A stretch of 64,000 nucleotides of DNA from positions 1-64,000 of the forward strand of contig NZ_LGHL01000128.1 in assembly GCF_001908205.1 (NCBI RefSeq). Direction: 5' to 3'. Each line of letters opens with the position of its first letter. The stretch's first letter is position 1. The stretch comes from Bradyrhizobium sp. NAS80.1 (GTDB taxonomy: Bacteria > Pseudomonadota > Alphaproteobacteria > Rhizobiales > Xanthobacteraceae). Below the pieces are notes generated by a model, which worked only from the letters and a program-made list of their open reading frames with translations, made no database searches and was not told the origin of the DNA. The translations under genes and the position numbers were made by a program. Positions 1 through 64,000 of this stretch are shown piece by piece.

Positions 1-50
1 CGGCGTTTCCTTGGACCAAAGTGTTAATGAGCCAACGTTTCGGGACGTCT

Positions 51-117
51 GCACGAAAAGCGGAAAATGGTTTCGTGCGCTGCTGAATTGTTTCGTCGGA
101 CAAAATGCGACGAAACA
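51..117. promoter_or_regulatory. phased TTTCGT/ACGAAA half-site array
   Basis: Two perfect dyads sit side by side. GCACGAAA (51-58) pairs with TTTCGTGC (71-78), and TGTTTCGTCG (89-98) pairs with CGACGAAACA (108-117). The shared six-base half-site therefore occurs at 53-58, 71-76, 91-96 and 110-115, a step of 18-20 bases or about two helical turns. This suggests an operator array, although the second dyad could also be a terminator hairpin for a gene left of the window. No credible gene was found in 1-390; the rest of that stretch is a repeat at 228-377. Confidence 0.45.
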
Positions 118-227
118 TTCGGAGCAAAAAAAGCGTGGAATTTCAATGTGCGGACAATGCGGTACCGGCGACTTGGACTAGACGGAACGAATTTCGGGCT
201 GCCGCGTTCGGTCGCGCCACACGCTCA

Positions 228-377
228 GCTGTCGTCCCGGGGCGCGCGCAGCGCGAGCCCGGGACCCATAGCCACAGGGAGGGGTGTAGCGCGGGCTAAC
301 CACCACGAGCCTTCGCCAAACCACACCCTGCGGTTATGGGGCCCGGATCGGCGCTCCGCTTGCCCGGGACGACAGCG
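228..377. repeat. palindromic repeat, family E (long form)
   Basis: The element begins GCTGTCGTCCCGG and ends CCGGGACGACAGC, so its ends are inverted copies of each other. A short copy of the same ends occurs at 53739-53785. It lies downstream of the response regulator gene on the minus strand and may serve as its transcript end. Confidence 0.7.
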
Positions 378-390
378 GGGCGTGACGCGC

Positions 391-1128
391 CTAAGCCTTC
401 TCGCCGGCCGGTGAGAACAGATAGCCGCCGCCGCGGATGGTGCGGATCACGGCGGGCTTGGCCGGGTCGGGTTCGATCTTGCGGCGGATGCGCATGATGC
501 GGAGGTCGACGGCGCGATCGAAGGCTTCAGCGTCGCGCGCATTGGCCAATTCGAGCAGGCGCTCGCGCGACAGCACGCGCTTCGGATTGGCAGCAAACAC
601 CTTCAGCAACCCGAACTCGGAGGCGGTCAGCGGATGCTCGTTGCCTTCGTCGTCGCGCAGCGCCTGCGCTTCGAGATCGAGCCATTTGGTGCCGAAGCGG
701 ACCAGCTGATCCTTGTCGGATTTCGCACCTGCTGCTTCCGGCGCGGCGGCCCTGGCCGGCGCGCTTCGCCGCAGCACCGAGCGAATGCGCGCCATCAGCT
801 CGCGCAGCTCACAGGGTTTTGCGACGTAATCGTCGGCACCGAGCTCGAGTCCGACGACGCGATCGATTGGACTCGCGGTCGCCGTCAGCATGATCACCGG
901 CACGTTGATGCGGCTCTTGAGGTCGCGGATGATCGAGAGCCCGTCTTCCTCGGGCATGTTGAGGTCGAGCACGACGAGATCGGGCATGCTGCCCTGGATC
1001 GCGGCGCGCAAGGACTTGCCGCCGTCGCACAGCGTCACGGTGAAGCCGTGCATCTTGAGGTAATCGCCGACCATCTCCCTCGCAGGAGCCTCATCGTCGA
1101 CAATCATGATGTGCTGGCTTTGGGTCAT
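391..1128 (-). CDS. OmpR/PhoB-family response regulator
   Basis: A 245-residue two-domain response regulator. The receiver domain (about 1-120) has the acidic pair D11-D12, the phosphoacceptor D55 in VVLDLNMP, and the conserved Thr (MLTA) and Lys (AKPCE) positions. A winged-helix DNA-binding domain (about 145-238) ends with the RRKIEPDP and RTIRGGGYLF signatures of the OmpR/PhoB class. It is the last gene of a four-gene minus-strand operon, 24 bases after the hybrid kinase gene, and is probably phosphorylated by one or both kinases upstream. The genes it controls cannot be seen; the neighbouring binding protein suggests that the signal is a small carboxylate or similar periplasmic solute. Confidence 0.93.
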   Translation of the reverse strand: MTQSQHIMIVDDEAPAREMVGDYLKMHGFTVTLCDGGKSLRAAIQGSMPDLVVLDLNMPEEDGLSIIRDLKSRINVPVIMLTATASPIDRVVGLELGADDYVAKPCELRELMARIRSVLRRSAPARAAAPEAAGAKSDKDQLVRFGTKWLDLEAQALRDDEGNEHPLTASEFGLLKVFAANPKRVLSRERLLELANARDAEAFDRAVDLRIMRIRRKIEPDPAKPAVIRTIRGGGYLFSPAGEKA

Positions 1129-1152
1129 ATCACTCAGATCTCGGCACTCGGA

Positions 1153-2898
1153 TCATGGCAGTTCGGTCGCGGGCAGCGCGATGGTGAAGGTCGATCCCTT
1201 GCCGGGGCCGTCGCTCTCGGCAGTGATCTCGCCTCCATGCATGTCGATAATACGCTTGACGATGGAAAGCCCAAGCCCCGTCGAGCTCTCGCCGGCGGTC
1301 GGCTTGGCCGAGAGCCGCTGGAACCGGCCGAACAGGCGGCCGAGATCTTCCGGCGACAGGCCGGCGCCGTCGTCGCTGACACGGACGATGGTGTCGTTGC
1401 CCTCATGCGTGACCGCGACGCCGATCTTGCCGCCGATCGGGCTGTATTTGATGGCGTTGCTGATGAGATTGTCGATCGCTTCCCGGATGCGGTCGGTGTC
1501 GCACATGGTGACGATGTTTGGCGGCGCGGTGACGCTGATCGCCTGCTGCTTGTTGACGGCGAGCGGCTGGTTGGCCTCGGCGACCTCTTTCACCAGGGCC
1601 GCGACATCGACCGGCTCGCGGCGGATGGTGATGTCGAAGGCGTCGGCCATTGCGTCCGAGATCAGATGATCGACCATCGTGGTCAGGCGCTTGGTAGCGT
1701 CGCGGATGTGGTCGACCTGGGAGACCACGCCATTTGCCGACGCGCCGGTCGAGATCAGCTCCTTCAGCATCTCGGTGCGGCCGAGGATGACGCCGAGCGG
1801 GTTCTTCAGGTCGTGCGCGACGGTGCCCAGGATCTCGTTCTTGAAGCCGTTGGCGCGCTGCAGCCGCAGCCATTGCGCAGAGAGGCGGCGGTTGGCCTGC
1901 ATAAGTGCGCGGGTGCGCTGGGCGACGCGGTCCTCGAGCTGCGTGTTGGCGTCCTGGAGCTGCTGGTAGAGAATCACGTTGTCGAACGCGATCGAGAGCC
2001 GGCTAGAGAAGATCTCGACCAGCGAGCGGTCGGTTTCCGACAGCTCGCGCTCGGCCTGGAGCAGCACCACGACCTCGCGTCCGCTGCCGGTGCGCAGATA
2101 GATCACGCTGCGATGGTCGACGAATTCGTTCTTGCGGCGCTGGAAGGCGGCTTCGACCAGCTCGCGCAGATCCGGATCGAGCGCCCGTGACGAGGTCGTG
2201 CCGATGAAGCGGCTGTAGCAGCCGCTGCAGGCGAGCACCGCGAGTTCAGGGTCTACGCCGCCGCTGTCGCGCAAAACCAGTATACCGGCGCAATCGACAT
2301 TGAGCAGCGAGGCGAGCTGGGTCAGCACGCCCTCGGCGAGCCGCTGCATCGACTTGAAGTCGTACAGCGTCGAGGCCGCGTCGATGATGATCTCGAGCCC
2401 GCGGCGCGTCTGCACCATGCGCTCGAGCTGCTGATAGGAGCGCAGCGCCGCGGTCAGCGAGGTGAACAGCTTGTCGGCGGTGAGCTCGGTCTTGGCCTTG
2501 TAGTCGTTGATGTCGTACTGCACGATCACGCGCCGCTCGGGCGCCTGGCCCGGCTGGCCGGTGCGCAGGATGATGCGCACGGTCTCGTTCTTGATCTCGT
2601 TGCGGATGAACTCGACCAGCTCGAGGCCGGCGACGTCGGTCTCCATGATGACGTCGAGCAGCACGGCGGCGATGTCGCTGTGCTCGGCCATCAGCTTGCG
2701 ACCTTCTGCCGCGGAATAGGCCGAGAGGATCTCCAGGCTCTGGCCGTTGAGACTGTAGTCAGACAGCGCAAAGCGCGTGCCGTCATGCACGGCCGGATCG
2801 TCGTCGATAACGGCGATCTTCCATTTCCGGGCGTTGGTATCCTCCGACGCGGCGCCGGTGTCGTCGATCAGGTGGAGGACATCGTCCTGTTCGGCCAT
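1153..2898 (-). CDS. hybrid response regulator/histidine kinase (REC-DUF3369-HisKA-HATPase)
   Basis: A 581-residue cytoplasmic protein with no membrane segment. An N-terminal receiver domain (about 25-150) has the acidic triple at D32-D34 and the phosphoacceptor D82 in LLDVIMETD. A DUF3369/GAF-like sensor region follows (about 165-310), then a coiled stretch, the H-box VAHDLKNPLG and the ATP-binding N, G1 and G2 boxes (DNLISNAIKYSP, SDDGAGL, GLGLSIV). This domain order is known for phosphorelay regulators that act as kinases. The 5' end overlaps the end of the membrane kinase gene by 31 bases, which implies translational coupling. It probably passes signal between the membrane kinase and the OmpR-type regulator; the direction of phosphotransfer is unknown. 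Confidence 0.92.
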   Translation of the reverse strand: MAEQDDVLHLIDDTGAASEDTNARKWKIAVIDDDPAVHDGTRFALSDYSLNGQSLEILSAYSAAEGRKLMAEHSDIAAVLLDVIMETDVAGLELVEFIRNEIKNETVRIILRTGQPGQAPERRVIVQYDINDYKAKTELTADKLFTSLTAALRSYQQLERMVQTRRGLEIIIDAASTLYDFKSMQRLAEGVLTQLASLLNVDCAGILVLRDSGGVDPELAVLACSGCYSRFIGTTSSRALDPDLRELVEAAFQRRKNEFVDHRSVIYLRTGSGREVVVLLQAERELSETDRSLVEIFSSRLSIAFDNVILYQQLQDANTQLEDRVAQRTRALMQANRRLSAQWLRLQRANGFKNEILGTVAHDLKNPLGVILGRTEMLKELISTGASANGVVSQVDHIRDATKRLTTMVDHLISDAMADAFDITIRREPVDVAALVKEVAEANQPLAVNKQQAISVTAPPNIVTMCDTDRIREAIDNLISNAIKYSPIGGKIGVAVTHEGNDTIVRVSDDGAGLSPEDLGRLFGRFQRLSAKPTAGESSTGLGLSIVKRIIDMHGGEITAESDGPGKGSTFTIALPATELP

Positions 2899-4946
2899 TG
2901 AGAAGTCCCGTCAGTCTCTGTGCTTTGCGCGCCGCCCTTGGCGATCCGGGGCATGATAATGCGAAAAGTGGTGCCTTGTCCCAGCTTGGATTCCAGCATC
3001 ATCCGCCCGCCGAGCTGCTGGGTCACCAGATTATAGACGATATGGAGGCCGAGACCGGTGCCGCCTTCATTGCGCCGCGTGGTAAAGAAAGGGTCAAAGG
3101 CTTGGCGCTGCACGTCGGGGGTCATGCCTGCCCCGTCATCGGTGAAGATGATCTCGATGTCGTCGGTCCCGCGCGGCCGCGCCGAGATCGTGATCGTGCC
3201 GGCGCGACCGTCGGCGAAGGCGTGGTTGGCGGCGTTGAGGAAGAGGTTGGTCAGGATCTGGCCGTAGGAGCCGGGATAGCCGTCGAGCAGAAGCCCCTCG
3301 GGCACGTCGACCTGGAGCGTGATCGGCGATCGCTTCAGCACGGGACGCAGGCTTGCGATGATCTGGTCGGTGGCTTCGCTGAGTGAGAATTGCCGCCGCT
3401 CGGCATGCGAGCGGTCGACCGCGACCTGCTTGAACGACTGGATCAACTCGCCGGCGCGCTGCAGATTGGCGACGAGCTGCTGCGAGGCATCGCGCGAGGA
3501 CTGCACGAACTCCTCGAGCTGCGAGCGGCGCAAGCCGCCTTCGCCCTTGAGCTGGGCCTCGAAGATCTCGGTGCGCCGGGCAAAGCTGGACGCAACGGTC
3601 AGGCTGATGCCGATCGGGTTGTTGACCTCGTGCGCGACGCCGGCGACGAGTCCGCCGAGCGCGGCGAGCCTCTCTGCATCGATCAGATTCTGCTGCGCCG
3701 TGTTGAGCTCGAGCAGCGCGCTCTCGGCCTTCTCCTTGGACGCGCGCAGCTCGTCCTCGGTCTGGCGCTTGGCGATCGCGTTCTCGCGGAATACTTCCAC
3801 CGCGCGCGCCATGGCGCCGACCTCGTCGCGCGCCTTCGTGCCCTGCACCTCGCGGTCGAGGTTGCCGAGCGTGATCGCGCGCATCGCGGTCATGATCTGC
3901 TGCAGCGGCAGCCGGATCGACAGCGCGATCAGCACGCCGGCGGAGAGGATGATGCCGAGGAAGATCACGGCGATCGAGAGCACGCGCCGCGAAATATTCG
4001 CCAGCGTGTGGTCGAAAGTCTCCTGCGCCTTCTGCTCGCGCTGGCGCATCTTGGTGGAGAGATCGTCGATGGCGCCAATCGCCTCGGCCTGGCTCGCGTC
4101 GATGGTATTGCGCAGCAGTTCGGTGCGGTTCATGAGCTGCTCGGAAAGCTTTGCGAAGCCCTCGCGCAGCGCCATGGTGCGGGCGCGCAGCCGTTGCAGC
4201 GCCATGCGCTGGAGATCGTTGTCGGCGAGATCGATCATGACCGGAATGGTCGTCTCGATCGTCTCGGTGTTGCGGCGCGCATCGTCCGCCGCGCCCGGCG
4301 ACAGCGACAGATAGTAGGAATTGGCCGCGACCAACATCGCGGTAAAGGCCTCGCGGGATTTGCCGAGCGACGGCCAGATCAGCGCGTCGCGATGGCCGGT
4401 GGCGCCTTCGATGATGGAATAGAGGCCCGCCATGTCCTTGGCCGGACCCTGCACCTGCTCCTCATAGGTCTTGGCGATGGTGGCCTGCACGCTGCGCAGT
4501 TCGCCGAAGCCGTTGAGGAAGCGGTCGGTGGTGCGCTCGAGCTCCTCGACCGAGCCCGATAGCATCGGGTCCTTGGCGGCACGGTCGGTCAGCGTGCCCA
4601 GCACCGCCTCGCGCAGCAGGAGGATCTCGGCGAACAGGTCCGGGCTCGGCTGGTTGATGTAGCGGTGGATAAGGTTCTGCAGCCGCCCGGTCTCGCTTTC
4701 GAGCAGCGCCAGGATCCGGTCGGACTCGCGCACCTGACGCACGTCGTCCCACGCAGAGCTCAGCACCTGCGTGCCGTTCCAGATCAGCGCCACCAGCACC
4801 ACCACCACGGCGGAGTTCAGCGCTGCGATCGACAGGATGCGCCAGCGGATCGGCACGGCCCGGAGCACGCCGACGAGCCGCGCGCGCAGCCGCCCGATCG
4901 GGCTGGCCTGCCGCTCTGCGTGCTCGCTGTGTCCAGGCGTCGTCAA
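2868..4946 (-). CDS. membrane sensor histidine kinase with HAMP domain
   Basis: A 692-residue kinase. It has a membrane segment at about 35-60, a long predicted periplasmic helical domain (about 65-315), a second membrane segment (about 318-342), a HAMP domain, a coiled coil, and then a kinase core. The H-box is GVAHEVNNPIG and the ATP-binding boxes are NLFLNAANHAF, FTDDGAGM and GGTGLGLHIV. The start is a TTG codon six bases after the binding-protein stop, with GGAG about nine bases upstream. It follows a TRAP-type binding protein that has no permease here, so the likely model is a periplasmic binding protein presenting its ligand to the kinase's outer domain, as TorT does for TorS. That partnership is inferred from gene order only. 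Confidence 0.92.
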   Translation of the reverse strand: MTTPGHSEHAERQASPIGRLRARLVGVLRAVPIRWRILSIAALNSAVVVVLVALIWNGTQVLSSAWDDVRQVRESDRILALLESETGRLQNLIHRYINQPSPDLFAEILLLREAVLGTLTDRAAKDPMLSGSVEELERTTDRFLNGFGELRSVQATIAKTYEEQVQGPAKDMAGLYSIIEGATGHRDALIWPSLGKSREAFTAMLVAANSYYLSLSPGAADDARRNTETIETTIPVMIDLADNDLQRMALQRLRARTMALREGFAKLSEQLMNRTELLRNTIDASQAEAIGAIDDLSTKMRQREQKAQETFDHTLANISRRVLSIAVIFLGIILSAGVLIALSIRLPLQQIMTAMRAITLGNLDREVQGTKARDEVGAMARAVEVFRENAIAKRQTEDELRASKEKAESALLELNTAQQNLIDAERLAALGGLVAGVAHEVNNPIGISLTVASSFARRTEIFEAQLKGEGGLRRSQLEEFVQSSRDASQQLVANLQRAGELIQSFKQVAVDRSHAERRQFSLSEATDQIIASLRPVLKRSPITLQVDVPEGLLLDGYPGSYGQILTNLFLNAANHAFADGRAGTITISARPRGTDDIEIIFTDDGAGMTPDVQRQAFDPFFTTRRNEGGTGLGLHIVYNLVTQQLGGRMMLESKLGQGTTFRIIMPRIAKGGAQSTETDGTSQWPNRTMSST

Positions 4947-4952
4947 CGCAAC

Positions 4953-5948
4953 TCACTCCACCTTGCGAATGCGTTCGATCAGCGCGGCCGCGGCGGGATT
5001 GCGCCCGGCCTTGGCATAGATCGCTGCCATCGCATCCTCGAACGGTTTGCGGTCGACGTTCCTGATGATGGTGACGCCAGCGACTTCCGCCTTGCGCTGC
5101 GACTGTTCCTCGAGGTCGCGCCACTTCTCGCGCATGAACCGGCTGGAGCGCTGGGCGGCCTCCCGGAACGTGGTCTGGTCGTCTGCCGACAGGCTCCGCC
5201 AGGCCTTGAGCGAGATCACAAGCACCTCGGGGCTCATCGTGTGCTCGGTGAGCGCAAGGTAGCCGGCGTATTTGTAATGGTCTGTCGTCACGAAGGATGG
5301 CCAGTTGTTTTCGGCGCCGTCGATCAGATGGTTGGCAAGCCCCGTAAGCACTTGCCCATAGGGCAGCTCCACCGGCTCGGCGCCGAGCGAGCGAATCATT
5401 TCGCTCATTAACTCTGACTGTTGCAGCCGGATCCGCAACCCCTTGAGGTCGGCGACGCTCTTCACGGGGCGGACGGCGTTGTAGATGGACCGGGCACCTG
5501 AGTCGTAAAAGGCGAGCCCGACGAAGCCGTAGGGCTCGAAGCTGCCAAGGATCTCGCTGCCGATCGGCCCGTCCAGCACCTTCTGCATGTGCTCGATGGA
5601 CCGGAACAGGAACGGCATGGCGAGCACGCTCATCGCCGGAACGAAGTTGCCGATCAGCGCCACATTGGTGCGGTTGAGGTCGATCGCACCGGCACGAGTC
5701 TGCTCGATGGTTTCCTTCTCCTCGCCGAGCTGGCGGGAGTGAAACACCTTGATCTCGTGCCGGCCGCCGGTGCGCTCGGCGATCAGGGCGCCCATGTAGC
5801 GTAGCGCTTGGACGGTCAGGTAATCCTCGGACTGGGTGTCAGCGGCGCGGAATTCGCGAGCAACGGCGGCCGTCGCGCACATCATGAACAGAAGCGCGAC
5901 GAAAATCACCCCGGTCCGCGAGAGTTCGGCACGGTTCAACACTGGCAC
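4953..5948 (-). CDS. TRAP transporter solute-binding protein, DctP family (orphan)
   Basis: A 331-residue periplasmic binding protein of the DctP family. It has a signal peptide ending near ATAAVA, family blocks around GEEKETIEQTRAGAIDL and VKSVADLKGLRIR, and the ligand-arginine segment GLRIRLQQS. The chosen start is a GTG at 5948 with GAGGGG six bases upstream; an in-frame ATG at 5996 would add 16 residues before a poorer signal sequence. No DctQ or DctM membrane subunit is encoded in the window. Instead the gene is followed after six bases by a membrane histidine kinase, so it may serve in sensing rather than import. The ligand is unknown; the family usually binds organic acids. Confidence 0.9.
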   Translation of the reverse strand: MPVLNRAELSRTGVIFVALLFMMCATAAVAREFRAADTQSEDYLTVQALRYMGALIAERTGGRHEIKVFHSRQLGEEKETIEQTRAGAIDLNRTNVALIGNFVPAMSVLAMPFLFRSIEHMQKVLDGPIGSEILGSFEPYGFVGLAFYDSGARSIYNAVRPVKSVADLKGLRIRLQQSELMSEMIRSLGAEPVELPYGQVLTGLANHLIDGAENNWPSFVTTDHYKYAGYLALTEHTMSPEVLVISLKAWRSLSADDQTTFREAAQRSSRFMREKWRDLEEQSQRKAEVAGVTIIRNVDRKPFEDAMAAIYAKAGRNPAAAALIERIRKVE

Positions 5949-6173
5949 ACTCAACCCCTCAGTGGTGAAGTCTATGGCGGGGACCAAAAGGTTCAACGCA
6001 ATCTAACAAATGATTAAGAGAAGGCCATCCCGACGGGGCCGGCACCGATTGTGCGGCGCGGCCGAATCCCATTCCTGCGAATTTCATTCCTGATTGAATC
6101 CGCGAAGACGGCGTTTTAAGCAGGTAACAGGCAAGGATCGCCTTTTGTTCGCGCGAGACGGGATTCTTCGATC

Positions 6174-7499
6174 GTGACTTCAGCATGGCGCCTTTTGCAG
6201 ATCGTTGCGGCCGCCGCGGCCCTCACATTCACCGGGCGGGCCAGCGCCGCCACCGACATCGCGCTGTGGCACGCCATGTCAGGCGAGCTCGGCCGGCAGC
6301 TCGACAAGCTCGTCTCCAATTTCAACGCCTCGCAATCCGATTACCGGATCGTGCCGAGCTACAAGGGCAACTACACCGAGACGGTGACGGCTGCGATCTT
6401 CGCCTTCCGCTCGCGCAGCCAGCCCGCCATCGTCCAGGTCAACGAGGTCGCCACCGCCACCATGACCGCGGCCAAGGGTGCCATCTATCCGGTGTTCAGC
6501 CTGATGCGGGACCAGGGCGAGCCGTTCGCGCTCAATGATTACCTTCCCGCCGTCTCCGGCTATTACACCGATGCTGCCGGCAATCTGCTGTCCTTCCCGT
6601 TCAATTCCTCGACGCCGATCCTCTACTACAACAAGACCATGTTCCGCGATGCGGGCCTCGATCCGGAGCAGCCGCCAAAGACCTGGCCCGAGCTTGGTGC
6701 CGCCGCAAAGCGCCTGCGCGAGCACGGTGCGGTGTGCGGCTTCACCACCTCGTGGCCGTCCTGGATCCATGTCGAGAACCTGTCGGCCTTCCACAATCTG
6801 CAGCTTGCGACTCGCGCCAACGGCTTTGCGGGGCTCGATGCCGAGCTGACCATCAACAACCCGGTCGTTGTCAAACACATCGCCCAGCTAGCTGAGTGGC
6901 AGAAGACCAAGGTGTTCGACTATAGCGGCCGCGGCCAGTCGGCCGAGCCGCGCTTCCAGAACGGCGAATGCGGCATCTTCATCGGCTCGTCGGCCACGCG
7001 TGCCGACATCAAGGCGAATTCGAAGTTCGAGATCGGCTACGGCATGATGCCGTACTGGCCCGATGTGAAGGGCGCACCGCAGAACTCGATCATCGGCGGT
7101 GCCACGCTGTGGGTGCTGCGCGACCGCCCGCGCGAGGAATACAAGGGCGTGGCGCGGTTCTTCGCCTATCTGTCGCAGCCCGGCGTCCAGGCCGCCTGGC
7201 ACCAGAACACCGGCTATTTGCCGGTCACCCGCGCCGCCTTCGAGCTCACGCGCGCGCAGGGCTTCTACGAGCGCAATCCGGGCTCGGAGATCTCGTTCGA
7301 GGAGATCACGCTGCATGCGCCGACGGCGAATTCGAAGGGCGTCCGGCTCGGCTCCTTCAATCTGATCCGCGGCGCGATCGAGGAAGAACTCGAGCAGGCC
7401 TTTGCCGGCCAGAAGAGCGCACAGGTCGCGCTCGATTCCGCGGTCGAGCGCGGCAACAAGCTCTTGCGCCAGTTCGAGCGCGCCAGCCCGGAACGGTAG
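6174..7499 (+). CDS. ugpB: glycerol-3-phosphate-type ABC substrate-binding protein (UgpB-like)
   Basis: A 441-residue periplasmic binding protein with a signal peptide ending near GRASA and a mature N terminus reading ATDIALWHAM. The stretches EVATATMTAAKGAIYPV and FPFNSSTPILYYNK are very like UgpB, which binds sn-glycerol-3-phosphate and glycerophosphodiesters for the UgpAEC importer. The start is GTG, 9 bases after a weak purine stretch. UgpA, UgpE and UgpC do not follow; the next gene, 6 bases on, is an APH-fold protein. Either the permease is encoded elsewhere or this copy has another role. It is divergent from the TRAP/two-component operon, with 225 bases between the starts. Confidence 0.88.
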   Translation: MTSAWRLLQIVAAAAALTFTGRASAATDIALWHAMSGELGRQLDKLVSNFNASQSDYRIVPSYKGNYTETVTAAIFAFRSRSQPAIVQVNEVATATMTAAKGAIYPVFSLMRDQGEPFALNDYLPAVSGYYTDAAGNLLSFPFNSSTPILYYNKTMFRDAGLDPEQPPKTWPELGAAAKRLREHGAVCGFTTSWPSWIHVENLSAFHNLQLATRANGFAGLDAELTINNPVVVKHIAQLAEWQKTKVFDYSGRGQSAEPRFQNGECGIFIGSSATRADIKANSKFEIGYGMMPYWPDVKGAPQNSIIGGATLWVLRDRPREEYKGVARFFAYLSQPGVQAAWHQNTGYLPVTRAAFELTRAQGFYERNPGSEISFEEITLHAPTANSKGVRLGSFNLIRGAIEEELEQAFAGQKSAQVALDSAVERGNKLLRQFERASPER

Positions 7500-7505
7500 C
7501 AGGCG

Positions 7506-8456
7506 ATGACCAGCGCTGCGTTGCCGGCTTTAGCCGACGCGGAAAGCTTTCGCGCCTGGCGTTCCGATCCGCCCCGATGGTTGCCGATCGCGCTCGATAT
7601 CGCGCGCGAGCACGGCCTCGATATCAGCTCGCCGCAGGTGTTTGCGATCGGCACCAATCTCGTGGTTGGTCTCAGTGAGCGCCTGATCCTGAAGATCTTT
7701 CCGCCGCTGCTGCGTGCGCAATTCGTCTCGGAGCGCGGCTCGCTGATGCAGCTCGCAGGCCGCCTGCATTTGCCGATCCCCGGGATCGTCGCGGAAGGGA
7801 TGCGCGACGGCTGGCCCTATCTCGTCATTACGCGCCTTGCCGGCACGCTCGGCTCGGACGTGTGGCCGTCATTGCCGGAAGAGCAGAAGGAACGCCTGCT
7901 GCGCCAGATCGGCGAGACCATCGTGGCCGTGCAGCGCGCCCCGCTCGGACCGCTCGCAAGAATCGAGCCGCGCTGGGACGCATTCATGCGCCAGCAGATG
8001 GAAGGCTGCCGCGCGCGGCATGAGCGTCTCGGCCTCGCGCCAAAATTCCTCACCGGCCTCGACGATCTCCTGCGCGAGGCCGCCGACCTCATTCCGATGG
8101 ATGCGCCGCCGGTGATTCTGGTCGGCGAATACATTCCGCAGAACTTTCTGCTCGGCTGCCACGACGGCGAGTGGTCGCTCACCGGCCTGTTCGACTTCGG
8201 CGACGTCTTGGCAGGATGGCGCGACTACGATCTGCTCGGTCCCTGCGCGTTCATGGCTGCGGGCCGGCCGGGCCGGGTGCGCAGCCTGCTCGAAGGCTTT
8301 GGCTATGCGAAGCTCGATTTCGCGCTCAAGCGCCGCTTGATGGCCTTGATGCTGCTGCATCGCGCCAGCGACCTCAACAGCCACCTCTGTATCGAGGGCT
8401 GGCAGCAGCAGGCGAACGATCTCGTCGAGTTGCAGGACCTGATCTGGCCGGGGTGA
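7506..8456 (+). CDS. APH-fold phosphotransferase-like protein with altered catalytic loop
   Basis: A 316-residue protein with the aminoglycoside-phosphotransferase/choline-kinase fold. It has an N-lobe with a lysine strand (LILKIFPP), a hinge (LVITRLAG), and a metal-binding DFG-like segment (LFDFGDVLAGWRDYD). The catalytic loop, usually HGDxxxxN, reads VGEYIPQN (8121-8144): the His is lost and the catalytic Asp is Glu, while the Asn remains. It may be weakly active, changed in mechanism, or a non-catalytic binder. It lies 6 bases after the ugpB-like gene and is surely cotranscribed. Its substrate is unknown; a link to glycerophosphodiester or choline handling would be a guess. Confidence 0.8.
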   Translation: MTSAALPALADAESFRAWRSDPPRWLPIALDIAREHGLDISSPQVFAIGTNLVVGLSERLILKIFPPLLRAQFVSERGSLMQLAGRLHLPIPGIVAEGMRDGWPYLVITRLAGTLGSDVWPSLPEEQKERLLRQIGETIVAVQRAPLGPLARIEPRWDAFMRQQMEGCRARHERLGLAPKFLTGLDDLLREAADLIPMDAPPVILVGEYIPQNFLLGCHDGEWSLTGLFDFGDVLAGWRDYDLLGPCAFMAAGRPGRVRSLLEGFGYAKLDFALKRRLMALMLLHRASDLNSHLCIEGWQQQANDLVELQDLIWPG

Positions 8457-8562
8457 ACGGTCATCTGGTCGGGGTGGGCGTTCGGCCGTTCGATTTGGCG
8501 CACTCGATCTGTCGCTGCCCAATTTGGCGGCGATTAAACTTCGTAGCCCAACTTATAATCAT

Positions 8563-8584
8563 AATTGCATCTTTGTATGCAATT
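8563..8584. promoter_or_regulatory. candidate operator upstream of the ABC/amidase operon
   Basis: AATTGCAT (8563-8570) and ATGCAATT (8577-8584) form a perfect eight-base inverted repeat with a six-base spacer, 150 bases before the binding-protein start. Within it lies TTGTATGCAA (8573-8582), which matches TTGTGTACAA before the allophanate hydrolase gene (19514-19523) at eight of ten bases and fits TTGTRTRCAA. The GntR regulator encoded at the end of this operon is the natural candidate to bind both. The rest of 8457-8734 holds no gene. Confidence 0.5.
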
Positions 8585-8734
8585 CGCGTATTTGGCTAGA
8601 CCGCGGGCATGCCGCTTTAGAGGGAAAATTTTTGATAAGTCATGGACTTAGGCCGGAAGGACGCTTCCGCTAAGCCTTGGCACGAACCTTGCGAAGCCTG
8701 TTCCAACCAGAAAACCCTGTGTTGGAGCAGTCTC

Positions 8735-10357
8735 ATGAAGCGCCGCGATTTCCTCAAGTCCGTGTCCGGATTGGCCGCTGGCGCGGCGCTTCCCGCGATG
8801 CCGTCGGTGATCTCGTCAGCCCAGGCCGACTCGCGCTCCGAAACGCTGTTGATCGTCTCGGAGGGCGGCCCGAACAATCTCGACATCCATGGCGTCGGCA
8901 CCAACGTGCCCGGCTATGAGGTGTCCTGGAATTGCTACGACCGCCTGATCAGCCATGAGATGAAGAGCGGTCCCGGCGGCGTGCCGTATTACGACCGCGA
9001 CAAGTTCAAGGGCGAACTCGCCGAGGACATGAAGATCGACGACATGTCGGTCACCTTCAAGCTGCGCAAGAATGCCAAATTCCACGACGGCACGCCTGTC
9101 ACCGCCAAGGACGTAAAGTGGTCTCTCGACCGCGCGGTCAGCGTCGGCGGCTTTCCGACCTTCCAGATGAGCGCGGGCTCGCTGACCAAGCCGGAGCAGT
9201 TCGTCGTGGTCGACGACACCACCGTGCGCGTCGATTTCCTCAAGAAGGACAAGCTGACGATTCCCGATCTCGCGGTGATCGTGCCCTGCGTCGTCAACTC
9301 GGAACTCGCCAAGAAGAACGCGAGCGAGAAGGACCCCTGGGGGCTCGAATTCACAAAGCAGCAGACCGCGGGCTCCGGTGCCTACAAGGTGACGAAATGG
9401 ACCGCCGGTACCGAAGTTATCATGGAGCGCAACGACGATTGGGCCTGCGGTCCGTTGCCGAAGATCAAGCGTGTGATCTGGCGCATGGTGCCGCAGGCCG
9501 GCAACCGCCGCGCGCTGCTCGAGCGCGGTGATGCCGACATCTCCTACGAGCTGCCGAACAAGGACTTCCAGGAGATGAAGGCGAACGGCAAGCTTAACGT
9601 GGTGTCGCTGCCGTTCTCCAACGGCATCCAGTACATCGGCATGAACGTCACCAGGCCGCCTTTCGACAATCCCAAAGTACGTCAGGCGGTGGCCTACGCG
9701 CTTCCCTATCAGAAGATCATGGATGCCGTGATGTTCGGGCTGGCGAACCCGATGTTCGGCGCACCCAAGGACAAGCCGACCGAAGTCGCCTGGCCGCAGC
9801 CGCACAAATACAACACCGACATGGAGAAGGCGAAGGCGCTGCTGGCTGAGGCCGGCTGCGCCAACGGCTTCGAGACCACGATCTCGTTCGACCTCAACTT
9901 CGCCGGCGTCAACGAGCCGCTCTGCGTGCTGGTGCAGGAGAGCCTTGCTCAGCTCGGTATCAAGACCACCATCAACAAGGTGCCCGGCGCCAACTGGCGC
10001 ACCGAGCTCAACAAGAAGGAGATGCCGCTCTTCACCAACGTGTTCTCGGGCTGGCTCGATTACCCCGAGTACTTCTTCTACTGGTGCTATCACGGCAACA
10101 ATTCCGTCTTCAACACCATGAGCTACAAGTCGGCGGAGATGGACAAGCTCATCGACGGCGCGCGCGCTGCCGCCGCAATCGGCGACGTCGCGACCTACGA
10201 CACTGATGTGAAGGGCTTTGTCGATCTCGCCTACGCCGACATCCCGCGCATCCCGCTGTACCAGCCCTTCGTCAACATCGCGATGCAGAAGAACATCAGC
10301 GGCTACCAATACTGGTTTCACCGCCGCTTGGATTATCGCGCGATGGCGAAGGGGTGA
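8735..10357 (+). CDS. peptide-type ABC transporter substrate-binding protein (family 5)
   Basis: A 540-residue extracytoplasmic binding protein of the OppA/DppA family (SBP_bac_5). The start at 8735 is preceded by GGAGCAG and gives a twin-arginine leader beginning MKRRDFLKS, so export is probably by the Tat pathway. Family blocks include KLRKNAKFHDGTPVTAKDV and FDNPKVRQAVAYAL. It begins an operon with two permeases and a two-ATPase protein, followed by amidase genes. The family imports peptides but also many other solutes, and the downstream AtzG/E/H-like enzymes suggest a urea-, amide- or ureide-like ligand here. The longer reading frame from 8642 lacks a ribosome site and hides the signal peptide. 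Confidence 0.9.
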   Translation: MKRRDFLKSVSGLAAGAALPAMPSVISSAQADSRSETLLIVSEGGPNNLDIHGVGTNVPGYEVSWNCYDRLISHEMKSGPGGVPYYDRDKFKGELAEDMKIDDMSVTFKLRKNAKFHDGTPVTAKDVKWSLDRAVSVGGFPTFQMSAGSLTKPEQFVVVDDTTVRVDFLKKDKLTIPDLAVIVPCVVNSELAKKNASEKDPWGLEFTKQQTAGSGAYKVTKWTAGTEVIMERNDDWACGPLPKIKRVIWRMVPQAGNRRALLERGDADISYELPNKDFQEMKANGKLNVVSLPFSNGIQYIGMNVTRPPFDNPKVRQAVAYALPYQKIMDAVMFGLANPMFGAPKDKPTEVAWPQPHKYNTDMEKAKALLAEAGCANGFETTISFDLNFAGVNEPLCVLVQESLAQLGIKTTINKVPGANWRTELNKKEMPLFTNVFSGWLDYPEYFFYWCYHGNNSVFNTMSYKSAEMDKLIDGARAAAAIGDVATYDTDVKGFVDLAYADIPRIPLYQPFVNIAMQKNISGYQYWFHRRLDYRAMAKG

Positions 10358-10430
10358 GCGGTCATGCTGATAGCCGGCGACGCATCGGTATCTGTTGGCT
10401 GCGCTGATTTCAGTGAGGTGGGCACCACTC

Positions 10431-10555
10431 TCTCTTTCCCTACCCCCTTGCGGGGGAGGGGCAGGGAGGGGGGGTAGCCACGAACTCAGACCTCTCCCGG
10501 AGCCCACCCTTCTCCCTAACCCTCCCCCGCAAGGGGGGAGGGAACGCAGCGGAGC
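10431..10555. repeat. palindromic repeat, family B
   Basis: A GC-rich element whose two ends are inverted copies: CCCTTGCGGGGGAGGGG on the left and CCTCCCCCGCAAGGGG on the right. It fills most of the 256-base gap between the binding-protein and first permease genes of one operon. Sister copies lie at 12681-12802 and 56445-56656. Confidence 0.85.
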
Positions 10556-10613
10556 GCGGGGCGGCGTCCTCGCGAACCAGCGAGAGCGATCCGTCAGCTC
10601 GGAGCACCACACC

Positions 10614-11627
10614 ATGCTGACCATGATCGGCAAGCGCCTGATGTTCGCGATTCCCTCGCTGATCGGCGTCGTCATCGTCACCTTCCTGCTCACGCGCGCG
10701 CTGCCGGGTGACCCCGCTGCGTATTTCGCCGGGCCCGCCGCGACCAAGGAAGCCGTCGAGCAGATCCGCAAGAAACTAGGCTTCGACAAGCCGCTGATCG
10801 AGCAGTTCTTTCGCTACACCAACGATCTCGCTCATGGCGATTTCGGCAATTCGCTCACGACAGGTCAGCCGGTCGCGACCGAGATCCGTAATCGCCTGCC
10901 GGCCTCCGCCGAGCTGACGCTGCTTGGCCTCATCGTCTCCATCGCAATCGCGATCCCGCTGGGCGTGTTGGCTGCAACGCGGCCGGGATCATGGATCGAT
11001 CATCTCTGCCGGGTGACGACGACAGCCGGCGTCTCGCTGCCGGTGTTCTTCACCGGCCTCGTGCTGGTCTACGTTTTCTATTTCCGGCTCGGCTGGTCGC
11101 CTGCGCCGCTCGGCCGTCTCGACGTGTTCTACAGCGCTCCGCCGACGGTGACCGGTTTCTACCTGATCGATACGTTGGTCGCGCGCGACTTCGAAGCGTT
11201 CCGTTCGGCGCTAAGCCAGCTCATCCTGCCGGCCACGACGCTTGCGATCTTCTCGCTGGCGCCGATCGCGCGCATGACACGCGCCTCGATGCTGGCGGTG
11301 CTCGCCTCCGAATTCGTCCGCACCGCGCGCGCCAGCGGCCTGTCGCCATCGACCGTCATCGTCACCTACGCGTTTCGTAACGCGATGCTGCCTGTTATCA
11401 CCACGCTCAGCATGGTGTTCTCGTTCCTGCTGGGCGCCAACGTGCTGGTGGAGAAGGTGTTTGCCTGGCCCGGCATCGGCTCTTATGCGGTCGAAGCGCT
11501 GATCTCGTCGGACTTCGCGCCGGTGCAGGGTTTCGTGCTGACCATGGCGGTTATGTATGTGCTGCTCAATCTCTTGATCGACATTCTGTACGGCGTGATC
11601 GATCCGCGCGTGCGGCTGGAAGGGTAG
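10614..11627 (+). CDS. ABC transporter permease, DppB/OppB type
   Basis: A 337-residue inner-membrane permease. The start at 10614 follows GGAG by nine bases and yields the typical N terminus (IGKRLMFAIPSLIGVVIVTF) with the ALPGDPA block of DppB-type subunits. Six membrane segments can be seen, and the EAA loop lies around VRTARASGLSPSTVIVTYA, where the ATPase docks. The frame is open from 10395, but that upstream part is repeat sequence. It pairs with the DppC-type permease that follows to form the membrane channel of the importer. Confidence 0.92.
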   Translation: MLTMIGKRLMFAIPSLIGVVIVTFLLTRALPGDPAAYFAGPAATKEAVEQIRKKLGFDKPLIEQFFRYTNDLAHGDFGNSLTTGQPVATEIRNRLPASAELTLLGLIVSIAIAIPLGVLAATRPGSWIDHLCRVTTTAGVSLPVFFTGLVLVYVFYFRLGWSPAPLGRLDVFYSAPPTVTGFYLIDTLVARDFEAFRSALSQLILPATTLAIFSLAPIARMTRASMLAVLASEFVRTARASGLSPSTVIVTYAFRNAMLPVITTLSMVFSFLLGANVLVEKVFAWPGIGSYAVEALISSDFAPVQGFVLTMAVMYVLLNLLIDILYGVIDPRVRLEG

Positions 11628-11628
11628 C

Positions 11629-11706
11629 GCATGATCCGGAAAAGTGTAGGCCGGTTTTCCCTCGCGACAAACGCGGAACGCGTTTGCGCGGAGATCATGC
11701 GCAAAA
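11629..11706. repeat. short palindromic repeat, family H
   Basis: GCATGATCCGGAAAAGTG at the left and GATCATGCGCAAAAC at the right give inverted GCATGATC/GATCATGC ends around an inner dyad (AACGCGGAACGCGTT region). It fills the gap between the two permease genes. I saw only one copy here, but it has the form of a dispersed intergenic element. Confidence 0.55.
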
Positions 11707-11716
11707 CGAGGGGTAG

Positions 11717-12619
11717 ATGATGAGCTCCGTTGCGCCTGCTGTTGAACCGGTCGGTCCGGCCCGCACTTCAGGACTCGTCGCCATTCTCGAACACGCACGC
11801 TACGTGCTGAGCGAGAACAAGGTCACGGGCTTTGCCTTCGCGCTCCTGGTCCTGATCCTCGTTGCCGCGATCTTCGGTCCATATGTGGTGCCGTATGATC
11901 CGCTCGCCTCCGACACCGCCGCGGCGTTGAAGCCGCCGTCGGCTGCGCACTGGTTCGGCACGGATCAGCTGGGCCGCGACATCTTCAGTCGCGTCATCGT
12001 GGCGACGCGGCTCGATACGTTCATCGCGGTCGCCTCCGTCGTGCTCGTGTTTCTGATGGGTGGACTCGCCGGCATCGCGGCGGGCTATTTCGGCGGCTGG
12101 ACCGATCGCATCGTCGGCCGCATCGCCGATACCATCATGGCCTTCCCGCTGTTCGTCCTGGCGATGGGCATCGTCGCCGCACTCGGCAACACCGTGCAGA
12201 ACATCATCTTCGCCACCGCGATCGTGAACTTCCCGCTCTATGCCCGCGTCGCACGCGGCGAAGCTAATGTCCGCCGCAACGCCGGCTTCGTGCAGGCCGC
12301 GCGTCTCTCGGGTAACGGCGAATTCCGTATCCTTCTGGTGCACATCCTGCCCAACATCATGCCGATCATGATCGTGCAGATGTCGCTGACCACGGGCTAC
12401 GCCATCCTCAACGCCGCCGGCCTGTCCTTCATTGGTCTCGGCGTTCGACCGCCGACCGCCGAATGGGGCATCATGGTCGCCGAAGGCGCCGGCTTCATGG
12501 TCTCAGGCGAATGGTGGATCGCGCTGTTCCCGGGCCTTGCTTTGATGATCGCGGTGTTCTGCTTCAACCTTCTTGGCGACGGCCTGCGCGACATCGTCGA
12601 CCCGCAGCGGAGGACGTGA
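11717..12619 (+). CDS. ABC transporter permease, DppC/OppC type
   Basis: A 300-residue inner-membrane permease. It has the cytoplasmic N-terminal arm, a first membrane segment near 35-57, the block PPSAAHWFGTDQLGRDIFSR that defines DppC/OppC subunits, and an EAA loop near VQAARLSGNGEFRILLVHIL. Two ATG codons stand in tandem at 11717 and 11720, with GAGGGG upstream. It forms the heterodimeric channel with the preceding permease. A family B repeat separates it from the ATPase gene. Confidence 0.92.
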   Translation: MMSSVAPAVEPVGPARTSGLVAILEHARYVLSENKVTGFAFALLVLILVAAIFGPYVVPYDPLASDTAAALKPPSAAHWFGTDQLGRDIFSRVIVATRLDTFIAVASVVLVFLMGGLAGIAAGYFGGWTDRIVGRIADTIMAFPLFVLAMGIVAALGNTVQNIIFATAIVNFPLYARVARGEANVRRNAGFVQAARLSGNGEFRILLVHILPNIMPIMIVQMSLTTGYAILNAAGLSFIGLGVRPPTAEWGIMVAEGAGFMVSGEWWIALFPGLALMIAVFCFNLLGDGLRDIVDPQRRT

Positions 12620-12680
12620 GTGATGGTTGGTGCCCGGTGCTGGAAGGGAAACGCGAAGCTCACATGTGAGGAGGGCGCCA

Positions 12681-12802
12681 TTCTCTCATTCCCTCCCCCT
12701 TGCGGGGGAGGGGCAGGGAGGGGGGTTAGCCACGAACTCAGACCTCGCTTGGGGCTACCCCTCTCCCCCAACCCTCCCCCGCAAGGGGGGAGGGAGCGAG
12801 AC
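12681..12802. repeat. palindromic repeat, family B
   Basis: The second family B copy has inverted ends CCCTTGCGGGGGAGGGG and CCTCCCCCGCAAGGGG, and lies between the DppC-type permease and the ATPase gene. The 291-base gap 12620-12910 holds nothing else recognisable apart from the ribosome site of the next gene. Confidence 0.85.
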
Positions 12803-12910
12803 AGGTTTGCCCGCCTTACACCGAAGTTTGTGGCAGAAATTCTCCAATGATTCCAATCCCATTCTACTGTGCATGGGGTTGTTTTCGACATATTTGAGTG
12901 GGAGCCGTCC

Positions 12911-14749
12911 ATGACCGCCCAGCCCCTGCTCGACGTCCAGGACCTCACCGTCGAATTCACCACCCGCCGCGGCATCGTCAAGGCGGTGCAGCACGTCAAC
13001 ATCTCCGTCGCCAAGGGCGAGACGCTCGCCATCGTCGGTGAGTCCGGCTCCGGCAAGTCGGTGACCTCCTACGCGGTGATGCGCATCCTCGACCGCGCCG
13101 GCAAGATCGCCGAGGGCTCGGTGATGTTCTCCGGCATCGACGTGAAAGCCGCGACCGAAGCCCAGATGCGCGACCTGCGCGGCCGCGAAGTCTCGATGAT
13201 CTTCCAGAACCCGCGCGCCGCGCTCAATCCGATCCGCAAAGTGGGCGACCAGATCGAGGACGTCTTGCGCACCCATGTGCAGCAGGCCCAGGTCGCCGAT
13301 CGCGGCGAGAAAGCGATCGAGGCGCTGGAGCAGGTCAAGATCGCCCGCCCGCGCGAGCGCTACCACGCCTATCCGTTCGAGCTCTCGGGCGGCATGTGCC
13401 AGCGCGTCGTCATCGCGCTCGCGCTCGCCTGCAATCCGCAGCTGCTGATCGCCGACGAGCCGACCACCGGCCTCGACGTCACCACGCAGAAGGCGGTGAT
13501 GGACCTGATCGTCGAGCTGACGAAGCGTCGCGCGATGTCGACCATCCTGATCACCCATGATCTCGGCCTTGCCGCGGCCTATTGCGACCGCGTTGTGGTG
13601 ATGGAGAAGGGCCGGGTGGTCGAGACCGCCAATGCCGCCGACATCTTCGCCAACCCGCAGCACCCCTATACAAAGAAGCTGATGCGCGCGACACCGCGGC
13701 TCGGCGTGAGCTTGCGGGATCTGTTGCCGGAAGAAGAGGGCGCTGCCTTCGCCTCTCCCCGCACGCGGGGAGAGGCCGACGCACGAAGTGCGGCGGGTGA
13801 GGGGGACTCTCCAAGCACTCCGCCCGTGGAGAGTCCCCCTCACCCCGACCCTCTCAGCGCGAGCGAAGCTCGTCGCGACCCCGTGAGGGACGGGGAGAAG
13901 GAGAAAGACCAGGCACCCCTCCTCCTCGTCGAAAAGCTGGTCAAGGAATATCCCCGTCAGGGCGCCACCGCGACGCTCGGAAAGCTGTTCCGCCGCAAGC
14001 CGCCGGTCGAGCCGGACGTGTTCCGTGCCGTCGACGGCATCAGCTTCTCGATCGGCCATGGCGAGAGCGTCGGTCTCGTCGGCGAGTCCGGCTGCGGCAA
14101 ATCGACGACGTCGATGATGGTGATGCGCCTCCTGGACCAGACCTCAGGCCTGATCCAATTCGATGGCGAGGACATCGGCGGCGTCGCGCCGGCGGCGTTT
14201 GCCCGGCTGCCACAGCGCAGCCGGATCCAGATGGTGTTCCAGGACCCGACCGACAGCCTCAACCCGCGGTTCACCGCCGCGCGCGCCATCGCCGACCCGC
14301 TGCTGCGGCTCGGCGACATCAGGGGTGGCGACGCGCTCCGCGCCCGTTGTGAGGACCTGGCCACCATGGTCGGCTTGCCGCACAACCTGCTCGACCGCTT
14401 CCCGCACCAGCTCTCCGGCGGCCAGAAGGCCCGCGTCGGCATCGCCCGTGCCATCGCCCTGCATCCGAAGCTCGTCATCCTGGACGAGCCGACCGCGGCG
14501 CTGGATGTCTCGGTGCAAGCTGTCGTCCTGAACCTGCTTCAGGACCTCAAGCAGCGCCTGGGGATGAGCTATCTGTTCGTCTCGCATGATTTGAATGTGG
14601 TGCGCTTGCTGTGCGATCGTGTCATTGTCATGCGGGCGGGGCGGATCGTCGAAGAGGGGACCGCCGAGAAGGTCCTCAGCGATCCCAAGGACGACTACAC
14701 CAAGGAGCTGCTGACGGCGATTCCGCATCCGCCGTTGCCGGTGCACTGA
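12911..14749 (+). CDS. fused two-domain ABC transporter ATPase (DppD-DppF type)
   Basis: A 612-residue fusion of two ATPase domains. The first (about 1-275) has Walker A GESGSGKS, signature LSGGM and Walker B LLIADEPT. The second (about 337-612) has Walker A GESGCGKS, signature LSGGQ and Walker B LVILDEPT. It energises the importer formed with the two permeases. The start at 12911 follows GGAG by about six bases. The linker (about residues 280-331) is encoded by a palindromic repeat of the same family as intergenic elements elsewhere in the window. It is read in frame and is rich in Ser, Pro, Arg and Glu. Both ATPase cores look intact. Confidence 0.93.
   Translation: MTAQPLLDVQDLTVEFTTRRGIVKAVQHVNISVAKGETLAIVGESGSGKSVTSYAVMRILDRAGKIAEGSVMFSGIDVKAATEAQMRDLRGREVSMIFQNPRAALNPIRKVGDQIEDVLRTHVQQAQVADRGEKAIEALEQVKIARPRERYHAYPFELSGGMCQRVVIALALACNPQLLIADEPTTGLDVTTQKAVMDLIVELTKRRAMSTILITHDLGLAAAYCDRVVVMEKGRVVETANAADIFANPQHPYTKKLMRATPRLGVSLRDLLPEEEGAAFASPRTRGEADARSAAGEGDSPSTPPVESPPHPDPLSASEARRDPVRDGEKEKDQAPLLLVEKLVKEYPRQGATATLGKLFRRKPPVEPDVFRAVDGISFSIGHGESVGLVGESGCGKSTTSMMVMRLLDQTSGLIQFDGEDIGGVAPAAFARLPQRSRIQMVFQDPTDSLNPRFTAARAIADPLLRLGDIRGGDALRARCEDLATMVGLPHNLLDRFPHQLSGGQKARVGIARAIALHPKLVILDEPTAALDVSVQAVVLNLLQDLKQRLGMSYLFVSHDLNVVRLLCDRVIVMRAGRIVEEGTAEKVLSDPKDDYTKELLTAIPHPPLPVH
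13751..13905. repeat. family A palindromic repeat inside a coding sequence
   Basis: CCTCTCCCCGCACGCGGGG opens the element, GGTGAGGGGGACTCTCC and GGAGAGTCCCCCTCACC form its central inverted pair, and a diverged CGGGGAGAAGG closes it. The same order is found in the intergenic copies at 22865, 25756, 31312, 44300 and 61050. Here it is translated without a stop as the linker of the ABC ATPase fusion. Confidence 0.85.
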
Positions 14750-14768
14750 GATATTGTTTGGGAGTGTG

Positions 14769-14948
14769 ATGGCTGAGCCGTTGGACGATTATATCAACGC
14801 CGTTTCGAAAGCGCTGGCGTTGCCGGTCGAGGAGGCCTGGAGGCCGGCTGTTCGGGCCAACCTCGAAGTGTCGCTGCGGCTCGCCCGCCTTGTCGACGAA
14901 TTCGCGCTGCCGGACGAGACCGAGCCGGCGCCTCTCTTTACGGCTTGA
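14769..14948 (+). CDS. AtzG-like small subunit (DUF4089)
   Basis: A 59-residue helical protein, MAEPLDDYINAVSKAL..., of the DUF4089/AtzG type. In known systems AtzG binds the amidase AtzE in a GatC-like way and is needed for a stable, active complex. The start at 14769 follows GGGAG by four bases; a TTG at 14754 would add five residues without a better site. The gene begins 19 bases after the ABC ATPase and ends seven bases before the AtzE-like gene, so it belongs to the same operon. The assignment rests on size, pattern and the neighbouring amidase. Confidence 0.8.
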   Translation: MAEPLDDYINAVSKALALPVEEAWRPAVRANLEVSLRLARLVDEFALPDETEPAPLFTA

Positions 14949-14955
14949 TGTTGCC

Positions 14956-16350
14956 ATGACCACTAAGCCAGAGATGACGGCCTCCGATATCGCGAGCGCG
15001 GTTGCCGGCGGCAAGATGTCCGCGATCGATGCCACTGAAGCGGCTCTCGCGCGCATCAAGCGGCACGACACCATTTTCAACTCGTTCACTGACGTCACCG
15101 CCGAGCGCGCCCGCGCAAGGGCGCTTGCAATCGATGCCGACATTGCCGCAGGCAGGAAGGTCGGCCCGCTCGCCGGCGTCCCCTTCGCAGTGAAGAACCT
15201 GTTCGACGTCGCGGGCCTCGCAACGCGTGCCGGCTCGAAGATCAACCGCGACCTCGCGCCGGCGAAGCGCGACGCGACCCTGATCGAGCGCATGGAGGCG
15301 GCCGGCGCCGTGCTCGTCGGCGCGCTCAACATGGGCGAATACGCCTACGACTTCACCGGCGAGAACGTCCATGACGGCCCCTCGCGCAATCCGCATGACA
15401 CCACGCGGATGACCGGCGGCTCCTCCGGCGGTTCGGGGAGCGCCGTCGGCGGCGCGCTGGTGCCGATCGCGCTCGGCTCGGACACCAATGGCTCGATCCG
15501 CGTGCCGGCCTCCTTCTGCGGCGTCTTTGGATTGAAGCCGACCTATGGCCGGCTGTCGCGCGCGCGCTCCTTCCCGTTCGTCGCGAGCCTCGATCATCTC
15601 GGTCCGTTCGCGCGCTCCGTCATCGATCTCGCGCTCGCTTATGACGCGATGCAAGGGCCGGATGCCGATGATGCCGCCTGCACCACGCGCGGCGTCGAGC
15701 CGGTCTTGCCGCTGCTGGGCGAGTCCATCGCGGGTCTTCGCGTCGCGATCGCCGGCGGGCATTTCCAGACGAACGTGTTTCCCGAGGCCGTCGAAGCGGT
15801 CGGTCGCGTTGCCAAGGCACTCGGCGCCACGCAAGTGGTCGACGTTCCCGAAGCCTCACGCGCCCGCGCGGCGGCCTATGTCATCACCACGACCGAGGGC
15901 GCCTCGCTGCATCTCGATCGCCTGCGCAAGCGCCCGAACGATTTCGATCCGGCGGTTCGCGACCGGCTGATCGCGGGCGCCATGGTGCCGGCGCCGCTGG
16001 TCGACCGCGCACAGAAGTTCCGCCGTTGGTATCGCGCGCAACTCGCCGAGATCTTTAAGTCGGTCGATGTGCTGCTTGCGCCGGCAACGCCCTGCACGGC
16101 GCCGAAGCTCGGCCAGGTGAATTTCAATCTCGACGGCGTGGAGCTGCCGGTGCGCGCCAATATCGGCATCCACACCCAGCCGATCTCGTTCATCGGCCTG
16201 CCCGTGGTCGCTGTGCCGGTGCCGCTCGAACCGCTGCCGATCGGCGTGCAGATCATCGCTGCGCCCTGGCGCGAGGACGTCGCGTTGCGTGTCGCGTACG
16301 CGTTGGAACAGATGGGCGTGGTATCGGCGCCGTCGCCGAAAGGAATTTGA
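14956..16350 (+). CDS. AtzE-family amidase (1-carboxybiuret hydrolase-like)
   Basis: A 464-residue amidase-signature enzyme. The catalytic Ser-cisSer-Lys triad can be read as K in PFAVKNLFD, the cis-Ser in GGSSGGSGSA and the nucleophile in GSDTNGSIRVPA; the Asn in that block is typical of the AtzE group. AtzE of Pseudomonas ADP, with AtzG, hydrolyses 1-carboxybiuret in the cyanuric acid route. HpxY of the Klebsiella hpx cluster is related. AtzG-like and HpxZ/AtzH-like genes flank it directly, so it probably acts in the same kind of chain leading to allophanate. The start at 14956 was chosen because it lies just after the AtzG stop. Confidence 0.88.
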   Translation: MTTKPEMTASDIASAVAGGKMSAIDATEAALARIKRHDTIFNSFTDVTAERARARALAIDADIAAGRKVGPLAGVPFAVKNLFDVAGLATRAGSKINRDLAPAKRDATLIERMEAAGAVLVGALNMGEYAYDFTGENVHDGPSRNPHDTTRMTGGSSGGSGSAVGGALVPIALGSDTNGSIRVPASFCGVFGLKPTYGRLSRARSFPFVASLDHLGPFARSVIDLALAYDAMQGPDADDAACTTRGVEPVLPLLGESIAGLRVAIAGGHFQTNVFPEAVEAVGRVAKALGATQVVDVPEASRARAAAYVITTTEGASLHLDRLRKRPNDFDPAVRDRLIAGAMVPAPLVDRAQKFRRWYRAQLAEIFKSVDVLLAPATPCTAPKLGQVNFNLDGVELPVRANIGIHTQPISFIGLPVVAVPVPLEPLPIGVQIIAAPWREDVALRVAYALEQMGVVSAPSPKGI

Positions 16351-16351
16351 G

Positions 16352-16744
16352 ATGGAGATCGATTTCCCCGACGTCATCGCGGAAGTCAAAGCCGCATTCG
16401 AGCGCTACGAGCAGGCCCTCGTCACCAACGACGTCGCGGTGCTCGGCGAGCTCTTTCGCAACGATTCCCGCACGCTCCGCTACGGCATCGGCGAGAACCT
16501 CTATGGCTACGAGGCGATCTCCGGCTTCCGCGCCGCGCGCTCGCCGGTCGGCCTGAACCGCCGCACCGCCAAAACCGTCATATCGAGCTATGGCCGCGAC
16601 ACGGCCGTGGCTTCCACCTTGTTCTATCGCGACACCGCGCCCGGCAAGGTCGGCCGGCAGATGCAGACCTGGATCCGCTTCCCGGAGGGCTGGCGCGTCG
16701 TCGCCGCCCATGTCAGCATTATCGACGAGTCGAAAGAGACCTGA
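16352..16744 (+). CDS. HpxZ/AtzH-like protein (DUF3225)
   Basis: A 130-residue SnoaL/NTF2-like protein of the DUF3225 group, with the stretches YGIGENLYGYEAISGFRAAR and TWIRFPEGWRVVAAHVS. The family includes HpxZ and AtzH; AtzH is reported to act after AtzE in the decarboxylating step that gives allophanate. The ATG at 16352 lies one base after the AtzE stop, so translation is coupled. The longer frame from 16289 runs inside atzE. Its position between the amidase and the regulator, with allophanate hydrolase nearby, supports a shared route. Confidence 0.82.
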   Translation: MEIDFPDVIAEVKAAFERYEQALVTNDVAVLGELFRNDSRTLRYGIGENLYGYEAISGFRAARSPVGLNRRTAKTVISSYGRDTAVASTLFYRDTAPGKVGRQMQTWIRFPEGWRVVAAHVSIIDESKET

Positions 16745-16748
16745 TCGT

Positions 16749-17471
16749 ATGACGCTTGACGACTTTCCGCAGGGGACAGTGTCGGCCGAGCCGGTGCTGC
16801 CGCGCGTCGACCGGGCGCAGCCCAGCGTGAACAAGATCACGCGCGCCGAGGAACTGCGCCTGCAGCTCGCCGACGAGATCGTGCGCGGAACCCTGGCCCC
16901 CGGCGCGCCGCTGGACGAGACCGACATCGCGCGCCGCTTCAACGTCTCGCGCACGCCAGTGCGCGAAGCGCTGCGCCAGCTGGTGGCGAGCGGTCTCGTC
17001 GAATCGCGGGCCCATCGCGGTGCGGTGGTGGCGCGGCCCTCGATCGAGCGGCTGAAGAGCATGTTCGAGGCCATGGCGGAGCTCGAGGCGCTGTGCGCCG
17101 GCCTTGCCGCCGAACGCATGTCCGCGGCCGAGCGTCACGGCTTGGAGGCCATCCACGAAGAACTGCGGGTGTTGAGCTACACCGGTAATCCCGATCGCTT
17201 CCACGAGGTCAACGAGCGCTTCCACAATGCGATCTATGCGGGATCGCAGAACGGCTACATCGCCGAGATCACGCTGGCGACGCGCGTGCGCGTCCAGCCG
17301 TTCCGCCGCGCCCAGTTCCGCAACCTCGGACGTCTCGCCAAGTCGCAGGCCGAGCACGACCGCGTCGTCGTCGCGATCATGCGCGGCGACAAGCAGGGCG
17401 CCGCGGTGGCGATGCGCGCGCATATCGAGCTGGTGCGCGGGGAGTACGAGATCTACGCGGTGTCGGTCTAG
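16749..17471 (+). CDS. GntR-family regulator (FadR/FCD subfamily)
   Basis: A 240-residue regulator. The N-terminal winged helix has DETDIARRFNVSRTPVREAL, the GntR signature, and the C-terminal all-helical FCD domain has the metal-ligand pattern in FHEVNERFHNAIY and the late AEHDRVVVAIMRGD. The start at 16749 lies four bases after the AtzH-like stop, so it is the last gene of the operon. It probably senses a pathway acid or amide and controls both the transporter/amidase operon and the convergent allophanate hydrolase gene. The TTGTRTRCAA dyads at 8573 and 19514 are candidate binding sites. Confidence 0.9.
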   Translation: MTLDDFPQGTVSAEPVLPRVDRAQPSVNKITRAEELRLQLADEIVRGTLAPGAPLDETDIARRFNVSRTPVREALRQLVASGLVESRAHRGAVVARPSIERLKSMFEAMAELEALCAGLAAERMSAAERHGLEAIHEELRVLSYTGNPDRFHEVNERFHNAIYAGSQNGYIAEITLATRVRVQPFRRAQFRNLGRLAKSQAEHDRVVVAIMRGDKQGAAVAMRAHIELVRGEYEIYAVSV

Positions 17472-17479
17472 GTGCGTCC

Positions 17480-17647
17480 GTGTCCCGGACGCGGTGCAGC
17501 GCCATAGCGCGTCTCAGACGCGCGTAAACGCGCTTTCGGCGCTGCTCCGCAGAGCCGGGACCCATCCATCCGTTTCGTATAGCCAGCTCCATGGGTCCCG
17601 GTTCAGCAGCGCACCACTGCGTGACGCGCTGCGCCCGGGACACGAGA
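17480..17647. repeat. dispersed repeat, family D
   Basis: GTGTCCCGGACGCGGTGCAG at the left and GCGCTGCGCCCGGGACACGAG at the right form the inverted ends, with GAGCCGGGACCCAT and ATGGGTCCCGGTTC as an inner pair. It fills the space between the convergent GntR and allophanate hydrolase genes. Other copies lie at 22181-22347 and 59450-59573. Confidence 0.85.
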
Positions 17648-17648
17648 C

Positions 17649-19457
17649 CTACCCCGTCGCCGCTTCCGCCATATACGCGCGCCAGCCACCGTACGCTGTA
17701 ATGTCGCGGGCAGCGCCCAACACTTCAGGCTCGACGATGAACCCCTTTACGCGGCGGCCGTCAGCAAGTCGAATCGTGCCGATCGACAACGGCGCGGGGA
17801 TCGCGTTGACGAACTTGCCAAAGGCAGCTGACGACAGCGACCATATTTCCAGCTCGATCGCAGCGCCCTTGCCGGCCTCGACCCGCAGCATGCCCGGCTT
17901 CGGTGGCGTGGTCTTGAGTGCGTAGAGCTTGTAGTCGGGCGCGGTCCTGGTCGCCTCGATGAGGTGTCCGTTCAATGCTTTCAATTCGCCGTTCAGCGCC
18001 ATGCCGGAGAGATGTGCGCCGACGACCGCGATCGGGATCTCGTCGCCTGTGCTTGCAGGCAGCGGCGCGAGCGGTGCTTGCGCCACGCCTTTCGCTCCGA
18101 CGGTCAGCTTTGTATCTGCATGGAACACGCGGCCGATGCTCGCGAGCAGCGCATCTCGTCCCGCGGGCGCGAGCAGCGTGATCCCGAACGGAATGCCGTC
18201 GGCACGCATCTCTGCCGGGACGGCGAGGCCGCAGAGGTCGAGCAGGTTGACGAAGTTTGTGTAGGTGCCGAGCCGGCTGTTGAGCTCGATCGGATTGGCC
18301 AGCACCTGCGCGGTCGTATAGGCCGTCGGCGCTGTCGGCAGCACCAGCGCGTCGATATTGGCAAAGGTGCGCTCGGCGATCTTGCGCAGGCCCTGCAGGC
18401 GGTAGAGTGCGGAGAAGGTCTCCGCCGCTGTCAGCCGCGCGCCGGCCGCGGTGATCTCGCGCGTTACGGGATGGATTGCATCTGGCGCCGAGGCGAGCAG
18501 ATTGCGGATCACGAGGTAGCGCTCGGCGACCCATGGTCCCTCGTAGAGCAGCCGCGCAGTCTCGTAGAACGGCTCGAGGTCGAACTCGACCAGATCAGCG
18601 CCAAGTGCGGTCCAGCGCTTCAGCGCATCGGCATAGGCGGCTTCCGCCTTCTTGTCGCCGAAGAAGATCAACTGCCCGTTGCGCGGCACGCCGAGGCGCA
18701 GGTTCGCGGGGAACGGCGTGATCGGCCCCAGCGGCCGGTCGCGCGAGAATGGATCGGCCCGGTCGGGGCCGGCCATCACCGACAGTGCGAGTGCGGCGTC
18801 GTCCACTGTCAGCGCGAACACCGAGATGCAGTCGAGCGTGCGGCAGGCCGGCACGAGACCGGCGGTCGAGATCATGCCGAGGCTTGGCTTCAGCCCGACG
18901 ATGTTGTTGAGCATCGCCGGCACGCGTCCGCTGCCCGCGGTATCCGTGCCCAGCGACAGCGGCACCAGCCCGGCGCCGACGGCGACCGCCGATCCCGAAC
19001 TCGAGCCTCCGGGAATGAGATCTTCGCGGATCGCGTTCCTGGGGATGCCGTAAGGCGAGCGCACGCCGACGAGGCCGGTCGCGAACTGGTCGAGATTGGT
19101 CTTGCCGATGATGATGGCGCCCGCGGCGCGCAGGCACTCCACCGCAGTCGAGTCATGTGCCGGCGTGTAGGAAAAGGCCGGGCAGGCCGCGGTGGTCGGA
19201 AATCCCAGCGCGTCGATATTGTCCTTCACCGCGACAGGCACGCCGTAGAGCGGCAGGCTCGCGGCACCCTCGCGCGTGGCAAGCTTCTCGGCCTCCGCGA
19301 TCGCGTCCTTCTCGTCGCGCAGGCTGATGAAGACGGCGGGATCTCTGTGGTCGCGGATGCGCTGATAGGTTCGCGCGATCGTCTGCGCCGGCGTCAGTGT
19401 ACCCGCGCGATGCGCGGCCACAATCGCGGCGATCGTTTCAGGCTGCTCAGCCCCCAT
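17649..19457 (-). CDS. atzF: allophanate hydrolase (AtzF type)
   Basis: A 602-residue enzyme. The amidase domain (about 1-450) has K in PVAVKDNID, cis-Ser in PGGSSSGSAVAV and nucleophile Ser in GTDTAGSGRVPA. The C-terminal domain (about 470-600, from GEIPIAVVGAHLSGM-like sequence) is the AtzF/DUR1,2 accessory domain. It hydrolyses allophanate to ammonia and carbon dioxide. Start 19457 follows GGAG by ten bases; an upstream frame to 19523 runs through the operator region. The gene faces the GntR operon and completes the carboxybiuret-type chain with AtzG/E/H. No urea carboxylase, AtzD or biuret hydrolase gene is in the window. Confidence 0.9.
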   Translation of the reverse strand: MGAEQPETIAAIVAAHRAGTLTPAQTIARTYQRIRDHRDPAVFISLRDEKDAIAEAEKLATREGAASLPLYGVPVAVKDNIDALGFPTTAACPAFSYTPAHDSTAVECLRAAGAIIIGKTNLDQFATGLVGVRSPYGIPRNAIREDLIPGGSSSGSAVAVGAGLVPLSLGTDTAGSGRVPAMLNNIVGLKPSLGMISTAGLVPACRTLDCISVFALTVDDAALALSVMAGPDRADPFSRDRPLGPITPFPANLRLGVPRNGQLIFFGDKKAEAAYADALKRWTALGADLVEFDLEPFYETARLLYEGPWVAERYLVIRNLLASAPDAIHPVTREITAAGARLTAAETFSALYRLQGLRKIAERTFANIDALVLPTAPTAYTTAQVLANPIELNSRLGTYTNFVNLLDLCGLAVPAEMRADGIPFGITLLAPAGRDALLASIGRVFHADTKLTVGAKGVAQAPLAPLPASTGDEIPIAVVGAHLSGMALNGELKALNGHLIEATRTAPDYKLYALKTTPPKPGMLRVEAGKGAAIELEIWSLSSAAFGKFVNAIPAPLSIGTIRLADGRRVKGFIVEPEVLGAARDITAYGGWRAYMAEAATG

Positions 19458-19512
19458 GTCGACAAAACTCCGGCAACTTGTGTTCACCCGGACTTGAAGC
19501 AAGCGGTGTGCC

Positions 19513-19524
19513 ATTGTGTACAAT
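19513..19524. promoter_or_regulatory. candidate GntR operator before the allophanate hydrolase gene
   Basis: ATTGT and ACAAT form perfect five-base arms around GT. The ten-base core TTGTGTACAA resembles operators of FCD-type GntR regulators and the site at 8573-8582. It lies 56 bases before the chosen start codon on the minus strand. Confidence 0.5.
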
Positions 19525-19596
19525 ATCCGGGCACAGCGGTTGGCTTCAGATATTATCGAGGCATCAGTGGCTTGTGTAAAATTCGATAATTGAACG

Positions 19597-19648
19597 GGCC
19601 GCCATGCCCACGCCCTGTTGCGGGCATTTGCGCAAATATTGGGCGGCC
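19597..19648 (-). terminator. nested hairpin after the MarR gene
   Basis: The outer arms GGCCGCC (19597-19603) and GGCGGCC (19642-19648) enclose the inner arms ATGCCC (19604-19609) and GGGCAT (19622-19627). It begins five bases after the marR stop on the minus strand and is followed by an A/T-rich stretch with TTTT, so it could end that transcript. Confidence 0.5.
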
Positions 19649-19652
19649 TGGA

Positions 19653-20159
19653 TCAGGTGAAGCCGGCGAGGATCTGGAGCAGCCGCTCCCGGTTCTCCTT
19701 GCCGATCTTCGCCTCGACATGGCGCTCGTGCTCGGCGGCGAGGCGCTTGAATTTCGCTAGCGCCGTCTCGCCCTGCGTCGTGAGATGCAGCGCGTGGGAG
19801 CGTCGGTCCGCCTTCGACTTGACCCGCTTCACGAGTTTGCGCTGTTCGAGGCTGTCGAGCAGATGCACCAGCCGGGCACGCTCGATGCCGAGGCGTTTTG
19901 CCACCGCCATCTGCGACAGGCCCGGATTGGCGCCGATCACCGTCAGCACCGAATATTGCGTCGGCCGGATGTCGACATCGCCGAGCGTCTTGACGAAGTC
20001 CTGGAAGATCCAGATCTGAAAGCGCCGCACCGCATAGCCGGCGTGGCCAACCAGTGCGTCGAGGCCGATCTCGTCCGCGTCGATCCGCCGCGCCGCGCCG
20101 TTGCCGGCGCGTTTGCGCGGGGAGATGCGGGTGTCGGCTCGGGCTGCGCTGGCTGTCAC
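19653..20159 (-). CDS. MarR-family regulator (CouR/FerR-like)
   Basis: A 168-residue MarR regulator. The winged helix includes LSQMAVAKRLGIERARLVHLL and the wing KSKADRRSHALHLT. The start is taken as GTG at 20159 because AGGAG lies seven bases upstream; the long open frame to 20528 overlaps the divergent gene. It is transcribed away from a feruloyl-CoA-synthase-like gene, and a perfect dyad lies between them. The arrangement matches CouR of Rhodopseudomonas palustris, which represses p-coumarate genes and is released by p-coumaroyl-CoA. The ligand here is likely the CoA ester made by the neighbour. Confidence 0.88.
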   Translation of the reverse strand: MTASAARADTRISPRKRAGNGAARRIDADEIGLDALVGHAGYAVRRFQIWIFQDFVKTLGDVDIRPTQYSVLTVIGANPGLSQMAVAKRLGIERARLVHLLDSLEQRKLVKRVKSKADRRSHALHLTTQGETALAKFKRLAAEHERHVEAKIGKENRERLLQILAGFT

Positions 20160-20209
20160 ATCGTGTCTCCTGCCATGCAACCTTAGCGCCTCAGCCGCCG
20201 AAGCGGAAG

Positions 20210-20230
20210 ATTGTTGTTGACGACAACAAT
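20210..20230. promoter_or_regulatory. candidate MarR operator
   Basis: ATTGTTGT (20210-20217) and ACAACAAT (20223-20230) are perfect inverted arms around TGACG. The site is 51 bases before the marR start and 78 bases before the ligase start, so one dimer could repress both. Confidence 0.7.
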
Positions 20231-20307
20231 TGTCATGCCCACCATTATGGCCAACGCAGCCCGGAACGAGGCTGCGATCGATCCCCGGTTCGGGCGAGGA
20301 GGAAACC

Positions 20308-22155
20308 ATGACAACCGCCCCACGCGGTGACGCCGCAAGCCTGTTCGCAACGCCGAAGACCGTCGCCGAACATCGGGCGGACGGCAGCATCGTGCTGCGC
20401 TCGCCCGAGCCGTTGCGCGATAGCGGACGCTGCGTCGGCGACTGGCTGGAGCAGTGGGCGCAGCAAACGCCTGATACGATCTTCCTCGCCGAGCGTGGTA
20501 ATACCGAAGCGCCATGGACCACCGTCACCTATGCGCAGGCGCTGCGCCAGGTTCGGGCGGCGGCGTCGTGGATTCTGGCACAGGGTCTCAGTGCCGAACG
20601 CCCGCTCGTGATCCTCTCCGACAACAGCATCGACCATGCGCTGCTCGCACTTGCGGCCCAGCATGTCGGCGTGCCCTCGGCCGCGATCTCGCCGGCCTAT
20701 TCGCTGATGTCGAGGGATTTCGACAAGCTCAAGAGCATGATCGCGTTGCTTGATCCGGGGGCGATCTATGTCTCCGCGACCAAACCATTTGCGACGGCGC
20801 TGGCCGCGATCAAGCCGCTGCACAAGGCGCAGATCATCAGCGGCAATGACGACGCCGACGCGCTTTCCTTTCGCGCCATTGCGGCAACGCCCGAAACGCT
20901 AGACGTCGCAAAGGCCTTCGCCGCGGTGACGCCGGACACGATCGCAAAATTCCTGTTCACGTCAGGCTCGACGGGCACGCCCAAGGCGGTCATCAACACC
21001 CAGCGAATGTTGACCTCGAGCCAGCAGGCCAAGGCGCAGACCTGGACCTTCCTCGAGCAAGCTAGCTGCGATCTCGTCATTCTGGACTGGCTGCCCTGGA
21101 GCCACACCTTCGGCGCCAACCACAATTTCAATCTCGTGCTCCGCAACGGCGGCTCGCTCTATATCGACGGCGGCAAGCCTGCACCCGGCCTGTTCCCGAC
21201 GTCGCTAGCCAATCTGAAAAGCGTGATGCCGACGGTCTATTTCAACGTGCCGCGCGGCTTCGACATGTTGATCGCGGCGCTGCGCGGGGACGAGGAGCTG
21301 CGCCGTCGCTTCTTTGGCGAAGTGAGATTCGCCTTCTATGCCGGCGCCGCGCTGCCGCAGAATCTCTGGGACGCGCTTGAGCAGCTTTCCATCGAGACCG
21401 TCGGCCGCGCGCTGCCGATGGTCTCGGCCTGGGGGTCGACCGAAACTTCACCCCTGGCGACCGACTGTCATTTCCTCGCCGAACGCTCCGGCAATATCGG
21501 CGTGCCGATTCCCGGCACCGAATTGAAACTCGTCACCTCCGGCGACAAGCTGGAGGTACGCGTGCGCGGTCCGAACGTCACGCCGGGCTATTGGAAGGCG
21601 CCGGAGCTGACGAAGCAGGCCTTCGACGAAGAGGGTTTCTATCTCATTGGTGACGCCGTGAAGCTCGCGGACGCCGAGCGGCCGGAGCGCGGTCTGTTCT
21701 TCGACGGCCGTGTCGCGGAAGACTTCAAGCTCAATTCCGGTACCTGGGTCAGCGTCGGCACGCTGCGTGTCGCCGGCATCGCGGCACTGGCGCCGCTTGC
21801 GCAGGACATCGTCGTCACCGGTCATGGCGGCGACGAGGTGCGCTTCCTGGTGTTTCCGAATCTTGCTGCCTGCCGCGCGCATGCCGGCATAGGTGAGGCG
21901 GCGGGCGTGAATGACGTGCTGGTGCATGACAGGGTGAGGTCGGCAATCGCGGAGGGCCTGGTGAAGCTGAAGCAGCACGGCGCCAACTCCTCCGGCCACG
22001 CCACGCGCGCGCTGTTGCTCACTGAGCCACCGTCAGTCGATGGGGGCGAGATTACCGACAAGGGCTACATCAACCAGCGTGCCGTGCTGACCCGGCGTGC
22101 CGATGCCGTGGCGCGGTTGAATGACGATGCGTCGACCGAGTGGGTGGGCCTTTAA
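20308..22155 (+). CDS. feruloyl-CoA synthase-like acyl-CoA ligase
   Basis: A 615-residue adenylate-forming enzyme. The AMP-binding P-loop reads LFTSGSTGTPKAVINT, the A5 block WGSTETSPLAT, and the A7-A8 region GDAVKLAD... and FDGRVAEDFKL. The N terminus (SPEPLRDSGRCVGDWLEQWA) is like feruloyl-CoA synthases that activate hydroxycinnamates. The start at 20308 follows GAGGAGG. No enoyl-CoA hydratase/aldolase or vanillin dehydrogenase lies beside it, though a VanA-like oxygenase is encoded at 51196-52260. The divergent MarR gene supports regulation by an aromatic acyl-CoA. Ferulate, p-coumarate or a related acid are possible substrates; the exact one cannot be told. Confidence 0.85.
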   Translation: MTTAPRGDAASLFATPKTVAEHRADGSIVLRSPEPLRDSGRCVGDWLEQWAQQTPDTIFLAERGNTEAPWTTVTYAQALRQVRAAASWILAQGLSAERPLVILSDNSIDHALLALAAQHVGVPSAAISPAYSLMSRDFDKLKSMIALLDPGAIYVSATKPFATALAAIKPLHKAQIISGNDDADALSFRAIAATPETLDVAKAFAAVTPDTIAKFLFTSGSTGTPKAVINTQRMLTSSQQAKAQTWTFLEQASCDLVILDWLPWSHTFGANHNFNLVLRNGGSLYIDGGKPAPGLFPTSLANLKSVMPTVYFNVPRGFDMLIAALRGDEELRRRFFGEVRFAFYAGAALPQNLWDALEQLSIETVGRALPMVSAWGSTETSPLATDCHFLAERSGNIGVPIPGTELKLVTSGDKLEVRVRGPNVTPGYWKAPELTKQAFDEEGFYLIGDAVKLADAERPERGLFFDGRVAEDFKLNSGTWVSVGTLRVAGIAALAPLAQDIVVTGHGGDEVRFLVFPNLAACRAHAGIGEAAGVNDVLVHDRVRSAIAEGLVKLKQHGANSSGHATRALLLTEPPSVDGGEITDKGYINQRAVLTRRADAVARLNDDASTEWVGL

Positions 22156-22180
22156 CGGCTGAATGGTGGCGCTAGCTGCT

Positions 22181-22347
22181 CCCGTGCCCCGGACGCAGCG
22201 CAGCACCGTAAGCGCGTTCACGCGCGTCTTCAACGCGCTATGGTGATGCGCTGCAGAGCCGGGGCCCATTTATCCTAGTGCGCGCGGTCGCATGGATCCC
22301 GGCTCTGCGCAGCAGCGTTTCACGCTGCAGCGCGTCCGGGACACGAG
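22181..22347. repeat. dispersed repeat, family D
   Basis: GTGCCCCGGACGCAGCGCAG on the left and GCAGCGCGTCCGGGACACGAG on the right are inverted ends, with GAGCCGGGGCCCAT and ATGGATCCCGGCTC inside. The right end runs directly into the binding-protein remnant that follows. Confidence 0.8.
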
Positions 22348-22369
22348 CTGTAGGCGCACCTGTTTCCAC

Positions 22370-22855
22370 ATCGTCACAGCTGTGCAGGGCGGGCAGAAGC
22401 TCGTGGCCTTCCTGCTCTTCATCAACGACATCCACGGCATGGGCATCAAGGTGGCCCAGGGACTCCAACTCATGGAAGCCTTTTACTGGGACATGAACGA
22501 CGACACCCGCGCCTTCGCAAAGCGGCGACCCGGCATGAACGGCAAGATGCCGAGCGGTAACCAGGCCGGCGTCTATGCCTCCACGCTCGCTTACCTCAAC
22601 GCCGTCGCGGCGGCCGGCAGCGACAACGCCAAGGACGCCGTGCCGGAGATGAAGAAGTTCAAAGGCAAGGACAAGCTGTTCGGCGACACCACGATCCGTC
22701 AGGACGGCCGCGTCGTGCACCCGATGTATCTGTTCGAGGTGAAGAAGCTGGAGGAGTCGAAATACCCGTACGACTATTACAAGCTGGTTTCGGCGATCCC
22801 GGCGGACCAGGCGTTCCGGCCGCTCACGGAGGGTGGGTGTGAGCTGGTGAAGTAG
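22370..22855 (+). pseudogene. 3' remnant of a branched-chain-type ABC binding protein
   Basis: About 160 residues correspond to the C-terminal part of a periplasmic LIV/urea-type binding protein: VAFLLFINDIHGMGIKV, MPSGNQAGVYASTLAYLNAV, and the ending KLVSAIPADQAFRPL. A full protein would have around 400 residues and a signal peptide; both the leader and the N-terminal lobe are missing. The frame is open upstream to 22292 only because it runs through a family D repeat. The likely history is loss of the 5' part, with the repeat at the break point. It is unlikely to make a working binding protein. Confidence 0.75.
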
Positions 22856-22864
22856 GTGGTCTTC

Positions 22865-23003
22865 ACCTCTCCCCGCTTGCGGGGAGAGGTCGGATCGCTC
22901 TTGCGATCCGGGTGAGGGGGTACAGGTCTCGCGGCCATCTCATTCGCGGAGAGAGGCCCCTCACCCCAACCCTCTTCCCGTAAGAACGGGGGAGAGGGAG
23001 AAG
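22865..23003. repeat. palindromic repeat, family A
   Basis: CCTCTCCCCGCTTGCGGGG begins the element, with GGTGAGGGGG and CCCCTCACCCC as the central inverted pair and a CCCGTAAGAACGGGGGAGAGGG end. It separates the convergent binding-protein remnant and the NADH dehydrogenase gene. Confidence 0.85.
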
Positions 23004-23008
23004 TGCCC

Positions 23009-24274
23009 TCACCCCACCACCTTGCTGCTTCCCTGCGTGATCAGCCGCGCGGCGCGCTGGTCGCGGGCGTAGATCCAAAGCCAGCTCAGGGCGACGCTGA
23101 GGCGGTGGCGCAGGCCGATCAGGAAGTAGATGTGGGCAATGCCCCAGATCCACCACGCGATCGCGCCGCGCAGCTTGATGCGGCCGAAATCGATCACGGC
23201 GAGCCGCTTGCCGATCTGCGCGAGGCTGCCGGCATGCTTGTAGCGGAACGGGCCCGTTGGCGCGCCGCGCAGCCGCGCCTTGATGGTATCGGAGACATGG
23301 CGTCCCTGCTGCTTGGCGGCGGGCGCGATGCCGGGCACCGGCTTGCCGTCCCAGGCGTTGATGCTCACGGTGTCGCCAATCGCGAAGATCTCGGGATGGC
23401 CGGGAATCGTGAGGTCGTCTTCGACCTGCACACGTCCGGCGCGATCGGCGGGTGCCCCCAGCCACTCCGCGGCGGGCGAGGCGCGCACGCCGGCGGCCCA
23501 GATCCGGGTTTTTGCGTCGAGCCGCGTGCTGCCGAAGACAACGCCGTCTCGGTCGATCTCGGTCACGGCTTGCCCGAGCACGACCTCGACGCCGATCTTC
23601 TCCAGCGAGGCCTGCGCATAGGCCGAGAGATCGTCGGGAAAGCCCGCGAGCACGCGCGGGCCGGCCTCGATCAGCACGACGCGCGCCTTGGTCGTATCGA
23701 TGTTGCGGAAATCGCCGGGCAAGGTGTGGTGCGCCATCTCGGCGATGGTGCCGGCGAGCTCGACGCCGGTTGGACCGGCACCGACGATGACGAAGGTCAG
23801 CCGCGCCGCGCGCTTTGCCGGATCTGTCTCGCGCTCGGCACGCTCGAACGCCACCAGGATGTGCCGGCGCAGCGTGGTCGCGTCCTCCAGCGTCTTCAGA
23901 CCCGGCGCGAACTGCTCCCATTCGTCGTGGCCGAAATAGGCATGGCGCGCGCCGGTCGCAAGCACGAGCGTGTCGTATGGCACCTCGCTGCCGTCATCGA
24001 TCAGCACGCAGCGCCTGCTGGCATCGACGCCGCTGACCGTCGCAAACAGCGTCGTGACTTCGCGCCGGTCGCGCATGAGGTGGCGGACCGGCCAGGCGAT
24101 CTCGCTGGTCGCCAGCGAAGCGGTCGCGACCTGGTAGAGCAGGGGCTGAAACAGATGATGGTTGCGGCGGTCGATCAGCGTGATCTCGACCGGTGCGCCC
24201 GCGAGGCGGTAGGTCGTCTCCAGCCCGCCGAAGCCGGCTCCGACGATGACGACGTGATGCGGTGTCGTGGTCAT
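23009..24274 (-). CDS. ndh: type II NADH dehydrogenase (NDH-2)
   Basis: A 421-residue FAD-dependent NADH:quinone oxidoreductase. The FAD-binding motif VVIVGAGFGGLE is at the N terminus, the NADH-binding motif FVIVGAGPTGVELAG in the middle, and the second FAD block EIFAIGDTVSIN towards the end. A C-terminal hydrophobic/amphipathic stretch (IAWWIWGIAHIYFLIGL) is typical for membrane attachment of NDH-2. It oxidises NADH without pumping protons. The start at 24274 was preferred over 24310 because GAGG precedes it. It looks monocistronic. Confidence 0.92.
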   Translation of the reverse strand: MTTTPHHVVIVGAGFGGLETTYRLAGAPVEITLIDRRNHHLFQPLLYQVATASLATSEIAWPVRHLMRDRREVTTLFATVSGVDASRRCVLIDDGSEVPYDTLVLATGARHAYFGHDEWEQFAPGLKTLEDATTLRRHILVAFERAERETDPAKRAARLTFVIVGAGPTGVELAGTIAEMAHHTLPGDFRNIDTTKARVVLIEAGPRVLAGFPDDLSAYAQASLEKIGVEVVLGQAVTEIDRDGVVFGSTRLDAKTRIWAAGVRASPAAEWLGAPADRAGRVQVEDDLTIPGHPEIFAIGDTVSINAWDGKPVPGIAPAAKQQGRHVSDTIKARLRGAPTGPFRYKHAGSLAQIGKRLAVIDFGRIKLRGAIAWWIWGIAHIYFLIGLRHRLSVALSWLWIYARDQRAARLITQGSSKVVG

Positions 24275-24574
24275 GATGCGCCCTCGAATCTCGCTGCTGT
24301 ACTCCTTCATTTAAGTGCGGATCGGGTGCCGCGGTCCAATAACCGTCATCAATCGGGGAATAGGCCGGATGTATCGATCGCCCGCGAAAAAGCGCCGCAG
24401 CCTTCGTCGAAATGAGTAGAATTATATTTCTTGCCATCCCCGATCGGCGCGAAATATGGTGCAGGAGCAGGCGCTGAGCCATTGGCGGCTCGACAGATTT
24501 TGCGTTCAATAGAGACAGGCCCCGGGGCGGCGATCACCCCGTTTCCGGGAGCAATACTTAGGAGGGGAGTGGTT

Positions 24575-25747
24575 ATGAGGACGGCATTCTGGCTGGCGGG
24601 CGCGGCTGCGCTCGCGCTGGCGAGCCCGGCATTCGCCGGCGACACCATCAAGATCGGTTTCGTTTCGACCTTCAGCGGCCCGACCGCCGTGATCGGCAAC
24701 GACATGCGTAACTCCTTCGAGCTCGCGCTCGACCATATGGGGCGCAAGATGGATGGCAAGCCGGTCGAGGTGATCTACGAGGACGATGGCCAGAAGCCCG
24801 ACGTCGGCAAGCAGAAGACCGAGAAGCTCGTGCAATCCGACAAGGTCGACTTCATCGTCGGCTACATCTGGTCGAACGTGTTCCTGGCCTCACTCAAGAC
24901 CGCGGTCGACTCGAAGACTTTCATGATCTCGGCCAATGCCGGCCCGTCGCAGGTCGCTGGCGAGCTGTGTTCGCCCTACGTGTTCTCGACCTCCTGGCAG
25001 AACGACCAGACGCCGGCCGCCATGGGCCTCTACATGAACCAGAAGGGCGTCAAGAGCGTCTTCCTGATCGGGCCGAACTACGCCGCCGGCAAGGACATGC
25101 TCGCGGGCGTGAAGAGCACCTTCAAGGGCGAGATCAAGGGCGAGGAATACACGGTGTGGCCGAGCCAGCTCGACTTCTCCGCCGAGCTCTCCAAGGCGCG
25201 CGCCTCCGGCGCGGAGTCGATCTTCGTGTTCTATCCCGGTGCGGCCGGCGTGCAGTTCCTCAATCAATATGCACAGGCCGGCCTGAAGAGCACGATGCCG
25301 CTCTACACCGCCTTCACTGTCGACGAGCTCTCGCTGCCGCTGCAGAAGGAGAATGCGCTTGGCGTTCCCGGCGCGCAGGAATGGGTGCACGACCTGCCCA
25401 ACGAGCAAAACAAGCGCTTCGTCGCCGACTACCGCAAGAAGTACACGGGCCTGCGTCCGACCTATTACGGCGCGCAAGCCTATGACGCGGCGCAGCTCAT
25501 CAACAGTGCTGTGGTCGCGGTGAAAGGCGACACCAGCAAGAAGGACGCGATGAAGGCCGAGATGGAGAAGGCCAACATCAAATCGCTGCGCGGCGCCTTC
25601 AAGTTCGGCAACAACCACATCCCGGTGCAGAGCTTCTATCTGCAGGACGTGGTGAAAGACGCCGAAGGCCAGCTCGCGCTGAAGACGGTCGCCACCATCG
25701 TCGAGAACGACCAGGATCGTTTCCACGACAAGTGCCCGATGAAGTGA
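24575..25747 (+). CDS. LIV-type ABC substrate-binding protein (lone)
   Basis: A 390-residue periplasmic binding protein of the Peripla_BP_6/LivK class. The signal peptide ends at SPAFA, followed by GDTIKIGFVSTFSGPTAVIG. The start at 24575 follows AGGAGGGG. No permease or ATPase gene is attached; the two livHMGF sets in this window lie 2-6 kb and 11.4-14.8 kb to the right. Related proteins in Rhodopseudomonas and Bradyrhizobium often bind aromatic acids, and the nearby ligase and shikimate genes fit that idea, but the ligand is not proven. It could supply the second livHMGF set, which has no binding protein of its own. Confidence 0.88.
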   Translation: MRTAFWLAGAAALALASPAFAGDTIKIGFVSTFSGPTAVIGNDMRNSFELALDHMGRKMDGKPVEVIYEDDGQKPDVGKQKTEKLVQSDKVDFIVGYIWSNVFLASLKTAVDSKTFMISANAGPSQVAGELCSPYVFSTSWQNDQTPAAMGLYMNQKGVKSVFLIGPNYAAGKDMLAGVKSTFKGEIKGEEYTVWPSQLDFSAELSKARASGAESIFVFYPGAAGVQFLNQYAQAGLKSTMPLYTAFTVDELSLPLQKENALGVPGAQEWVHDLPNEQNKRFVADYRKKYTGLRPTYYGAQAYDAAQLINSAVVAVKGDTSKKDAMKAEMEKANIKSLRGAFKFGNNHIPVQSFYLQDVVKDAEGQLALKTVATIVENDQDRFHDKCPMK

Positions 25748-25755
25748 GGCTTTGC

Positions 25756-26033
25756 CTCTCCCTCTCCCCGCTTGCGGGGAGAGGGTCGGGGTGAGGGGGA
25801 GTCTCCGCAGAGACGGAGAGAGTTGAATTCCTCGATGCTTCCGACACAGTCATTGCGAGCGCAGCGAAGCAATCCAGAGTTTTTCCACGGAGGGATTCTG
25901 GATTGCTTCGCTGCGCTCGCAATGACGTGTTGAGAGAGCGCTGTCCGAGCGGTCACTTGACTCGCGGAGACTCCCCCTCACCCGCCGCGCTACGCGCGTC
26001 GGCCTCTCCCCGCAAGCGGGGAGAGGCGAAGAG
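25756..26033. repeat. family A repeat split by a family C repeat
   Basis: The left half (25759-25822, CTCTCCCCGCTTGCGGGG to GACGGAGAG) and the right half (25965-26033, GGAGACTCCCCCTCACC to CCGCAAGCGGGGAGAGG) are the two arms of one family A element. The centre holds a complete family C element (25851-25924). This fills the gap 25748-26058, which holds no gene. Confidence 0.8.
25851..25924. repeat. palindromic repeat, family C
   Basis: CATTGCGAGCGCAGCGAAGC and GCTTCGCTGCGCTCGCAATG are perfect inverted arms with a short AT-richer centre. A second copy is at 40553-40628. This copy sits in the middle of a family A element. Confidence 0.85.
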
Positions 26034-26058
26034 CTCGCAAGGGGAGAGGGTAAGAGAC

Positions 26059-27930
26059 CTACACCCGCGGCATGCTCGCGAGGCGCACTTCTCGGGCCTG
26101 CGCTGCGAGCCTGATTCCGGCATTAGCCGCACCAAACCCCTGATAGTTCCTTCGCTCGACGATCTCGAAGAAGAAGCGCTCATCGAAGATGTGAGTGTAG
26201 ACCTGGAAGAACTCGCCGTCGCCTTCGCGGTCGTAGAGGATGTGGTTGGCGCGAAGCTGCGCCATCAGCTCGGGCGCGAGGTCGTATTTGGCTTCGATAT
26301 CGTCGTAGTAATTATCGGGAATATCCAGGAAATCCGCCCCGCGCTTGCGCATCGCGGCGACCGTCGCAAAGATGTCCTGGCACGCAAATGCGACGTGCTG
26401 CACGCCTGAGCCGAAGAACTCCGAGATGAAGCGCGCCGGCAGGGTGCGGTTGGCGGAAGAACCGTTGAGCACGAAGCGCAGGCTCTGGTCGGGATTGACG
26501 ATGGCCTGGCTTTGCACCAGGCCTCTGGGATCGGCGATCTCCATCTGCGGCAACCGCTTCAGGTCGAGGATGCCGGTGTAGAACAGCAGCCAGGACAGCA
26601 TCTCGTCATAGGGCATCGACTGCGCGATGTGATCGACTGCGAGCAGCGCGTCTGCACTCGCCTCGCTCGGAACCGGTTCGAAATCCGTGTCCCAGTTCTT
26701 GCCGGCCTGGTCGAGGAAATAGAGGAGGCTGCCGCCGACGCCGTGGATCGCGGGAATCTCGAGCTCGCCCGGTCCGACCGGCTGGTAGAAGGTGCGCGCC
26801 TTCAGCGTCTCGGCGCGCTGCATGGCGAGGCCGGCATTGTCGACCTCGAGCGCAATCGCGCAGACGCCGGGGCCATGTGTCACGTAGTGGGAATGCGCAA
26901 AGCCGTCGGTCTCGCAATTGATCACGAGCTCGACCTTGCCTTGCGACCAGCGCTCCACCGCCTTGCTGCGGTGCTTGCCGGTCCTGCGGAAGCCGAGCTG
27001 CGCGAACAGACCGGCGAGCTCGCCGGCCTTGGTCTCGTTGACGGCAAACTCGATGAACCCCGTACCGCGACCTTTGGCCTTCGGCGCCAGCGGCTCGCGA
27101 ACAAGCTTCGGCCAGTCCGATGCGAGCTGGTCCTCGAGCAGGATCAGCGAGCGCAGGCCGTCGACCGCGGTCTGGGTGGCCGAACCGGCGCGGAACTGGT
27201 CGTTGAAGATTTCCAGCGATAGCGGCCCAGCATAGCCGGTCGCTGCGACCGCCGTCATGAACTCGCTGACCGGAAGATCGCCCTGGCCGGGGAAGGAGCG
27301 GAAGTGCCGGCTCCACGACAGGAGGTCGAGCTCGAGCTTCGGCGCGTCGGCAAGCTGCACCAGGAAGATCTTGTCGCCGGGGATCGAGGCCATCGCGCGG
27401 GTCGGAAAACCCGGCGCCAGCGCGTGAAAGCTGTCGAGGATGATTCCGATTGCGGGATGATCGGCGCGCCGCACGATCTCCCAGGCGTCGCGATAGTCGT
27501 TGACATGGCGGCCCCAGGCCAGCGCCTCGTAGCCGACGCGCAAACCGCGCTTGGCGGCGCGTTCGCCGAGTTCGTGGAAATCGTTCGCGGCGCGGTCGAT
27601 GCCGCCGAGCGAGCTTGGGGCGACGTTGGAGCAGATCAGCAGCAGGTCGGTCCCGAGCTCCTGCATGAGATCGAACTTGCGCTCGGCGCGGGCAAAGTTG
27701 CGCGAACGCTGCGGCTCCGGCATTCCCTCGAAATCGCGGAACGGCTGGAACGCACAGATCGCGAGATTGAGGTCCTTACAGAGCTGCGCCACCTCGCACG
27801 GGCTCGCGCCGAACGACAACAGGTCGTTCTCGAAGATCTCGACCGCGTCGAAACCCGCTGAGGCGATGGCGCGGAGCTTTTCGTCGAGCGCGCCGGAGAG
27901 GGAGACCGTTGCGATCGAACGCTTGTTCAT
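26059..27930 (-). CDS. quiC: 3-dehydroshikimate dehydratase (QuiC type, TIM barrel-VOC fusion)
   Basis: A 623-residue two-domain enzyme. The N-terminal sugar-phosphate-isomerase-like barrel (about 1-285) carries the metal ligands expected for QuiC: Glu in GYEALAWG, Asp and His in ILDSFHAL, Gln in LVQLADAP and Glu in SLEIFND. The C-terminal part (about 290-610) is a VOC domain pair like 4-hydroxyphenylpyruvate dioxygenase, as in QuiC1 of Pseudomonas. It converts 3-dehydroshikimate to protocatechuate. The start overlaps the livF stop by four bases (ATGA), and it is the last gene of an operon with shikimate dehydrogenase and a LIV transporter. This position supports use of shikimate or quinate as carbon source. 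Confidence 0.93.
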   Translation of the reverse strand: MNKRSIATVSLSGALDEKLRAIASAGFDAVEIFENDLLSFGASPCEVAQLCKDLNLAICAFQPFRDFEGMPEPQRSRNFARAERKFDLMQELGTDLLLICSNVAPSSLGGIDRAANDFHELGERAAKRGLRVGYEALAWGRHVNDYRDAWEIVRRADHPAIGIILDSFHALAPGFPTRAMASIPGDKIFLVQLADAPKLELDLLSWSRHFRSFPGQGDLPVSEFMTAVAATGYAGPLSLEIFNDQFRAGSATQTAVDGLRSLILLEDQLASDWPKLVREPLAPKAKGRGTGFIEFAVNETKAGELAGLFAQLGFRRTGKHRSKAVERWSQGKVELVINCETDGFAHSHYVTHGPGVCAIALEVDNAGLAMQRAETLKARTFYQPVGPGELEIPAIHGVGGSLLYFLDQAGKNWDTDFEPVPSEASADALLAVDHIAQSMPYDEMLSWLLFYTGILDLKRLPQMEIADPRGLVQSQAIVNPDQSLRFVLNGSSANRTLPARFISEFFGSGVQHVAFACQDIFATVAAMRKRGADFLDIPDNYYDDIEAKYDLAPELMAQLRANHILYDREGDGEFFQVYTHIFDERFFFEIVERRNYQGFGAANAGIRLAAQAREVRLASMPRV

Positions 27931-28664
27931 GCCGGGCTCTCCTCCATGGCGCCGCCGAGGAAAAGCTGGCCGATCCGGGGATCGTTCAGGATGCGCTCAG
28001 CCTTGTCGACCATCCGGGTCTGGCCGAGCTCCAGCACGATGCCGATATCGGAGATCTCCAGCGCCGATCGCGCGTTCTGCTCGATCATCAGGATCGTGAC
28101 GCCGCGGTCGCGCAAGGATTTCAGGATGTCGAACGTCTGTTGCACCATCAGCGGCGACAGGCCGATCGAGGGCTCGTCGATCAGGACGAGCTTCGGTTCG
28201 AGCAGCAGCGAGCGGGCGATTTCGAGCTGCTTCTGCTCGCCGCCCGAGAGCGTCGAGGCCTGCTGCGCCGACCTTCGGCGCAGCGCCGGAAACAGGTCGA
28301 GCGCAGCCTCGATCCGCCCCTGCAGGTCGATGCCCTTTCCGGCGGCGACGCCGCCGAGCTCGATATTGTGGCGTACCGACAGCTCGGGAAAGATGTTGCG
28401 GCCCTGTGGCACGTAGCAGATGCCGGCATTGAGCAGTGCACGCTGGCTCAAGTTCGTGACGTCGCGGTTCGCAAAGCTGATCTTGCCTTCGCGCAGCTTG
28501 AGCAGGCCGAAGATGGCCTTGAACACGGTGGACTTGCCGGCGCCGTTTGGGCCGATGATGGTGGTGATGGTCGCCGGCGGCACCGCGAACGTCGTGCCGT
28601 TCAAGATCGTCATCTTGCCGTAGCCGCCGACGAGATTGTGAACCGAGAGGATCGGGTCACTCAT
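27927..28664 (-). CDS. livF: LIV-type ABC transporter ATPase LivF
   Basis: A 245-residue ATPase with Walker A GPNGAGKS, signature TLSGGEQKQLEIAR and Walker B LVLIDEPSIGL; the order of residues after the signature (QQLEIARSL-like) marks the LivF rather than LivG class. It is one of two ATPases of the importer encoded by 27927-32594. Twelve bases separate it from livG, and it overlaps quiC by four bases. In this operon the transporter very likely brings in shikimate, quinate or a related hydroaromatic acid instead of leucine. Confidence 0.92.
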   Translation of the reverse strand: MSDPILSVHNLVGGYGKMTILNGTTFAVPPATITTIIGPNGAGKSTVFKAIFGLLKLREGKISFANRDVTNLSQRALLNAGICYVPQGRNIFPELSVRHNIELGGVAAGKGIDLQGRIEAALDLFPALRRRSAQQASTLSGGEQKQLEIARSLLLEPKLVLIDEPSIGLSPLMVQQTFDILKSLRDRGVTILMIEQNARSALEISDIGIVLELGQTRMVDKAERILNDPRIGQLFLGGAMEESPA

Positions 28665-28676
28665 GGCGCGCGCTCC

Positions 28677-29420
28677 CTAGTGTCCCAAATAAGCTTCGAT
28701 CACGGCGGGGTTTTTGCGGACCTCGTCCGGTCGTCCCATTGCCAGCACCTTGCCTTCCGCCATCACCATCACGCGTGAGCACAGCGACATCACGAATTCC
28801 ATGTTGTGCTCGATCACGACGAAGGTGGCGTTCTTCTCGCGGTTGATCGCGACCAGCCGCTCCTTCAGGTCCGCCAGCATCGACGGGTTGACGCCGCCCG
28901 CGGGCTCGTCGAGCAGCACCAGGCGCGGGCCGCCCATGAAGGCCATGGCGGCGTCGAGCAACTTCTGCTGCCCGTAGGAGAGACCGCCGGCCGGCTCGGC
29001 AGCGAGATGATCCAGCTTGAAGAAGCCGATCATCTGGTTGGCGGTCTCCGTCAGCCCGGCATCGGAGCGGCCGACGAGGCGCGAGGCCATGCTGCCCTGA
29101 TGCTCCTGGCCTGCGAGAATCAAGTTCTCGCGCACCGAGAGCTTTGGAAACACCTGCAGCAGCTGGAACGTGCGGCTGACCCCGAGCTTGTTGAGCTCGG
29201 CGGGACGCAGGCCGGTGACGACCTTGCCGTCGAGCTTGACCTCGCCATCGCTCGGGGTGAGCTGGCCGAGGATGCAGTTGAACAGGGTGGACTTGCCGCA
29301 GCCGTTCGGGCCGATCAGGCCGAGGATCTCGCCCTCGCGCACGTCGAAGGAGACGCCGTCGACGGCGCTGATGCCGCCAAAGTTCTTCTTGATATTGGTG
29401 ACTTCCAGCACCGCACTCAT
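28677..29420 (-). CDS. livG: LIV-type ABC transporter ATPase LivG
   Basis: A 247-residue ATPase beginning SAVLEVTNIKKNFGGISAV. It has Walker A GPNGCGKST, the LivG-specific block VSRTFQLLQVFPKLSV, signature GGLSYGQQKLLD and Walker B LVLLDEPAGGV. The start at 29420 overlaps the livM stop in an ATGA. A much longer open frame in the same register continues to 30434, but it is antisense-like noise over livM. It works with LivF at the inner face of the LivHM channel. Confidence 0.92.
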   Translation of the reverse strand: MSAVLEVTNIKKNFGGISAVDGVSFDVREGEILGLIGPNGCGKSTLFNCILGQLTPSDGEVKLDGKVVTGLRPAELNKLGVSRTFQLLQVFPKLSVRENLILAGQEHQGSMASRLVGRSDAGLTETANQMIGFFKLDHLAAEPAGGLSYGQQKLLDAAMAFMGGPRLVLLDEPAGGVNPSMLADLKERLVAINREKNATFVVIEHNMEFVMSLCSRVMVMAEGKVLAMGRPDEVRKNPAVIEAYLGH

Positions 29421-30415
29421 TGCACCGTCTCCATGCGCGATTTCGCAACGGCGCGCAGCGCGGAGGCCGCCTTGGTACGGCGCGCGGCCATGGTGCGATC
29501 GAGAATTCCCAGAATGCCGGTCGGCGACCAAATCAGGAGCAGCATCACCGCGACCGCGTAGAGCATCAGATAATAGCCCTCCGTGAAACGCAGCCATTCG
29601 GGCAGCAGCACTGCGATCATCGCCCCTAAGAAGGGGCCGAAATAGAAGCCCGCGCCGCCGACGATCACCATCATCAAGAGGTCGAGCGAGAGCGACAGGT
29701 TGAACGGCACGGGATCGATGTATTGCGTCAGCGGCGCATAGAGCGCCCCGGCGACGCCGCCGAGCGCCGAGCCGATCGCGAAGGCCATCAGCGTGTAACG
29801 CCTTGTGTCGATGCCGAGCGATTGTGCGCGCAAGGGGTTTTCGCGCAGCGCCATGAAGGCGCGGCCCCAGGGCGAGCGGATCAGCCACCAAACCGCCAGC
29901 GAGACGATCGCGAGCGAGCCGAGGCAGACATAGTAGAAGGGCAGCGGCTTGTTGGTCGCCAGCCCAAAGATGTGCGGGCGCGGAATATTGGAGATGCCGT
30001 AGATGCCGCCGGTGAGCCAGCTCTCGTTGCGGAACACGAGAAAGGCGAGGGTGGAGAAAGCGAGCGTGACGAAGGCGAGATAGTGGTGCTGCACGCGCAG
30101 CGCAGGATAGCCGAGCACCCAGCCGACCACGAAGCTCAGGGCGATCGCGACCACGATTGCGGCCGGCAGCGGCCAGCCATGGGTGGTCATGATCGCGGCG
30201 GCATAAGCGCCGATGCCGACGAAGGCTCCCTGCGCCAGCGACACCTGGCCGGCATAGCCGAGCGTAAGGTTGAGGCCCATCGCGGCGATGGTCATCACCG
30301 CCCACTGGCTCAGGATGAACAGGCCGTAGCGGTTGAAGTTCATGGGAACAATGATCAGCGCCGCGATGACGGCAAGGCCGAGCGCGATCTTCAGGGGGGT
30401 GCCAAAGCCGCTCAT
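29417..30415 (-). CDS. livM: LIV-type ABC transporter permease LivM
   Basis: A 332-residue inner-membrane permease with about nine to ten hydrophobic segments. It contains the LivM hallmark MGLNLTLGYAGQVSLAQGAFVGIGAYAA (read around 40-70) and the ATPase-docking loop near ALRENPLRAQSLGID. It overlaps livH by four bases at its start and livG by four bases at its end, so the three are translated as a coupled set. Confidence 0.92.
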   Translation of the reverse strand: MSGFGTPLKIALGLAVIAALIIVPMNFNRYGLFILSQWAVMTIAAMGLNLTLGYAGQVSLAQGAFVGIGAYAAAIMTTHGWPLPAAIVVAIALSFVVGWVLGYPALRVQHHYLAFVTLAFSTLAFLVFRNESWLTGGIYGISNIPRPHIFGLATNKPLPFYYVCLGSLAIVSLAVWWLIRSPWGRAFMALRENPLRAQSLGIDTRRYTLMAFAIGSALGGVAGALYAPLTQYIDPVPFNLSLSLDLLMMVIVGGAGFYFGPFLGAMIAVLLPEWLRFTEGYYLMLYAVAVMLLLIWSPTGILGILDRTMAARRTKAASALRAVAKSRMETVQ

Positions 30416-31287
30416 AGCGTGCGCTCCTCGGCACGGCCGAGCAGTCCTTGCGGCCGGAACAGGATCACGACGATCAGGAAGATCAGCGGCACCGCCGCGC
30501 GATATTGGGTGGAGACGTAGCTCGCAGCGAGATTGTCGAGCACGCCGATCAAGAGGCCGCCCGCGATCGCGCCGCGCACCTGGTTGAAGCCGCCAACGAT
30601 CGCGGCGATGAACGCCGCCTGGCCAAGCACCTCGCCGGAGGAAAATTTCGCGAGGTAGATCGGCGTGATCAGCAGCGAGGCGAGCGCAACCAGGAAAGCG
30701 TTGATCAGGAAGGTCAGGAGAATCATGCGCTCGACCGGTACGCCGATGATGCGCGCCACCGTCGGGTTCTGCGCCGCCGCCTGCATCTGGTGGCCGAGTG
30801 AAGTGCGGTTCAACAGCGTGGTCAGGCCGACCACGGCGAGGATGGCGACGACAAGCACGCCAATGCTTTGCAGCGAGACGGCATGTCCGAGGATGGAGAT
30901 GTCACCGGTCGGCACGATCGAAGGGAAGGGCGAGGCCTCGGCGCTGAAGAACTGCTTCACGGCCTCCTTGATGCCGATCGCGAGCGCCATGGTGGCGATC
31001 GCCAGCGGAAGCACGCCATGGCGCATCATCGGATCGACCAGGAGGAGCTTGAAGGCGAGTCCGAGCAGGATCATCGACAGCAGGATGCCGAGTATGATCG
31101 CAAGCCACAGCGGCGCGCCGACATGCATTGCCGCGAGCATCAGGAACGCGGGCAGCATCACGAACTCGCCTTGCGCGAAGTTGATGGTCTGCGAGGTCTG
31201 CCACAGCAGCGTGAAGCCGACCGCGACCAGCGCGTAGATCGCGCCGGTGGCAAGTCCCGCGACCAGAAGATCGAACAGATTGGACAT
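30412..31287 (-). CDS. livH: LIV-type ABC transporter permease LivH
   Basis: A 291-residue inner-membrane permease. The N terminus LLVAGLATGAIYALVAVGF and the following TINFAQGEFVML block are diagnostic of LivH. The docking loop lies near QAAAQNPTVARIIGV. GAGGAGA stands just before the ATG. A family A repeat separates it from the binding-protein gene upstream in the same operon. Confidence 0.92.
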   Translation of the reverse strand: MSNLFDLLVAGLATGAIYALVAVGFTLLWQTSQTINFAQGEFVMLPAFLMLAAMHVGAPLWLAIILGILLSMILLGLAFKLLLVDPMMRHGVLPLAIATMALAIGIKEAVKQFFSAEASPFPSIVPTGDISILGHAVSLQSIGVLVVAILAVVGLTTLLNRTSLGHQMQAAAQNPTVARIIGVPVERMILLTFLINAFLVALASLLITPIYLAKFSSGEVLGQAAFIAAIVGGFNQVRGAIAGGLLIGVLDNLAASYVSTQYRAAVPLIFLIVVILFRPQGLLGRAEERTL

Positions 31288-31311
31288 TTTCTCCTCTCGC
31301 GGCTCTTTCTT

Positions 31312-31455
31312 TCCCCCTCCCCGTTCTTACGGGGAGAGGGTAGGGTGAGGGGCTTCTCTCCGCGAGGACGGTAGCAGTTAGACTCGCGGAGACTCCCCCT
31401 CACCCGGAATTTGCTGCGCAAATTCCGGCCTCTCCCCGCAAGCGGGGAGAGGCGA
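31312..31455. repeat. palindromic repeat, family A
   Basis: CCCGTTCTTACGGGGAGAGGG at the left and CCTCTCCCCGCAAGCGGGG at the right frame GGTGAGGGG and GACTCCCCCTCACC inner parts. It lies within the operon, between the binding-protein gene and livH, where it may tune the ratio of binding protein to permease. Confidence 0.85.
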
Positions 31456-31463
31456 AGGATCCC

Positions 31464-32594
31464 TCACTTCACCTTCGGCAGCACCTGCTTCACGACCTGC
31501 TTGCCTTCGACTACCTCGACCAGGAAGCTCTGGCGATCGATGTCGCCGTTCTGATCGAAGGTGACGTCCATCAGGATGCCCGGCTCGTCAGCAGCCTTGA
31601 TGGTGAGGCCGTGCAGCGTGTCGGCGAACGCCTTGGAATCGACCTTGCCCATCTTCTCGGTGGTGGCCTTCACCATGTAGACCGCGAGATAGCCCTTCAG
31701 GCCGTTGTGATCAGGCACGTAGTTGTACTTCTTGGAGAAGCGGTCACGGAATCCCTTGATCAGGTCGACTGGGGCGTCCGTAGTGAGGCCGACATGGCCG
31801 CGTGCGCCATTGGCGGCATCGCCCGCGAGCTCGATCACCTTCTGACCGATCAGCGTGGTCTCACCCATCAGCGGCGCGGTGACGCCCTGGCGCTTCAGCT
31901 CCTTCAGGATGCGGGCGCTCTCTTCCTCGTTGAGATAGACAAACACCGCGTCGGGATTGGCAGCCTTGATCTTGCCGACGTCGGCGGCGAAGTCGGCCTG
32001 GCCGGCTTCGGTCGAGAGGTCGGCGACGACCTTGGAGCCGAGGCGGTCGAGCTCCTTGACGACGACATCGCGGCCGCCGCGGCCGAAATCATTGTTGACC
32101 CAGACCACGGCGACCGACTTCGCCTTCATGTCGTCGTGGATGTATTTGGCGACCTTCGGCATCGAGGATTGCTGGCCGAAGGACGTGCGGAACAGGAATT
32201 TGTTCCCGGCCTGCGTCAGCTCGGCGGCTTCGCCGCCCATGATCTGCGTGATGCCGGCCTCTGCCGCGAGCGGCGCGGTCACCTTGACCGAACCGGAATA
32301 GCCGGGTCCGAGCAGTACATAGGGCTCGGCGTCGAGCGCCTTCTGGACTTGCGCGCGCGCCACGCCAGGGTTCGACTGCGAGTCGGCATGGGTCACTTCA
32401 AGCTTGCGGCCGAGCACGCCGCCCTTGGCGTTGATCTCCTCGATCGCGAGGTCGATGCCGTTCTTCCAGTTGGTGCCGACGGTGGCGCCGCCGCCGGATA
32501 GCTCGGCGACGTCGGCGAGCTTGATCGCTTGTGCGTAGGCGCTGGTGGCAGTCGCGAAGGCAAGCAAGGCGCCCGCCAGCAGGGTCGATTTCAT
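31464..32594 (-). CDS. LIV-type ABC binding protein of the shikimate/quinate operon
   Basis: A 376-residue periplasmic binding protein. The signal peptide ends at TSAYA, and the mature chain starts QAIKLADVAELSGGGATVG. The start at 32594 follows GGGAGG. It shares an operon with shikimate dehydrogenase (56 bases upstream), livHMGF and quiC, which makes a hydroaromatic acid such as shikimate or quinate the most likely ligand. That link is from gene order, not from residues seen in the binding cleft. The longer frame to 32867 overlaps the dehydrogenase gene and lacks a leader. Confidence 0.88.
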   Translation of the reverse strand: MKSTLLAGALLAFATATSAYAQAIKLADVAELSGGGATVGTNWKNGIDLAIEEINAKGGVLGRKLEVTHADSQSNPGVARAQVQKALDAEPYVLLGPGYSGSVKVTAPLAAEAGITQIMGGEAAELTQAGNKFLFRTSFGQQSSMPKVAKYIHDDMKAKSVAVVWVNNDFGRGGRDVVVKELDRLGSKVVADLSTEAGQADFAADVGKIKAANPDAVFVYLNEEESARILKELKRQGVTAPLMGETTLIGQKVIELAGDAANGARGHVGLTTDAPVDLIKGFRDRFSKKYNYVPDHNGLKGYLAVYMVKATTEKMGKVDSKAFADTLHGLTIKAADEPGILMDVTFDQNGDIDRQSFLVEVVEGKQVVKQVLPKVK

Positions 32595-32650
32595 GGTCCA
32601 TCCTCCCATTTCCGTTGATGTTGTCCGCGGCCTGTGTTCGGCCGCTTCGG

Positions 32651-33529
32651 TTACGCTGCGTGATAGGCCGGACTTCGCGCCGCCATCACCTCGTCGAAAG
32701 CCTCTCCCATGACTTCGGTCGATGGGGCAAGGCCCGTGAACAGTTCGAAGGCGTCCGCGGCCTGATAGATCGCGAGCTCCCGTCCGGTCATGATCCGCGC
32801 GCCGCGCTCCTGCGCTGCGGCGAGCAGCGGCGTGATCAGCGGTGAATAGACGGCATCTGCGACCCACAATTTCTCATGCAGCAGCGTGGGCGTAACAGAC
32901 ATGCCCCGGTTCGGCAGCATGCCGACCGGCGTGCCGTTAACGAGGCCGGTTGCACCCTGGAGCGCATCTTCGACGCTCGCGGCGACCCTCGCGCCGCCCC
33001 GCGGGGCAAGCAGGGAGACGAGCGTCGCGGCACGCGCCGGCTCACTGTCAAAGATGCGGATGTCGGAAACCTCAAGGCTCGCCAGTGCAAACGCGATTGC
33101 CTTGCCGACGCCGCCGGCGCCGATCACGGCCACGGCGTTCCCGCTCGGCGTCAGCAGCGGTGCCACCGCGCGCGCAAAGCCGGTCGTATCGGTGTTGTGG
33201 CCGGTCAGGCGGAGGTTCTTGACGACGACGGTGTTGACCGCGCCCATCGCAGCCGCGCCCGGCGCAAGCTCGTCGAGCAGCGGGACCACCGCTTCTTTGT
33301 AAGGGTAGGTGACGTTGACGCCGGCAAAGCCGAGCCGCCGCACGCCCTCAAGCATCATGCTGAGCCCGGTCGCATCGGCGCCAGCGACCTCGATGAGCTG
33401 GTAGTGGCCGCGCAGGCCGAGGGCCTCGGCGGCGCGCTCATGCATGGCGGGGGAGGCGGAATGCGCGATCGGCGCTCCGATCAGGCCGGTGAGGAGCTTC
33501 TTGCTGGCGGTGTATCCGCGCTTCGACAT
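32651..33529 (-). CDS. shikimate (quinate/shikimate) dehydrogenase, catabolic type
   Basis: A 292-residue enzyme of the AroE/YdiB family. The substrate-binding block is NVTYPYKE with the catalytic Lys, the nucleotide loop is GAGGVGKAIAFA, and the C-terminal block is NGTPVGM. After the second beta strand it has FDSEPARA; an acidic residue there usually means NAD+ rather than NADP+, as in catabolic quinate/shikimate dehydrogenases. It oxidises shikimate to 3-dehydroshikimate, the substrate of QuiC encoded at the other end of the operon. The operon has two families of possible signals before it: direct repeats at 33632-33672 and a LysR gene. Confidence 0.9.
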   Translation of the reverse strand: MSKRGYTASKKLLTGLIGAPIAHSASPAMHERAAEALGLRGHYQLIEVAGADATGLSMMLEGVRRLGFAGVNVTYPYKEAVVPLLDELAPGAAAMGAVNTVVVKNLRLTGHNTDTTGFARAVAPLLTPSGNAVAVIGAGGVGKAIAFALASLEVSDIRIFDSEPARAATLVSLLAPRGGARVAASVEDALQGATGLVNGTPVGMLPNRGMSVTPTLLHEKLWVADAVYSPLITPLLAAAQERGARIMTGRELAIYQAADAFELFTGLAPSTEVMGEAFDEVMAARSPAYHAA

Positions 33530-33631
33530 GATTTCGCTATCGTCTTGTTAGGAGCGTTCGGTCCCGGCCATTAGCGGGGAAATCCGCGCAATTCCAAGGG
33601 GCTTCCAAGTGCGACGATAGCCTTTCCCCCG

Positions 33632-33672
33632 CCTAACACAATTACCCATTTATCCGGCAAACCTAACACAAT
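33632..33672. promoter_or_regulatory. direct repeats before the shikimate operon
   Basis: CCTAACACAAT occurs at 33632-33642 and again at 33662-33672, exactly 30 bases apart. A related inverted piece, TTGTTAGG, is at 33545-33552. On the operon's strand they read ATTGTGTTAGG. They lie 103-143 bases before the dehydrogenase start, where a LysR-type activator would bind. Confidence 0.6.
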
Positions 33673-33673
33673 G

Positions 33674-34603
33674 TTATTTCTTCCGCGCGGGTGCCTTGCC
33701 GTTACTGCGGGACGGCTCGACCGCACGCATCTCGGCGCGCAGGGATTCGATGAAATGCTCGACATGAAGCGACAGCGGCGCGCCGCGCTTCACCGCGATG
33801 TAGGTGTCGAAACGCGTCGGCTCTGTGATCTTCAACAGCTCGATCCCGGGGTAGCCGCCATGCGCCACTGTGAACTGGTCGATGATGGCGATCCCGAGGC
33901 CCGCCTTCACCAGCGCGCATACCGTGGTGCCGAAGCGCGCGCGGATGGTGATGTTGTAGTCGAGCCGGTTGCGCGTGAATATCTCGGCCATGATCCGTCC
34001 ATAGGGGTCGTTCGGGTCGATGCCGATCAGCGGATAGCGGGTGATCTCGGCGGCAGAGACCTGCTTGCGCCCGGCAAGCTCGTGGCCGGGTGGCACGATG
34101 CAATAGAGCTCGCCGGAGGCGAGCGGCATGAAGTCGAGGCCGGAATGCTCGAGCCGGTAGCTCATCGCGACGCACTCGCCGCGGCCGAGCATGAGATAGT
34201 CGATGGCTTCCTCGAGCTTGAGGATGTTGATGTCGATGCCGAGATCGGGATAGCGGCGCCGGACGCGCTCGATCGCACGCGGCACCATCACCTGCGCGAT
34301 GCTCGGCACCGAGCCGATGCGCAATTCCGACAGTCCACCGCGGCCGATCTTGGAGATGATCTCGGAGAGATCGTCGACTTTCTTGTAGACGCCGTTGATC
34401 TGCTCAAAGATGTTCTCGGCTTCCGGCGTCGGAAAGTAGCGGCCGTTCTGGCGCTGGAAGAAGCGGATGCCGAGCGAGCGCTCGGTGTATTTGACCAGGC
34501 GGCTGATCCCTGGCGCTGACACGTTGAGCAGCTTCGCCGCGCCGCCGATGGTGCCCGTCACCATTACGGCACGGATCACTTCCACCTGGCGCAGCGTCAT
34601 CAT
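33674..34603 (-). CDS. LysR-family regulator of the shikimate operon
   Basis: A 309-residue LysR-type regulator. The N-terminal helix-turn-helix reads GTIGGAAKLLNVSAPGISRL, and the effector domain begins near LRIGSVPSIAQVMVPRAI. The start is taken at the first of two adjacent ATG codons (34603 and 34600); the ribosome site is weak. The gene is on the same strand as the shikimate operon, 144 bases upstream of it, with 11-base direct repeats in the gap. The effector is probably shikimate, quinate or protocatechuate; this follows only from position. Confidence 0.88.
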   Translation of the reverse strand: MMTLRQVEVIRAVMVTGTIGGAAKLLNVSAPGISRLVKYTERSLGIRFFQRQNGRYFPTPEAENIFEQINGVYKKVDDLSEIISKIGRGGLSELRIGSVPSIAQVMVPRAIERVRRRYPDLGIDINILKLEEAIDYLMLGRGECVAMSYRLEHSGLDFMPLASGELYCIVPPGHELAGRKQVSAAEITRYPLIGIDPNDPYGRIMAEIFTRNRLDYNITIRARFGTTVCALVKAGLGIAIIDQFTVAHGGYPGIELLKITEPTRFDTYIAVKRGAPLSLHVEHFIESLRAEMRAVEPSRSNGKAPARKK

Positions 34604-34776
34604 TTGCGGATATCCCGGACAGTCTCCGGAGATCATCTCACGGGAGCGGCCGCATCATCCAGCGGCAAATGTTCCGGGCCTGATCGATCTCAGAAGCAGA
34701 TCGCCAGGCCAGGCGGCTCTGCCGCTTCGATCCTTTACTGGAGGCAGTTGAGGCTCACGATCAGATCAATTCAACT

Positions 34777-34807
34777 ATGCCGCCACATGCGAATGGTGAA
34801 GCGGCAT
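34777..34807. other. inverted repeat in the LysR-bjaR1 gap
   Basis: ATGCCGC (34777-34783) pairs with GCGGCAT (34801-34807). It lies about 50 bases beyond the stop of the small frameshifted gene on the minus strand and could be its transcript end, though no T-run follows. Nothing else is recognisable in 34604-34855. Confidence 0.35.
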
Positions 34808-34855
34808 GCAAAAGCGGCTCGTGTCGCTGACGCGCAATTGCTGCAACAACGTGGC

Positions 34856-35033
34856 TCAGCTCGCCGGTCCCTCCGGCGAGGCGGTGTCGGCTGGCTTCGC
34901 GCGCTCACTTTCCAGCACGTCGCGCGCGAATTCGATGATTTTCTGTTTGTTTGCCGTTTCGCGCACGGCGAAAAAAAACGCGGTTGAGCTCCAGGCCGAG
35001 CACACTATTGAGGGCGATATTCTCGTCTTCCAT
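34856..35033 (-). pseudogene. small gene with a one-base frameshift in an eight-base T run
   Basis: On the minus strand an ATG at 35033 follows GGAGGG with good spacing and encodes MEDENIALNSVLGLELNR. The frame then runs into a run of eight T (plus-strand A at 34971-34978). If one base of the run is skipped, the other frame continues as FFAVRETANKQKIIEFARD and on to a stop at 34856, giving about 58 residues. The total length of 178 bases (59 codons plus one) fits one surplus base. It could be a decayed gene, a sequencing error or a site of transcriptional slippage. I do not recognise the protein; it is charged and predicted helical. It is divergent from bjaR1, 166 bases away. Confidence 0.55.
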
Positions 35034-35199
35034 CGTGGCCCTCCGCTTTGGACGCCGTCAGGTGCATCTTGACCCAATTTCCTCCACAAGTAGATTAAAT
35101 CTTCGGCGCACGGGGAATACCGGGAAACTACGGGAACGGCGAATTGAGGCAGTCCCCAAAGGCATGCTATACCGGCGACAAGGGTCAGGAAACGCACCG

Positions 35200-35928
35200 A
35201 TGTCCGCCGTAGATTATGGCCGGGAGGCGCTCGACTTCATCGAAGGTCTGGGGACCTATCGCAAGGTTCCGGATGCCATGGATGCGCTCGAAGTAGCCTT
35301 TGGCCGCTTCGGCTTCGAAACCATCATTCTAACGGGATTGCCGAATCCCGACCAGCAGTTTGCACAGATGGTCCTCGCCAAGCGCTGGCCGGCGGGATGG
35401 TTCAGCCTCTACACCGAAAACAACTACGATCGCTTCGATCCGGTGGTGCGGCTGTGCCGTCAATCCGTCAATCCGTTCGAGTGGTCGGAAGCGCCCTACG
35501 ATGCCGAACTCGAGCCCTGTGCGGCCGAGGTGATGAACCGCGCCACCGATTTTCGCATGTCGCGCGGCTTCACCGTCCCGATCCACGGGCTTACCGGTTA
35601 CGAGGCCGCGGTGTCGCTCGGCGGTGTCCATCTCGACCTCAATCCCCGCAGCAAGCCGGCGCTGCATTTGATGGCGATGTATAGCTTCGACCACATTCGC
35701 CGTCTGCTCGACCCGGCGCCCGATCAGTCGACACGCCTCACGCCGCGCGAGCGCGAGGTGATCGCCTGGGCCTCGCAGGGCAAGTCGGCCTGGGAAATCG
35801 GCGAGATCCTGCACATCACGCAGCGTACCGCCGAGGAGCATCTTGCAACCGCAGCGCGCAAGCTCGGCGCCGTCAACCGTACGCATGCTGTTGCGCTGGC
35901 GATTCGCCACAAGATCATCAGTCCCTGA
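35200..35928 (+). CDS. bjaR1: LuxR-type receptor BjaR1 (isovaleryl-homoserine lactone)
   Basis: A 242-residue quorum-sensing receptor. The signal-binding domain (about 1-165) has the conserved Trp, Tyr, Asp and Pro in WFSLYTENNYDRFDPV, Trp in FEWSE and Gly in HGLTGYEAA. The DNA-binding domain (about 175-240) reads LTPREREVIAWASQGKSAWE and so on. The start at 35200 follows AGGA. BjaR1 of Bradyrhizobium responds to very low levels of isovaleryl-homoserine lactone and activates bjaI. The adjacent synthase with 85 bases between them is the same arrangement. The name rests on this pairing and the recognised sequence. Confidence 0.9.
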   Translation: MSAVDYGREALDFIEGLGTYRKVPDAMDALEVAFGRFGFETIILTGLPNPDQQFAQMVLAKRWPAGWFSLYTENNYDRFDPVVRLCRQSVNPFEWSEAPYDAELEPCAAEVMNRATDFRMSRGFTVPIHGLTGYEAAVSLGGVHLDLNPRSKPALHLMAMYSFDHIRRLLDPAPDQSTRLTPREREVIAWASQGKSAWEIGEILHITQRTAEEHLATAARKLGAVNRTHAVALAIRHKIISP

Positions 35929-35935
35929 GCGACAT

Positions 35936-35954
35936 ACTGAATGGAATTCCCAGT
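35936..35954. promoter_or_regulatory. candidate lux-box before bjaI
   Basis: ACTG (35936-35939) and CAGT (35951-35954) are inverted outer arms of a 19-base imperfect dyad with GGAATTCC inside. It lies 59 bases before the bjaI start, close to where a LuxR-type activator binds. Confidence 0.45.
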
Positions 35955-36013
35955 ACCGAACGTTCCCCTTTTCGCGGAGGCTTCCCCCATTAAGCGCGAA
36001 TGGGGTGGAGGCC

Positions 36014-36670
36014 ATGATTCACGCAATTTCTGCGGTCAATCGCCACCTCTACGAAGACGTGCTCGAGCAGCATTTCCGGCTGCGTCACGACATCTTTGTC
36101 GAGGAACGGCGCTGGGAGGCGCTGCGCAAGCCGGATTGCCGCGAGATCGACTCCTATGACAACGAAGACGCTGTCTATCTGCTCGCGCTGGAGGGGCGCC
36201 GCGTCATTGGCGGTCACAGGCTCTACCCGACGACCAAACCCTCGATGATGAGCGAGGTCTTCCCGCATCTGGCTACGGTTCGCGGTTGCCCCGCGGATCC
36301 GCTGGTCTGGGAATGGTCGCGCTATTTCGTCGTACGCGATCGCCGCGACGGCGCTCTCAATCTGCAATTGATGGCGGCGGTCCAGGAGTTCTGCCTTGGC
36401 CAAGGCATCGCGCAGGTCAGCGCGATCATGGAAACATGGTGGTTGCCGCGCTTCCATGAAGCCGGCTTCGTCGTGACACCGCTTGGTCTGCCGGCGCTGG
36501 TGGAGAACGCGTGCACCATGGCGGCGACCATCGACATTCGACAGGACACGCTCGCTGCCCTGCACAATCGCATTGGCATGACTTCGGTCGTGCGCCAGGA
36601 CGGCCCACGTCTGAACGCCGTCGCCCGTGCCAACCTCTGCGGCCTCGCCGCGCAACGAAAGATCGCCTGA
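36014..36670 (+). CDS. bjaI: isovaleryl-homoserine lactone synthase BjaI
   Basis: A 218-residue acyl-homoserine lactone synthase. All core residues of the LuxI family are present: Arg, Phe and Trp in FRLRHDIFVEERRW, the Asp pair in EIDSYDNEDAVYL, Arg in GGHRLYP, and Glu and Arg in VWEWSRYF. BjaI is known to use isovaleryl-CoA and S-adenosylmethionine, in contrast to most LuxI enzymes, which use acyl-ACP. GGTGGAG precedes the ATG. It is followed after one base by a small gene, which must be cotranslated. Confidence 0.92.
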   Translation: MIHAISAVNRHLYEDVLEQHFRLRHDIFVEERRWEALRKPDCREIDSYDNEDAVYLLALEGRRVIGGHRLYPTTKPSMMSEVFPHLATVRGCPADPLVWEWSRYFVVRDRRDGALNLQLMAAVQEFCLGQGIAQVSAIMETWWLPRFHEAGFVVTPLGLPALVENACTMAATIDIRQDTLAALHNRIGMTSVVRQDGPRLNAVARANLCGLAAQRKIA

Positions 36671-36671
36671 A

Positions 36672-36890
36672 ATGTCGAACATGATGCGAGACAGCCAGAT
36701 CATGGCGCAGACCAAGGACGATAATCTCGGCTACATGTCCGACATGGCGCTTGAACTGGCGCAGATGGCGGAAGACTCCGGACTGGCGACGCTCGCCTAT
36801 CTGTTCCGGATGGCCGCGCTGGAGGCCTCGACGGCAAGCAGCGGGCTCGCCGAACCGGATGATCTTCCCCGGTCGATGACGTCGCACTAG
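36672..36890 (+). CDS. small protein coupled to bjaI
   Basis: A 72-residue protein whose ATG lies one base after the bjaI stop codon, so its translation depends on bjaI. It is Met-rich at the start (MSNMMRDSQIMAQ) and helical in the middle (MALELAQMAEDSGLATLAYL), with no membrane segment or signal peptide. I do not recognise the family. Its expression should rise with quorum sensing. It could modulate the synthase or act as a small regulator; there is no sequence evidence for either. Confidence 0.75.
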   Translation: MSNMMRDSQIMAQTKDDNLGYMSDMALELAQMAEDSGLATLAYLFRMAALEASTASSGLAEPDDLPRSMTSH

Positions 36891-37194
36891 ACTAGGCGCA
36901 CCCTCCTTTCATACCCACGACGTTCGCGCCCTCTCCTCGGCTTGCTCGCCGGGAAGGGCGATCATTTGGGTGCGGCAGCTTGCCCCATCCGCGCGGCAGC
37001 CTTCTTGCAGGGTGGATTTCGACCGCACCGGCCTGGATGCAACAAAGTGCATATCTGGCGCCAAATCGCTCTTGCCTCGGAACGATACTGCCATTACCCA
37101 TTTTTCTGCCTTGAAGAGGCGGGGGGAGCTCTTTCACTGATGGCGACCGTGTTCGAACATCGGCGCGGCACTGCGTGCGCCTGAAAGAGTTTTG
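36891..37194. other. gap between the bja locus and the second liv operon
   Basis: No gene, repeat family or clear hairpin was found. The stretch is somewhat poorer in G+C around 37040-37110 and must hold the promoter of the livHMGF operon unless that operon is read through from bjaI. Confidence 0.5.
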
Positions 37195-38112
37195 ATGCTG
37201 CTCGTCGTCGAACAGTTCTTGAACGGATTGCAGTTCGGCCTGCTCCTGTTTCTGCTCGCCGCCGGCCTGACGCTGGTGTTCGGGATCATGGATCTCGTCA
37301 ACCTCGCGCACGGCTCGCTCTACATGATGGGCGCCTATTTTGCGGCGACCTTCGCGGCCTGGACCGGCAGTTTCCTGCTCGGCGCTCTGCTGGCGCTCGG
37401 CGCTACGCTCGTGCTCGGCATCGTGCTCGAGATGAGTGCGCTGCGGCATCTCTATGGGCGAGACCATCTCGACCACGTGCTCGCGACCTTCGGCCTGATC
37501 CTGTTCTTCAATGAAGCCGTGCGGCTGATCTGGGGCCCTGCCGGTCTTGCGCTGCCGCTGCCAGCCTGGCTCACGGTGCCGGTGCCGATCCTGCCCGGCA
37601 TTCACTATCCCGCCTATCGCCTCGCCATCATCGTCGTCGCGCTGCTGGTGGCGCTGCTGCTTTATCTCGGCGTGATGCGCACCCGCGTCGGCATGCTGAT
37701 CCGAGCCGGCGCCTCCAACCGCGAGATGATCGGTGCGCTCGGCATCAACATCAAGCTGCTCTACACGCTGGTGTTCGGCCTCGGCGCTGCGCTCGCGGGG
37801 CTCGCCGGGCTGATGCAGGCGCCGATCCTCACCGTGCAGATCGGCATGGGCGAGAACATCCTGATCCTCGCCTTCGTCATCATCGTGATCGGCGGCATCG
37901 GCTCGATCCGCGGCGCGTTCCTCGCCGCGATCTTCGTCGGCATGATCGATACGCTCGGCCGCGCCTTCCTGCCCAACCTGTTGCGGCAGGTGCTGAGCTC
38001 GGCTGCCGCCTCCACCGCCGCGCCCGCGCTGTCCTCGATGCTGATCTATCTCCTGATGGCGATCGTGCTGGTGGTGCGGCCGGAGGGGCTGTTTCCGGCC
38101 AGCCGTCGATGA
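37195..38112 (+). CDS. livH: LIV-type ABC transporter permease LivH (second set)
   Basis: A 305-residue permease with LNGLQFGLLLFLLAAGLTLV, the FGIMDLVNLAHGSLYMMGAY block of LivH and a docking loop near IRAGASNREMIGALGI. ATG 37195 was chosen; a TTG at 37192 precedes it directly. It overlaps livM by four bases at its end. This set has no binding-protein gene. It is on the same strand as bjaI, about 300 bases after the small coupled gene. Confidence 0.9.
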   Translation: MLLVVEQFLNGLQFGLLLFLLAAGLTLVFGIMDLVNLAHGSLYMMGAYFAATFAAWTGSFLLGALLALGATLVLGIVLEMSALRHLYGRDHLDHVLATFGLILFFNEAVRLIWGPAGLALPLPAWLTVPVPILPGIHYPAYRLAIIVVALLVALLLYLGVMRTRVGMLIRAGASNREMIGALGINIKLLYTLVFGLGAALAGLAGLMQAPILTVQIGMGENILILAFVIIVIGGIGSIRGAFLAAIFVGMIDTLGRAFLPNLLRQVLSSAAASTAAPALSSMLIYLLMAIVLVVRPEGLFPASRR

Positions 38113-39053
38113 AGGGTTTTGGCGTGAGCAAAGCCGTCACGGCCCTGATGCTGGCCGGCCTCGTGCTGCTGCCGCTCTATTCGCAGCTCTCCGGCAACAT
38201 CTTCATCCTGACGCTGTTTACCCGCATCGTCATCCTGGCGCTGGCGGCCGCAAGCCTCAACCTCATCATGGGCTATGGCAGCATGATGAGCTTTGGCCAC
38301 GCCGCCTATCTCGGCATCGGCGGCTATGCGGTCGGGATTCTCGCGCAGGAAGGCGTCGGCTCCGGCTTCATCCAGTTTCCGGTCGCGCTGGCCGCCTCGG
38401 CGGCTTACGCGCTCGTGATCGGCGCGCTCAGTTTGCGCACCCGCGGCGTCTATTTCATCATGATCACGCTCGCCTTCGCGCAGATGGCTTATTACGTCGC
38501 CTCCGGCCTTGCGCGTTACGGCGGCGACGACGGCCTTACAGTCTACAAGCGCAGCGACTTCTCCGGGCTGATCAACCTGTCGAACCGCACGCAGTTCTAC
38601 TATCTCTGCCTCGCCTGCCTCCTCGGCGTGATCTTCCTGATCTGGCGCATCGCCAATTCACGCTTCGGCCTCGTCGTGCAGGGCCTGCGCTCCAACGAGC
38701 AGCGCATGCAGGCGATTGGTTTCCCCGCCAAGCGCTACCAGCTCGCCTGCTTCGTCATCTCAGGCACCATGTGCGGCCTCGCCGGCGCGCTGCTCGCCAA
38801 CAACACCGATTTCGTCAGTCCCGCCGTGATGTACTGGACGCGTTCCGGCGACCTCATGGTGATGGTGATCCTCGGCGGCATGGGAACGCTGTTCGGCCCG
38901 GTGATGGGCGCCGTCGTCTATCTGCTGCTGGAAGAGTTTCTGTCGCAGATCACCGAATATTGGGCGCTGTTCATGGGCCCGTTGCTGCTGCTGATCGTGC
39001 TGTTCGGCCGCGGCGGCATCATGGGTCTGCTCGGGAGGGTTGGCCGTGGCTGA
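38109..39053 (+). CDS. livM: LIV-type ABC transporter permease LivM (second set)
   Basis: A 314-residue permease with about nine membrane segments, the block LIMGYGSMMSFGHAAYLGIG and a docking loop near LRSNEQRMQAIGFPAKRYQ. It overlaps livH by four bases and livG by eight. With livH it forms the channel of an importer whose ligand is not indicated by any attached binding protein. Confidence 0.9.
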   Translation: MKGFGVSKAVTALMLAGLVLLPLYSQLSGNIFILTLFTRIVILALAAASLNLIMGYGSMMSFGHAAYLGIGGYAVGILAQEGVGSGFIQFPVALAASAAYALVIGALSLRTRGVYFIMITLAFAQMAYYVASGLARYGGDDGLTVYKRSDFSGLINLSNRTQFYYLCLACLLGVIFLIWRIANSRFGLVVQGLRSNEQRMQAIGFPAKRYQLACFVISGTMCGLAGALLANNTDFVSPAVMYWTRSGDLMVMVILGGMGTLFGPVMGAVVYLLLEEFLSQITEYWALFMGPLLLLIVLFGRGGIMGLLGRVGRG

Positions 39054-39813
39054 ACCCCTGCTCCGCGTCGAAAAGCTGGTGCGCCGCTTCGGCGGCATTA
39101 CCGCGACGGACAACGTCTCGCTCGACGTCGCGAGCGGTGAGCTGCACGCCATCATCGGCCCGAACGGCGCCGGCAAGACCACGCTGATCGCCCAGCTGAC
39201 CGGCCATCTGGAGCCCCATTCCGGCAGCGTCTCGCTCGGCGGCCGAGACATCACTTACCTGCCGGCCTATCGCCGCTGCGCGCTAGGCCTTGCCCGCTCG
39301 TTCCAGATCACCTCGCTGCTGCTCGACTTCACCGCCGCCGACAATGTCGCGCTGGCCGCGCAGGCCCATGCCGGCACGTCGTTCCGCTTCTTCGCCAACG
39401 CCCGCAAGGAGAAAGCCCTGCGCGATGCGGCGCGTGCCGCGCTCGATCGCGTCGGCCTGTTGCACCGCGCCGACGTCGTGGTCAGCAGGCTCAGCCATGG
39501 CGAGCGGCGTGAGCTCGAGCTCGCGGTGGCGCTCGCGAGCAAGCCGAAGCTGCTGCTGCTCGACGAGCCGATGGCGGGCCTCGGCGTCACCGAGTCACAG
39601 CGCATGGTGAAGCTGCTCCAGGAGCTGCGGAAAGACGTCTCGATCGTGCTGGTCGAGCACGACATGCCCGCGGTCTTCGCGCTCGCCGACCGCATCTCGG
39701 TGCTGGTCTATGGCCGCGTCATCGCCTCGGGCGATCCCGCCGCGATCCGCCAGAACGAAGAGGTCAAGCGCGCCTATCTCGGCGATCAGCATGTGGTGAC
39801 GCACCATGGCTGA
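39046..39813 (+). CDS. livG: LIV-type ABC transporter ATPase LivG (second set)
   Basis: A 255-residue ATPase with Walker A GPNGAGKTT, the LivG block LGLARSFQITSLL, signature RLSHGERRELELAVAL and Walker B LLLLDEPMAGL. The GTG at 39046 is preferred because GGGAGG lies eight bases upstream; TTG 39040 is in the same frame but would sit too close to that site. It overlaps the end of livM by eight bases and the start of livF by eight bases. Confidence 0.9.
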   Translation: MAEPLLRVEKLVRRFGGITATDNVSLDVASGELHAIIGPNGAGKTTLIAQLTGHLEPHSGSVSLGGRDITYLPAYRRCALGLARSFQITSLLLDFTAADNVALAAQAHAGTSFRFFANARKEKALRDAARAALDRVGLLHRADVVVSRLSHGERRELELAVALASKPKLLLLDEPMAGLGVTESQRMVKLLQELRKDVSIVLVEHDMPAVFALADRISVLVYGRVIASGDPAAIRQNEEVKRAYLGDQHVVTHHG

Positions 39814-40534
39814 AAAGGTGATGGCTGACACTTTGCTCGACGTCGACAGCATCGAGACCTGCTATGGGCTCTCGCAGGTGCTGTTCGGCTTGTCCCTGTC
39901 GATCAAGTCCGGCGAGATGGTCTCGCTGATGGGCCGCAACGGCATGGGCAAGACCACCACCATCCGCTCGATCATGGGCCTGACGCCGGCGCGTGCCGGC
40001 GCGATCCGTTTTGCTGGCGCCGAGGTGCGACAGCTTCCGTCCTACCGGATCGCGAAGCTCGGCGTCGGACTCGTGCCCGAAGGACGCCAGATCTTCCCGA
40101 ACCTCACCGTGCGCGAAAACCTGGTCGCGGCCGCGGCCGATCGCTTCGGCAGCAGCAATCCCTGGACGCTGGCCGCCATCTACGTCATGTTTCCGCGCCT
40201 CGCCGAGCGCGCGTCCAACATGGGCAACCAGCTCTCCGGCGGCGAGCAGCAGATGCTGGCGATCGGCCGTGCGCTGATGACCAACCCAAAACTCCTGATC
40301 CTGGATGAAGCGACCGAGGGGCTGGCGCCGCTGATCCGCGAAGAAATCTGGCACTGCCTGTCGCTGCTGAAGAGCCGGGGACAGTCGATCCTGGTCGTCG
40401 ACAAGAACGTCGACCACCTCGCCCGCATCTGCGACCGCCACTATATCATCGAGCGCGGCAAGACGGTGTGGAGCGGCACGTCGGACGAACTCATGGCCGA
40501 GCCCGACCTGCAGCACAAATATCTCGGGATTTGA
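39806..40534 (+). CDS. livF: LIV-type ABC transporter ATPase LivF (second set)
   Basis: A 242-residue ATPase. It has a modified Walker A, GRNGMGKTT, which is usual in LivF proteins, the block VGLVPEGRQIFPNLTV, signature QLSGGEQQMLAIGRAL and Walker B LLILDEATEGL. Another ATG 15 bases downstream (39821) is possible. It ends the second liv operon; a family C repeat follows. Confidence 0.9.
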   Translation: MAEKVMADTLLDVDSIETCYGLSQVLFGLSLSIKSGEMVSLMGRNGMGKTTTIRSIMGLTPARAGAIRFAGAEVRQLPSYRIAKLGVGLVPEGRQIFPNLTVRENLVAAAADRFGSSNPWTLAAIYVMFPRLAERASNMGNQLSGGEQQMLAIGRALMTNPKLLILDEATEGLAPLIREEIWHCLSLLKSRGQSILVVDKNVDHLARICDRHYIIERGKTVWSGTSDELMAEPDLQHKYLGI

Positions 40535-40552
40535 GGTCCCGCTCGATCAGCT

Positions 40553-40628
40553 TCGTTGCGAGCGCAGCGAAGCAATCCAGGGCCTTTCCGCAGTGGCGGT
40601 CTAGATTGCTTCGCTGCGCTCGCAATGG
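40553..40628. repeat. palindromic repeat, family C
   Basis: CGTTGCGAGCGCAGCGAAGC and GCTTCGCTGCGCTCGCAATG are inverted arms. It separates the convergent livF and small secreted-protein genes and could end both transcripts. Confidence 0.8.
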
Positions 40629-40650
40629 CGGGAGGAGAGCTGTCCTTCCC

Positions 40651-41013
40651 TCACCAATAAATCCCATGCCGCTGCAGTTCACGGATCAAGCGGGCCTCGT
40701 CGGACAGTTGGCGGCGCTTCGGCTTGGCGACTTCGCTCGTGCGGGCAACAGGCGTGCGCGTTGCGGCTGGAACTTTCGCTGTTTGCGGCGCGGCGGCCGG
40801 TTGATCTGAAGCGGGGGTCGTGGTGGCCGTCTGGACATTTGCTGACGGCGCTGCCGCTGGGGCTTGCGTTGCCTGCGGGGTGACTGTTGCGGCCGGGGGC
40901 TCGGCCCGTTGCTGGCTTGCATTTGTTGCCGCCAGGCTGAGGCTCCGCGAGCCTCCGGCAAAGGCCTGTGTTGCGAGCAGCGACATCGCAGCAATCATGA
41001 TCAACTTGCGCAT
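40651..41013 (-). CDS. small secreted Ala/Pro/Thr-rich protein
   Basis: A 120-residue protein with a signal peptide (MRKLIMIAAMSLLATQAFAG) and a low-complexity mature region rich in Ala, Pro, Thr and Gln (about 30-90), ending in a charged segment RRQLSDEARLIRELQRHGIYW-like tail that is probably a short helix. AGGGG lies seven bases before the ATG. The disordered middle with a charged end resembles small periplasmic proteins common in bradyrhizobia, but no function is known to me. Confidence 0.7.
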   Translation of the reverse strand: MRKLIMIAAMSLLATQAFAGGSRSLSLAATNASQQRAEPPAATVTPQATQAPAAAPSANVQTATTTPASDQPAAAPQTAKVPAATRTPVARTSEVAKPKRRQLSDEARLIRELQRHGIYW

Positions 41014-41282
41014 GGGAGCACCCCTTATCTGGTCAATCCGCCTTACCCAATTGGCGCTGGTCGGTCACTACCGCGCCAGATGGTGCGTGCCGATGCTGAT
41101 CAGGGTGGCCCGACAGGACAGACGATAGATCAGGCTGAATAATTGACCCCACATGACCGAACTCCATTGTTCATCATGGGGTGAGATTATGGGCCGGGTG
41201 TCTTTCAGGCGGTTTTCGCGGCGTGAGGAAAATGGCTTCGTCGGCCGCCTCCAACATGTCGTCGGAATAGAGCTGATGAAGT
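41014..41282. other. gap with no recognised gene
   Basis: This stretch before the glutamine-synthetase-like gene end contains GACCCCACATGA (41144-41155) and TCATGGGGTGAG (41174-41185) as an imperfect dyad. The part 41090-41190 looks like an old insertion-sequence end, but no transposase or second end is present. Confidence 0.3.
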
Positions 41283-41304
41283 CGCCTCACGGCGGCGTGA
41301 GGCG
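41283..41304 (-). terminator. hairpin after the glutamine-synthetase-like gene
   Basis: CGCCTCACG (41283-41291) and CGTGAGGCG (41296-41304) form a perfect nine-base stem with a four-base loop, nine bases after the stop codon on the minus strand. There is no strong T run after it, so it may be only a 3' protective hairpin. Confidence 0.5.
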
Positions 41305-41312
41305 TATCTCCG

Positions 41313-42749
41313 TCAAAACACCTCGAAGTATTCGCGATGCTCCCAGTCGGTCACTTCGGCCAGGAAGCGGTCGATCTCGGCGTTCTTGATGTGGGTATAG
41401 TAGTCCACGAACTCGGCACCTAGCTTCTCGCGGAAGAACGGATCGTCCTTCAGCGCGCTGACGGCTTCCCGCAGCGATTTCGGCAACAGCGGCGCCTTGG
41501 TCTCGTAAGGCGTGTCGGCGGAAGGACCGGGATCGAGCTTGCGGTCGACGCCGTCGAGGCCCGAGAGAATTTGCGAGGCCATGTAGAGGTAGGGATTGGC
41601 GGCGGGCTCGCCGACGCGGTTTTCCAGGCGCGTCGCGGCGTCGTTCGCCCCGCCGAGCACGCGGATCATGACGCCGCGATTGTCGCGGCCCCAGATCGCG
41701 CGATCAGGTGCCAGCGAATAGGTGCGGTAGCGCTTGTAGCCGTTGATGGTCGGCGTGGTGAACACGGTCGATGCGCGGGCGTGGTCGAGCAGGCCGGCGA
41801 GATAGGCGCGGCCAAATTCGCTCAGCGGCTCGCCGGCATCTTTCGCCATGAACAGATTCTCGCCGCTCGCGCGCGAGACGATCGACTGGTGCAGGTGCCA
41901 GCCGCTCGCGAACAAATTCGCAAGTTTCGGCCGGCACATGAAGGTGGCGTGATAGCCGTGACGGCGCGCGATCTGCTTCACCGCGGATCGGAACAGCACC
42001 ATGTTGTCGGCGGGCTCCAGGCCCTTCTTCGGCTGGAAGGTGAATTCGCACTGGCTGGGGCCGAACTCGACCTCGACCGAGCGCAAGGGCAACCCAAGCA
42101 CGACGATGTCGCGGCGCAGGATCTCAAGCACCGGCTCCATCTGATCGAAACGTTGCTCGGTGAGGTATTGATAGCCGTGGCTGAGCAGGCTCACCGAGGG
42201 CGGCGTGCCGGGCTGGCCGGCGTCTTCCGCGCGCATATGCGGGTCGTCGAGCTTGAAAATGTGGAATTCGACCTCGAGGCCCGCGACGAAATCGTGGCCG
42301 CGGCTGCTGAGCTCATCGAGCACCTTGCGATAGAGCCCGCGCGTCGCGAAGGGCACGGGGCGGCCGTCGTTGAAATAGAGGTCGCACAGCACCCAGCCCG
42401 TCGCCGGCGCCCACGGCAGCACGCGGAACGTGGTGGGATCGGCGACCATCAGCACGTCGGCCGCGCCCTCCATCTCCTTCATGCCGAAGCCGCCGCCTGA
42501 TGTGAACACCGGAAACACCGTGCGGTGCGAGGTGTCCTTGGCGAGCATGGTGGTGGTGATGGAGCAGCCGCTTTCAAGCGAGGCGATCGCCTCGGAGGCG
42601 ATGATGGTCTTGCCGCGCAGGATGCCGTGCTGGTCCGGGAAGGCGAGGCGGATGACCTCGAGGCTCTTCTCCTCGACGATGCGGCGCATGCGCGTCGCCG
42701 CGTCCTTCTGTTCATCCGACCACAGCGCATGACGCGCGACGAAAGTCAC
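41313..42749 (-). CDS. glutamine-synthetase-like gamma-glutamyl ligase
   Basis: A 478-residue GlnA-fold ligase. The beta-grasp N-terminal domain includes FPDQHGILRGKTI. The catalytic domain has metal ligands in LEVEFHIF and VEVEFGPSQCEF, the ammonia/ATP block SGWHLHQS, and the Arg-bearing RLENRVGEPAANPYLYMA. It lacks the adenylylation loop typical of GlnA at its C terminus. Relatives such as PuuA, IpuC and the anilide synthases TdnQ/AtdA1 join glutamate to amines. It lies downstream of a Rieske oxygenase in one operon with a divergent IclR gene. Glutamylation of an amine before or after ring oxidation, as in aniline degradation, is a reasonable but unproven role. Confidence 0.85.
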   Translation of the reverse strand: MTFVARHALWSDEQKDAATRMRRIVEEKSLEVIRLAFPDQHGILRGKTIIASEAIASLESGCSITTTMLAKDTSHRTVFPVFTSGGGFGMKEMEGAADVLMVADPTTFRVLPWAPATGWVLCDLYFNDGRPVPFATRGLYRKVLDELSSRGHDFVAGLEVEFHIFKLDDPHMRAEDAGQPGTPPSVSLLSHGYQYLTEQRFDQMEPVLEILRRDIVVLGLPLRSVEVEFGPSQCEFTFQPKKGLEPADNMVLFRSAVKQIARRHGYHATFMCRPKLANLFASGWHLHQSIVSRASGENLFMAKDAGEPLSEFGRAYLAGLLDHARASTVFTTPTINGYKRYRTYSLAPDRAIWGRDNRGVMIRVLGGANDAATRLENRVGEPAANPYLYMASQILSGLDGVDRKLDPGPSADTPYETKAPLLPKSLREAVSALKDDPFFREKLGAEFVDYYTHIKNAEIDRFLAEVTDWEHREYFEVF

Positions 42750-42769
42750 TTCACCACTCCCTTGACTGC

Positions 42770-42862
42770 CGTAGGGTGGGCAAAGCGTAGCGTGCCCACC
42801 TCGTCTATCGTCCGAACGGAAACATGGTGGGCACGGCGCTCTGCGCCTTTGCCCACCCTACG
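42770..42862. repeat. palindromic repeat, family F
   Basis: CGTAGGGTGGGCAAAGCG and CGCCTTTGCCCACCCTACG are inverted ends, with GTGCCCACC and GGTGGGCAC as an inner pair. It fills the gap between the Rieske oxygenase gene and the glutamine-synthetase-like gene of one operon. Confidence 0.85.
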
Positions 42863-42879
42863 GGCCTGGTTCAAGTTCG

Positions 42880-44238
42880 TCACTCCGCCGCCGTCAGCCG
42901 ATGCACGTTATCGGCGATCTCCTTCGGCACCGGCGCGGTCCACGGCGCGCCGCGGCGGCGCTTGACGTCGACTTCCATCCAATAGGTTTCCCAGCCCCGG
43001 GTCGGTCCGATGCCGTCCATGGTCGCCGGTCCCTGGATGCTGCGCGCGTTAGCTTCGTCCAGAAACAGCATCGGCTTCTCGCCGCCGGCGACCTTCTCGA
43101 TCTCCTGCCGCAGCAGGCGGCGATACTGCACGATCGCCTTGTCGCTCTGGCCGAGATGCTCCTTGGTGCGGTCCTGGATCGCGCCCATCGACTCCACCGC
43201 CCACTGGTCGTGGACATTGATGTCGTTGCCCATGCCTGTATAGGTCGCCGTCTGCTGCTCGTGCGGATCGAAGCCGTAATCGTTGGTCTTGTTCTTGCGC
43301 GACTTGTAGTCCGGTAGCTCATAGAGCTCGAGCCGCTGGTCGCGCATCTTCTTCTTGTCGACCGGGTTCGTGTAGCTGGTGAAGATCGCGTACCAGTAGC
43401 AGTTCTCGTCGTCGACCGGCACGTGCCACTGCGTGATCGTCATCTCCGTGCTCATGGGGATGACGAAGCCGTGCGGGAAGAGCTGGTTGGTGACGCGCAC
43501 ATGGGTGCGCTCCTCGTCGATCTCGCGCAGCGCGATCAGCCGCAGGCCGTATTCGGTGTGCTCGACATTGATGATCGGGCGGTCGTATTCGCGCAGGATC
43601 TTCGTCATCGGCAGATCCGAGCCGGCGGAGGCGCCGCGGAATTGCTTGCCGTAGGCGGTAGAAGTGTCCTCGTCCTCGAAGAAGCGATGCAGGTAGGAGG
43701 CGTGCGCGGGATCGATGCCGACTTCGAGCGCCTGGAGCCAGTTGCAGGCCATGTGGCCCTTGAACGCAAAAGTGTGCGTGCCCGGCGCAACAAAGCAGTC
43801 GATCTCCGGGAACGCCGGCGGCTCACCCTCGCCGAGATAGGCCCAGAGGATGCCGCTCTTCTCCACCACGGGATAGGAACGCTGCCTGATGTTCTGGCAG
43901 AGCTTCGAGTCCTTCGGCTCGGCCGGCGTCTCGATGCACTGGCCGGTCGCGTCGAACAGCCAGCCGTGGAAGGCGCAGCGCAGGCCGCCATGCTCGAGCC
44001 TTCCGAAGGCGAGGTCGGCGCCGCGATGGGCGCAGTGGCGATCGATCAGGCCGTAGCGTCCAGTCTCGTCGCGGAACAGCACCAGGTTCTCGCCGAGCAG
44101 TCTGACGGGACGGATCGGCCGCTCGCCCTCGAGTTCATCGACCAGCGCCGCCGGCTGCCAATAGCTCCGCATCAGCTTGCCGCAGGGTTCCTTCGGACCG
44201 GTGCGGGTGATCAGGTCGTTCTGCTCCTGGCTCATCAT
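42880..44238 (-). CDS. Rieske aromatic-ring oxygenase, alpha subunit
   Basis: A 452-residue oxygenase. The Rieske [2Fe-2S] centre is CAHRGADLAFGR... to CAFHGW (C-x-H and C-x2-H), and the mononuclear iron site reads EVGIDPAHASYLH, with the bridging Asp and two His ligands. The length and pattern are of the phenoxybenzoate/phthalate-4,5-dioxygenase type that works as a single-subunit oxygenase. No reductase or ferredoxin gene is in the neighbourhood, so electrons must come from another partner. It is the first gene of an operon with a glutamine-synthetase-like ligase, divergent from an IclR regulator. The substrate is unknown. Confidence 0.9.
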   Translation of the reverse strand: MMSQEQNDLITRTGPKEPCGKLMRSYWQPAALVDELEGERPIRPVRLLGENLVLFRDETGRYGLIDRHCAHRGADLAFGRLEHGGLRCAFHGWLFDATGQCIETPAEPKDSKLCQNIRQRSYPVVEKSGILWAYLGEGEPPAFPEIDCFVAPGTHTFAFKGHMACNWLQALEVGIDPAHASYLHRFFEDEDTSTAYGKQFRGASAGSDLPMTKILREYDRPIINVEHTEYGLRLIALREIDEERTHVRVTNQLFPHGFVIPMSTEMTITQWHVPVDDENCYWYAIFTSYTNPVDKKKMRDQRLELYELPDYKSRKNKTNDYGFDPHEQQTATYTGMGNDINVHDQWAVESMGAIQDRTKEHLGQSDKAIVQYRRLLRQEIEKVAGGEKPMLFLDEANARSIQGPATMDGIGPTRGWETYWMEVDVKRRRGAPWTAPVPKEIADNVHRLTAAE

Positions 44239-44299
44239 GGCGGTCGCGTCCTTCTCGATGAGGATCGTTGTCGATCAGGTCAGCGGAGCACGTTTTTCT

Positions 44300-44450
44300 T
44301 CGCCTCGCCCCGCGTGCGGGGAGAGGCCGGATCGCATCGAAAGTTGCGATCCGGGTGAGGGGGACTCTCCGCGAGGGAAATCATCACCGTCCCTGTGGAG
44401 ACTCCCCCCTCACCCCACCCTCTCCCCGCAAGCGGGGCGAGGGTGCGTGA
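44300..44450. repeat. palindromic repeat, family A
   Basis: CCTCGCCCCGCGTGCGGGG and CCCCGCAAGCGGGGCGAGG are the ends; GGTGAGGGGGACTCTCC and GGAGACTCCCCCCTCACC form the inner pair. It lies in the 333-base divergent gap between the Rieske and IclR genes, on the Rieske side. Confidence 0.85.
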
Positions 44451-44489
44451 GACCGGGCTAACCTAACCGAAACTGCCCAAAGCGTTTTG

Positions 44490-44514
44490 TTCGCCTATTG
44501 AACGAATGGGCGAA
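44490..44514. promoter_or_regulatory. candidate IclR operator
   Basis: TTCGCC (44490-44495) and GGCGAA (44509-44514) are inverted arms around a 13-base centre that holds TTGAACGAA. It lies 58 bases before the IclR start and upstream of the repeat that precedes the Rieske gene. IclR-family regulators of aromatic pathways bind dyads of this size. Confidence 0.5.
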
Positions 44515-44571
44515 TTATGACATGACTGGGATCGACAGCAAGCACTATTTTGCAGGATTGTCCCGAGGACC

Positions 44572-45357
44572 ATGCCCAAGCTGAAGCGGAGCGAGACCGA
44601 CGAGCGCGCGACGGATTTCGTCGAGAGTCTCGATCGCGGCCTGCGCCTGCTTCAGTGCTTTGGCGCGACGGCGGGCCCGATGACGCTGAGTGACCTTGCC
44701 CGTGCCGCCGATCTGCCGCGCGCCACCGCGCGGCGCATGCTGTTCACGCTCCAGCGTGGCGGCTTCGTCAGCGGCGACGGCAAGCTGTTCTCGCTAACGC
44801 CACATGTGCTGACGCTTGCGGCATCGTATTTGCGATCGAGCCAGCTCGTCGCCGTGCTTCAACCCGTGCTCGATCGCATCGCAACCGCCGCGCAGGAGAT
44901 CTCCTCGCTCGCGGTGCTCGACGGCGATGACGTCGTGTTCATCGCGCGCGGCGGCCCCACGCGGGTGTTCTCGGGCGGATTGGAGATTGGCTATCGCCTC
45001 CCGGCCTTCTGCACCTCGGTCGGCCGCGCCATGCTCGGCCAGCTCGACGATTCCGATCTTGCTGCACGGCTGAAGGCGATGAAGCGGGAGGCGCTGACGC
45101 CGCAAACGGAGACCGATCCCAAGGCGCTGCTCGCGCGCATCATCGCCGACCGCGCACAGGGTTACTCGCTGGTCGATCGCGAGGCCGAGCCCCATTTCCG
45201 CTCCATCTCCGTTCCGGTGCGCCGCTACGACGACACCATCGTCGCCGCCATCAACATGGGCGCCCATGTCGACCGTGTGCCGACGGCCGAGATGATCGAC
45301 CGCTTCCTGCCGTTGCTGCGTGATGGCGCCGGGTCGGTGCGCTCTCAATTGCTGTAG
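44572..45357 (+). CDS. IclR-family regulator (PcaR/PobR-like)
   Basis: A 261-residue regulator. The N-terminal winged helix reads MTLSDLARAADLPRATARRML, and the C-terminal effector domain has the PcaU/PcaR pattern around GGLEIGYRLPAFCTSVGRAML and SLVDREAEPHFRSISVPV. This subfamily senses aromatic or beta-ketoadipate-pathway compounds. It is divergent from the Rieske/glutamine-synthetase-like operon and very likely controls it. The start at 44572 follows AGGA (GAGGACC). Confidence 0.9.
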   Translation: MPKLKRSETDERATDFVESLDRGLRLLQCFGATAGPMTLSDLARAADLPRATARRMLFTLQRGGFVSGDGKLFSLTPHVLTLAASYLRSSQLVAVLQPVLDRIATAAQEISSLAVLDGDDVVFIARGGPTRVFSGGLEIGYRLPAFCTSVGRAMLGQLDDSDLAARLKAMKREALTPQTETDPKALLARIIADRAQGYSLVDREAEPHFRSISVPVRRYDDTIVAAINMGAHVDRVPTAEMIDRFLPLLRDGAGSVRSQLL

Positions 45358-45540
45358 GTGGTAATCCCGTAGCGTACGTCGCGTGTCACGACGTCGCGTG
45401 CCTTGGCTTCAAAGAACCGTTAACGCCAGTTGCGTGGCGAATGACGTGTTCCGGCTTTCTTAACGGCTTCACGGGCACGATTGATTGGTTGAATTCATCC
45501 AACTTCCGAATTGCCACGCAACAGCCGCTGATTGTATCCC

Positions 45541-47763
45541 ATGATCTCTCGAGACACAGGTGGAGCGATCGAACCGCAGATACGTCACCTGGCGTTCGTG
45601 GTCGCGGCTCTCACGGCGTTGCTTCTTGCCGCACCGCTCTTGCCGATCGTGCATTTCTTCACGCCGCTGTCCTACCTGCCGGTGCACACTGCGCTCGAAT
45701 TCACCGCCATGGCGGTGTCGCTGATGGTGTTCGGACTCGGCTGGAATCTGCGCGGGGAGAAGCTCAACAGTCACATCGTGCTGCTCTCCGCGGCCTTCCT
45801 TGCCGTGGCGGTGATCGATTTCGCTCACGCCATGACCTATCCCGGCATGCCGTCGGCGCTGGGCGAGAGCGGGCCGCAGTTGACGATCGAGTTCTGGCTT
45901 GCCGGCCGCGCATTCGCCGCGCTGGCGCTCATCGCTGTTGCGCTTCTGCCAGCGCGTAGCTGGGCGCCGAATACTGCGGTCGCTGCCGTGGTGGTCGCGC
46001 TCGCGGCCAGCGCACTGGTGTGGTGGATCAGCCTCGCCCATGGCGACATGCTGCCGCGGAACGTCACGTCGAACGGCAGCCTGACCGCCTTCAAGATCAG
46101 CGCCGAGTGTGGCCTGGCCGGAACCTATTTCCTCGCAGCGCTGCTGCTGCTGCGCCGGCGCAAGAGCTGGCGGAATGCCAACCTCTGCTATCTTGCTGCG
46201 GGCTCCTGGGTGCTCGGGCTTGCCGAGCTCATGCTGACGCTCTACGTCAGCCCCGGCGACCTCCTGAACCTGCTCGGGCACGTCTACAAAGCGGTCGCCT
46301 ATGCCATGCTCTACCGCGCGCTGTTCGTCGCCGGCGTGGTGGCGCCGCAGCGGGCGTTGACGCGCAGCAGGGGCGAGCTTGCCTATCTCGCGCATCACGA
46401 TGCGCTGACGCGATTGCCTAACCGTCGCATGATCGAGATGCGGCTCGCGGCGCTGCTCAGCGATGCCGCCGGCCCCCAGGGTTCGCTGTTGCTGCTCGAT
46501 CTCGACGCCTTCAAGAACGTCAATGACAGTCTCGGGCACGCAGCAGGCGACGAGCTGTTGCGCCTCGTGGCCGAGCGGCTCCAGCTCGGATTGTCGTCGG
46601 AGGCGCTGCTCGGGCGCGTGGGCGGCGACGAGTTCGTGGTGCTGACGCCCGGCCTGCTCGACGATGTCGCCATTTCCGAGCTCGCGCAGGGCCTGATCGA
46701 TGCGCTGGTGTCGGTCTTCGTGCTCAGCGGCGGCCAGGAGATCTACATCGGCACCAGCATTGGCATCTGCCGCTTTCCCCGCGACGGCCGCACCGTCGAC
46801 CAGCTAGTCCGCAATGCCGATGCCGCGCTCTACGAGGCCAAGGCCGCGGGCCGCGGCGTGTTCCGTTTCTACACCCCCGCGCTAACCGAGGCCGCGAACA
46901 GGCGTGTCAGCCTGGAAAGCCGCCTGCGTCGCGGCCTCGAGCGCAACGAGTTCCTGCTGTACTACCAGCCGCTGGTGAACGCGACCGACGGTCGCCTCAA
47001 CGGTGTCGAGGCGCTGCTGCGCTGGGCGCCGCCGGGCGAAGGCGTGATTCCGGCGGGGGCATTCATCAAGGTCGCCGAGGATACCGGCTTCAGCATCGCG
47101 CTCGGTGAATGGGCGCTGCGCGAGGCCTGCCGTCAAATGAAGGATTGGCGCGCCGAAGGCCTCGCGCTCGACATCATGGCGGTGAACCTGTCGTCGCAGC
47201 AGTTCCAGCGTCCGGACGTCGCCAGGACGATCGCCGGCGTGCTGGCGGAAACCGGTCTCGAGCCGCAGGCGCTGGAGCTCGAGATCACCGAGAGCAGCCT
47301 GATGGCACAGGGCACCGATGTCGAAGCCACGCTCGCCGCGCTGAATGAACTCGGCGTCAAGCTCGCGATCGACGATTTCGGCACCGGCTACTCGTCGCTC
47401 GCCTATCTGAAGCGCTTTCCGGTCGACAAGCTGAAGGTGGACCAGAGTTTCGTCCGCGATATTCCCGATCATGCCAAGGGCATGGAGATCTGTGCCGTGG
47501 TCGTCAATCTCGGCAAGGCGCTCGGGCTCGAGGTGCTGGCCGAAGGCGTCGAGACCGAGATCCAGCTGGCGCATCTGCGCCGCCTCGGCTGCGACTCCGT
47601 GCAGGGTTATCTCCTTGGCCGGCCGATGCCCGCCGAGGAGATGGCCGCCCAGCTCCGCGGCAACGCCGCCTCGCTGCGACGGTTGCAGCTCGTTGCGAGC
47701 GCAGCGGCAGCGCCGGCCGTGCCGGGCATGGAGCGGACGGAGCTGAACGCTCGATCCGCGTGA
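45541..47763 (+). CDS. membrane GGDEF-EAL protein with MASE3-like sensor
   Basis: A 740-residue cyclic-di-GMP enzyme. The N-terminal membrane sensor (about 15-265) has eight or so hydrophobic segments and the pattern [21 protein letters not shown] seen in MASE3 domains. The diguanylate cyclase domain has the intact motif GRVGGDEF, and no RxxD inhibitory site is evident. The phosphodiesterase domain has intact VEALLRW, ENSL-type [20 protein letters not shown] and KVDQSFV motifs. Both activities are therefore possible. ATG 45541 was chosen; a TTG lies nine bases before. The ribosome site is weak. No operon partner. Confidence 0.9.
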
Positions 47764-47941
47764 TCCCAAGATGGGTTGGCGCCCCTCGATCTCGGCGCGT
47801 GCCGTGACCGAAACTGCAAGGCGTGACCCGCCAGGCCACAAGCGATAGCGGAATTGGCGACGGACGTGGCGGGTTAAGCTTCGCTATCCCGCCCAACGCC
47901 GTTATAATATCGCGCAACACCAGAGACCCGGGAGGACAGCC

Positions 47942-48274
47942 ATGCAGCACACCATGGTTCCCAGTGATCGCGTGGAGCACGTCGCCGTCATCGGGCGCGA
48001 CGGCATGAAGCTCGGCACGATCGAGCGACTGATGCTCGACAAGGTGAGCGGCACGGTCGCCTATGCAGTGATCAAGACCGGCGGGCTATTCGGCACCCAC
48101 CATCATTATCCGGTCCAGTGGAGCGCGCTGCGCTACGATCCGGCGCAGCAGGCGTTCCGGGTCGAATTGATCGAGGATGACCTGCGCAGCGGCCCCTGCG
48201 AGTTCGACGGCGATGCCTTCGACTGGGGCGATCGTTCGCAGCCCTATGCGCACCCGAATTACTGGTCGATCTGA
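47942..48274 (+). CDS. PRC-barrel domain protein
   Basis: A 110-residue protein with one PRC-barrel domain (about 8-85): HVAVIGRDGMKLGTIERLML and AYAVIKTGGLFG. The domain occurs in photosynthetic reaction-centre H subunits and in RimM; small stand-alone forms are common in rhizobia and often linked to stress or envelope functions. GGAGG lies seven bases before the ATG. No operon partner; no specific role can be given. Confidence 0.85.
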   Translation: MQHTMVPSDRVEHVAVIGRDGMKLGTIERLMLDKVSGTVAYAVIKTGGLFGTHHHYPVQWSALRYDPAQQAFRVELIEDDLRSGPCEFDGDAFDWGDRSQPYAHPNYWSI

Positions 48275-48359
48275 CGGAGCGATTGCGGCAGGCTTCGCGC
48301 GTTGACCCGCGCGCACGGGTCGCGGTGCGCCAGCGCGTTCGCTGTGTCAAAAGGTAAAA

Positions 48360-50093
48360 ATGCCGCATGACACACCCCTCATCGCCACCATCGTCGTTGG
48401 ACTTGGACTAGCTTTCGTACTTGGAACTATTGCGCAGCGGTTCCGCGTGCCGCCGCTGGTCGGTTATCTCCTTGCCGGTGTTGCGGTAGGCCCCTTCACT
48501 CCCGGCTTCGTCGCCGATCAGCCGCTCGCGACCGAGCTTTCGGAGCTCGGTATCATCTTGCTGATGTTCGGCGTCGGCCTGCATTTCTCGCTTCAGGATC
48601 TGCTGAGCGTTCGCAACATCGCCGTTCCCGGTGCCGTCGTGCAGATCGCGGTGGCGACTTTGACGGGTCTCGGCTTCTCGCTGCTGATGGGCTGGAGCGC
48701 CACCGCCGGTCTCGTGTTCGGACTGGCCTTGTCGGTCGCAAGCACCGTCGTACTGCTTCGCGCGCTGCAGGAGCGCCGCCTCATGGAGACCGATCGAGGG
48801 CGCATCGCCGTCGGCTGGCTCATCGTCGAGGACCTCGCGATGGTTCTCGTGCTCGTGCTGTTCCCGGCGATCGCGAGCCTTCAGGGCGGCGCGGATGGCA
48901 AGCCGACGTTCGAGCCGCTCGCCGCGCAGCTGGGCCTCGGGCTTGCCGGCGTCGTGATGCTGACCATCGTCAAGATCATCGTGTTCATCGGATTGATGCT
49001 GGTCGTGGGCCGCCGGGTGATCCCCTGGATCCTGCATTACATCGCCCATACCGGCTCGCGCGAATTGTTCCGCCTTGCCGTGCTCGCAATTGCGCTTTGT
49101 GTCGCGTTCGGGGCGACAAAGTTGTTCGATGTCTCGCTGGCGCTGGGGGCGTTCTTCGCCGGCATGATGCTGCGTGAGTCGCCACTCAGCGCACGCGCCG
49201 CGCAGGAATCGCTGCCGCTGCGCGATGCCTTCGCCGTGCTTTTCTTCGTCTCGGTCGGAATGATGTTCGATCCGGCGAGCGTGGTCCGCGAGCCCTGGCC
49301 GCTGGTGGCCACGCTCGCGATCATCATGCTCGGCAAGTCGATCGCCGCGTTCCTGATCGTGATCCTGTTTCGCCATCCGGTCGCGACCGCACTGACGATC
49401 TCAGCCAGCCTGTCGCAGATCGGCGAGTTCTCCTTCATCCTGGCCGAGCTTGGCGTCGCCTCTCAGATCCTGCCGCGGGACGGCCGCGACCTGATCATGG
49501 CCGGAGCGATCCTCTCCATCATGCTCAATCCTCTGATGTTCGCGATCGCCACCTGGCTCGCGCGGCGTCTCGATCCGCGGCGGAATTCGTCGGAAGCGGC
49601 AGCCGCAGTGCCTGAACCGATCCGGACCACCGACCTGACCGACCATACGATCGTGATCGGCTATGGTCGCGTCGGGGCGCTGGTCGGCGACGCCTTGAAG
49701 CAGCGGCAACTGCCCTTTCTCGTCGCCGAGGTCGGGGAGGGGGCGCTGGCGAAGCTGAAGCAGGGCGGCATCGAGATCGTGATGGGCAACGCCGCGCAGC
49801 CCGAAATTCTCAGCGCCACCAATCCGTCGCGGGCGCGGCACCTCGTGATCGCGATCCCCGAGGCGTTCGAGGCGGGACAGATCGTGCAGCAGGCGCGCGC
49901 GGCCAATCCGGATATCCGCATCATCGCGCGAGCGCATGCGGATGCCGAGGTCGATCATCTCAAGGGGCTGGGGGCGGATGTTGTCATCATGGGCGAGCGG
50001 GAAATCGCGCGCGGCATGATCGAGGAGCTGGAGAGGAGATATCCGGATGCTGCCGAAGATCCCCACGCGCTCGCGGTTGGTTCGGTCGCTTGA
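48360..50093 (+). CDS. ybaL: CPA2-family cation/proton antiporter (YbaL/KefB-like)
   Basis: A 577-residue inner-membrane protein. About twelve membrane segments span residues 5-400 with the CPA2 blocks FRVPPLVGYLLAGVAVGPF, LGIILLMFGVGLHFSL and VSLALGAFFAGMMLRES. A C-terminal RCK/TrkA-N domain starts at TIVIGYGRVGALVGDAL with the nucleotide motif GYGRVG. Such proteins exchange K+ or Na+ for H+ and are gated by nucleotides. The length is normal for YbaL (about 560). The next small gene overlaps its end by 47 bases. Confidence 0.92.
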   Translation: MPHDTPLIATIVVGLGLAFVLGTIAQRFRVPPLVGYLLAGVAVGPFTPGFVADQPLATELSELGIILLMFGVGLHFSLQDLLSVRNIAVPGAVVQIAVATLTGLGFSLLMGWSATAGLVFGLALSVASTVVLLRALQERRLMETDRGRIAVGWLIVEDLAMVLVLVLFPAIASLQGGADGKPTFEPLAAQLGLGLAGVVMLTIVKIIVFIGLMLVVGRRVIPWILHYIAHTGSRELFRLAVLAIALCVAFGATKLFDVSLALGAFFAGMMLRESPLSARAAQESLPLRDAFAVLFFVSVGMMFDPASVVREPWPLVATLAIIMLGKSIAAFLIVILFRHPVATALTISASLSQIGEFSFILAELGVASQILPRDGRDLIMAGAILSIMLNPLMFAIATWLARRLDPRRNSSEAAAAVPEPIRTTDLTDHTIVIGYGRVGALVGDALKQRQLPFLVAEVGEGALAKLKQGGIEIVMGNAAQPEILSATNPSRARHLVIAIPEAFEAGQIVQQARAANPDIRIIARAHADAEVDHLKGLGADVVIMGEREIARGMIEELERRYPDAAEDPHALAVGSVA

Positions 50094-50307
50094 CCTAATC
50101 ACGCTCGATGGCCGGATCTACCACTTTTCGCCCCCGTCGTTGTTGCAGCGCTTGTTGCGGGGCGCGTTCGCGCATGCGGAGACGATTGCGATCTCCGCGG
50201 CCATTCTCGCGCTGATCTATATCGCGGGCTTCGCCGCCGAAGCGCTCGACCGTTCCGTGTTTGACGCGTGCAATGATCGGCTCGCGCGGTCGGTTGGGAT
50301 GTCCTAG
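50047..50307 (+). CDS. small membrane protein overlapping the antiporter gene
   Basis: An 86-residue frame whose ATG lies 47 bases inside the antiporter gene, after AGAGGAG with good spacing. It has one clear membrane segment (about 46-66, IAISAAILALIYIAGFAAEAL) and basic flanks. The ribosome site and the membrane segment argue for a real gene, while the overlap and unknown family argue for caution. If real, it could be a small partner of the antiporter. Confidence 0.5.
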   Translation: MLPKIPTRSRLVRSLDLITLDGRIYHFSPPSLLQRLLRGAFAHAETIAISAAILALIYIAGFAAEALDRSVFDACNDRLARSVGMS

Positions 50308-50321
50308 ACAGGAAGTGCCTT

Positions 50322-50399
50322 CGTAGCCCGGGTGAGCGAAGCGATACCCGGGACGTGTTGCCAAGAGTCCCGGATGTCGCTTCGCTCATCCGGGCTACG
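50322..50399. repeat. palindromic repeat, family G
   Basis: CGTAGCCCGGGTGAGCGAAG and CTTCGCTCATCCGGGCTACG are inverted ends around CCCGGGAC and GTCCCGG. It lies between convergent genes and could terminate both. Confidence 0.8.
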
Positions 50400-50409
50400 C
50401 ACCTCGCCT

Positions 50410-51090
50410 CTACCGCTCCGCCGCCTCGCGCTCCATGTCGCGGCCGGCGAGATCTTCGCCCTGCATGTTGGCGTACTCGCGCGCCATTTCGCGCATCAAG
50501 AACTTCGCCGGCACATCGTGATAGGTGCCGCGGTCGTTGACATATTGCATGTAGGCGCGGCCCGCGCCGTCGAAGGGATGCAGCAGCGCATCGGTGTGGC
50601 CGTCGAAATCGAGCGGCGCCACGCCGACCTTGGCGCAGAGCGTGTCGTTGAAGGTCGGCGTCGCCTTGCGCCAGGCGCCGTCGACATAGACCTCGGTAAA
50701 GCCGTGCCAGGTGAACATGTCCGTGCCCATGCTCTGGCGCAGCTTCTCGGTGGTGAGATGGTTCTTTACATCGGCAAAGCCGACGCGGGCCGGAATGCCG
50801 TGGACGCGGCAGGCGGCGGCATAGAGCGCGGCCTTGCCGACGCAATAACCTTGCCCGGCGGCGAGCACGCTCGAAGCACGAAAGGTCTCCGCGACGCGCA
50901 TGCTGACATAGGGATTGTAGCGGATGCCGTCGCGCACCGCCTTGTAGAGCACGCTCGCCTTCTCGCGATTGCTCGCATCGGCGCGCACGGCGGTCTCGGC
51001 GAATTGCCGCACGGCGGGATGATCGCTGTCGATGTACTCGCCGGGATCGGTGTAGAGGCGGCGGATGGTATCGGGGAGGAGCTCGGTCAT
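50410..51090 (-). CDS. transglutaminase-like cysteine protease-fold protein
   Basis: A 226-residue cytoplasmic protein of the transglutaminase-like family. The catalytic Cys is in GQGYCVGKAAL, His in WHGFTEVYVDGAWRK and Asp in ATPTFND, the usual order. Related bacterial proteins are proteases or peptide hydrolases more often than cross-linking enzymes. No signal peptide. It appears monocistronic between a repeat and the VanA-like oxygenase gene, with no clue to substrate. Confidence 0.85.
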   Translation of the reverse strand: MTELLPDTIRRLYTDPGEYIDSDHPAVRQFAETAVRADASNREKASVLYKAVRDGIRYNPYVSMRVAETFRASSVLAAGQGYCVGKAALYAAACRVHGIPARVGFADVKNHLTTEKLRQSMGTDMFTWHGFTEVYVDGAWRKATPTFNDTLCAKVGVAPLDFDGHTDALLHPFDGAGRAYMQYVNDRGTYHDVPAKFLMREMAREYANMQGEDLAGRDMEREAAER

Positions 51091-51195
51091 TGCGGCAGAC
51101 TAGCAGGCAAGCGGCGTCAGTTGCAATTCGACAAGTGCGATCCCCTCTTAGGACTTTGAGCGGCGCGGCGACTCCTGACCGCCGCGCCGCTCGGA

Positions 51196-52260
51196 TTACG
51201 CGGCCTGCGCTGCGTTCTTCTCCGCCTCGATCCGCCGCGACAACGCCCAGCGGAAATAGGTCAGCGGCGCATCCGCGCCGATGGCAAGCAACTGATAGTC
51301 TGGATCGGCATCGAACACCTTCTGCTGCGCTTCGATGATGTCCTTGTCCTCATTGAACCCTTCTTCCAGCGAGTGCCGCAGCGAGAGCGTGATGTTCGGA
51401 TTCTCGATGTCGAAGTCATGCAGGTAGTTCCAGAAGAAGTGAGTCGTGCTGCGCGTCTCCGGAGTCATGAACTGCGCGTTGCGGTATTGCCGCGTGCCCG
51501 GGACCGCGACGCCCTTCTCCGCACCCTTGCCGGCCGGCGCAAACAGGGTGTCGAGCGTGAAGATGCCGGGGATCAGCATGCGGCCGATATTCCGCCGGTC
51601 GATTCTGTCGGTCTTGTTGGAAATGACTTTCTTGTGGTAGGGCGGCGGCTCGGCGTTCATGTGCCAGCGCTCGACGCGGAAACCGTCCTCCAGTTTCTCG
51701 ATCGCGACCGGCTTGGTCTTGTAGGCGTATTCCTCCGAACCACCGAGCGTGTTGGTGTGCACGAAGGCCAGGTGAGCGAAGTCGCTCAGATTGTCGACGA
51801 TTAAAAGCCAATTGGCCTTGTAGTGCATGTAGCCGGGCAAGCCGCGCCACCGGGAATCGGTGAGAGGCGGATAGTCGAGGATCAGGTTCGGATCGGCCTT
51901 CTCGGGATCGCCGGTCCAGATGAAGATCAGATTGTAGCGCTCGACCACTGGATAGCTGCGCACGCCGAGCTTTGCCGGAATATTGTCCTGGCCGGGAATC
52001 TGGATGCATTTGCCGTCGGCATCGAACTTCATGCCGTGATACATGCAGCGGATGTCATCGCCCTCGATCCGGCCCATGGAGAGCGGCGCCGCGCGATGGC
52101 AGCAGCGATCGTCGAGCGCGACGACCCGCCCGCTCGCGCCGCGGTAAAGCACAATTGGTCGCTCCAGGATCGTGCGGGCGAGCTTCTTGCCGTCGATCAA
52201 TTCGTGATTCCACGCTGCGACGTACCAGGTGTTGTAGAGAAAGATCCCGTCGTGGTTCAT
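51196..52260 (-). CDS. Rieske oxygenase of the VanA type
   Basis: A 354-residue oxygenase subunit. The Rieske centre is CCHRAAPLSMGRIEG... to CMYHGMKF; the iron site reads DNLSDFAHLAFVHTNTLGG, which closely follows vanillate O-demethylase VanA. It is near the usual length (about 350). A VanB-type reductase is not adjacent. Divergent LysR with a dyad in the 101-base gap. Likely an O- or N-demethylase acting on a methoxy-aromatic such as vanillate; vanillate would link feruloyl-CoA-derived vanillin to protocatechuate, but the substrate is inferred. Confidence 0.88.
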   Translation of the reverse strand: MNHDGIFLYNTWYVAAWNHELIDGKKLARTILERPIVLYRGASGRVVALDDRCCHRAAPLSMGRIEGDDIRCMYHGMKFDADGKCIQIPGQDNIPAKLGVRSYPVVERYNLIFIWTGDPEKADPNLILDYPPLTDSRWRGLPGYMHYKANWLLIVDNLSDFAHLAFVHTNTLGGSEEYAYKTKPVAIEKLEDGFRVERWHMNAEPPPYHKKVISNKTDRIDRRNIGRMLIPGIFTLDTLFAPAGKGAEKGVAVPGTRQYRNAQFMTPETRSTTHFFWNYLHDFDIENPNITLSLRHSLEEGFNEDKDIIEAQQKVFDADPDYQLLAIGADAPLTYFRWALSRRIEAEKNAAQAA

Positions 52261-52277
52261 GTCGTCCTCCCTGCCGG

Positions 52278-52296
52278 ATGATCCAATTTAGATCAT
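52278..52296. promoter_or_regulatory. candidate LysR site before the VanA-like gene
   Basis: ATGATC (52278-52283) and GATCAT (52291-52296) are perfect inverted arms around a seven-base A/T-rich centre, CAATTTA. It ends 66 bases before the LysR start and begins 18 bases before the oxygenase start. Confidence 0.5.
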
Positions 52297-52361
52297 GGGC
52301 ATTCGCCCGAGAACGCGTTTTGTCTGGACACACTGTACCGGCGCATGGACAATCGCTGGTC

Positions 52362-53267
52362 ATGGAATGGCGTGATTGGGAGCTGTTTTGCGAGGTTGTC
52401 GAGCATGGCGGCTTCAGCGCCGCCGCGCGCGTACTCGGCCATCCCAAATCGAGTCTTAGTGCTGCGGTGCAGCGGCTGGAAGGCAATCTCGGCCTCAGGC
52501 TGATCGAACGCACCACGCGGCACCTGCGCCTGACCGACGCCGGCGAGATCATTTATCGCCGGGTGCGGCCGCTGTTCGCCGCCCTGCATGACACGCATGG
52601 CGAAGCTCTTGCCATGAGCAGTGTGGTCGCCGGCACCTTGCGCATCAAATCGCCCTACGAATTCGGCGCACATCATGCCGGGCCGGTCGCCTGCGACCTG
52701 ATGAACCGCTACCCCGATCTGACCATCCGCATCGACGTCGAGCACGACATCGTCAATCCTGTCGCCGAGAACTACGACATCGTGTTCGCGATGGTCGAGG
52801 CGCCGCTGCCGTCGAACGGGATCGTGATCCGTCGCGTGTACTCGCTGGAGCGCGGCTTGTATGCGGCTCCGGCCTTGCTCAAACAACTCGGCGAGCCCCG
52901 CACATGGGAGGACCTGCTTGGATTCCCCTTGTTGGCGGGGTCGAGCGATGCGCCCTGGTCGATCACGACGCCTGAGAAGACCGTGGAGCATCTCGACGTG
53001 CAAAAGGCGCGGCTCGTTAGTTCGAACGCAGATATCCGTCTCCAGGCGGCGCTTGCCGGCCACGGCGTGCTGCGCGTAACCGCGAGCTACACCAGAGCGG
53101 CTGTCGAAGCCGGCCTCCTGGTGCGGCTGCTGCCGGACCACGTCTGCGAGCCGCTTAACGTCCATGCGCTGCTGCCGGCCCGGCAGTTCGTTCCGGCCAA
53201 GGTGCGGTGTTTCCTCGACGAGTTGGAGGCACGTGCGCGCGCTTCGCCGACGCTCGTCGGTCCGTGA
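52362..53267 (+). CDS. LysR-family regulator
   Basis: A 301-residue LysR-type regulator. The helix-turn-helix reads GGFSAAARVLGHPKSSLSAAVQRLE, and the effector domain begins near TLRIKSPYEFGAHHAGP. It is of the subgroup with a short C terminus (AaeR/DmlR-like, with ITTPEKTVEHLDVQ). It is divergent from the VanA-like oxygenase gene and probably controls it. ATG 52362 starts the helix-turn-helix directly; the frame is open much further upstream across the divergent gene. Confidence 0.88.
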   Translation: MEWRDWELFCEVVEHGGFSAAARVLGHPKSSLSAAVQRLEGNLGLRLIERTTRHLRLTDAGEIIYRRVRPLFAALHDTHGEALAMSSVVAGTLRIKSPYEFGAHHAGPVACDLMNRYPDLTIRIDVEHDIVNPVAENYDIVFAMVEAPLPSNGIVIRRVYSLERGLYAAPALLKQLGEPRTWEDLLGFPLLAGSSDAPWSITTPEKTVEHLDVQKARLVSSNADIRLQAALAGHGVLRVTASYTRAAVEAGLLVRLLPDHVCEPLNVHALLPARQFVPAKVRCFLDELEARARASPTLVGP

Positions 53268-53281
53268 AGGCCGCGTCGCCG

Positions 53282-53674
53282 CTACCGGTTGCGCATCCAG
53301 TCGGCGAGGCGCGACAGTGCCAGGTCGAGTTCGCGGCGCGCAGCCGCGTCAGTCACCGTCTCGTCCAGCGCACCGCGCATGCAGAGTAGCCACGCGTCGC
53401 GTTCGGCATCGCCGATGGCAAAGCCGATGTGTCGCTGGCGCAGCCGCGGATGCCCCTTCTCTACCGAATAAAGTCGCGAGCCGCCGGTCCACTCGGTGAG
53501 ATAGCGCTTCAGCACGTCCCTGATCAGGCCAAGGTCGGCGGCATGCATGGCGCGGATGATTTGCGCCTCCGGCAGCGTATCCATGCGTTCGTAGAAGCGA
53601 TCGACCAGTCGATCGATCGTGGCGCTGCCGCCGATCCGCTCGAACATGGAGATTGCGACGTCACTGTCGGTCAT
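53282..53674 (-). CDS. group II truncated haemoglobin
   Basis: A 130-residue globin of the short 2-on-2 type. FERIGGSATIDRLVDRFYERM marks the B helix, the proximal His is in RLRQRHIGFAIG, and Trp in RDAWLLCMRGAL is the G8 Trp of group II (GlbO-like). The start at 53674 gives a normal length for the family; the frame continues upstream without a site. Such proteins bind oxygen or nitric oxide. It is next to the box benzoate cluster, whose BoxB epoxidase needs oxygen, and oxygen supply or protection is possible. It ends close to the convergent LysR gene (14 bases). Confidence 0.88.
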   Translation of the reverse strand: MTDSDVAISMFERIGGSATIDRLVDRFYERMDTLPEAQIIRAMHAADLGLIRDVLKRYLTEWTGGSRLYSVEKGHPRLRQRHIGFAIGDAERDAWLLCMRGALDETVTDAAARRELDLALSRLADWMRNR

Positions 53675-53738
53675 GATTTGCGCCCAAGGCTCACTGCTGC
53701 GCTCGGATATATGGTCATTGGAGGTCGCGCACAAACCT

Positions 53739-53785
53739 CCGCTGTCGTCCCGGATCTGCGCTTCGCTTGTCCGGGACGACAGCGG
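53739..53785. repeat. palindromic repeat, family E (short form)
   Basis: CCGCTGTCGTCCCGG and CCGGGACGACAGCGG are perfect inverted ends around a short GCGCTTCGCT-like loop, a hairpin between the boxR stop and the globin gene start. Confidence 0.8.
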
Positions 53786-53815
53786 TGGGTGTAGGTGTCG
53801 CGCGGTCTAATCTTT

Positions 53816-54724
53816 CTACAGCGCCACGCTGCGCAGCCCAAAGCTGCGGGCCTCGTTCTGCAGCACCGGGCGCACCGCATCGATGAGACGTGCGGCGGCC
53901 GCATCGACACTGAGCCCCGCAGTATCCACCACCGCTGTCGCGCGCGAGTACAGGGGCTCGCGGCTCAAGAGGATGTTGCGCAGCTCGGTCATGGCGGAGC
54001 GGTCGTCGGCCATCGGTCGCAGATCGCCCTGGCGGCGTACGCGCGCCATGTGCTCCTCGGGCTCGGCCTTCAGCCAGATCGTGTAGAACGACGTCAGGAT
54101 CTGGTCGAAGGTTAGCGGCTCCGACACGATGCCGCCGCCGGTCGCCAGCACCATCAGTTCGTTGCGGGCGAGCAGCTGCTGCAGCGCAGCCTGCTCCATG
54201 CGGCGAAAACCTTCCTGGCCGTACAGCGCGATGATCTCGGCGACCGAGAGGCCGTTCTGCTGCTCGACCTCCTTGTTGAGCTCGACGAAGCTCCAGCCGA
54301 CCTTCTTCGCCAAAATTTTACCGAGCGTGGATTTGCCGGCGCCGCGCAGGCCGATCAGCGCGATGCCGCAGAACGGCGCGCGGCGCGATGCGGTTGCACT
54401 GCCGCCGGCGAGCAGATCCTTCGCCTGTGCGATCTGGGCAGGCGTCGCCTTGCGCAGGAGATCGCGAAACATCTGCCAGTCCGGCGTCGGATCGGCGCTC
54501 GGAAGCAGGTCTTCGAGATGCGCGCCCATCGCGTCGGACACGCGGCGCAACAGCACGATGGAGACATTGCCCTTGCCGCTCTCGAGCTGCGCGATGTAGC
54601 GCTCCGAAATTCCTGATACCTTGGCGAGCACCTTGCGCGACATGCCGCGCAGTGCGCGCATGGTGCGCACACGCTGGCCGAGCTGTTCGAGAAATCGGGA
54701 TTCGGCGTCGGGACTGTCGGTCAT
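53816..54724 (-). CDS. boxR: BoxR regulator (HTH-shikimate-kinase-like fusion)
   Basis: A 302-residue regulator with an N-terminal XRE helix-turn-helix (about 15-80, MRALRGMSRKVLAKVSGISE) and a C-terminal domain resembling shikimate kinase (about 125-290) with P-loop LIGLRGAGKS and the ATGGGIV block. The combination defines the BoxR/BzdR family, which binds benzoyl-CoA in the C-terminal domain and represses benzoate genes until the CoA ester appears. It is divergent from benzoate-CoA ligase and lies at the edge of the box cluster, as expected. Confidence 0.95.
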   Translation of the reverse strand: MTDSPDAESRFLEQLGQRVRTMRALRGMSRKVLAKVSGISERYIAQLESGKGNVSIVLLRRVSDAMGAHLEDLLPSADPTPDWQMFRDLLRKATPAQIAQAKDLLAGGSATASRRAPFCGIALIGLRGAGKSTLGKILAKKVGWSFVELNKEVEQQNGLSVAEIIALYGQEGFRRMEQAALQQLLARNELMVLATGGGIVSEPLTFDQILTSFYTIWLKAEPEEHMARVRRQGDLRPMADDRSAMTELRNILLSREPLYSRATAVVDTAGLSVDAAAARLIDAVRPVLQNEARSFGLRSVAL

Positions 54725-54783
54725 GGACTACAAATCATGGGCCTTCTTTAGCGGTTGTCCTGCGGCGCATTTTAATGAAACAT

Positions 54784-54799
54784 AATGCCTGCTGGCATT
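54784..54799. promoter_or_regulatory. candidate BoxR operator between boxR and the ligase gene
   Basis: AATGCC (54784-54789) and GGCATT (54794-54799) are perfect arms around TGCT, 62 bases before the ligase start and 60 before boxR. The inner ATGC/GCAT half-sites recur before boxC. Confidence 0.55.
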
Positions 54800-54860
54800 G
54801 ACAGCAAGCCGCGGTGGTGTCTTTCTATGAATTATAATTCAAAATTCGGGGGAGAAGTCC

Positions 54861-56402
54861 GTGAGCGAGGGATGCTATAATGCGGTGACCTGGCTGCTCG
54901 ACCGTAACGTCGAGGAGGGCAGGGGCAACAAGCTCGTCTTCGACGACACCGTCTCGCGGCTCACCTATGGCGAGCTCGCGCGCGAGACGCGGCGCGCTGC
55001 CAACATGCTGCGCCGTCTCGGCGTCCGCCGCGAGGAGCGCGTGGCGATGATCATGCTCGATACGGTGGACTTCCCGGTCGTGTTCCTGGGCGCGATCCGC
55101 GCGGGCATCGTGCCGGTGCCGTTGAACACGCTGCTGACCGCGGACCAGTACGCCTACATCCTCGCCGACTGCCGCGCGCGCGTGCTGTTCGTGTCGGAAG
55201 CGCTCTATCCCGTCATCAAGGACGTCGTCGGCCGCATGCCCGATCTCGAGCACGTCGTGGTCTCGGGCGCCAAGCAGAATGGCCACAAGCAGCTCGCCGA
55301 GGAGCTCGCAGGCGAGAGCGACCAGTTCACCACTGCCGCGACGCATCCCGACGAGCCGGCGTTCTGGCTCTATTCGTCCGGCTCGACCGGCATGCCCAAG
55401 GGCGTGCGTCACCTGCATTCGAACCTGCAGGCAACCGCGGACACTTATGCGAAGCAGGTGCTCGGCATCCGCGAAGGCGACGTCTGCCTCTCCGCCGCAA
55501 AACTGTTCTTCGCCTATGGCCTCGGCAATGCGTTGACCTTCCCGATGTCGGTCGGCGCCACCGTGGTGCTGAACAGCGAGCGCCCGACGCCCGCGCGCAT
55601 GTTCGACCTGATGAACAAATTCAATCCGTCGATCTTCTACGGCGTGCCGACGCTGTTCGCCGCGATGCTCAACGACGAGACGATGAAGGCCGAGCGCTGC
55701 GGCAAGTCCTTGCGCATCTGCACCTCGGCTGGCGAGGCGCTGCCGGAATCCGTCGGCAATAGCTGGAAGGCGCGCTTCGGTGTCGACATCCTCGATGGCG
55801 TCGGCTCGACCGAGCTCTTGCACATCTTCCTGTCGAACGCGCCCGGCGACATCAAGTACGGCTCTTCCGGCAAGCCGGTGCCGGGCTACGCGGTGCGGCT
55901 GGTCAACGAGGCCGGCCAGGACGTGGCTGACGGCGAGGTCGGCGAGCTTCTGGTCGATGCTCCGTCCGCCGGCGAGGGCTACTGGAATCAGCGCCACAAG
56001 AGCCGCCGCACGTTCGAGGGACCGTGGACCCGCACCGGCGACAAATATGTCAGGGATGCCGAGGGCCGCTATACCTTCTGCGGCCGTGCTGATGACATGT
56101 TCAAGGTCTCCGGCATCTGGGTCTCGCCGTTCGAGGTCGAGAGCGCGCTGATTACGCATCCGGCCGTGCTCGAAGCTGCCGTCGTGCCGGAAGCCGATCC
56201 GGAAGGGTTGCTGAAGCCGAAGGCCTTCGTCGTGCTGCGCCCTGGCGCGACAACGGCGGATCTGCAGGAAATGCTGAAGGAGCACGTCAAGCAGAAGATC
56301 GGCCCGTGGAAATATCCGCGCTGGATCGCTGTGGTGGAGTCCTTGCCGAAGACGGCGACGGGAAAGATCCAGCGGTTCAAGCTGCGCGAGGGCGCGAACT
56401 AG
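54861..56402 (+). CDS. bclA: benzoate-CoA ligase
   Basis: A 513-residue adenylate-forming ligase. The P-loop motif is LYSSGSTGMPKGVRH, the A5 block is DGVGSTELLHIFLSN and the C-terminal catalytic Lys is in LPKTATGKIQRFKLRE. The SAAKLFFAYGLGN block is a mark of benzoate-type CoA ligases. It makes benzoyl-CoA, the first step of the box pathway and the inducer of BoxR. The start is GTG at 54861 after GGGGGAGAAG. A long family B repeat separates it from the hydrolase gene downstream. Confidence 0.94.
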   Translation: MSEGCYNAVTWLLDRNVEEGRGNKLVFDDTVSRLTYGELARETRRAANMLRRLGVRREERVAMIMLDTVDFPVVFLGAIRAGIVPVPLNTLLTADQYAYILADCRARVLFVSEALYPVIKDVVGRMPDLEHVVVSGAKQNGHKQLAEELAGESDQFTTAATHPDEPAFWLYSSGSTGMPKGVRHLHSNLQATADTYAKQVLGIREGDVCLSAAKLFFAYGLGNALTFPMSVGATVVLNSERPTPARMFDLMNKFNPSIFYGVPTLFAAMLNDETMKAERCGKSLRICTSAGEALPESVGNSWKARFGVDILDGVGSTELLHIFLSNAPGDIKYGSSGKPVPGYAVRLVNEAGQDVADGEVGELLVDAPSAGEGYWNQRHKSRRTFEGPWTRTGDKYVRDAEGRYTFCGRADDMFKVSGIWVSPFEVESALITHPAVLEAAVVPEADPEGLLKPKAFVVLRPGATTADLQEMLKEHVKQKIGPWKYPRWIAVVESLPKTATGKIQRFKLREGAN

Positions 56403-56444
56403 CCGTGCGCATGCAGTGCAGTGCTGTCACCGCGAACTCCGCCG

Positions 56445-56656
56445 CGCTCCCTCCCCCCTTGTGGGGGAGGCACAGGCCGCCTTCGGCGGCCGTCCTTTTA
56501 GTCAACGCCGAAGCGAAGCTTCGGCTATGGGAGAGGGGTCGCCCAGGAAACGGTCTCTCCATCGTCACCACATCGCGTGTTGCGTTTGCTCAAATCGAGA
56601 GAGCGTGCCGTGTGGCACCCCCCTCCCTAGCCCTCCCCCACAAGGGGGGAGGGAAC
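56445..56656. repeat. palindromic repeat, family B (long form)
   Basis: CTCCCTCCCCCCTTGTGGGG and CCCTCCCCCACAAGGGGGG are inverted ends. The centre (56480-56540) carries GCCGCCTTCGGCGGC and GCCGAAGCGAAGCTTCGGC hairpins. It fills the 304-base gap between benzoate-CoA ligase and the hydrolase gene; nothing else is seen there. Confidence 0.8.
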
Positions 56657-56706
56657 GACGGAGCATGTGGAGGCACGCGTTTCCTTCACGAAGAGGAATA
56701 AACAGC

Positions 56707-57522
56707 ATGATCCTCAATCCCACAGGCTTCCTCACCATCGGTGGCGCCAGCCTCGAGTACAAATGGCTCGCGCCGCAAGCCGCTGATGCGCCGACCATCG
56801 TCATGCTGCATGAAGGTCTCGGCTCGGTTGGCCTCTGGGGCGACTTGCCGGAAAAGCTTCAGCAGGCGACGGGCGCCGGGATCTTCGCCTATTCGCGAGC
56901 GGGCTACGGCCAGTCGAGCCCGGTGACGCTGCCGCGGCCGCTCGATTACATGCAGCGGGAAGCGCTGGACGTGCTGCCGACGATCCTCGACGTGATCGGC
57001 TTCAAGCGCGGCCTCTTGCTCGGCCATTCGGATGGCGCTTCGATCGCGACGATCTATGCCGGCGCGCATCAGGATCACCGCCTCAACGGCGTAGTGCTGA
57101 TCGCGCCGCATTTCATTGTCGAAGATATCTCGGTGAAATCCATCGCGGCGATCAAGACCACTTACGAGACCACAGACCTCAAGACGAAGCTCGCGCGCTG
57201 GCACAAGGACGTCGACAATGCCTTCTACGGCTGGAACGGCGCCTGGCTCGATCCGGCGTTCCGCGACTGGGACATCTCGGAATATCTCGCCTACATCCGC
57301 GTTCCGGTCATGGTCCTGCAGGGTGAAAACGACCAATACGGGACGCTGCGCCAGGTCGAGATTGCGCAGGAAGAGTGTTACTGTCCGGTAGATCTAAAAA
57401 TCATTTCAGGCGCGGGGCATTCCCCGCAGCGTGAAGCGCCGGAGGCGGCGCTTGACGCGATTGAGCAGTTTGCGAAGGCGGCCCTGCGCGACGATCGGGG
57501 ACTCCAGGGACGCGCCGCGTGA
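56707..57522 (+). CDS. alpha/beta hydrolase of the box cluster
   Basis: A 271-residue alpha/beta hydrolase. The nucleophile elbow is LLGHSDGASIA, the oxyanion strand is IVMLHEGLGSVG, the acid is in VLQGENDQYGT and the His in SGAGHSPQRE. The box clusters of Azoarcus and relatives include such a lactonase- or thioesterase-like gene. It may free stalled CoA esters or open a lactone side product. The start at 56707 was chosen for its fit with the family; the frame is open back to 56416 through the repeat. Confidence 0.85.
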   Translation: MILNPTGFLTIGGASLEYKWLAPQAADAPTIVMLHEGLGSVGLWGDLPEKLQQATGAGIFAYSRAGYGQSSPVTLPRPLDYMQREALDVLPTILDVIGFKRGLLLGHSDGASIATIYAGAHQDHRLNGVVLIAPHFIVEDISVKSIAAIKTTYETTDLKTKLARWHKDVDNAFYGWNGAWLDPAFRDWDISEYLAYIRVPVMVLQGENDQYGTLRQVEIAQEECYCPVDLKIISGAGHSPQREAPEAALDAIEQFAKAALRDDRGLQGRAA

Positions 57523-57652
57523 AGCAGCGGAGGCACATCAATGAATGTGCCGCCGAATGCGGGCAGCTCGCTTCCGTGGCCGCAGCTCTCCAAGGCGGAC
57601 TGGGGCGCACTCGGGGCGATTGCGCGGTCTCGATAGGTTTCATGAAACAAAG

Positions 57653-57710
57653 TGCATGCATTGGCCGTTATGGACTAGACGCACCCTAAAAGATGCATTA
57701 TTGTGCATCT
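57653..57710. promoter_or_regulatory. BoxR operator region before boxC
   Basis: AGATGCA (57691-57697) and TGCATCT (57704-57710) are perfect arms around TTATTG, and TGCATGCA lies at 57653-57660. Four TGCA motifs in 58 bases match the TGCA-based sites known for BzdR. The dyad ends 43 bases before the boxC start, which would block transcription when bound. Confidence 0.75.
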
Positions 57711-57753
57711 AACGCTACAGCCAAAACCTCATAATCAAGCTCAAGGGTGGCCC

Positions 57754-59442
57754 ATGGCCGGGGAAGATCGGCGCCTCGCAGGCGGTGCGACATTCATCGA
57801 TTTCCAGACCGAACCGTCCCGCTACCGGCACTGGAAGCTCGCGGTCGATGGCGACGTCGCGACCCTGACCATGGATGTCGACGAGAATGGCGGCCTGTTC
57901 GAGGGCTATCTGCTCAAGCTCAATTCCTATGATCTCGGCGTCGACATTGAGCTCGCCGACGCGATCCAGCGCCTGCGCTTCGAGCACCCGGAAGTGAAGG
58001 TCGTGCTGATGCGTTCGGCCAAGAACCGCGTGTTCTGCGCCGGCGCCAACATCCGCATGCTTGCGGGCTCCACTCACGCCCACAAGGTCAACTTCTGCAA
58101 GTTCACCAACGAGACCCGCAACGGCATGGAAGATTCTTCGGAGAATTCCGGCCAGCGCTTCATCACGGTGGTGAATGGCTCCGCCGCTGGCGGCGGATAT
58201 GAGCTCGCGCTCGCGACCGACCATATCATTCTTGCCGATGACGGCTCGTCTGCTGTCGCTTTGCCCGAAGTGCCGCTGCTCGCGGTGCTGCCGGGCACCG
58301 GGGGTCTGACGCGCGTCGTCGACAAGCGCAAGGTGCGCCGCGACCACGCCGATTTCTTCTGCACCATCGAAGAGGGCGTGAAGGGCAAGCGTGCCGTGCA
58401 GTGGCGCCTGGTCGACGAGATCGCGCCGAACTCGAAGTTAGAGGCCAGGATCGCCGAGCGCGCCAAGGAATTCGCCGGCAGCTCGAAGCGCAAGGGCGGC
58501 GGCAAGGGCATTACGCTCTCGCCGCTCAAGCGGGTGATCGACGAGACCAGCATCCGCTACGGCTTCGTCAGCGTCGATATCGACCGTGCCGCGCGGATCG
58601 CCACCATCTCGATCAAGGCGCCGGAAACTGCGCCGCCCGCTGATATCGACGGCATGATGGCACAGGGGCCTTCGTTCTGGCCGCTCCAGGTCGCGCGCGA
58701 GCTCGACGACGCCATCCTGCATCTGCGTATCAACGAGCTCGAGATCGCGATGCTGGTGTTCAAGAGCCACGGCGATCGCGCCCATGTGCTCGCCAGCGAC
58801 GCCTTCCTTGAAGCCAACAAGGCGCACTGGCTGGTCAACGAAATCAGGCACTACTGGAAGCGCGTCTTGAAGCGCATCGACGTCACCTCGCGCACGCTGG
58901 TGACGCTGGTTGAGCCGGGTTCCTGCTTTGCCGGCACGCTCGCCGAGCTCGTCTTCGCCGCGGACCGCTCCTACATGCTGATCGGCACACGCCAGGGCGA
59001 CAACCGGCCGTCGCCCTCGATCGAACTCTCGGCGATGAACTTCGGTCCGTATCCGATGAGCCATGGGCTGACGCGGCTGGAGTCGCGCTTCCAGGCCGAT
59101 CCGTCCGACGTGGAACGCGCGGAAGCCACCGTCGGCACGACGCTCGACGCCGAACAGGCCGAAGAGCTCGGCCTCGTCACCTTCGCGCTCGACGACATCG
59201 ACTGGGACGACGAGGTTCGCGTATTTCTGGAGGAGCGCGCCAGCTTCTCGCCCGACAGCCTGACCGGCATGGAGGCGAGCCTGCGCTTCGTCGGTCCCGA
59301 AACGATGGAATCAAAAATCTTCGCGCGCCTGACCGCGTGGCAGAACTGGATCTTCCAGCGCCCGAACGCAGTCGGCGAGGAAGGCGCGCTGCGCCGCTAC
59401 GGCAGCGGACAGAAGCCGAAATTCGATATGACGCGGGTGTAA
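57754..59442 (+). CDS. boxC: 2,3-epoxybenzoyl-CoA dihydrolase BoxC
   Basis: A 562-residue protein of the crotonase superfamily, about twice the normal size. The first fold has KNRVFCAGANIRML and NGSAAGGGYELALATDHI as oxyanion and active-site blocks, and a second divergent half follows. BoxC opens the ring of 2,3-epoxybenzoyl-CoA with loss of a carbon as formate, giving 3,4-dehydroadipyl-CoA semialdehyde. The start at 57754 follows AGGGTGG; a frame from 57703 overlaps the operator. It is followed by a family D repeat and boxB. Confidence 0.95.
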   Translation: MAGEDRRLAGGATFIDFQTEPSRYRHWKLAVDGDVATLTMDVDENGGLFEGYLLKLNSYDLGVDIELADAIQRLRFEHPEVKVVLMRSAKNRVFCAGANIRMLAGSTHAHKVNFCKFTNETRNGMEDSSENSGQRFITVVNGSAAGGGYELALATDHIILADDGSSAVALPEVPLLAVLPGTGGLTRVVDKRKVRRDHADFFCTIEEGVKGKRAVQWRLVDEIAPNSKLEARIAERAKEFAGSSKRKGGGKGITLSPLKRVIDETSIRYGFVSVDIDRAARIATISIKAPETAPPADIDGMMAQGPSFWPLQVARELDDAILHLRINELEIAMLVFKSHGDRAHVLASDAFLEANKAHWLVNEIRHYWKRVLKRIDVTSRTLVTLVEPGSCFAGTLAELVFAADRSYMLIGTRQGDNRPSPSIELSAMNFGPYPMSHGLTRLESRFQADPSDVERAEATVGTTLDAEQAEELGLVTFALDDIDWDDEVRVFLEERASFSPDSLTGMEASLRFVGPETMESKIFARLTAWQNWIFQRPNAVGEEGALRRYGSGQKPKFDMTRV

Positions 59443-59449
59443 CGGTTTC

Positions 59450-59573
59450 GCGTCCCGGGCGCGCTGCGGCACGAAGTGACGCTGCGCAGAACCGGGACCC
59501 TGGCGGACCAGACAATAGGTCCCGGCTCTGCAGCGCACCGCTTCGCGCTGCGCAGCGTCCGGGACACGAGACA
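59450..59573. repeat. dispersed repeat, family D
   Basis: GCGTCCCGGGCGCGCTGCGG and GCTGCGCAGCGTCCGGGACACGAG-like ends are inverted, with AACCGGGACC and GGTCCCGG inside. It lies between boxC and boxB of the same operon, where it may affect mRNA stability. Confidence 0.8.
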
Positions 59574-59590
59574 GACCAAGGAGCACGGCC

Positions 59591-61042
59591 ATGAACATGA
59601 ACATCATGAACGTCGACTACTCGACCAAGATTCCGAACAACGTGAATCTCGCCGAAGATCGCCAGGTGCTGAAGGCGCTCGAAGGCTGGCATCCCGGCTA
59701 CATGGACTGGTGGAGCGACATGGGGCCGGAAGGCTTCCAGGAATCGCTGGTGTACTTGCGCACCGCCTACTCGGTCGATCCGCGCGGCTGGGCCAAGTTC
59801 GACTATGTGCGGATGCCCGATTATCGCTGGGGCATCCTGCTTGCTCCCCAGGAAGAGAACCGCGTCGTGCCGTTCGGCGAGCATTATGGCGAGCCGGCCT
59901 GGCAGGAAGTCCCGGGCGAGCATCGCGCGATGCTGCGCCGCCTGATCGTGATCCAGGGCGACACCGAGCCGGCTTCGGTCGAACAGCAGCGCCATCTCGG
60001 CAAGACCGCGCCCTCGCTGTACGACATGCGCAACCTGTTCCAGGTCAATGTCGAGGAAGGTCGTCACCTCTGGGCGATGGTCTACCTGCTCCAGAAGTAT
60101 TTTGGCCGCGACGGTCGTGAAGAAGCGGATGATTTGTTGCGCCGCCGCTCGGGCGATGCGGATGCGCCGCGTATGCTGGGCGCCTTCAACGAAGCGACGC
60201 CGGACTGGCTGTCCTTCTTCATGTTCACCTACTTCACCGACCGCGACGGCAAGATGCAGCTGCACTCGCTGGCGCAGTCGGGCTTCGATCCCCTATCGCG
60301 CACCTGCCGCTTCATGCTCACGGAAGAAGCGCACCATATGTTCGTCGGTGAGACCGGCATCACCCGCGTCGTGCAGCGCACCTGCGATGCGATGCGCGAA
60401 GCCGGCATCACCGATCCGACCGATATCGCCAAGGTCCGTGCGCTCGGCGTGATCGACCTGCCGACCATCCAGAAGAAGCTGAACCTGCACTACACGCTGT
60501 CGCTCGACCTGTTCGGCTCGGAGGTCTCGACCAATGCGGCGAATGCCTTCAACGCCGGCATCAAGGGCCGCTACCATGAGACCCAGATCGAGGACGATCA
60601 CCAGCTCAAGAACGCCACTTATCCGGTACTGAAGTTCATCAATGGCGAAATCAAGCTGGTCGACGAGCCGGCGCTCACCGCGCTCAATATGCGCCTGCGC
60701 GACGACTACAGCCAGGACTGCGTGAAGGGCATGCTGCGCTGGAACAAGGTAATCTCGACCGCGGGCTACGACTTCAAGCTGACGCTGCCGAACGTCGCCT
60801 TCCATCGCCACATCGGCGAATTCAAGGACGTCCATGCGACGCCCGATGGCATCCTGATCGACGATGCCACTTGGGCCAAGCGCAAGGACGAATGGCTGCC
60901 CTCGGCCAGCGACGGCGACTTCATCACCTCGCTGATGCAGCCCGTCACCGAGATCGGCAAGTTTGCGTCCTGGATCTCGCCGCCGAAGGTCGGCATCGAC
61001 AACAAGCCGGGTGACTTCGAGTACGTGAAGATCGAGTCGTAA
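59591..61042 (+). CDS. boxB: benzoyl-CoA 2,3-epoxidase subunit BoxB
   Basis: A 483-residue di-iron oxygenase subunit. Glu and His iron ligands can be seen in VNVEEGRHLWAMVYLLQ and FMLTEEAHHMFVGETG. The block GMLRWNKVISTAGYDFKLTL is typical for BoxB. With a BoxA reductase it inserts one oxygen atom into benzoyl-CoA to give the 2,3-epoxide. BoxA is not in the window. The start at 59591 follows AAGGAG. It ends the box operon; a family A repeat follows. Confidence 0.95.
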   Translation: MNMNIMNVDYSTKIPNNVNLAEDRQVLKALEGWHPGYMDWWSDMGPEGFQESLVYLRTAYSVDPRGWAKFDYVRMPDYRWGILLAPQEENRVVPFGEHYGEPAWQEVPGEHRAMLRRLIVIQGDTEPASVEQQRHLGKTAPSLYDMRNLFQVNVEEGRHLWAMVYLLQKYFGRDGREEADDLLRRRSGDADAPRMLGAFNEATPDWLSFFMFTYFTDRDGKMQLHSLAQSGFDPLSRTCRFMLTEEAHHMFVGETGITRVVQRTCDAMREAGITDPTDIAKVRALGVIDLPTIQKKLNLHYTLSLDLFGSEVSTNAANAFNAGIKGRYHETQIEDDHQLKNATYPVLKFINGEIKLVDEPALTALNMRLRDDYSQDCVKGMLRWNKVISTAGYDFKLTLPNVAFHRHIGEFKDVHATPDGILIDDATWAKRKDEWLPSASDGDFITSLMQPVTEIGKFASWISPPKVGIDNKPGDFEYVKIES

Positions 61043-61049
61043 GCGCCTT

Positions 61050-61212
61050 CACCTCTCCCGCTTGCGGGGAGAGGTCGGATCGCCCCCGGCGATGCGAAGC
61101 ATCGTCCGGCGCGATCCGGGTGAGGGGGTACAGGTCTCACGTCGATCGCACGTGGGGAGAGAGGCCCCTCACCCCAACCCTCTCCCCGCAAGAGCGGGGC
61201 GAGGGAGCGCAG
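61050..61212. repeat. palindromic repeat, family A
   Basis: CCTCTCCCGCTTGCGGGGAG and CTCTCCCCGCAAGAGCGGGG are the ends, with GGTGAGGGGG and CCCCTCACCCC as the inner inverted pair and an extra GATGCGAAGCATC hairpin inside. It separates the convergent boxB and SDR genes. Confidence 0.85.
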
Positions 61213-61248
61213 CATCCGCGCCGCAAGCAGCGTGACAGTTAGCAGTCC

Positions 61249-62058
61249 TCAGCTATCCCACCCGCTCCCCTTGATCCCCGGATTGGCATAAACAATCCCG
61301 CCATCCACCGCGATGGTAGCGCCGACCACGTAATCGCCCGCGCGCGAGGCGAGATAGATCGCGGCGCCCGCCATGTCCTCGTCGGTGCCGATGCGCCCCG
61401 CAGGCACGCGCGTTGAGACCTCGTCGCCATGGTCGCGCGCGGCGCGGTTCATGTCGGACTTGAACGGGCCTGGCGCAATCGCCGTGACCACGACATGGTC
61501 GGAAATCAGCTTCACCGCCATGCGCCGGGTCAGGTGGATCAGTCCGGCCTTGCTCGCGGCATAGGAATAGGTCTCCATCGGATTGACGAAGATGCCGTCG
61601 ATCGAGGCGATGTTGATCACCTTCGCCGGTCGCTCGGCAGAAGCCGCCGCGCGCAACGGCGCGGCCAGCGCCTTGGTCAGGAAGAACGGCGCCTTGACGT
61701 TGAGGTTCATCACCTTGTCCCAGCCGCTCTCCGGAAATTCATCGAAATCCGCGCCCCAGGCCGCACCGGCATTGTTGACGAGGATGTCGAGTTTTTGCTC
61801 GCGCTTTTTGAATTCGCTTGCCAGTAATTCGGCGCCGGCCAACGTCGAGATGTCGATCGGCAGCGCGATGCATTCGCCGTCATATCGCGCGGAGAGCTCC
61901 TTGGCCGTCTCCTCGCACGGTCCCGCCTTGCGCGCGGTGATGTAGACCTTTGCCGCGCCGGCGCTGAGAAATCCTGCGGCGATCATCTTGCCGATGCCGC
62001 GCGAGCCGCCGGTCACGAGCGCGACGCGGCCTTTGAGCGAGAACAGATCGTTGAACAT
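61249..62058 (-). CDS. short-chain dehydrogenase/reductase
   Basis: A 269-residue SDR. The cofactor loop is VTGGSRGIGKMI with no acidic residue in the second strand (TARKAG), which suggests NADP(H). The active-site set is NNAG, Ser in NIASIDG, and Tyr and Lys in YSYAASKAGLIH. It is of the RhlG/FabG-like class. It lies convergent to boxB, so a link to the benzoate pathway is not clear. The substrate is unknown. Confidence 0.88.
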   Translation of the reverse strand: MFNDLFSLKGRVALVTGGSRGIGKMIAAGFLSAGAAKVYITARKAGPCEETAKELSARYDGECIALPIDISTLAGAELLASEFKKREQKLDILVNNAGAAWGADFDEFPESGWDKVMNLNVKAPFFLTKALAAPLRAAASAERPAKVINIASIDGIFVNPMETYSYAASKAGLIHLTRRMAVKLISDHVVVTAIAPGPFKSDMNRAARDHGDEVSTRVPAGRIGTDEDMAGAAIYLASRAGDYVVGATIAVDGGIVYANPGIKGSGWDS

Positions 62059-62163
62059 GATGCCTCCCTTGATTGGCGCTCGTTGTGAGCGGGGCGCGGA
62101 GGTGAGTCAAGGAACCGTCGCCAGCTCCGCACTCGTCAGGATGAGCCTGACTGTGCGGATGGA

Positions 62164-63222
62164 TCAAGCCGCAGCGATCCGGCGGAAGCCGTTCCACATC
62201 GCCGTCGCAGCGCCGGAGGTCAACACCGGCAGGATGCGGGCGTCCTGGTAGTTGCCGTTGAGCGAGACGCGCGGCAACGCGGTCAGTTGGCCGGCGTTCT
62301 CGGCGAACAGCATGCCGGGCCGCGTCGTCACCGCGGTCTTGAAGCCGGCGGATGCAGCGAGTGCGAATTCGCGTTCGCCCGCGGCCTGGCGGTCGCCATA
62401 GGGATAGGCAAAATGCTGCACGGTGCGGCCGAGCGCGTGCTCGATCCGCGCGCGGCTCAAGGTCATCTCCTGTGCAGCGATCTCCCCGCTTTGCTTGGCG
62501 AGATTGCAATGGCTGATGGAATGGGCGCCGATCGTGACCAGCGGATCGGCGGCCAGCCGCTCCACCTCGTCCCACGACAGGCAGAGGCTGCGGCAGAGCG
62601 CGGCCATGTCGACGTCGTGTCTGGCGCAGAGAGCCTCGATCTCACGCTCGAGATCGTGCTCGCCGGGCAGCGCGCGCAGCCAGTCGTGCAGGCGGTCGAA
62701 CGCCGCCTGTTTTGCGGCCGGCGTCGTCGCATCGAGCCGCAGCGCGGCGTTGCCGATCTGCACGTCGATTTGTTCGGTCTTGGCGATCGCGGCTTCGAGC
62801 GCGGTCCACCACAACCGTCCGGTGCCCTCGGCAAAATCGCTGGCGATATAGACGGTCAAGGGCGCGTCAAATTCGCGCAGTACCGGCAGCGCGAATTCCA
62901 GATTGTCGCGATAGCCGTCGTCGAGGGTGAAGGCAGCGAAGCGGCGGGCGAACCGGCCCTGCGCCAGCCGCTCTTGCAGCTCGTCCATGCTGACAATATC
63001 GATGTCGCGCGAACGCAAATGGCACAGCGTCGCGCGCAGGAAGTCGGGCGTGACTTCGAGATGCCGATTCGGTTGGAACGCAGCCTCGCGCGCCGGCCGC
63101 ACGTGATGCAGCATGAAAATTGCGCCCACGCCGGACAAAAGCGGACGCAAGAGGTGGTGCGCCCCGCTGAAATAGAGTGCTCCCAGCCCGGCGCGGATGA
63201 CGTTGTTACGGAGTTGTTTCAT
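62164..63222 (-). CDS. polysaccharide deacetylase-family protein
   Basis: A 352-residue NodB-fold hydrolase. The general base pair is in FTLDDGYRDN (Asp-Asp), and the metal His pair is in GAHSISHCNL. A short N-terminal hydrophobic stretch (about 14-40, GALYFSGAHHLLRPLLSGVG) may anchor it. Such enzymes remove N-acetyl groups from envelope or exopolysaccharide sugars. It is not a nodB gene in a nod cluster, since no other nod genes or nod box are near. ATG 63222 was chosen; ATG 63246 adds eight residues. Confidence 0.85.
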   Translation of the reverse strand: MKQLRNNVIRAGLGALYFSGAHHLLRPLLSGVGAIFMLHHVRPAREAAFQPNRHLEVTPDFLRATLCHLRSRDIDIVSMDELQERLAQGRFARRFAAFTLDDGYRDNLEFALPVLREFDAPLTVYIASDFAEGTGRLWWTALEAAIAKTEQIDVQIGNAALRLDATTPAAKQAAFDRLHDWLRALPGEHDLEREIEALCARHDVDMAALCRSLCLSWDEVERLAADPLVTIGAHSISHCNLAKQSGEIAAQEMTLSRARIEHALGRTVQHFAYPYGDRQAAGEREFALAASAGFKTAVTTRPGMLFAENAGQLTALPRVSLNGNYQDARILPVLTSGAATAMWNGFRRIAAA

Positions 63223-63386
63223 TTCCGGCGGGCCGACCCCTGGCATTCCGCCCTCAACTTAAGGACGGACCCTTGAAGAAAAAGTTATTCCATTGTCCAC
63301 GGAGGTCCTTCGGAAGGACGCCATTTCCGGTTTGACAGCCTGCCAAGGGTTTGTTTTGTCTCCGGTTCCAGAGTTCGGGTCGTCGA

Positions 63387-64000
63387 ATGCAGAAGCTTTT
63401 CAGGTGGGCCAGCAAATGGTGGCCGGGATTGATCCCCCTGGCCGTCATGTGGGGATTTGCGGCCTGGAATAATACCTTGCCGGTCGAGGCGGACCTGTCC
63501 GCCCGCAGCTCGGCCGCCCTCAAGGACACTGTCCTGGACAAGACCCGGATCGCGGTCGACGGCCGCGACGTCAGCCTCGCCGCCGATGCCTTCTCCGAGG
63601 AGGGGCGCCGTGACGCCGTGATGGCGGTTGAGACCGTCCCCGGCGTGCGCCTGGTTGATGACCGCACCCGCCTTGTTCCCGAGGCCAAGCCCTTCGTCTG
63701 GAACGCCGAGCGTGATGTGGTGCGGGTGACGCTGTCGGGCTCCGCGCCGCTGCCGTCGATGAAGGCTCGCCTGACCGAGGCGGCCCGCAAGGAGGTCGCC
63801 GGGGTCGAGGTGGCCGATCAGATGGGGCTGGCGCGCGGCGCGCCGCCGCGTTTCGAGGCGGCCGCGATGCTCCTGCTTGACCAGATCGGCAAGCTGAAGG
63901 AGGGCAAGATCACGATCTCCGACACCAAGGTCAGCCTGTCTGGCATGGCGCGCGAGCTCGGCGGCCGCGAAGCGATTGCGGCTGCGCTCAAAAACCTGCC
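63387..64000 (+). CDS. BON-domain protein (OmpA-like family), 5' part
   Basis: The first 204 codons are present; the window ends inside the gene. The N terminus has one membrane segment (about 14-30, GLIPLAVMWGFAAW), followed by two BON-type repeats, DGRDVSLAADAFSEEGRRDA and TISDTKVSLSGMARELGG. In rhizobia this arrangement belongs to long OmpA-family proteins with several BON domains and a C-terminal peptidoglycan-binding OmpA domain, but that part lies outside. It is divergent from the deacetylase gene with 164 bases between starts. Confidence 0.75.
   Translation, partial: MQKLFRWASKWWPGLIPLAVMWGFAAWNNTLPVEADLSARSSAALKDTVLDKTRIAVDGRDVSLAADAFSEEGRRDAVMAVETVPGVRLVDDRTRLVPEAKPFVWNAERDVVRVTLSGSAPLPSMKARLTEAARKEVAGVEVADQMGLARGAPPRFEAAAMLLLDQIGKLKEGKITISDTKVSLSGMARELGGREAIAAALKNL

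Follow-up and report, generated by a model that had tools for sequence, protein, structure and literature searches.

A small CinS-like protein encoded directly behind bjaI as a probable output arm of bja quorum sensing in Bradyrhizobium

A 72-aa protein, hereafter S, is encoded one base past the AHL synthase gene bjaI of Bradyrhizobium sp. NAS80.1, and S is a genuine gene. It is probably a CinS-type anti-repressor that serves as the density-dependent output arm of bja quorum sensing, and the PraR ortholog encoded beside lnt is its likeliest partner, a choice that we hold with about even confidence. The stretch of DNA analysed here (the window) comprises 64,000 nucleotides, from position 1 of contig NZ_LGHL01000128.1 onwards, and all bja genes described below lie on its forward strand.

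Within the window, bjaR1 (35200-35928) encodes a LuxR-type receptor and activator of 242 aa (Pfam PF03472 Autoind_bind, E 2.2e-30; PF00196 GerE, E 1.1e-14), and bjaI (36014-36670) encodes an acyl-CoA type AHL synthase of 218 aa (PF00765 Autoind_synth, E 6.2e-19), which is a class A allele as defined below. BjaI matches the solved chain 5w8a of the PDB at E 8.6e-133, and the locus thus combines, as expected of a bja system, a LuxR gene with an acyl-CoA type LuxI gene close to the solved BjaI. Upstream of bjaI, a lux-type dyad (35936-35954, with no strand assigned) reads ACTGAATGGAATTCCCAGT here and ACTGGGAAATTTCCCAAT in the consensus of its relatives; it is conserved across 47 aligned upstream regions and is the probable BjaR1 site. 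S (36672-36890) follows the bjaI stop codon in the order TGA-A-ATG, and a weak ribosome-site-like stretch, GAAAGA (36657-36662), lies within the end of bjaI, 9 bases 5' of the S start codon. The locus and the one-base gap are as described in the initial annotation. The spacing, the gene order and the conserved dyad suggest that translation of S is coupled to that of bjaI and that S rises with the signal. Genes for an ABC transporter of the branched-chain amino-acid type, recognised from their translations, are found at 37192-40534, about 300 bases past the bja operon.

Full-length S is present in 77 of 146 genomes of the genus, with 68-93% identity when the window's own copy is excluded. An ortholog of bjaI (at least 72% identity) occurs in 76 of the 146, and S adjoins it in all 76; the remaining genome with S, G007, has no bjaI ortholog. 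A total of 48 genus loci were read, made up of the best S matches and 18 loci picked for divergence. All 48 contain a match to bjaR1 (broken in one, L047), and 47 contain bjaI, with a gap of exactly one base to S in each of the 47; the exception, L034, has lost bjaI. Judged by coordinates only, 76 of 77 paired places are consistent with the one-base gap, and the other deviates from it by 1 base. The six bases GAAAGA are identical and stand 9 bases 5' of the S start codon in 45 of 47 loci. In one genome (G011:C16:668072-668287 and 791912-792127), the bjaI-S pair occurs twice, as oppositely oriented copies that are separated by about 124 kb and have equal match scores. A search of the plasmid collection for S gave zero matches.

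S is under frame-specific purifying selection. Among 45 distinct 72-aa alleles (L034, L035 and L036, in which S is not 72 aa long, were left out), dN/dS is 0.165 in the S frame versus 1.5 and 1.8 in the two alternative reading frames, and 0.154 in bjaI at 34 loci of equal length. Selection is strongest over the core, residues 18-52 (NLGYMSDMALELAQMAEDSGLATLAYLFRMAALEA, 36723-36827), where dN/dS falls to 0.064. S, which matched zero families in Pfam and NCBIfam at E<=1, might for that reason be taken for a frame without a functional protein, either a chance frame or an RNA element. The selection on its 45 alleles argues against this reading, a chance frame is excluded by the full-length presence of S in 77 of 146 genomes and beside bjaI in 76 of 76, and we leave next to no probability to either version. 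The conservation beside bjaI across bradyrhizobia that the initial annotation had proposed to look for is thereby established.

Among 397 genomes of the order, 122 gave a match to an S profile at E<=0.01, and 113 of these 122 genomes are not Bradyrhizobium, although a few of the weaker matches, which lie in very long open frames, may be chance. The 21 best non-genus matches were read, and all are short frames with the common core pattern YIxxMxxELxxMAxxxGLxxLAYLLxMAxxEA. Of these, 17 lie between topA and dprA, one adjoins topA only, one dprA only, and two neither. No BjaR1- or BjaI-like match was found in the 3-kb loci of the 21, a point against the bja output role considered for S. The core of this family aligns nearly gap-free with that of S, and the profile match is clear (hhalign score 83.2, versus 19.1 for the best of 60 column shuffles). 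These short hairpin-type proteins of Hyphomicrobiales (L057-L077) form, as far as described, no named family. Based on this comparison, S is a member of an undescribed small-protein family whose Bradyrhizobium branch lies within the bja operon. The window genome also carries a weak family member beside topA (E 3e-4; L248, G000:C23:9332).

This ancestry raises another explanation, namely that S performs a housekeeping role common to the topA-dprA family and has merely hitched to the operon. The position of 17 of the 21 non-genus homologs between topA and dprA, outside quorum-sensing operons, would fit such a role, as would the weak member beside topA in the window genome and the intact S of L047 (G013:C16:140500-145500), where an internal part of bjaR1 is missing and bjaI is broken into two frames, through decay or assembly error. 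In Bradyrhizobium, however, S is associated with bjaI genus-wide and has been kept behind the bja dyad even after loss of bjaI. The housekeeping explanation is consequently regarded as very improbable, and a function within the bja system is preferred.

Among characterised proteins, CinS of Rhizobium leguminosarum offers the closest parallel. As described in passages of two papers (PMC4149787, PMC3356288), CinS has 67 residues, is co-transcribed with cinI in the cinR-cinI-cinS array of strain 3841 and binds PraR. A scan of named genomes gave CinS-like frames at 42 loci, all 42 of which overlap by ATGA with a preceding ORF longer than 150 codons, and the CinS profile was built from the 31 distinct sequences of these loci, including a 67-aa frame of strain 3841 (NC_008380.1). 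The R. leguminosarum CinS-like frame (P0002, 67 aa) follows an annotated AHL synthase and a LuxR regulator, and the ORF overlapped in strain 3841 shares 98% identity with the annotated synthase; we infer firmly from sequence and position that the 67-aa frame of strain 3841 is CinS. The S locus has the same luxR-luxI-s array with a small protein, of 72 aa versus the 67 aa of CinS, directly past luxI. CinS overlaps its luxI gene by ATGA, whereas S is separated from bjaI by one base, and the CinS system uses a long-chain AHL, whereas the S system is of the isovaleryl-HSL type.

At the level of sequence, the profile of S alone did not match the CinS profile significantly; its score of 16.6 was below that of the best shuffle (19.4), with a probability of 3.4 and a misalignment. 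In contrast, the topA-linked family without S matched CinS with a score of 37.7 (shuffle maximum 13.3, 60 shuffles), and S together with the topA family with 36.9 (shuffle maximum 14.4). The putative homology between S and CinS therefore rests on a transitive link through the topA-linked family, over a stretch of 23 columns. In the profile comparison, G37 of S is aligned onto G35 of CinS, which is the turn position in both predicted hairpins, and both proteins have a second helix of the YLLxMA type. AlphaFold2 models predict helices 3-36 and 39-57 in S (mean pLDDT 82.8 from a single sequence) and helices 2-34 and 37-66 in CinS (mean pLDDT 85.5 from 22 sequences), so that the predicted fold of S is a two-helix hairpin like that of CinS, a feature that we ourselves chose as a mark of the CinS family. 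Searches with CinS and with the S family against solved structures returned zero entries at E<=0.001, the best being unrelated proteins at 0.43 and 0.013, respectively. The topA-linked relatives, CinS and an MmaP-like protein gave zero usable families in Pfam and NCBIfam; an integrase-domain match at E 0.14 was discarded.

A second protein of this kind is MmaP of Methylobacterium fujisawaense (59 aa), encoded, like S, immediately downstream of a luxI-type gene (mmaI). According to passages of PMC10790750, MmaP is co-transcribed with mmaI and binds a PraR ortholog. In our profiles, MmaP-like proteins (L144, L164 and L208, which we take to be MmaP by inference) matched CinS weakly (24.3, shuffle maximum 15.3), whereas their comparison with S and the topA family was not significant (9.4, within the shuffles, maximum 15.8).

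For a wider comparison, 110 luxI loci of the order were compiled, 30 plus 80 that were fetched (79 among the matches listed and one from the bjaI ortholog search). Small coupled ORFs, defined by an ATG between -8 and +50 relative to the end of luxI and a length of 45-110 aa, account for 31 of the 881 downstream reading frames at these loci. Of the frames matched by a profile of S and the topA family without CinS, such ORFs made up 3 of 3 (E<=0.01), 5 of 5 (E<=0.1) and 6 of 8 (E<=1), with Fisher p values of 4e-5, 4e-8 and 3e-8, respectively, and the two best matches of this profile are CinS-like frames with an ATGA overlap with luxI. Most luxI genes have no such partner, because coupled ORFs are only 31 of 881 frames and only 6 of the 31 are family-like at E<=1. 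When eleven hand-picked luxI-linked small ORFs were compared as single sequences, 7 beat all 100 shuffles and 4 did not, and the probability exceeded 25% in only two (L121, 80%; L142, 68%). The coupled small ORFs of L121, L142, L179 and L183 share a similar second helix (e.g. LSYFLKMA, AKYLIDMA) and are candidate CinS-like partners. L137 and L152 (family f42) carry a different ORF of 94-95 aa; the two are alike and overlap the luxI end by eight bases. At luxI loci on plasmids of Rhizobium, Shinella, Agrobacterium, Devosia and Sinorhizobium, 0 of 446 frames reached E<=1 with the S/topA profile, whereas one matched the CinS profile (E 0.75). The window genome has two further luxI genes of another type (G000:C400:56704 and G000:C81:1492), with no S match nearby.

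As expected of a genome with a CinS-type protein, the window genome encodes a PraR ortholog. CinS inactivates PraR in R. leguminosarum (passages of PMC4149787), and metK and trmB lie downstream of praR for both the CinS-bound and the MmaP-bound PraR proteins (passages of PMC10790750). A search for praR upstream of metK was unsuccessful in the window genome, where metK is located elsewhere. With HTH_3 and synteny to lnt as guides, a 137-aa PraR-like protein was located behind lnt (G000:C46:64505-64915), with 62% identity to the copies in two Rhizobium-type genomes, in which lnt also adjoins praR. Of 30 PraR-like loci checked, 14 are adjoined by lnt and the remainder are mostly paralogs. In five of the 14 (L227-L230 and L233, all in different genomes within the order, including one from the same family), the order is lnt-praR-metK, which supports the orthology of the lnt-linked protein. 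By contrast, in L231 and L232, presumed Methylobacterium relatives, the best PraR-like match reaches 44% identity, and both lnt and metK are absent from the surrounding 1.5 kb. A PraR-like protein was found in 16 of 16 genomes asked, and its presence alone thus does not discriminate. PraR identity is 97-98% in three genomes with S versus 84-88% in five without; it was rejected as evidence of interaction, as the neighbouring lnt and M20 peptidase genes follow the same pattern.

PraR binding is established for CinS, whereas for S it is proposed by analogy. S might instead act, still as a CinS-like anti-regulator, on another Xre-type regulator such as a PraR paralog (e.g. G000:C180:3274) or on a partner that it has in common with the topA-dprA family. 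This is suggested by the 2 to 4 PraR-like matches per genome in nine Bradyrhizobium genomes, i.e. further paralogs, by the profile scores of S, which are higher with the topA-linked family than with CinS, and by the second CinS partner that the CinS authors inferred (a passage of PMC4149787). The PraR proteins bound by CinS and MmaP are, however, those of the metK/trmB-followed genes (PMC10790750, in part), which in Rhizobium-type genomes are lnt-linked like the gene found here. A different partner is hence considered rather unlikely, and the lnt-linked PraR ortholog is retained as the presumed target.

The initial annotation had suggested that S could be a missing modulator of the bja signal. 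The gene is indeed real and conserved, but the variation of the bja locus makes such a role less likely than that of an output arm. L047, with its broken bjaR1 and bjaI, was left out of the allele comparisons. In identity to the window copies, bjaR1 and bjaI are strongly correlated (rho 0.82, n=46), S is not correlated with bjaR1 (rho 0.23, p 0.12), and S and bjaI are weakly correlated (rho 0.34, p 0.02). Over all pairs of the 46 loci, rho of nucleotide identity is 0.83 for bjaR1-bjaI, 0.13 for bjaR1-S and 0.06 for bjaI-S, versus 0.54, 0.16 and 0.12 for the downstream flank with S, bjaR1 and bjaI, respectively (given without p-values, since pairs are not independent). The bjaI genes fall into two classes, A with 22 loci and B with 24, L035 being intermediate and counted as B; as some loci were picked for divergence, these counts are not frequencies. 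Identity within and between classes is 0.879 and 0.785 for bjaI and 0.887 and 0.824 for bjaR1, versus 0.882 and 0.883 for S and 0.889 and 0.892 for the downstream flank. The classes are separated without overlap by 9 columns in BjaI and 3 in BjaR1, and the solved BjaI chain, compared by eye, has the class A residues at all 9 BjaI positions.

Pairwise comparisons locate the boundaries of the variable block. Between G134 (class B, L295) and G076 (class A, L297), identity is mostly 92-99% on either side and drops to 75-88% within an island of about 1.5 kb. This island starts shortly before bjaR1 and reaches to the last ~90 bases of bjaI, with S outside it at 98-99%. G134 and G128 (L296) give the same pattern plus an upstream indel, and the island is less clean between G086 and both G022 and G123 because the flanks vary too. 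Three of four pairs with identical S proteins (again without L034, L035 and L036) combine strongly different bjaI alleles, and one identical S protein follows BjaI alleles with 78% and 91% identity to that of the window. These loci bear the marks of a replacement of bjaR1-bjaI as a unit, a block of about 1.5 kb, while S would have stayed with the chromosome. It is a guess on our part that class B produces a different signal.

In L034 (G007:C79:12500-17500), bjaI is reduced to about its last 83 bases, while a full-length bjaR1 (88% identity), the dyad (CACTGGGAAATTTCCCAATA) and S, which starts 143 bases past bjaR1, are retained. Compared with its nearest relative, this S has a pN/pS of 0.26 (0.25 in the core), and it thus remains under constraint, with the core perhaps less constrained than elsewhere. 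The lineage is possibly listen-only for the bja signal; it need not be mute, as a second, distant luxI is found elsewhere in G007 (E 1.5e-10).

Small helical anti-activators of the TraM and QseM kind exist, and S, which shares an operon with bjaI, might likewise act on BjaR1 or BjaI as an anti-activator or modulator that tunes the signal by feedback, to which the weak correlation with bjaI in identity to the window copy would also be congenial. Over all pairs, however, S tracks neither bjaR1 nor bjaI, an identical S stands behind divergent BjaI alleles, and S persists in L034 without a usable bjaI. Nor does S match any family at E<=1 in Pfam or NCBIfam, libraries that contain a TraM model, and cinI transcription and product are reported as unchanged in a cinS mutant (a passage of PMC3356288). 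Feedback on the signal is accordingly judged improbable, and S is preferred as the output arm.

If S acts in this manner, accumulating isovaleryl-HSL would lead BjaR1, acting at the dyad (35936-35954), to switch on a joint messenger of bjaI and S, from which S would be translated through coupling to bjaI. The two-helix hairpin of S may then bind and inactivate a PraR-type Xre/HipB repressor, most likely that of G000:C46:64505-64915, and genes controlled by PraR would track cell density; in the Rhizobium counterpart, these concern attachment, exopolysaccharide and further quorum-sensing genes. A similar logic, with a small anti-repressor acting against a biofilm repressor, is seen in SinI/SinR of Bacillus subtilis, a likeness drawn in a passage of PMC4149787.

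The kind of protein to which S would belong is already known from CinS and MmaP. In the ranked listings and passages of the open literature searched, neither S nor the exchange of bjaR1-bjaI alleles is described; the suggestion in the initial annotation that the gene is new to the bja system thus holds for the gene and not for its kind. Table 1 of a 2018 review (PMC5977203, in part) gives the phenotypes under bjaI/bjaR1 as 'Unknown', and in a colony-arrest test a bjaI mutant behaved like the wild type (a passage of PMC11896636). Mutants of bjaI may be polar on S, for which cinI/cinS provides a precedent (PMC3356288, in part).

In summary, S offers a concrete target for the output of bja quorum sensing in the form of the pairing of S with PraR and of the genes that PraR controls. 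Exchange of signal and receptor with the output kept is better known from peptide pherotypes. For bja, a comparable arrangement is conceivable, if somewhat short of probable: an exchangeable signal-receptor cassette, with A and B alleles and maybe different signals, would be joined to a constant CinS-like output, S, of topA-linked ancestry, so that recombination swaps the 'language' while the response via PraR stays constant, and lineages like G007 may listen without speaking. The allele exchange makes testable the proposal that an AHL synthase and its receptor can be swapped as a unit while the output is kept.
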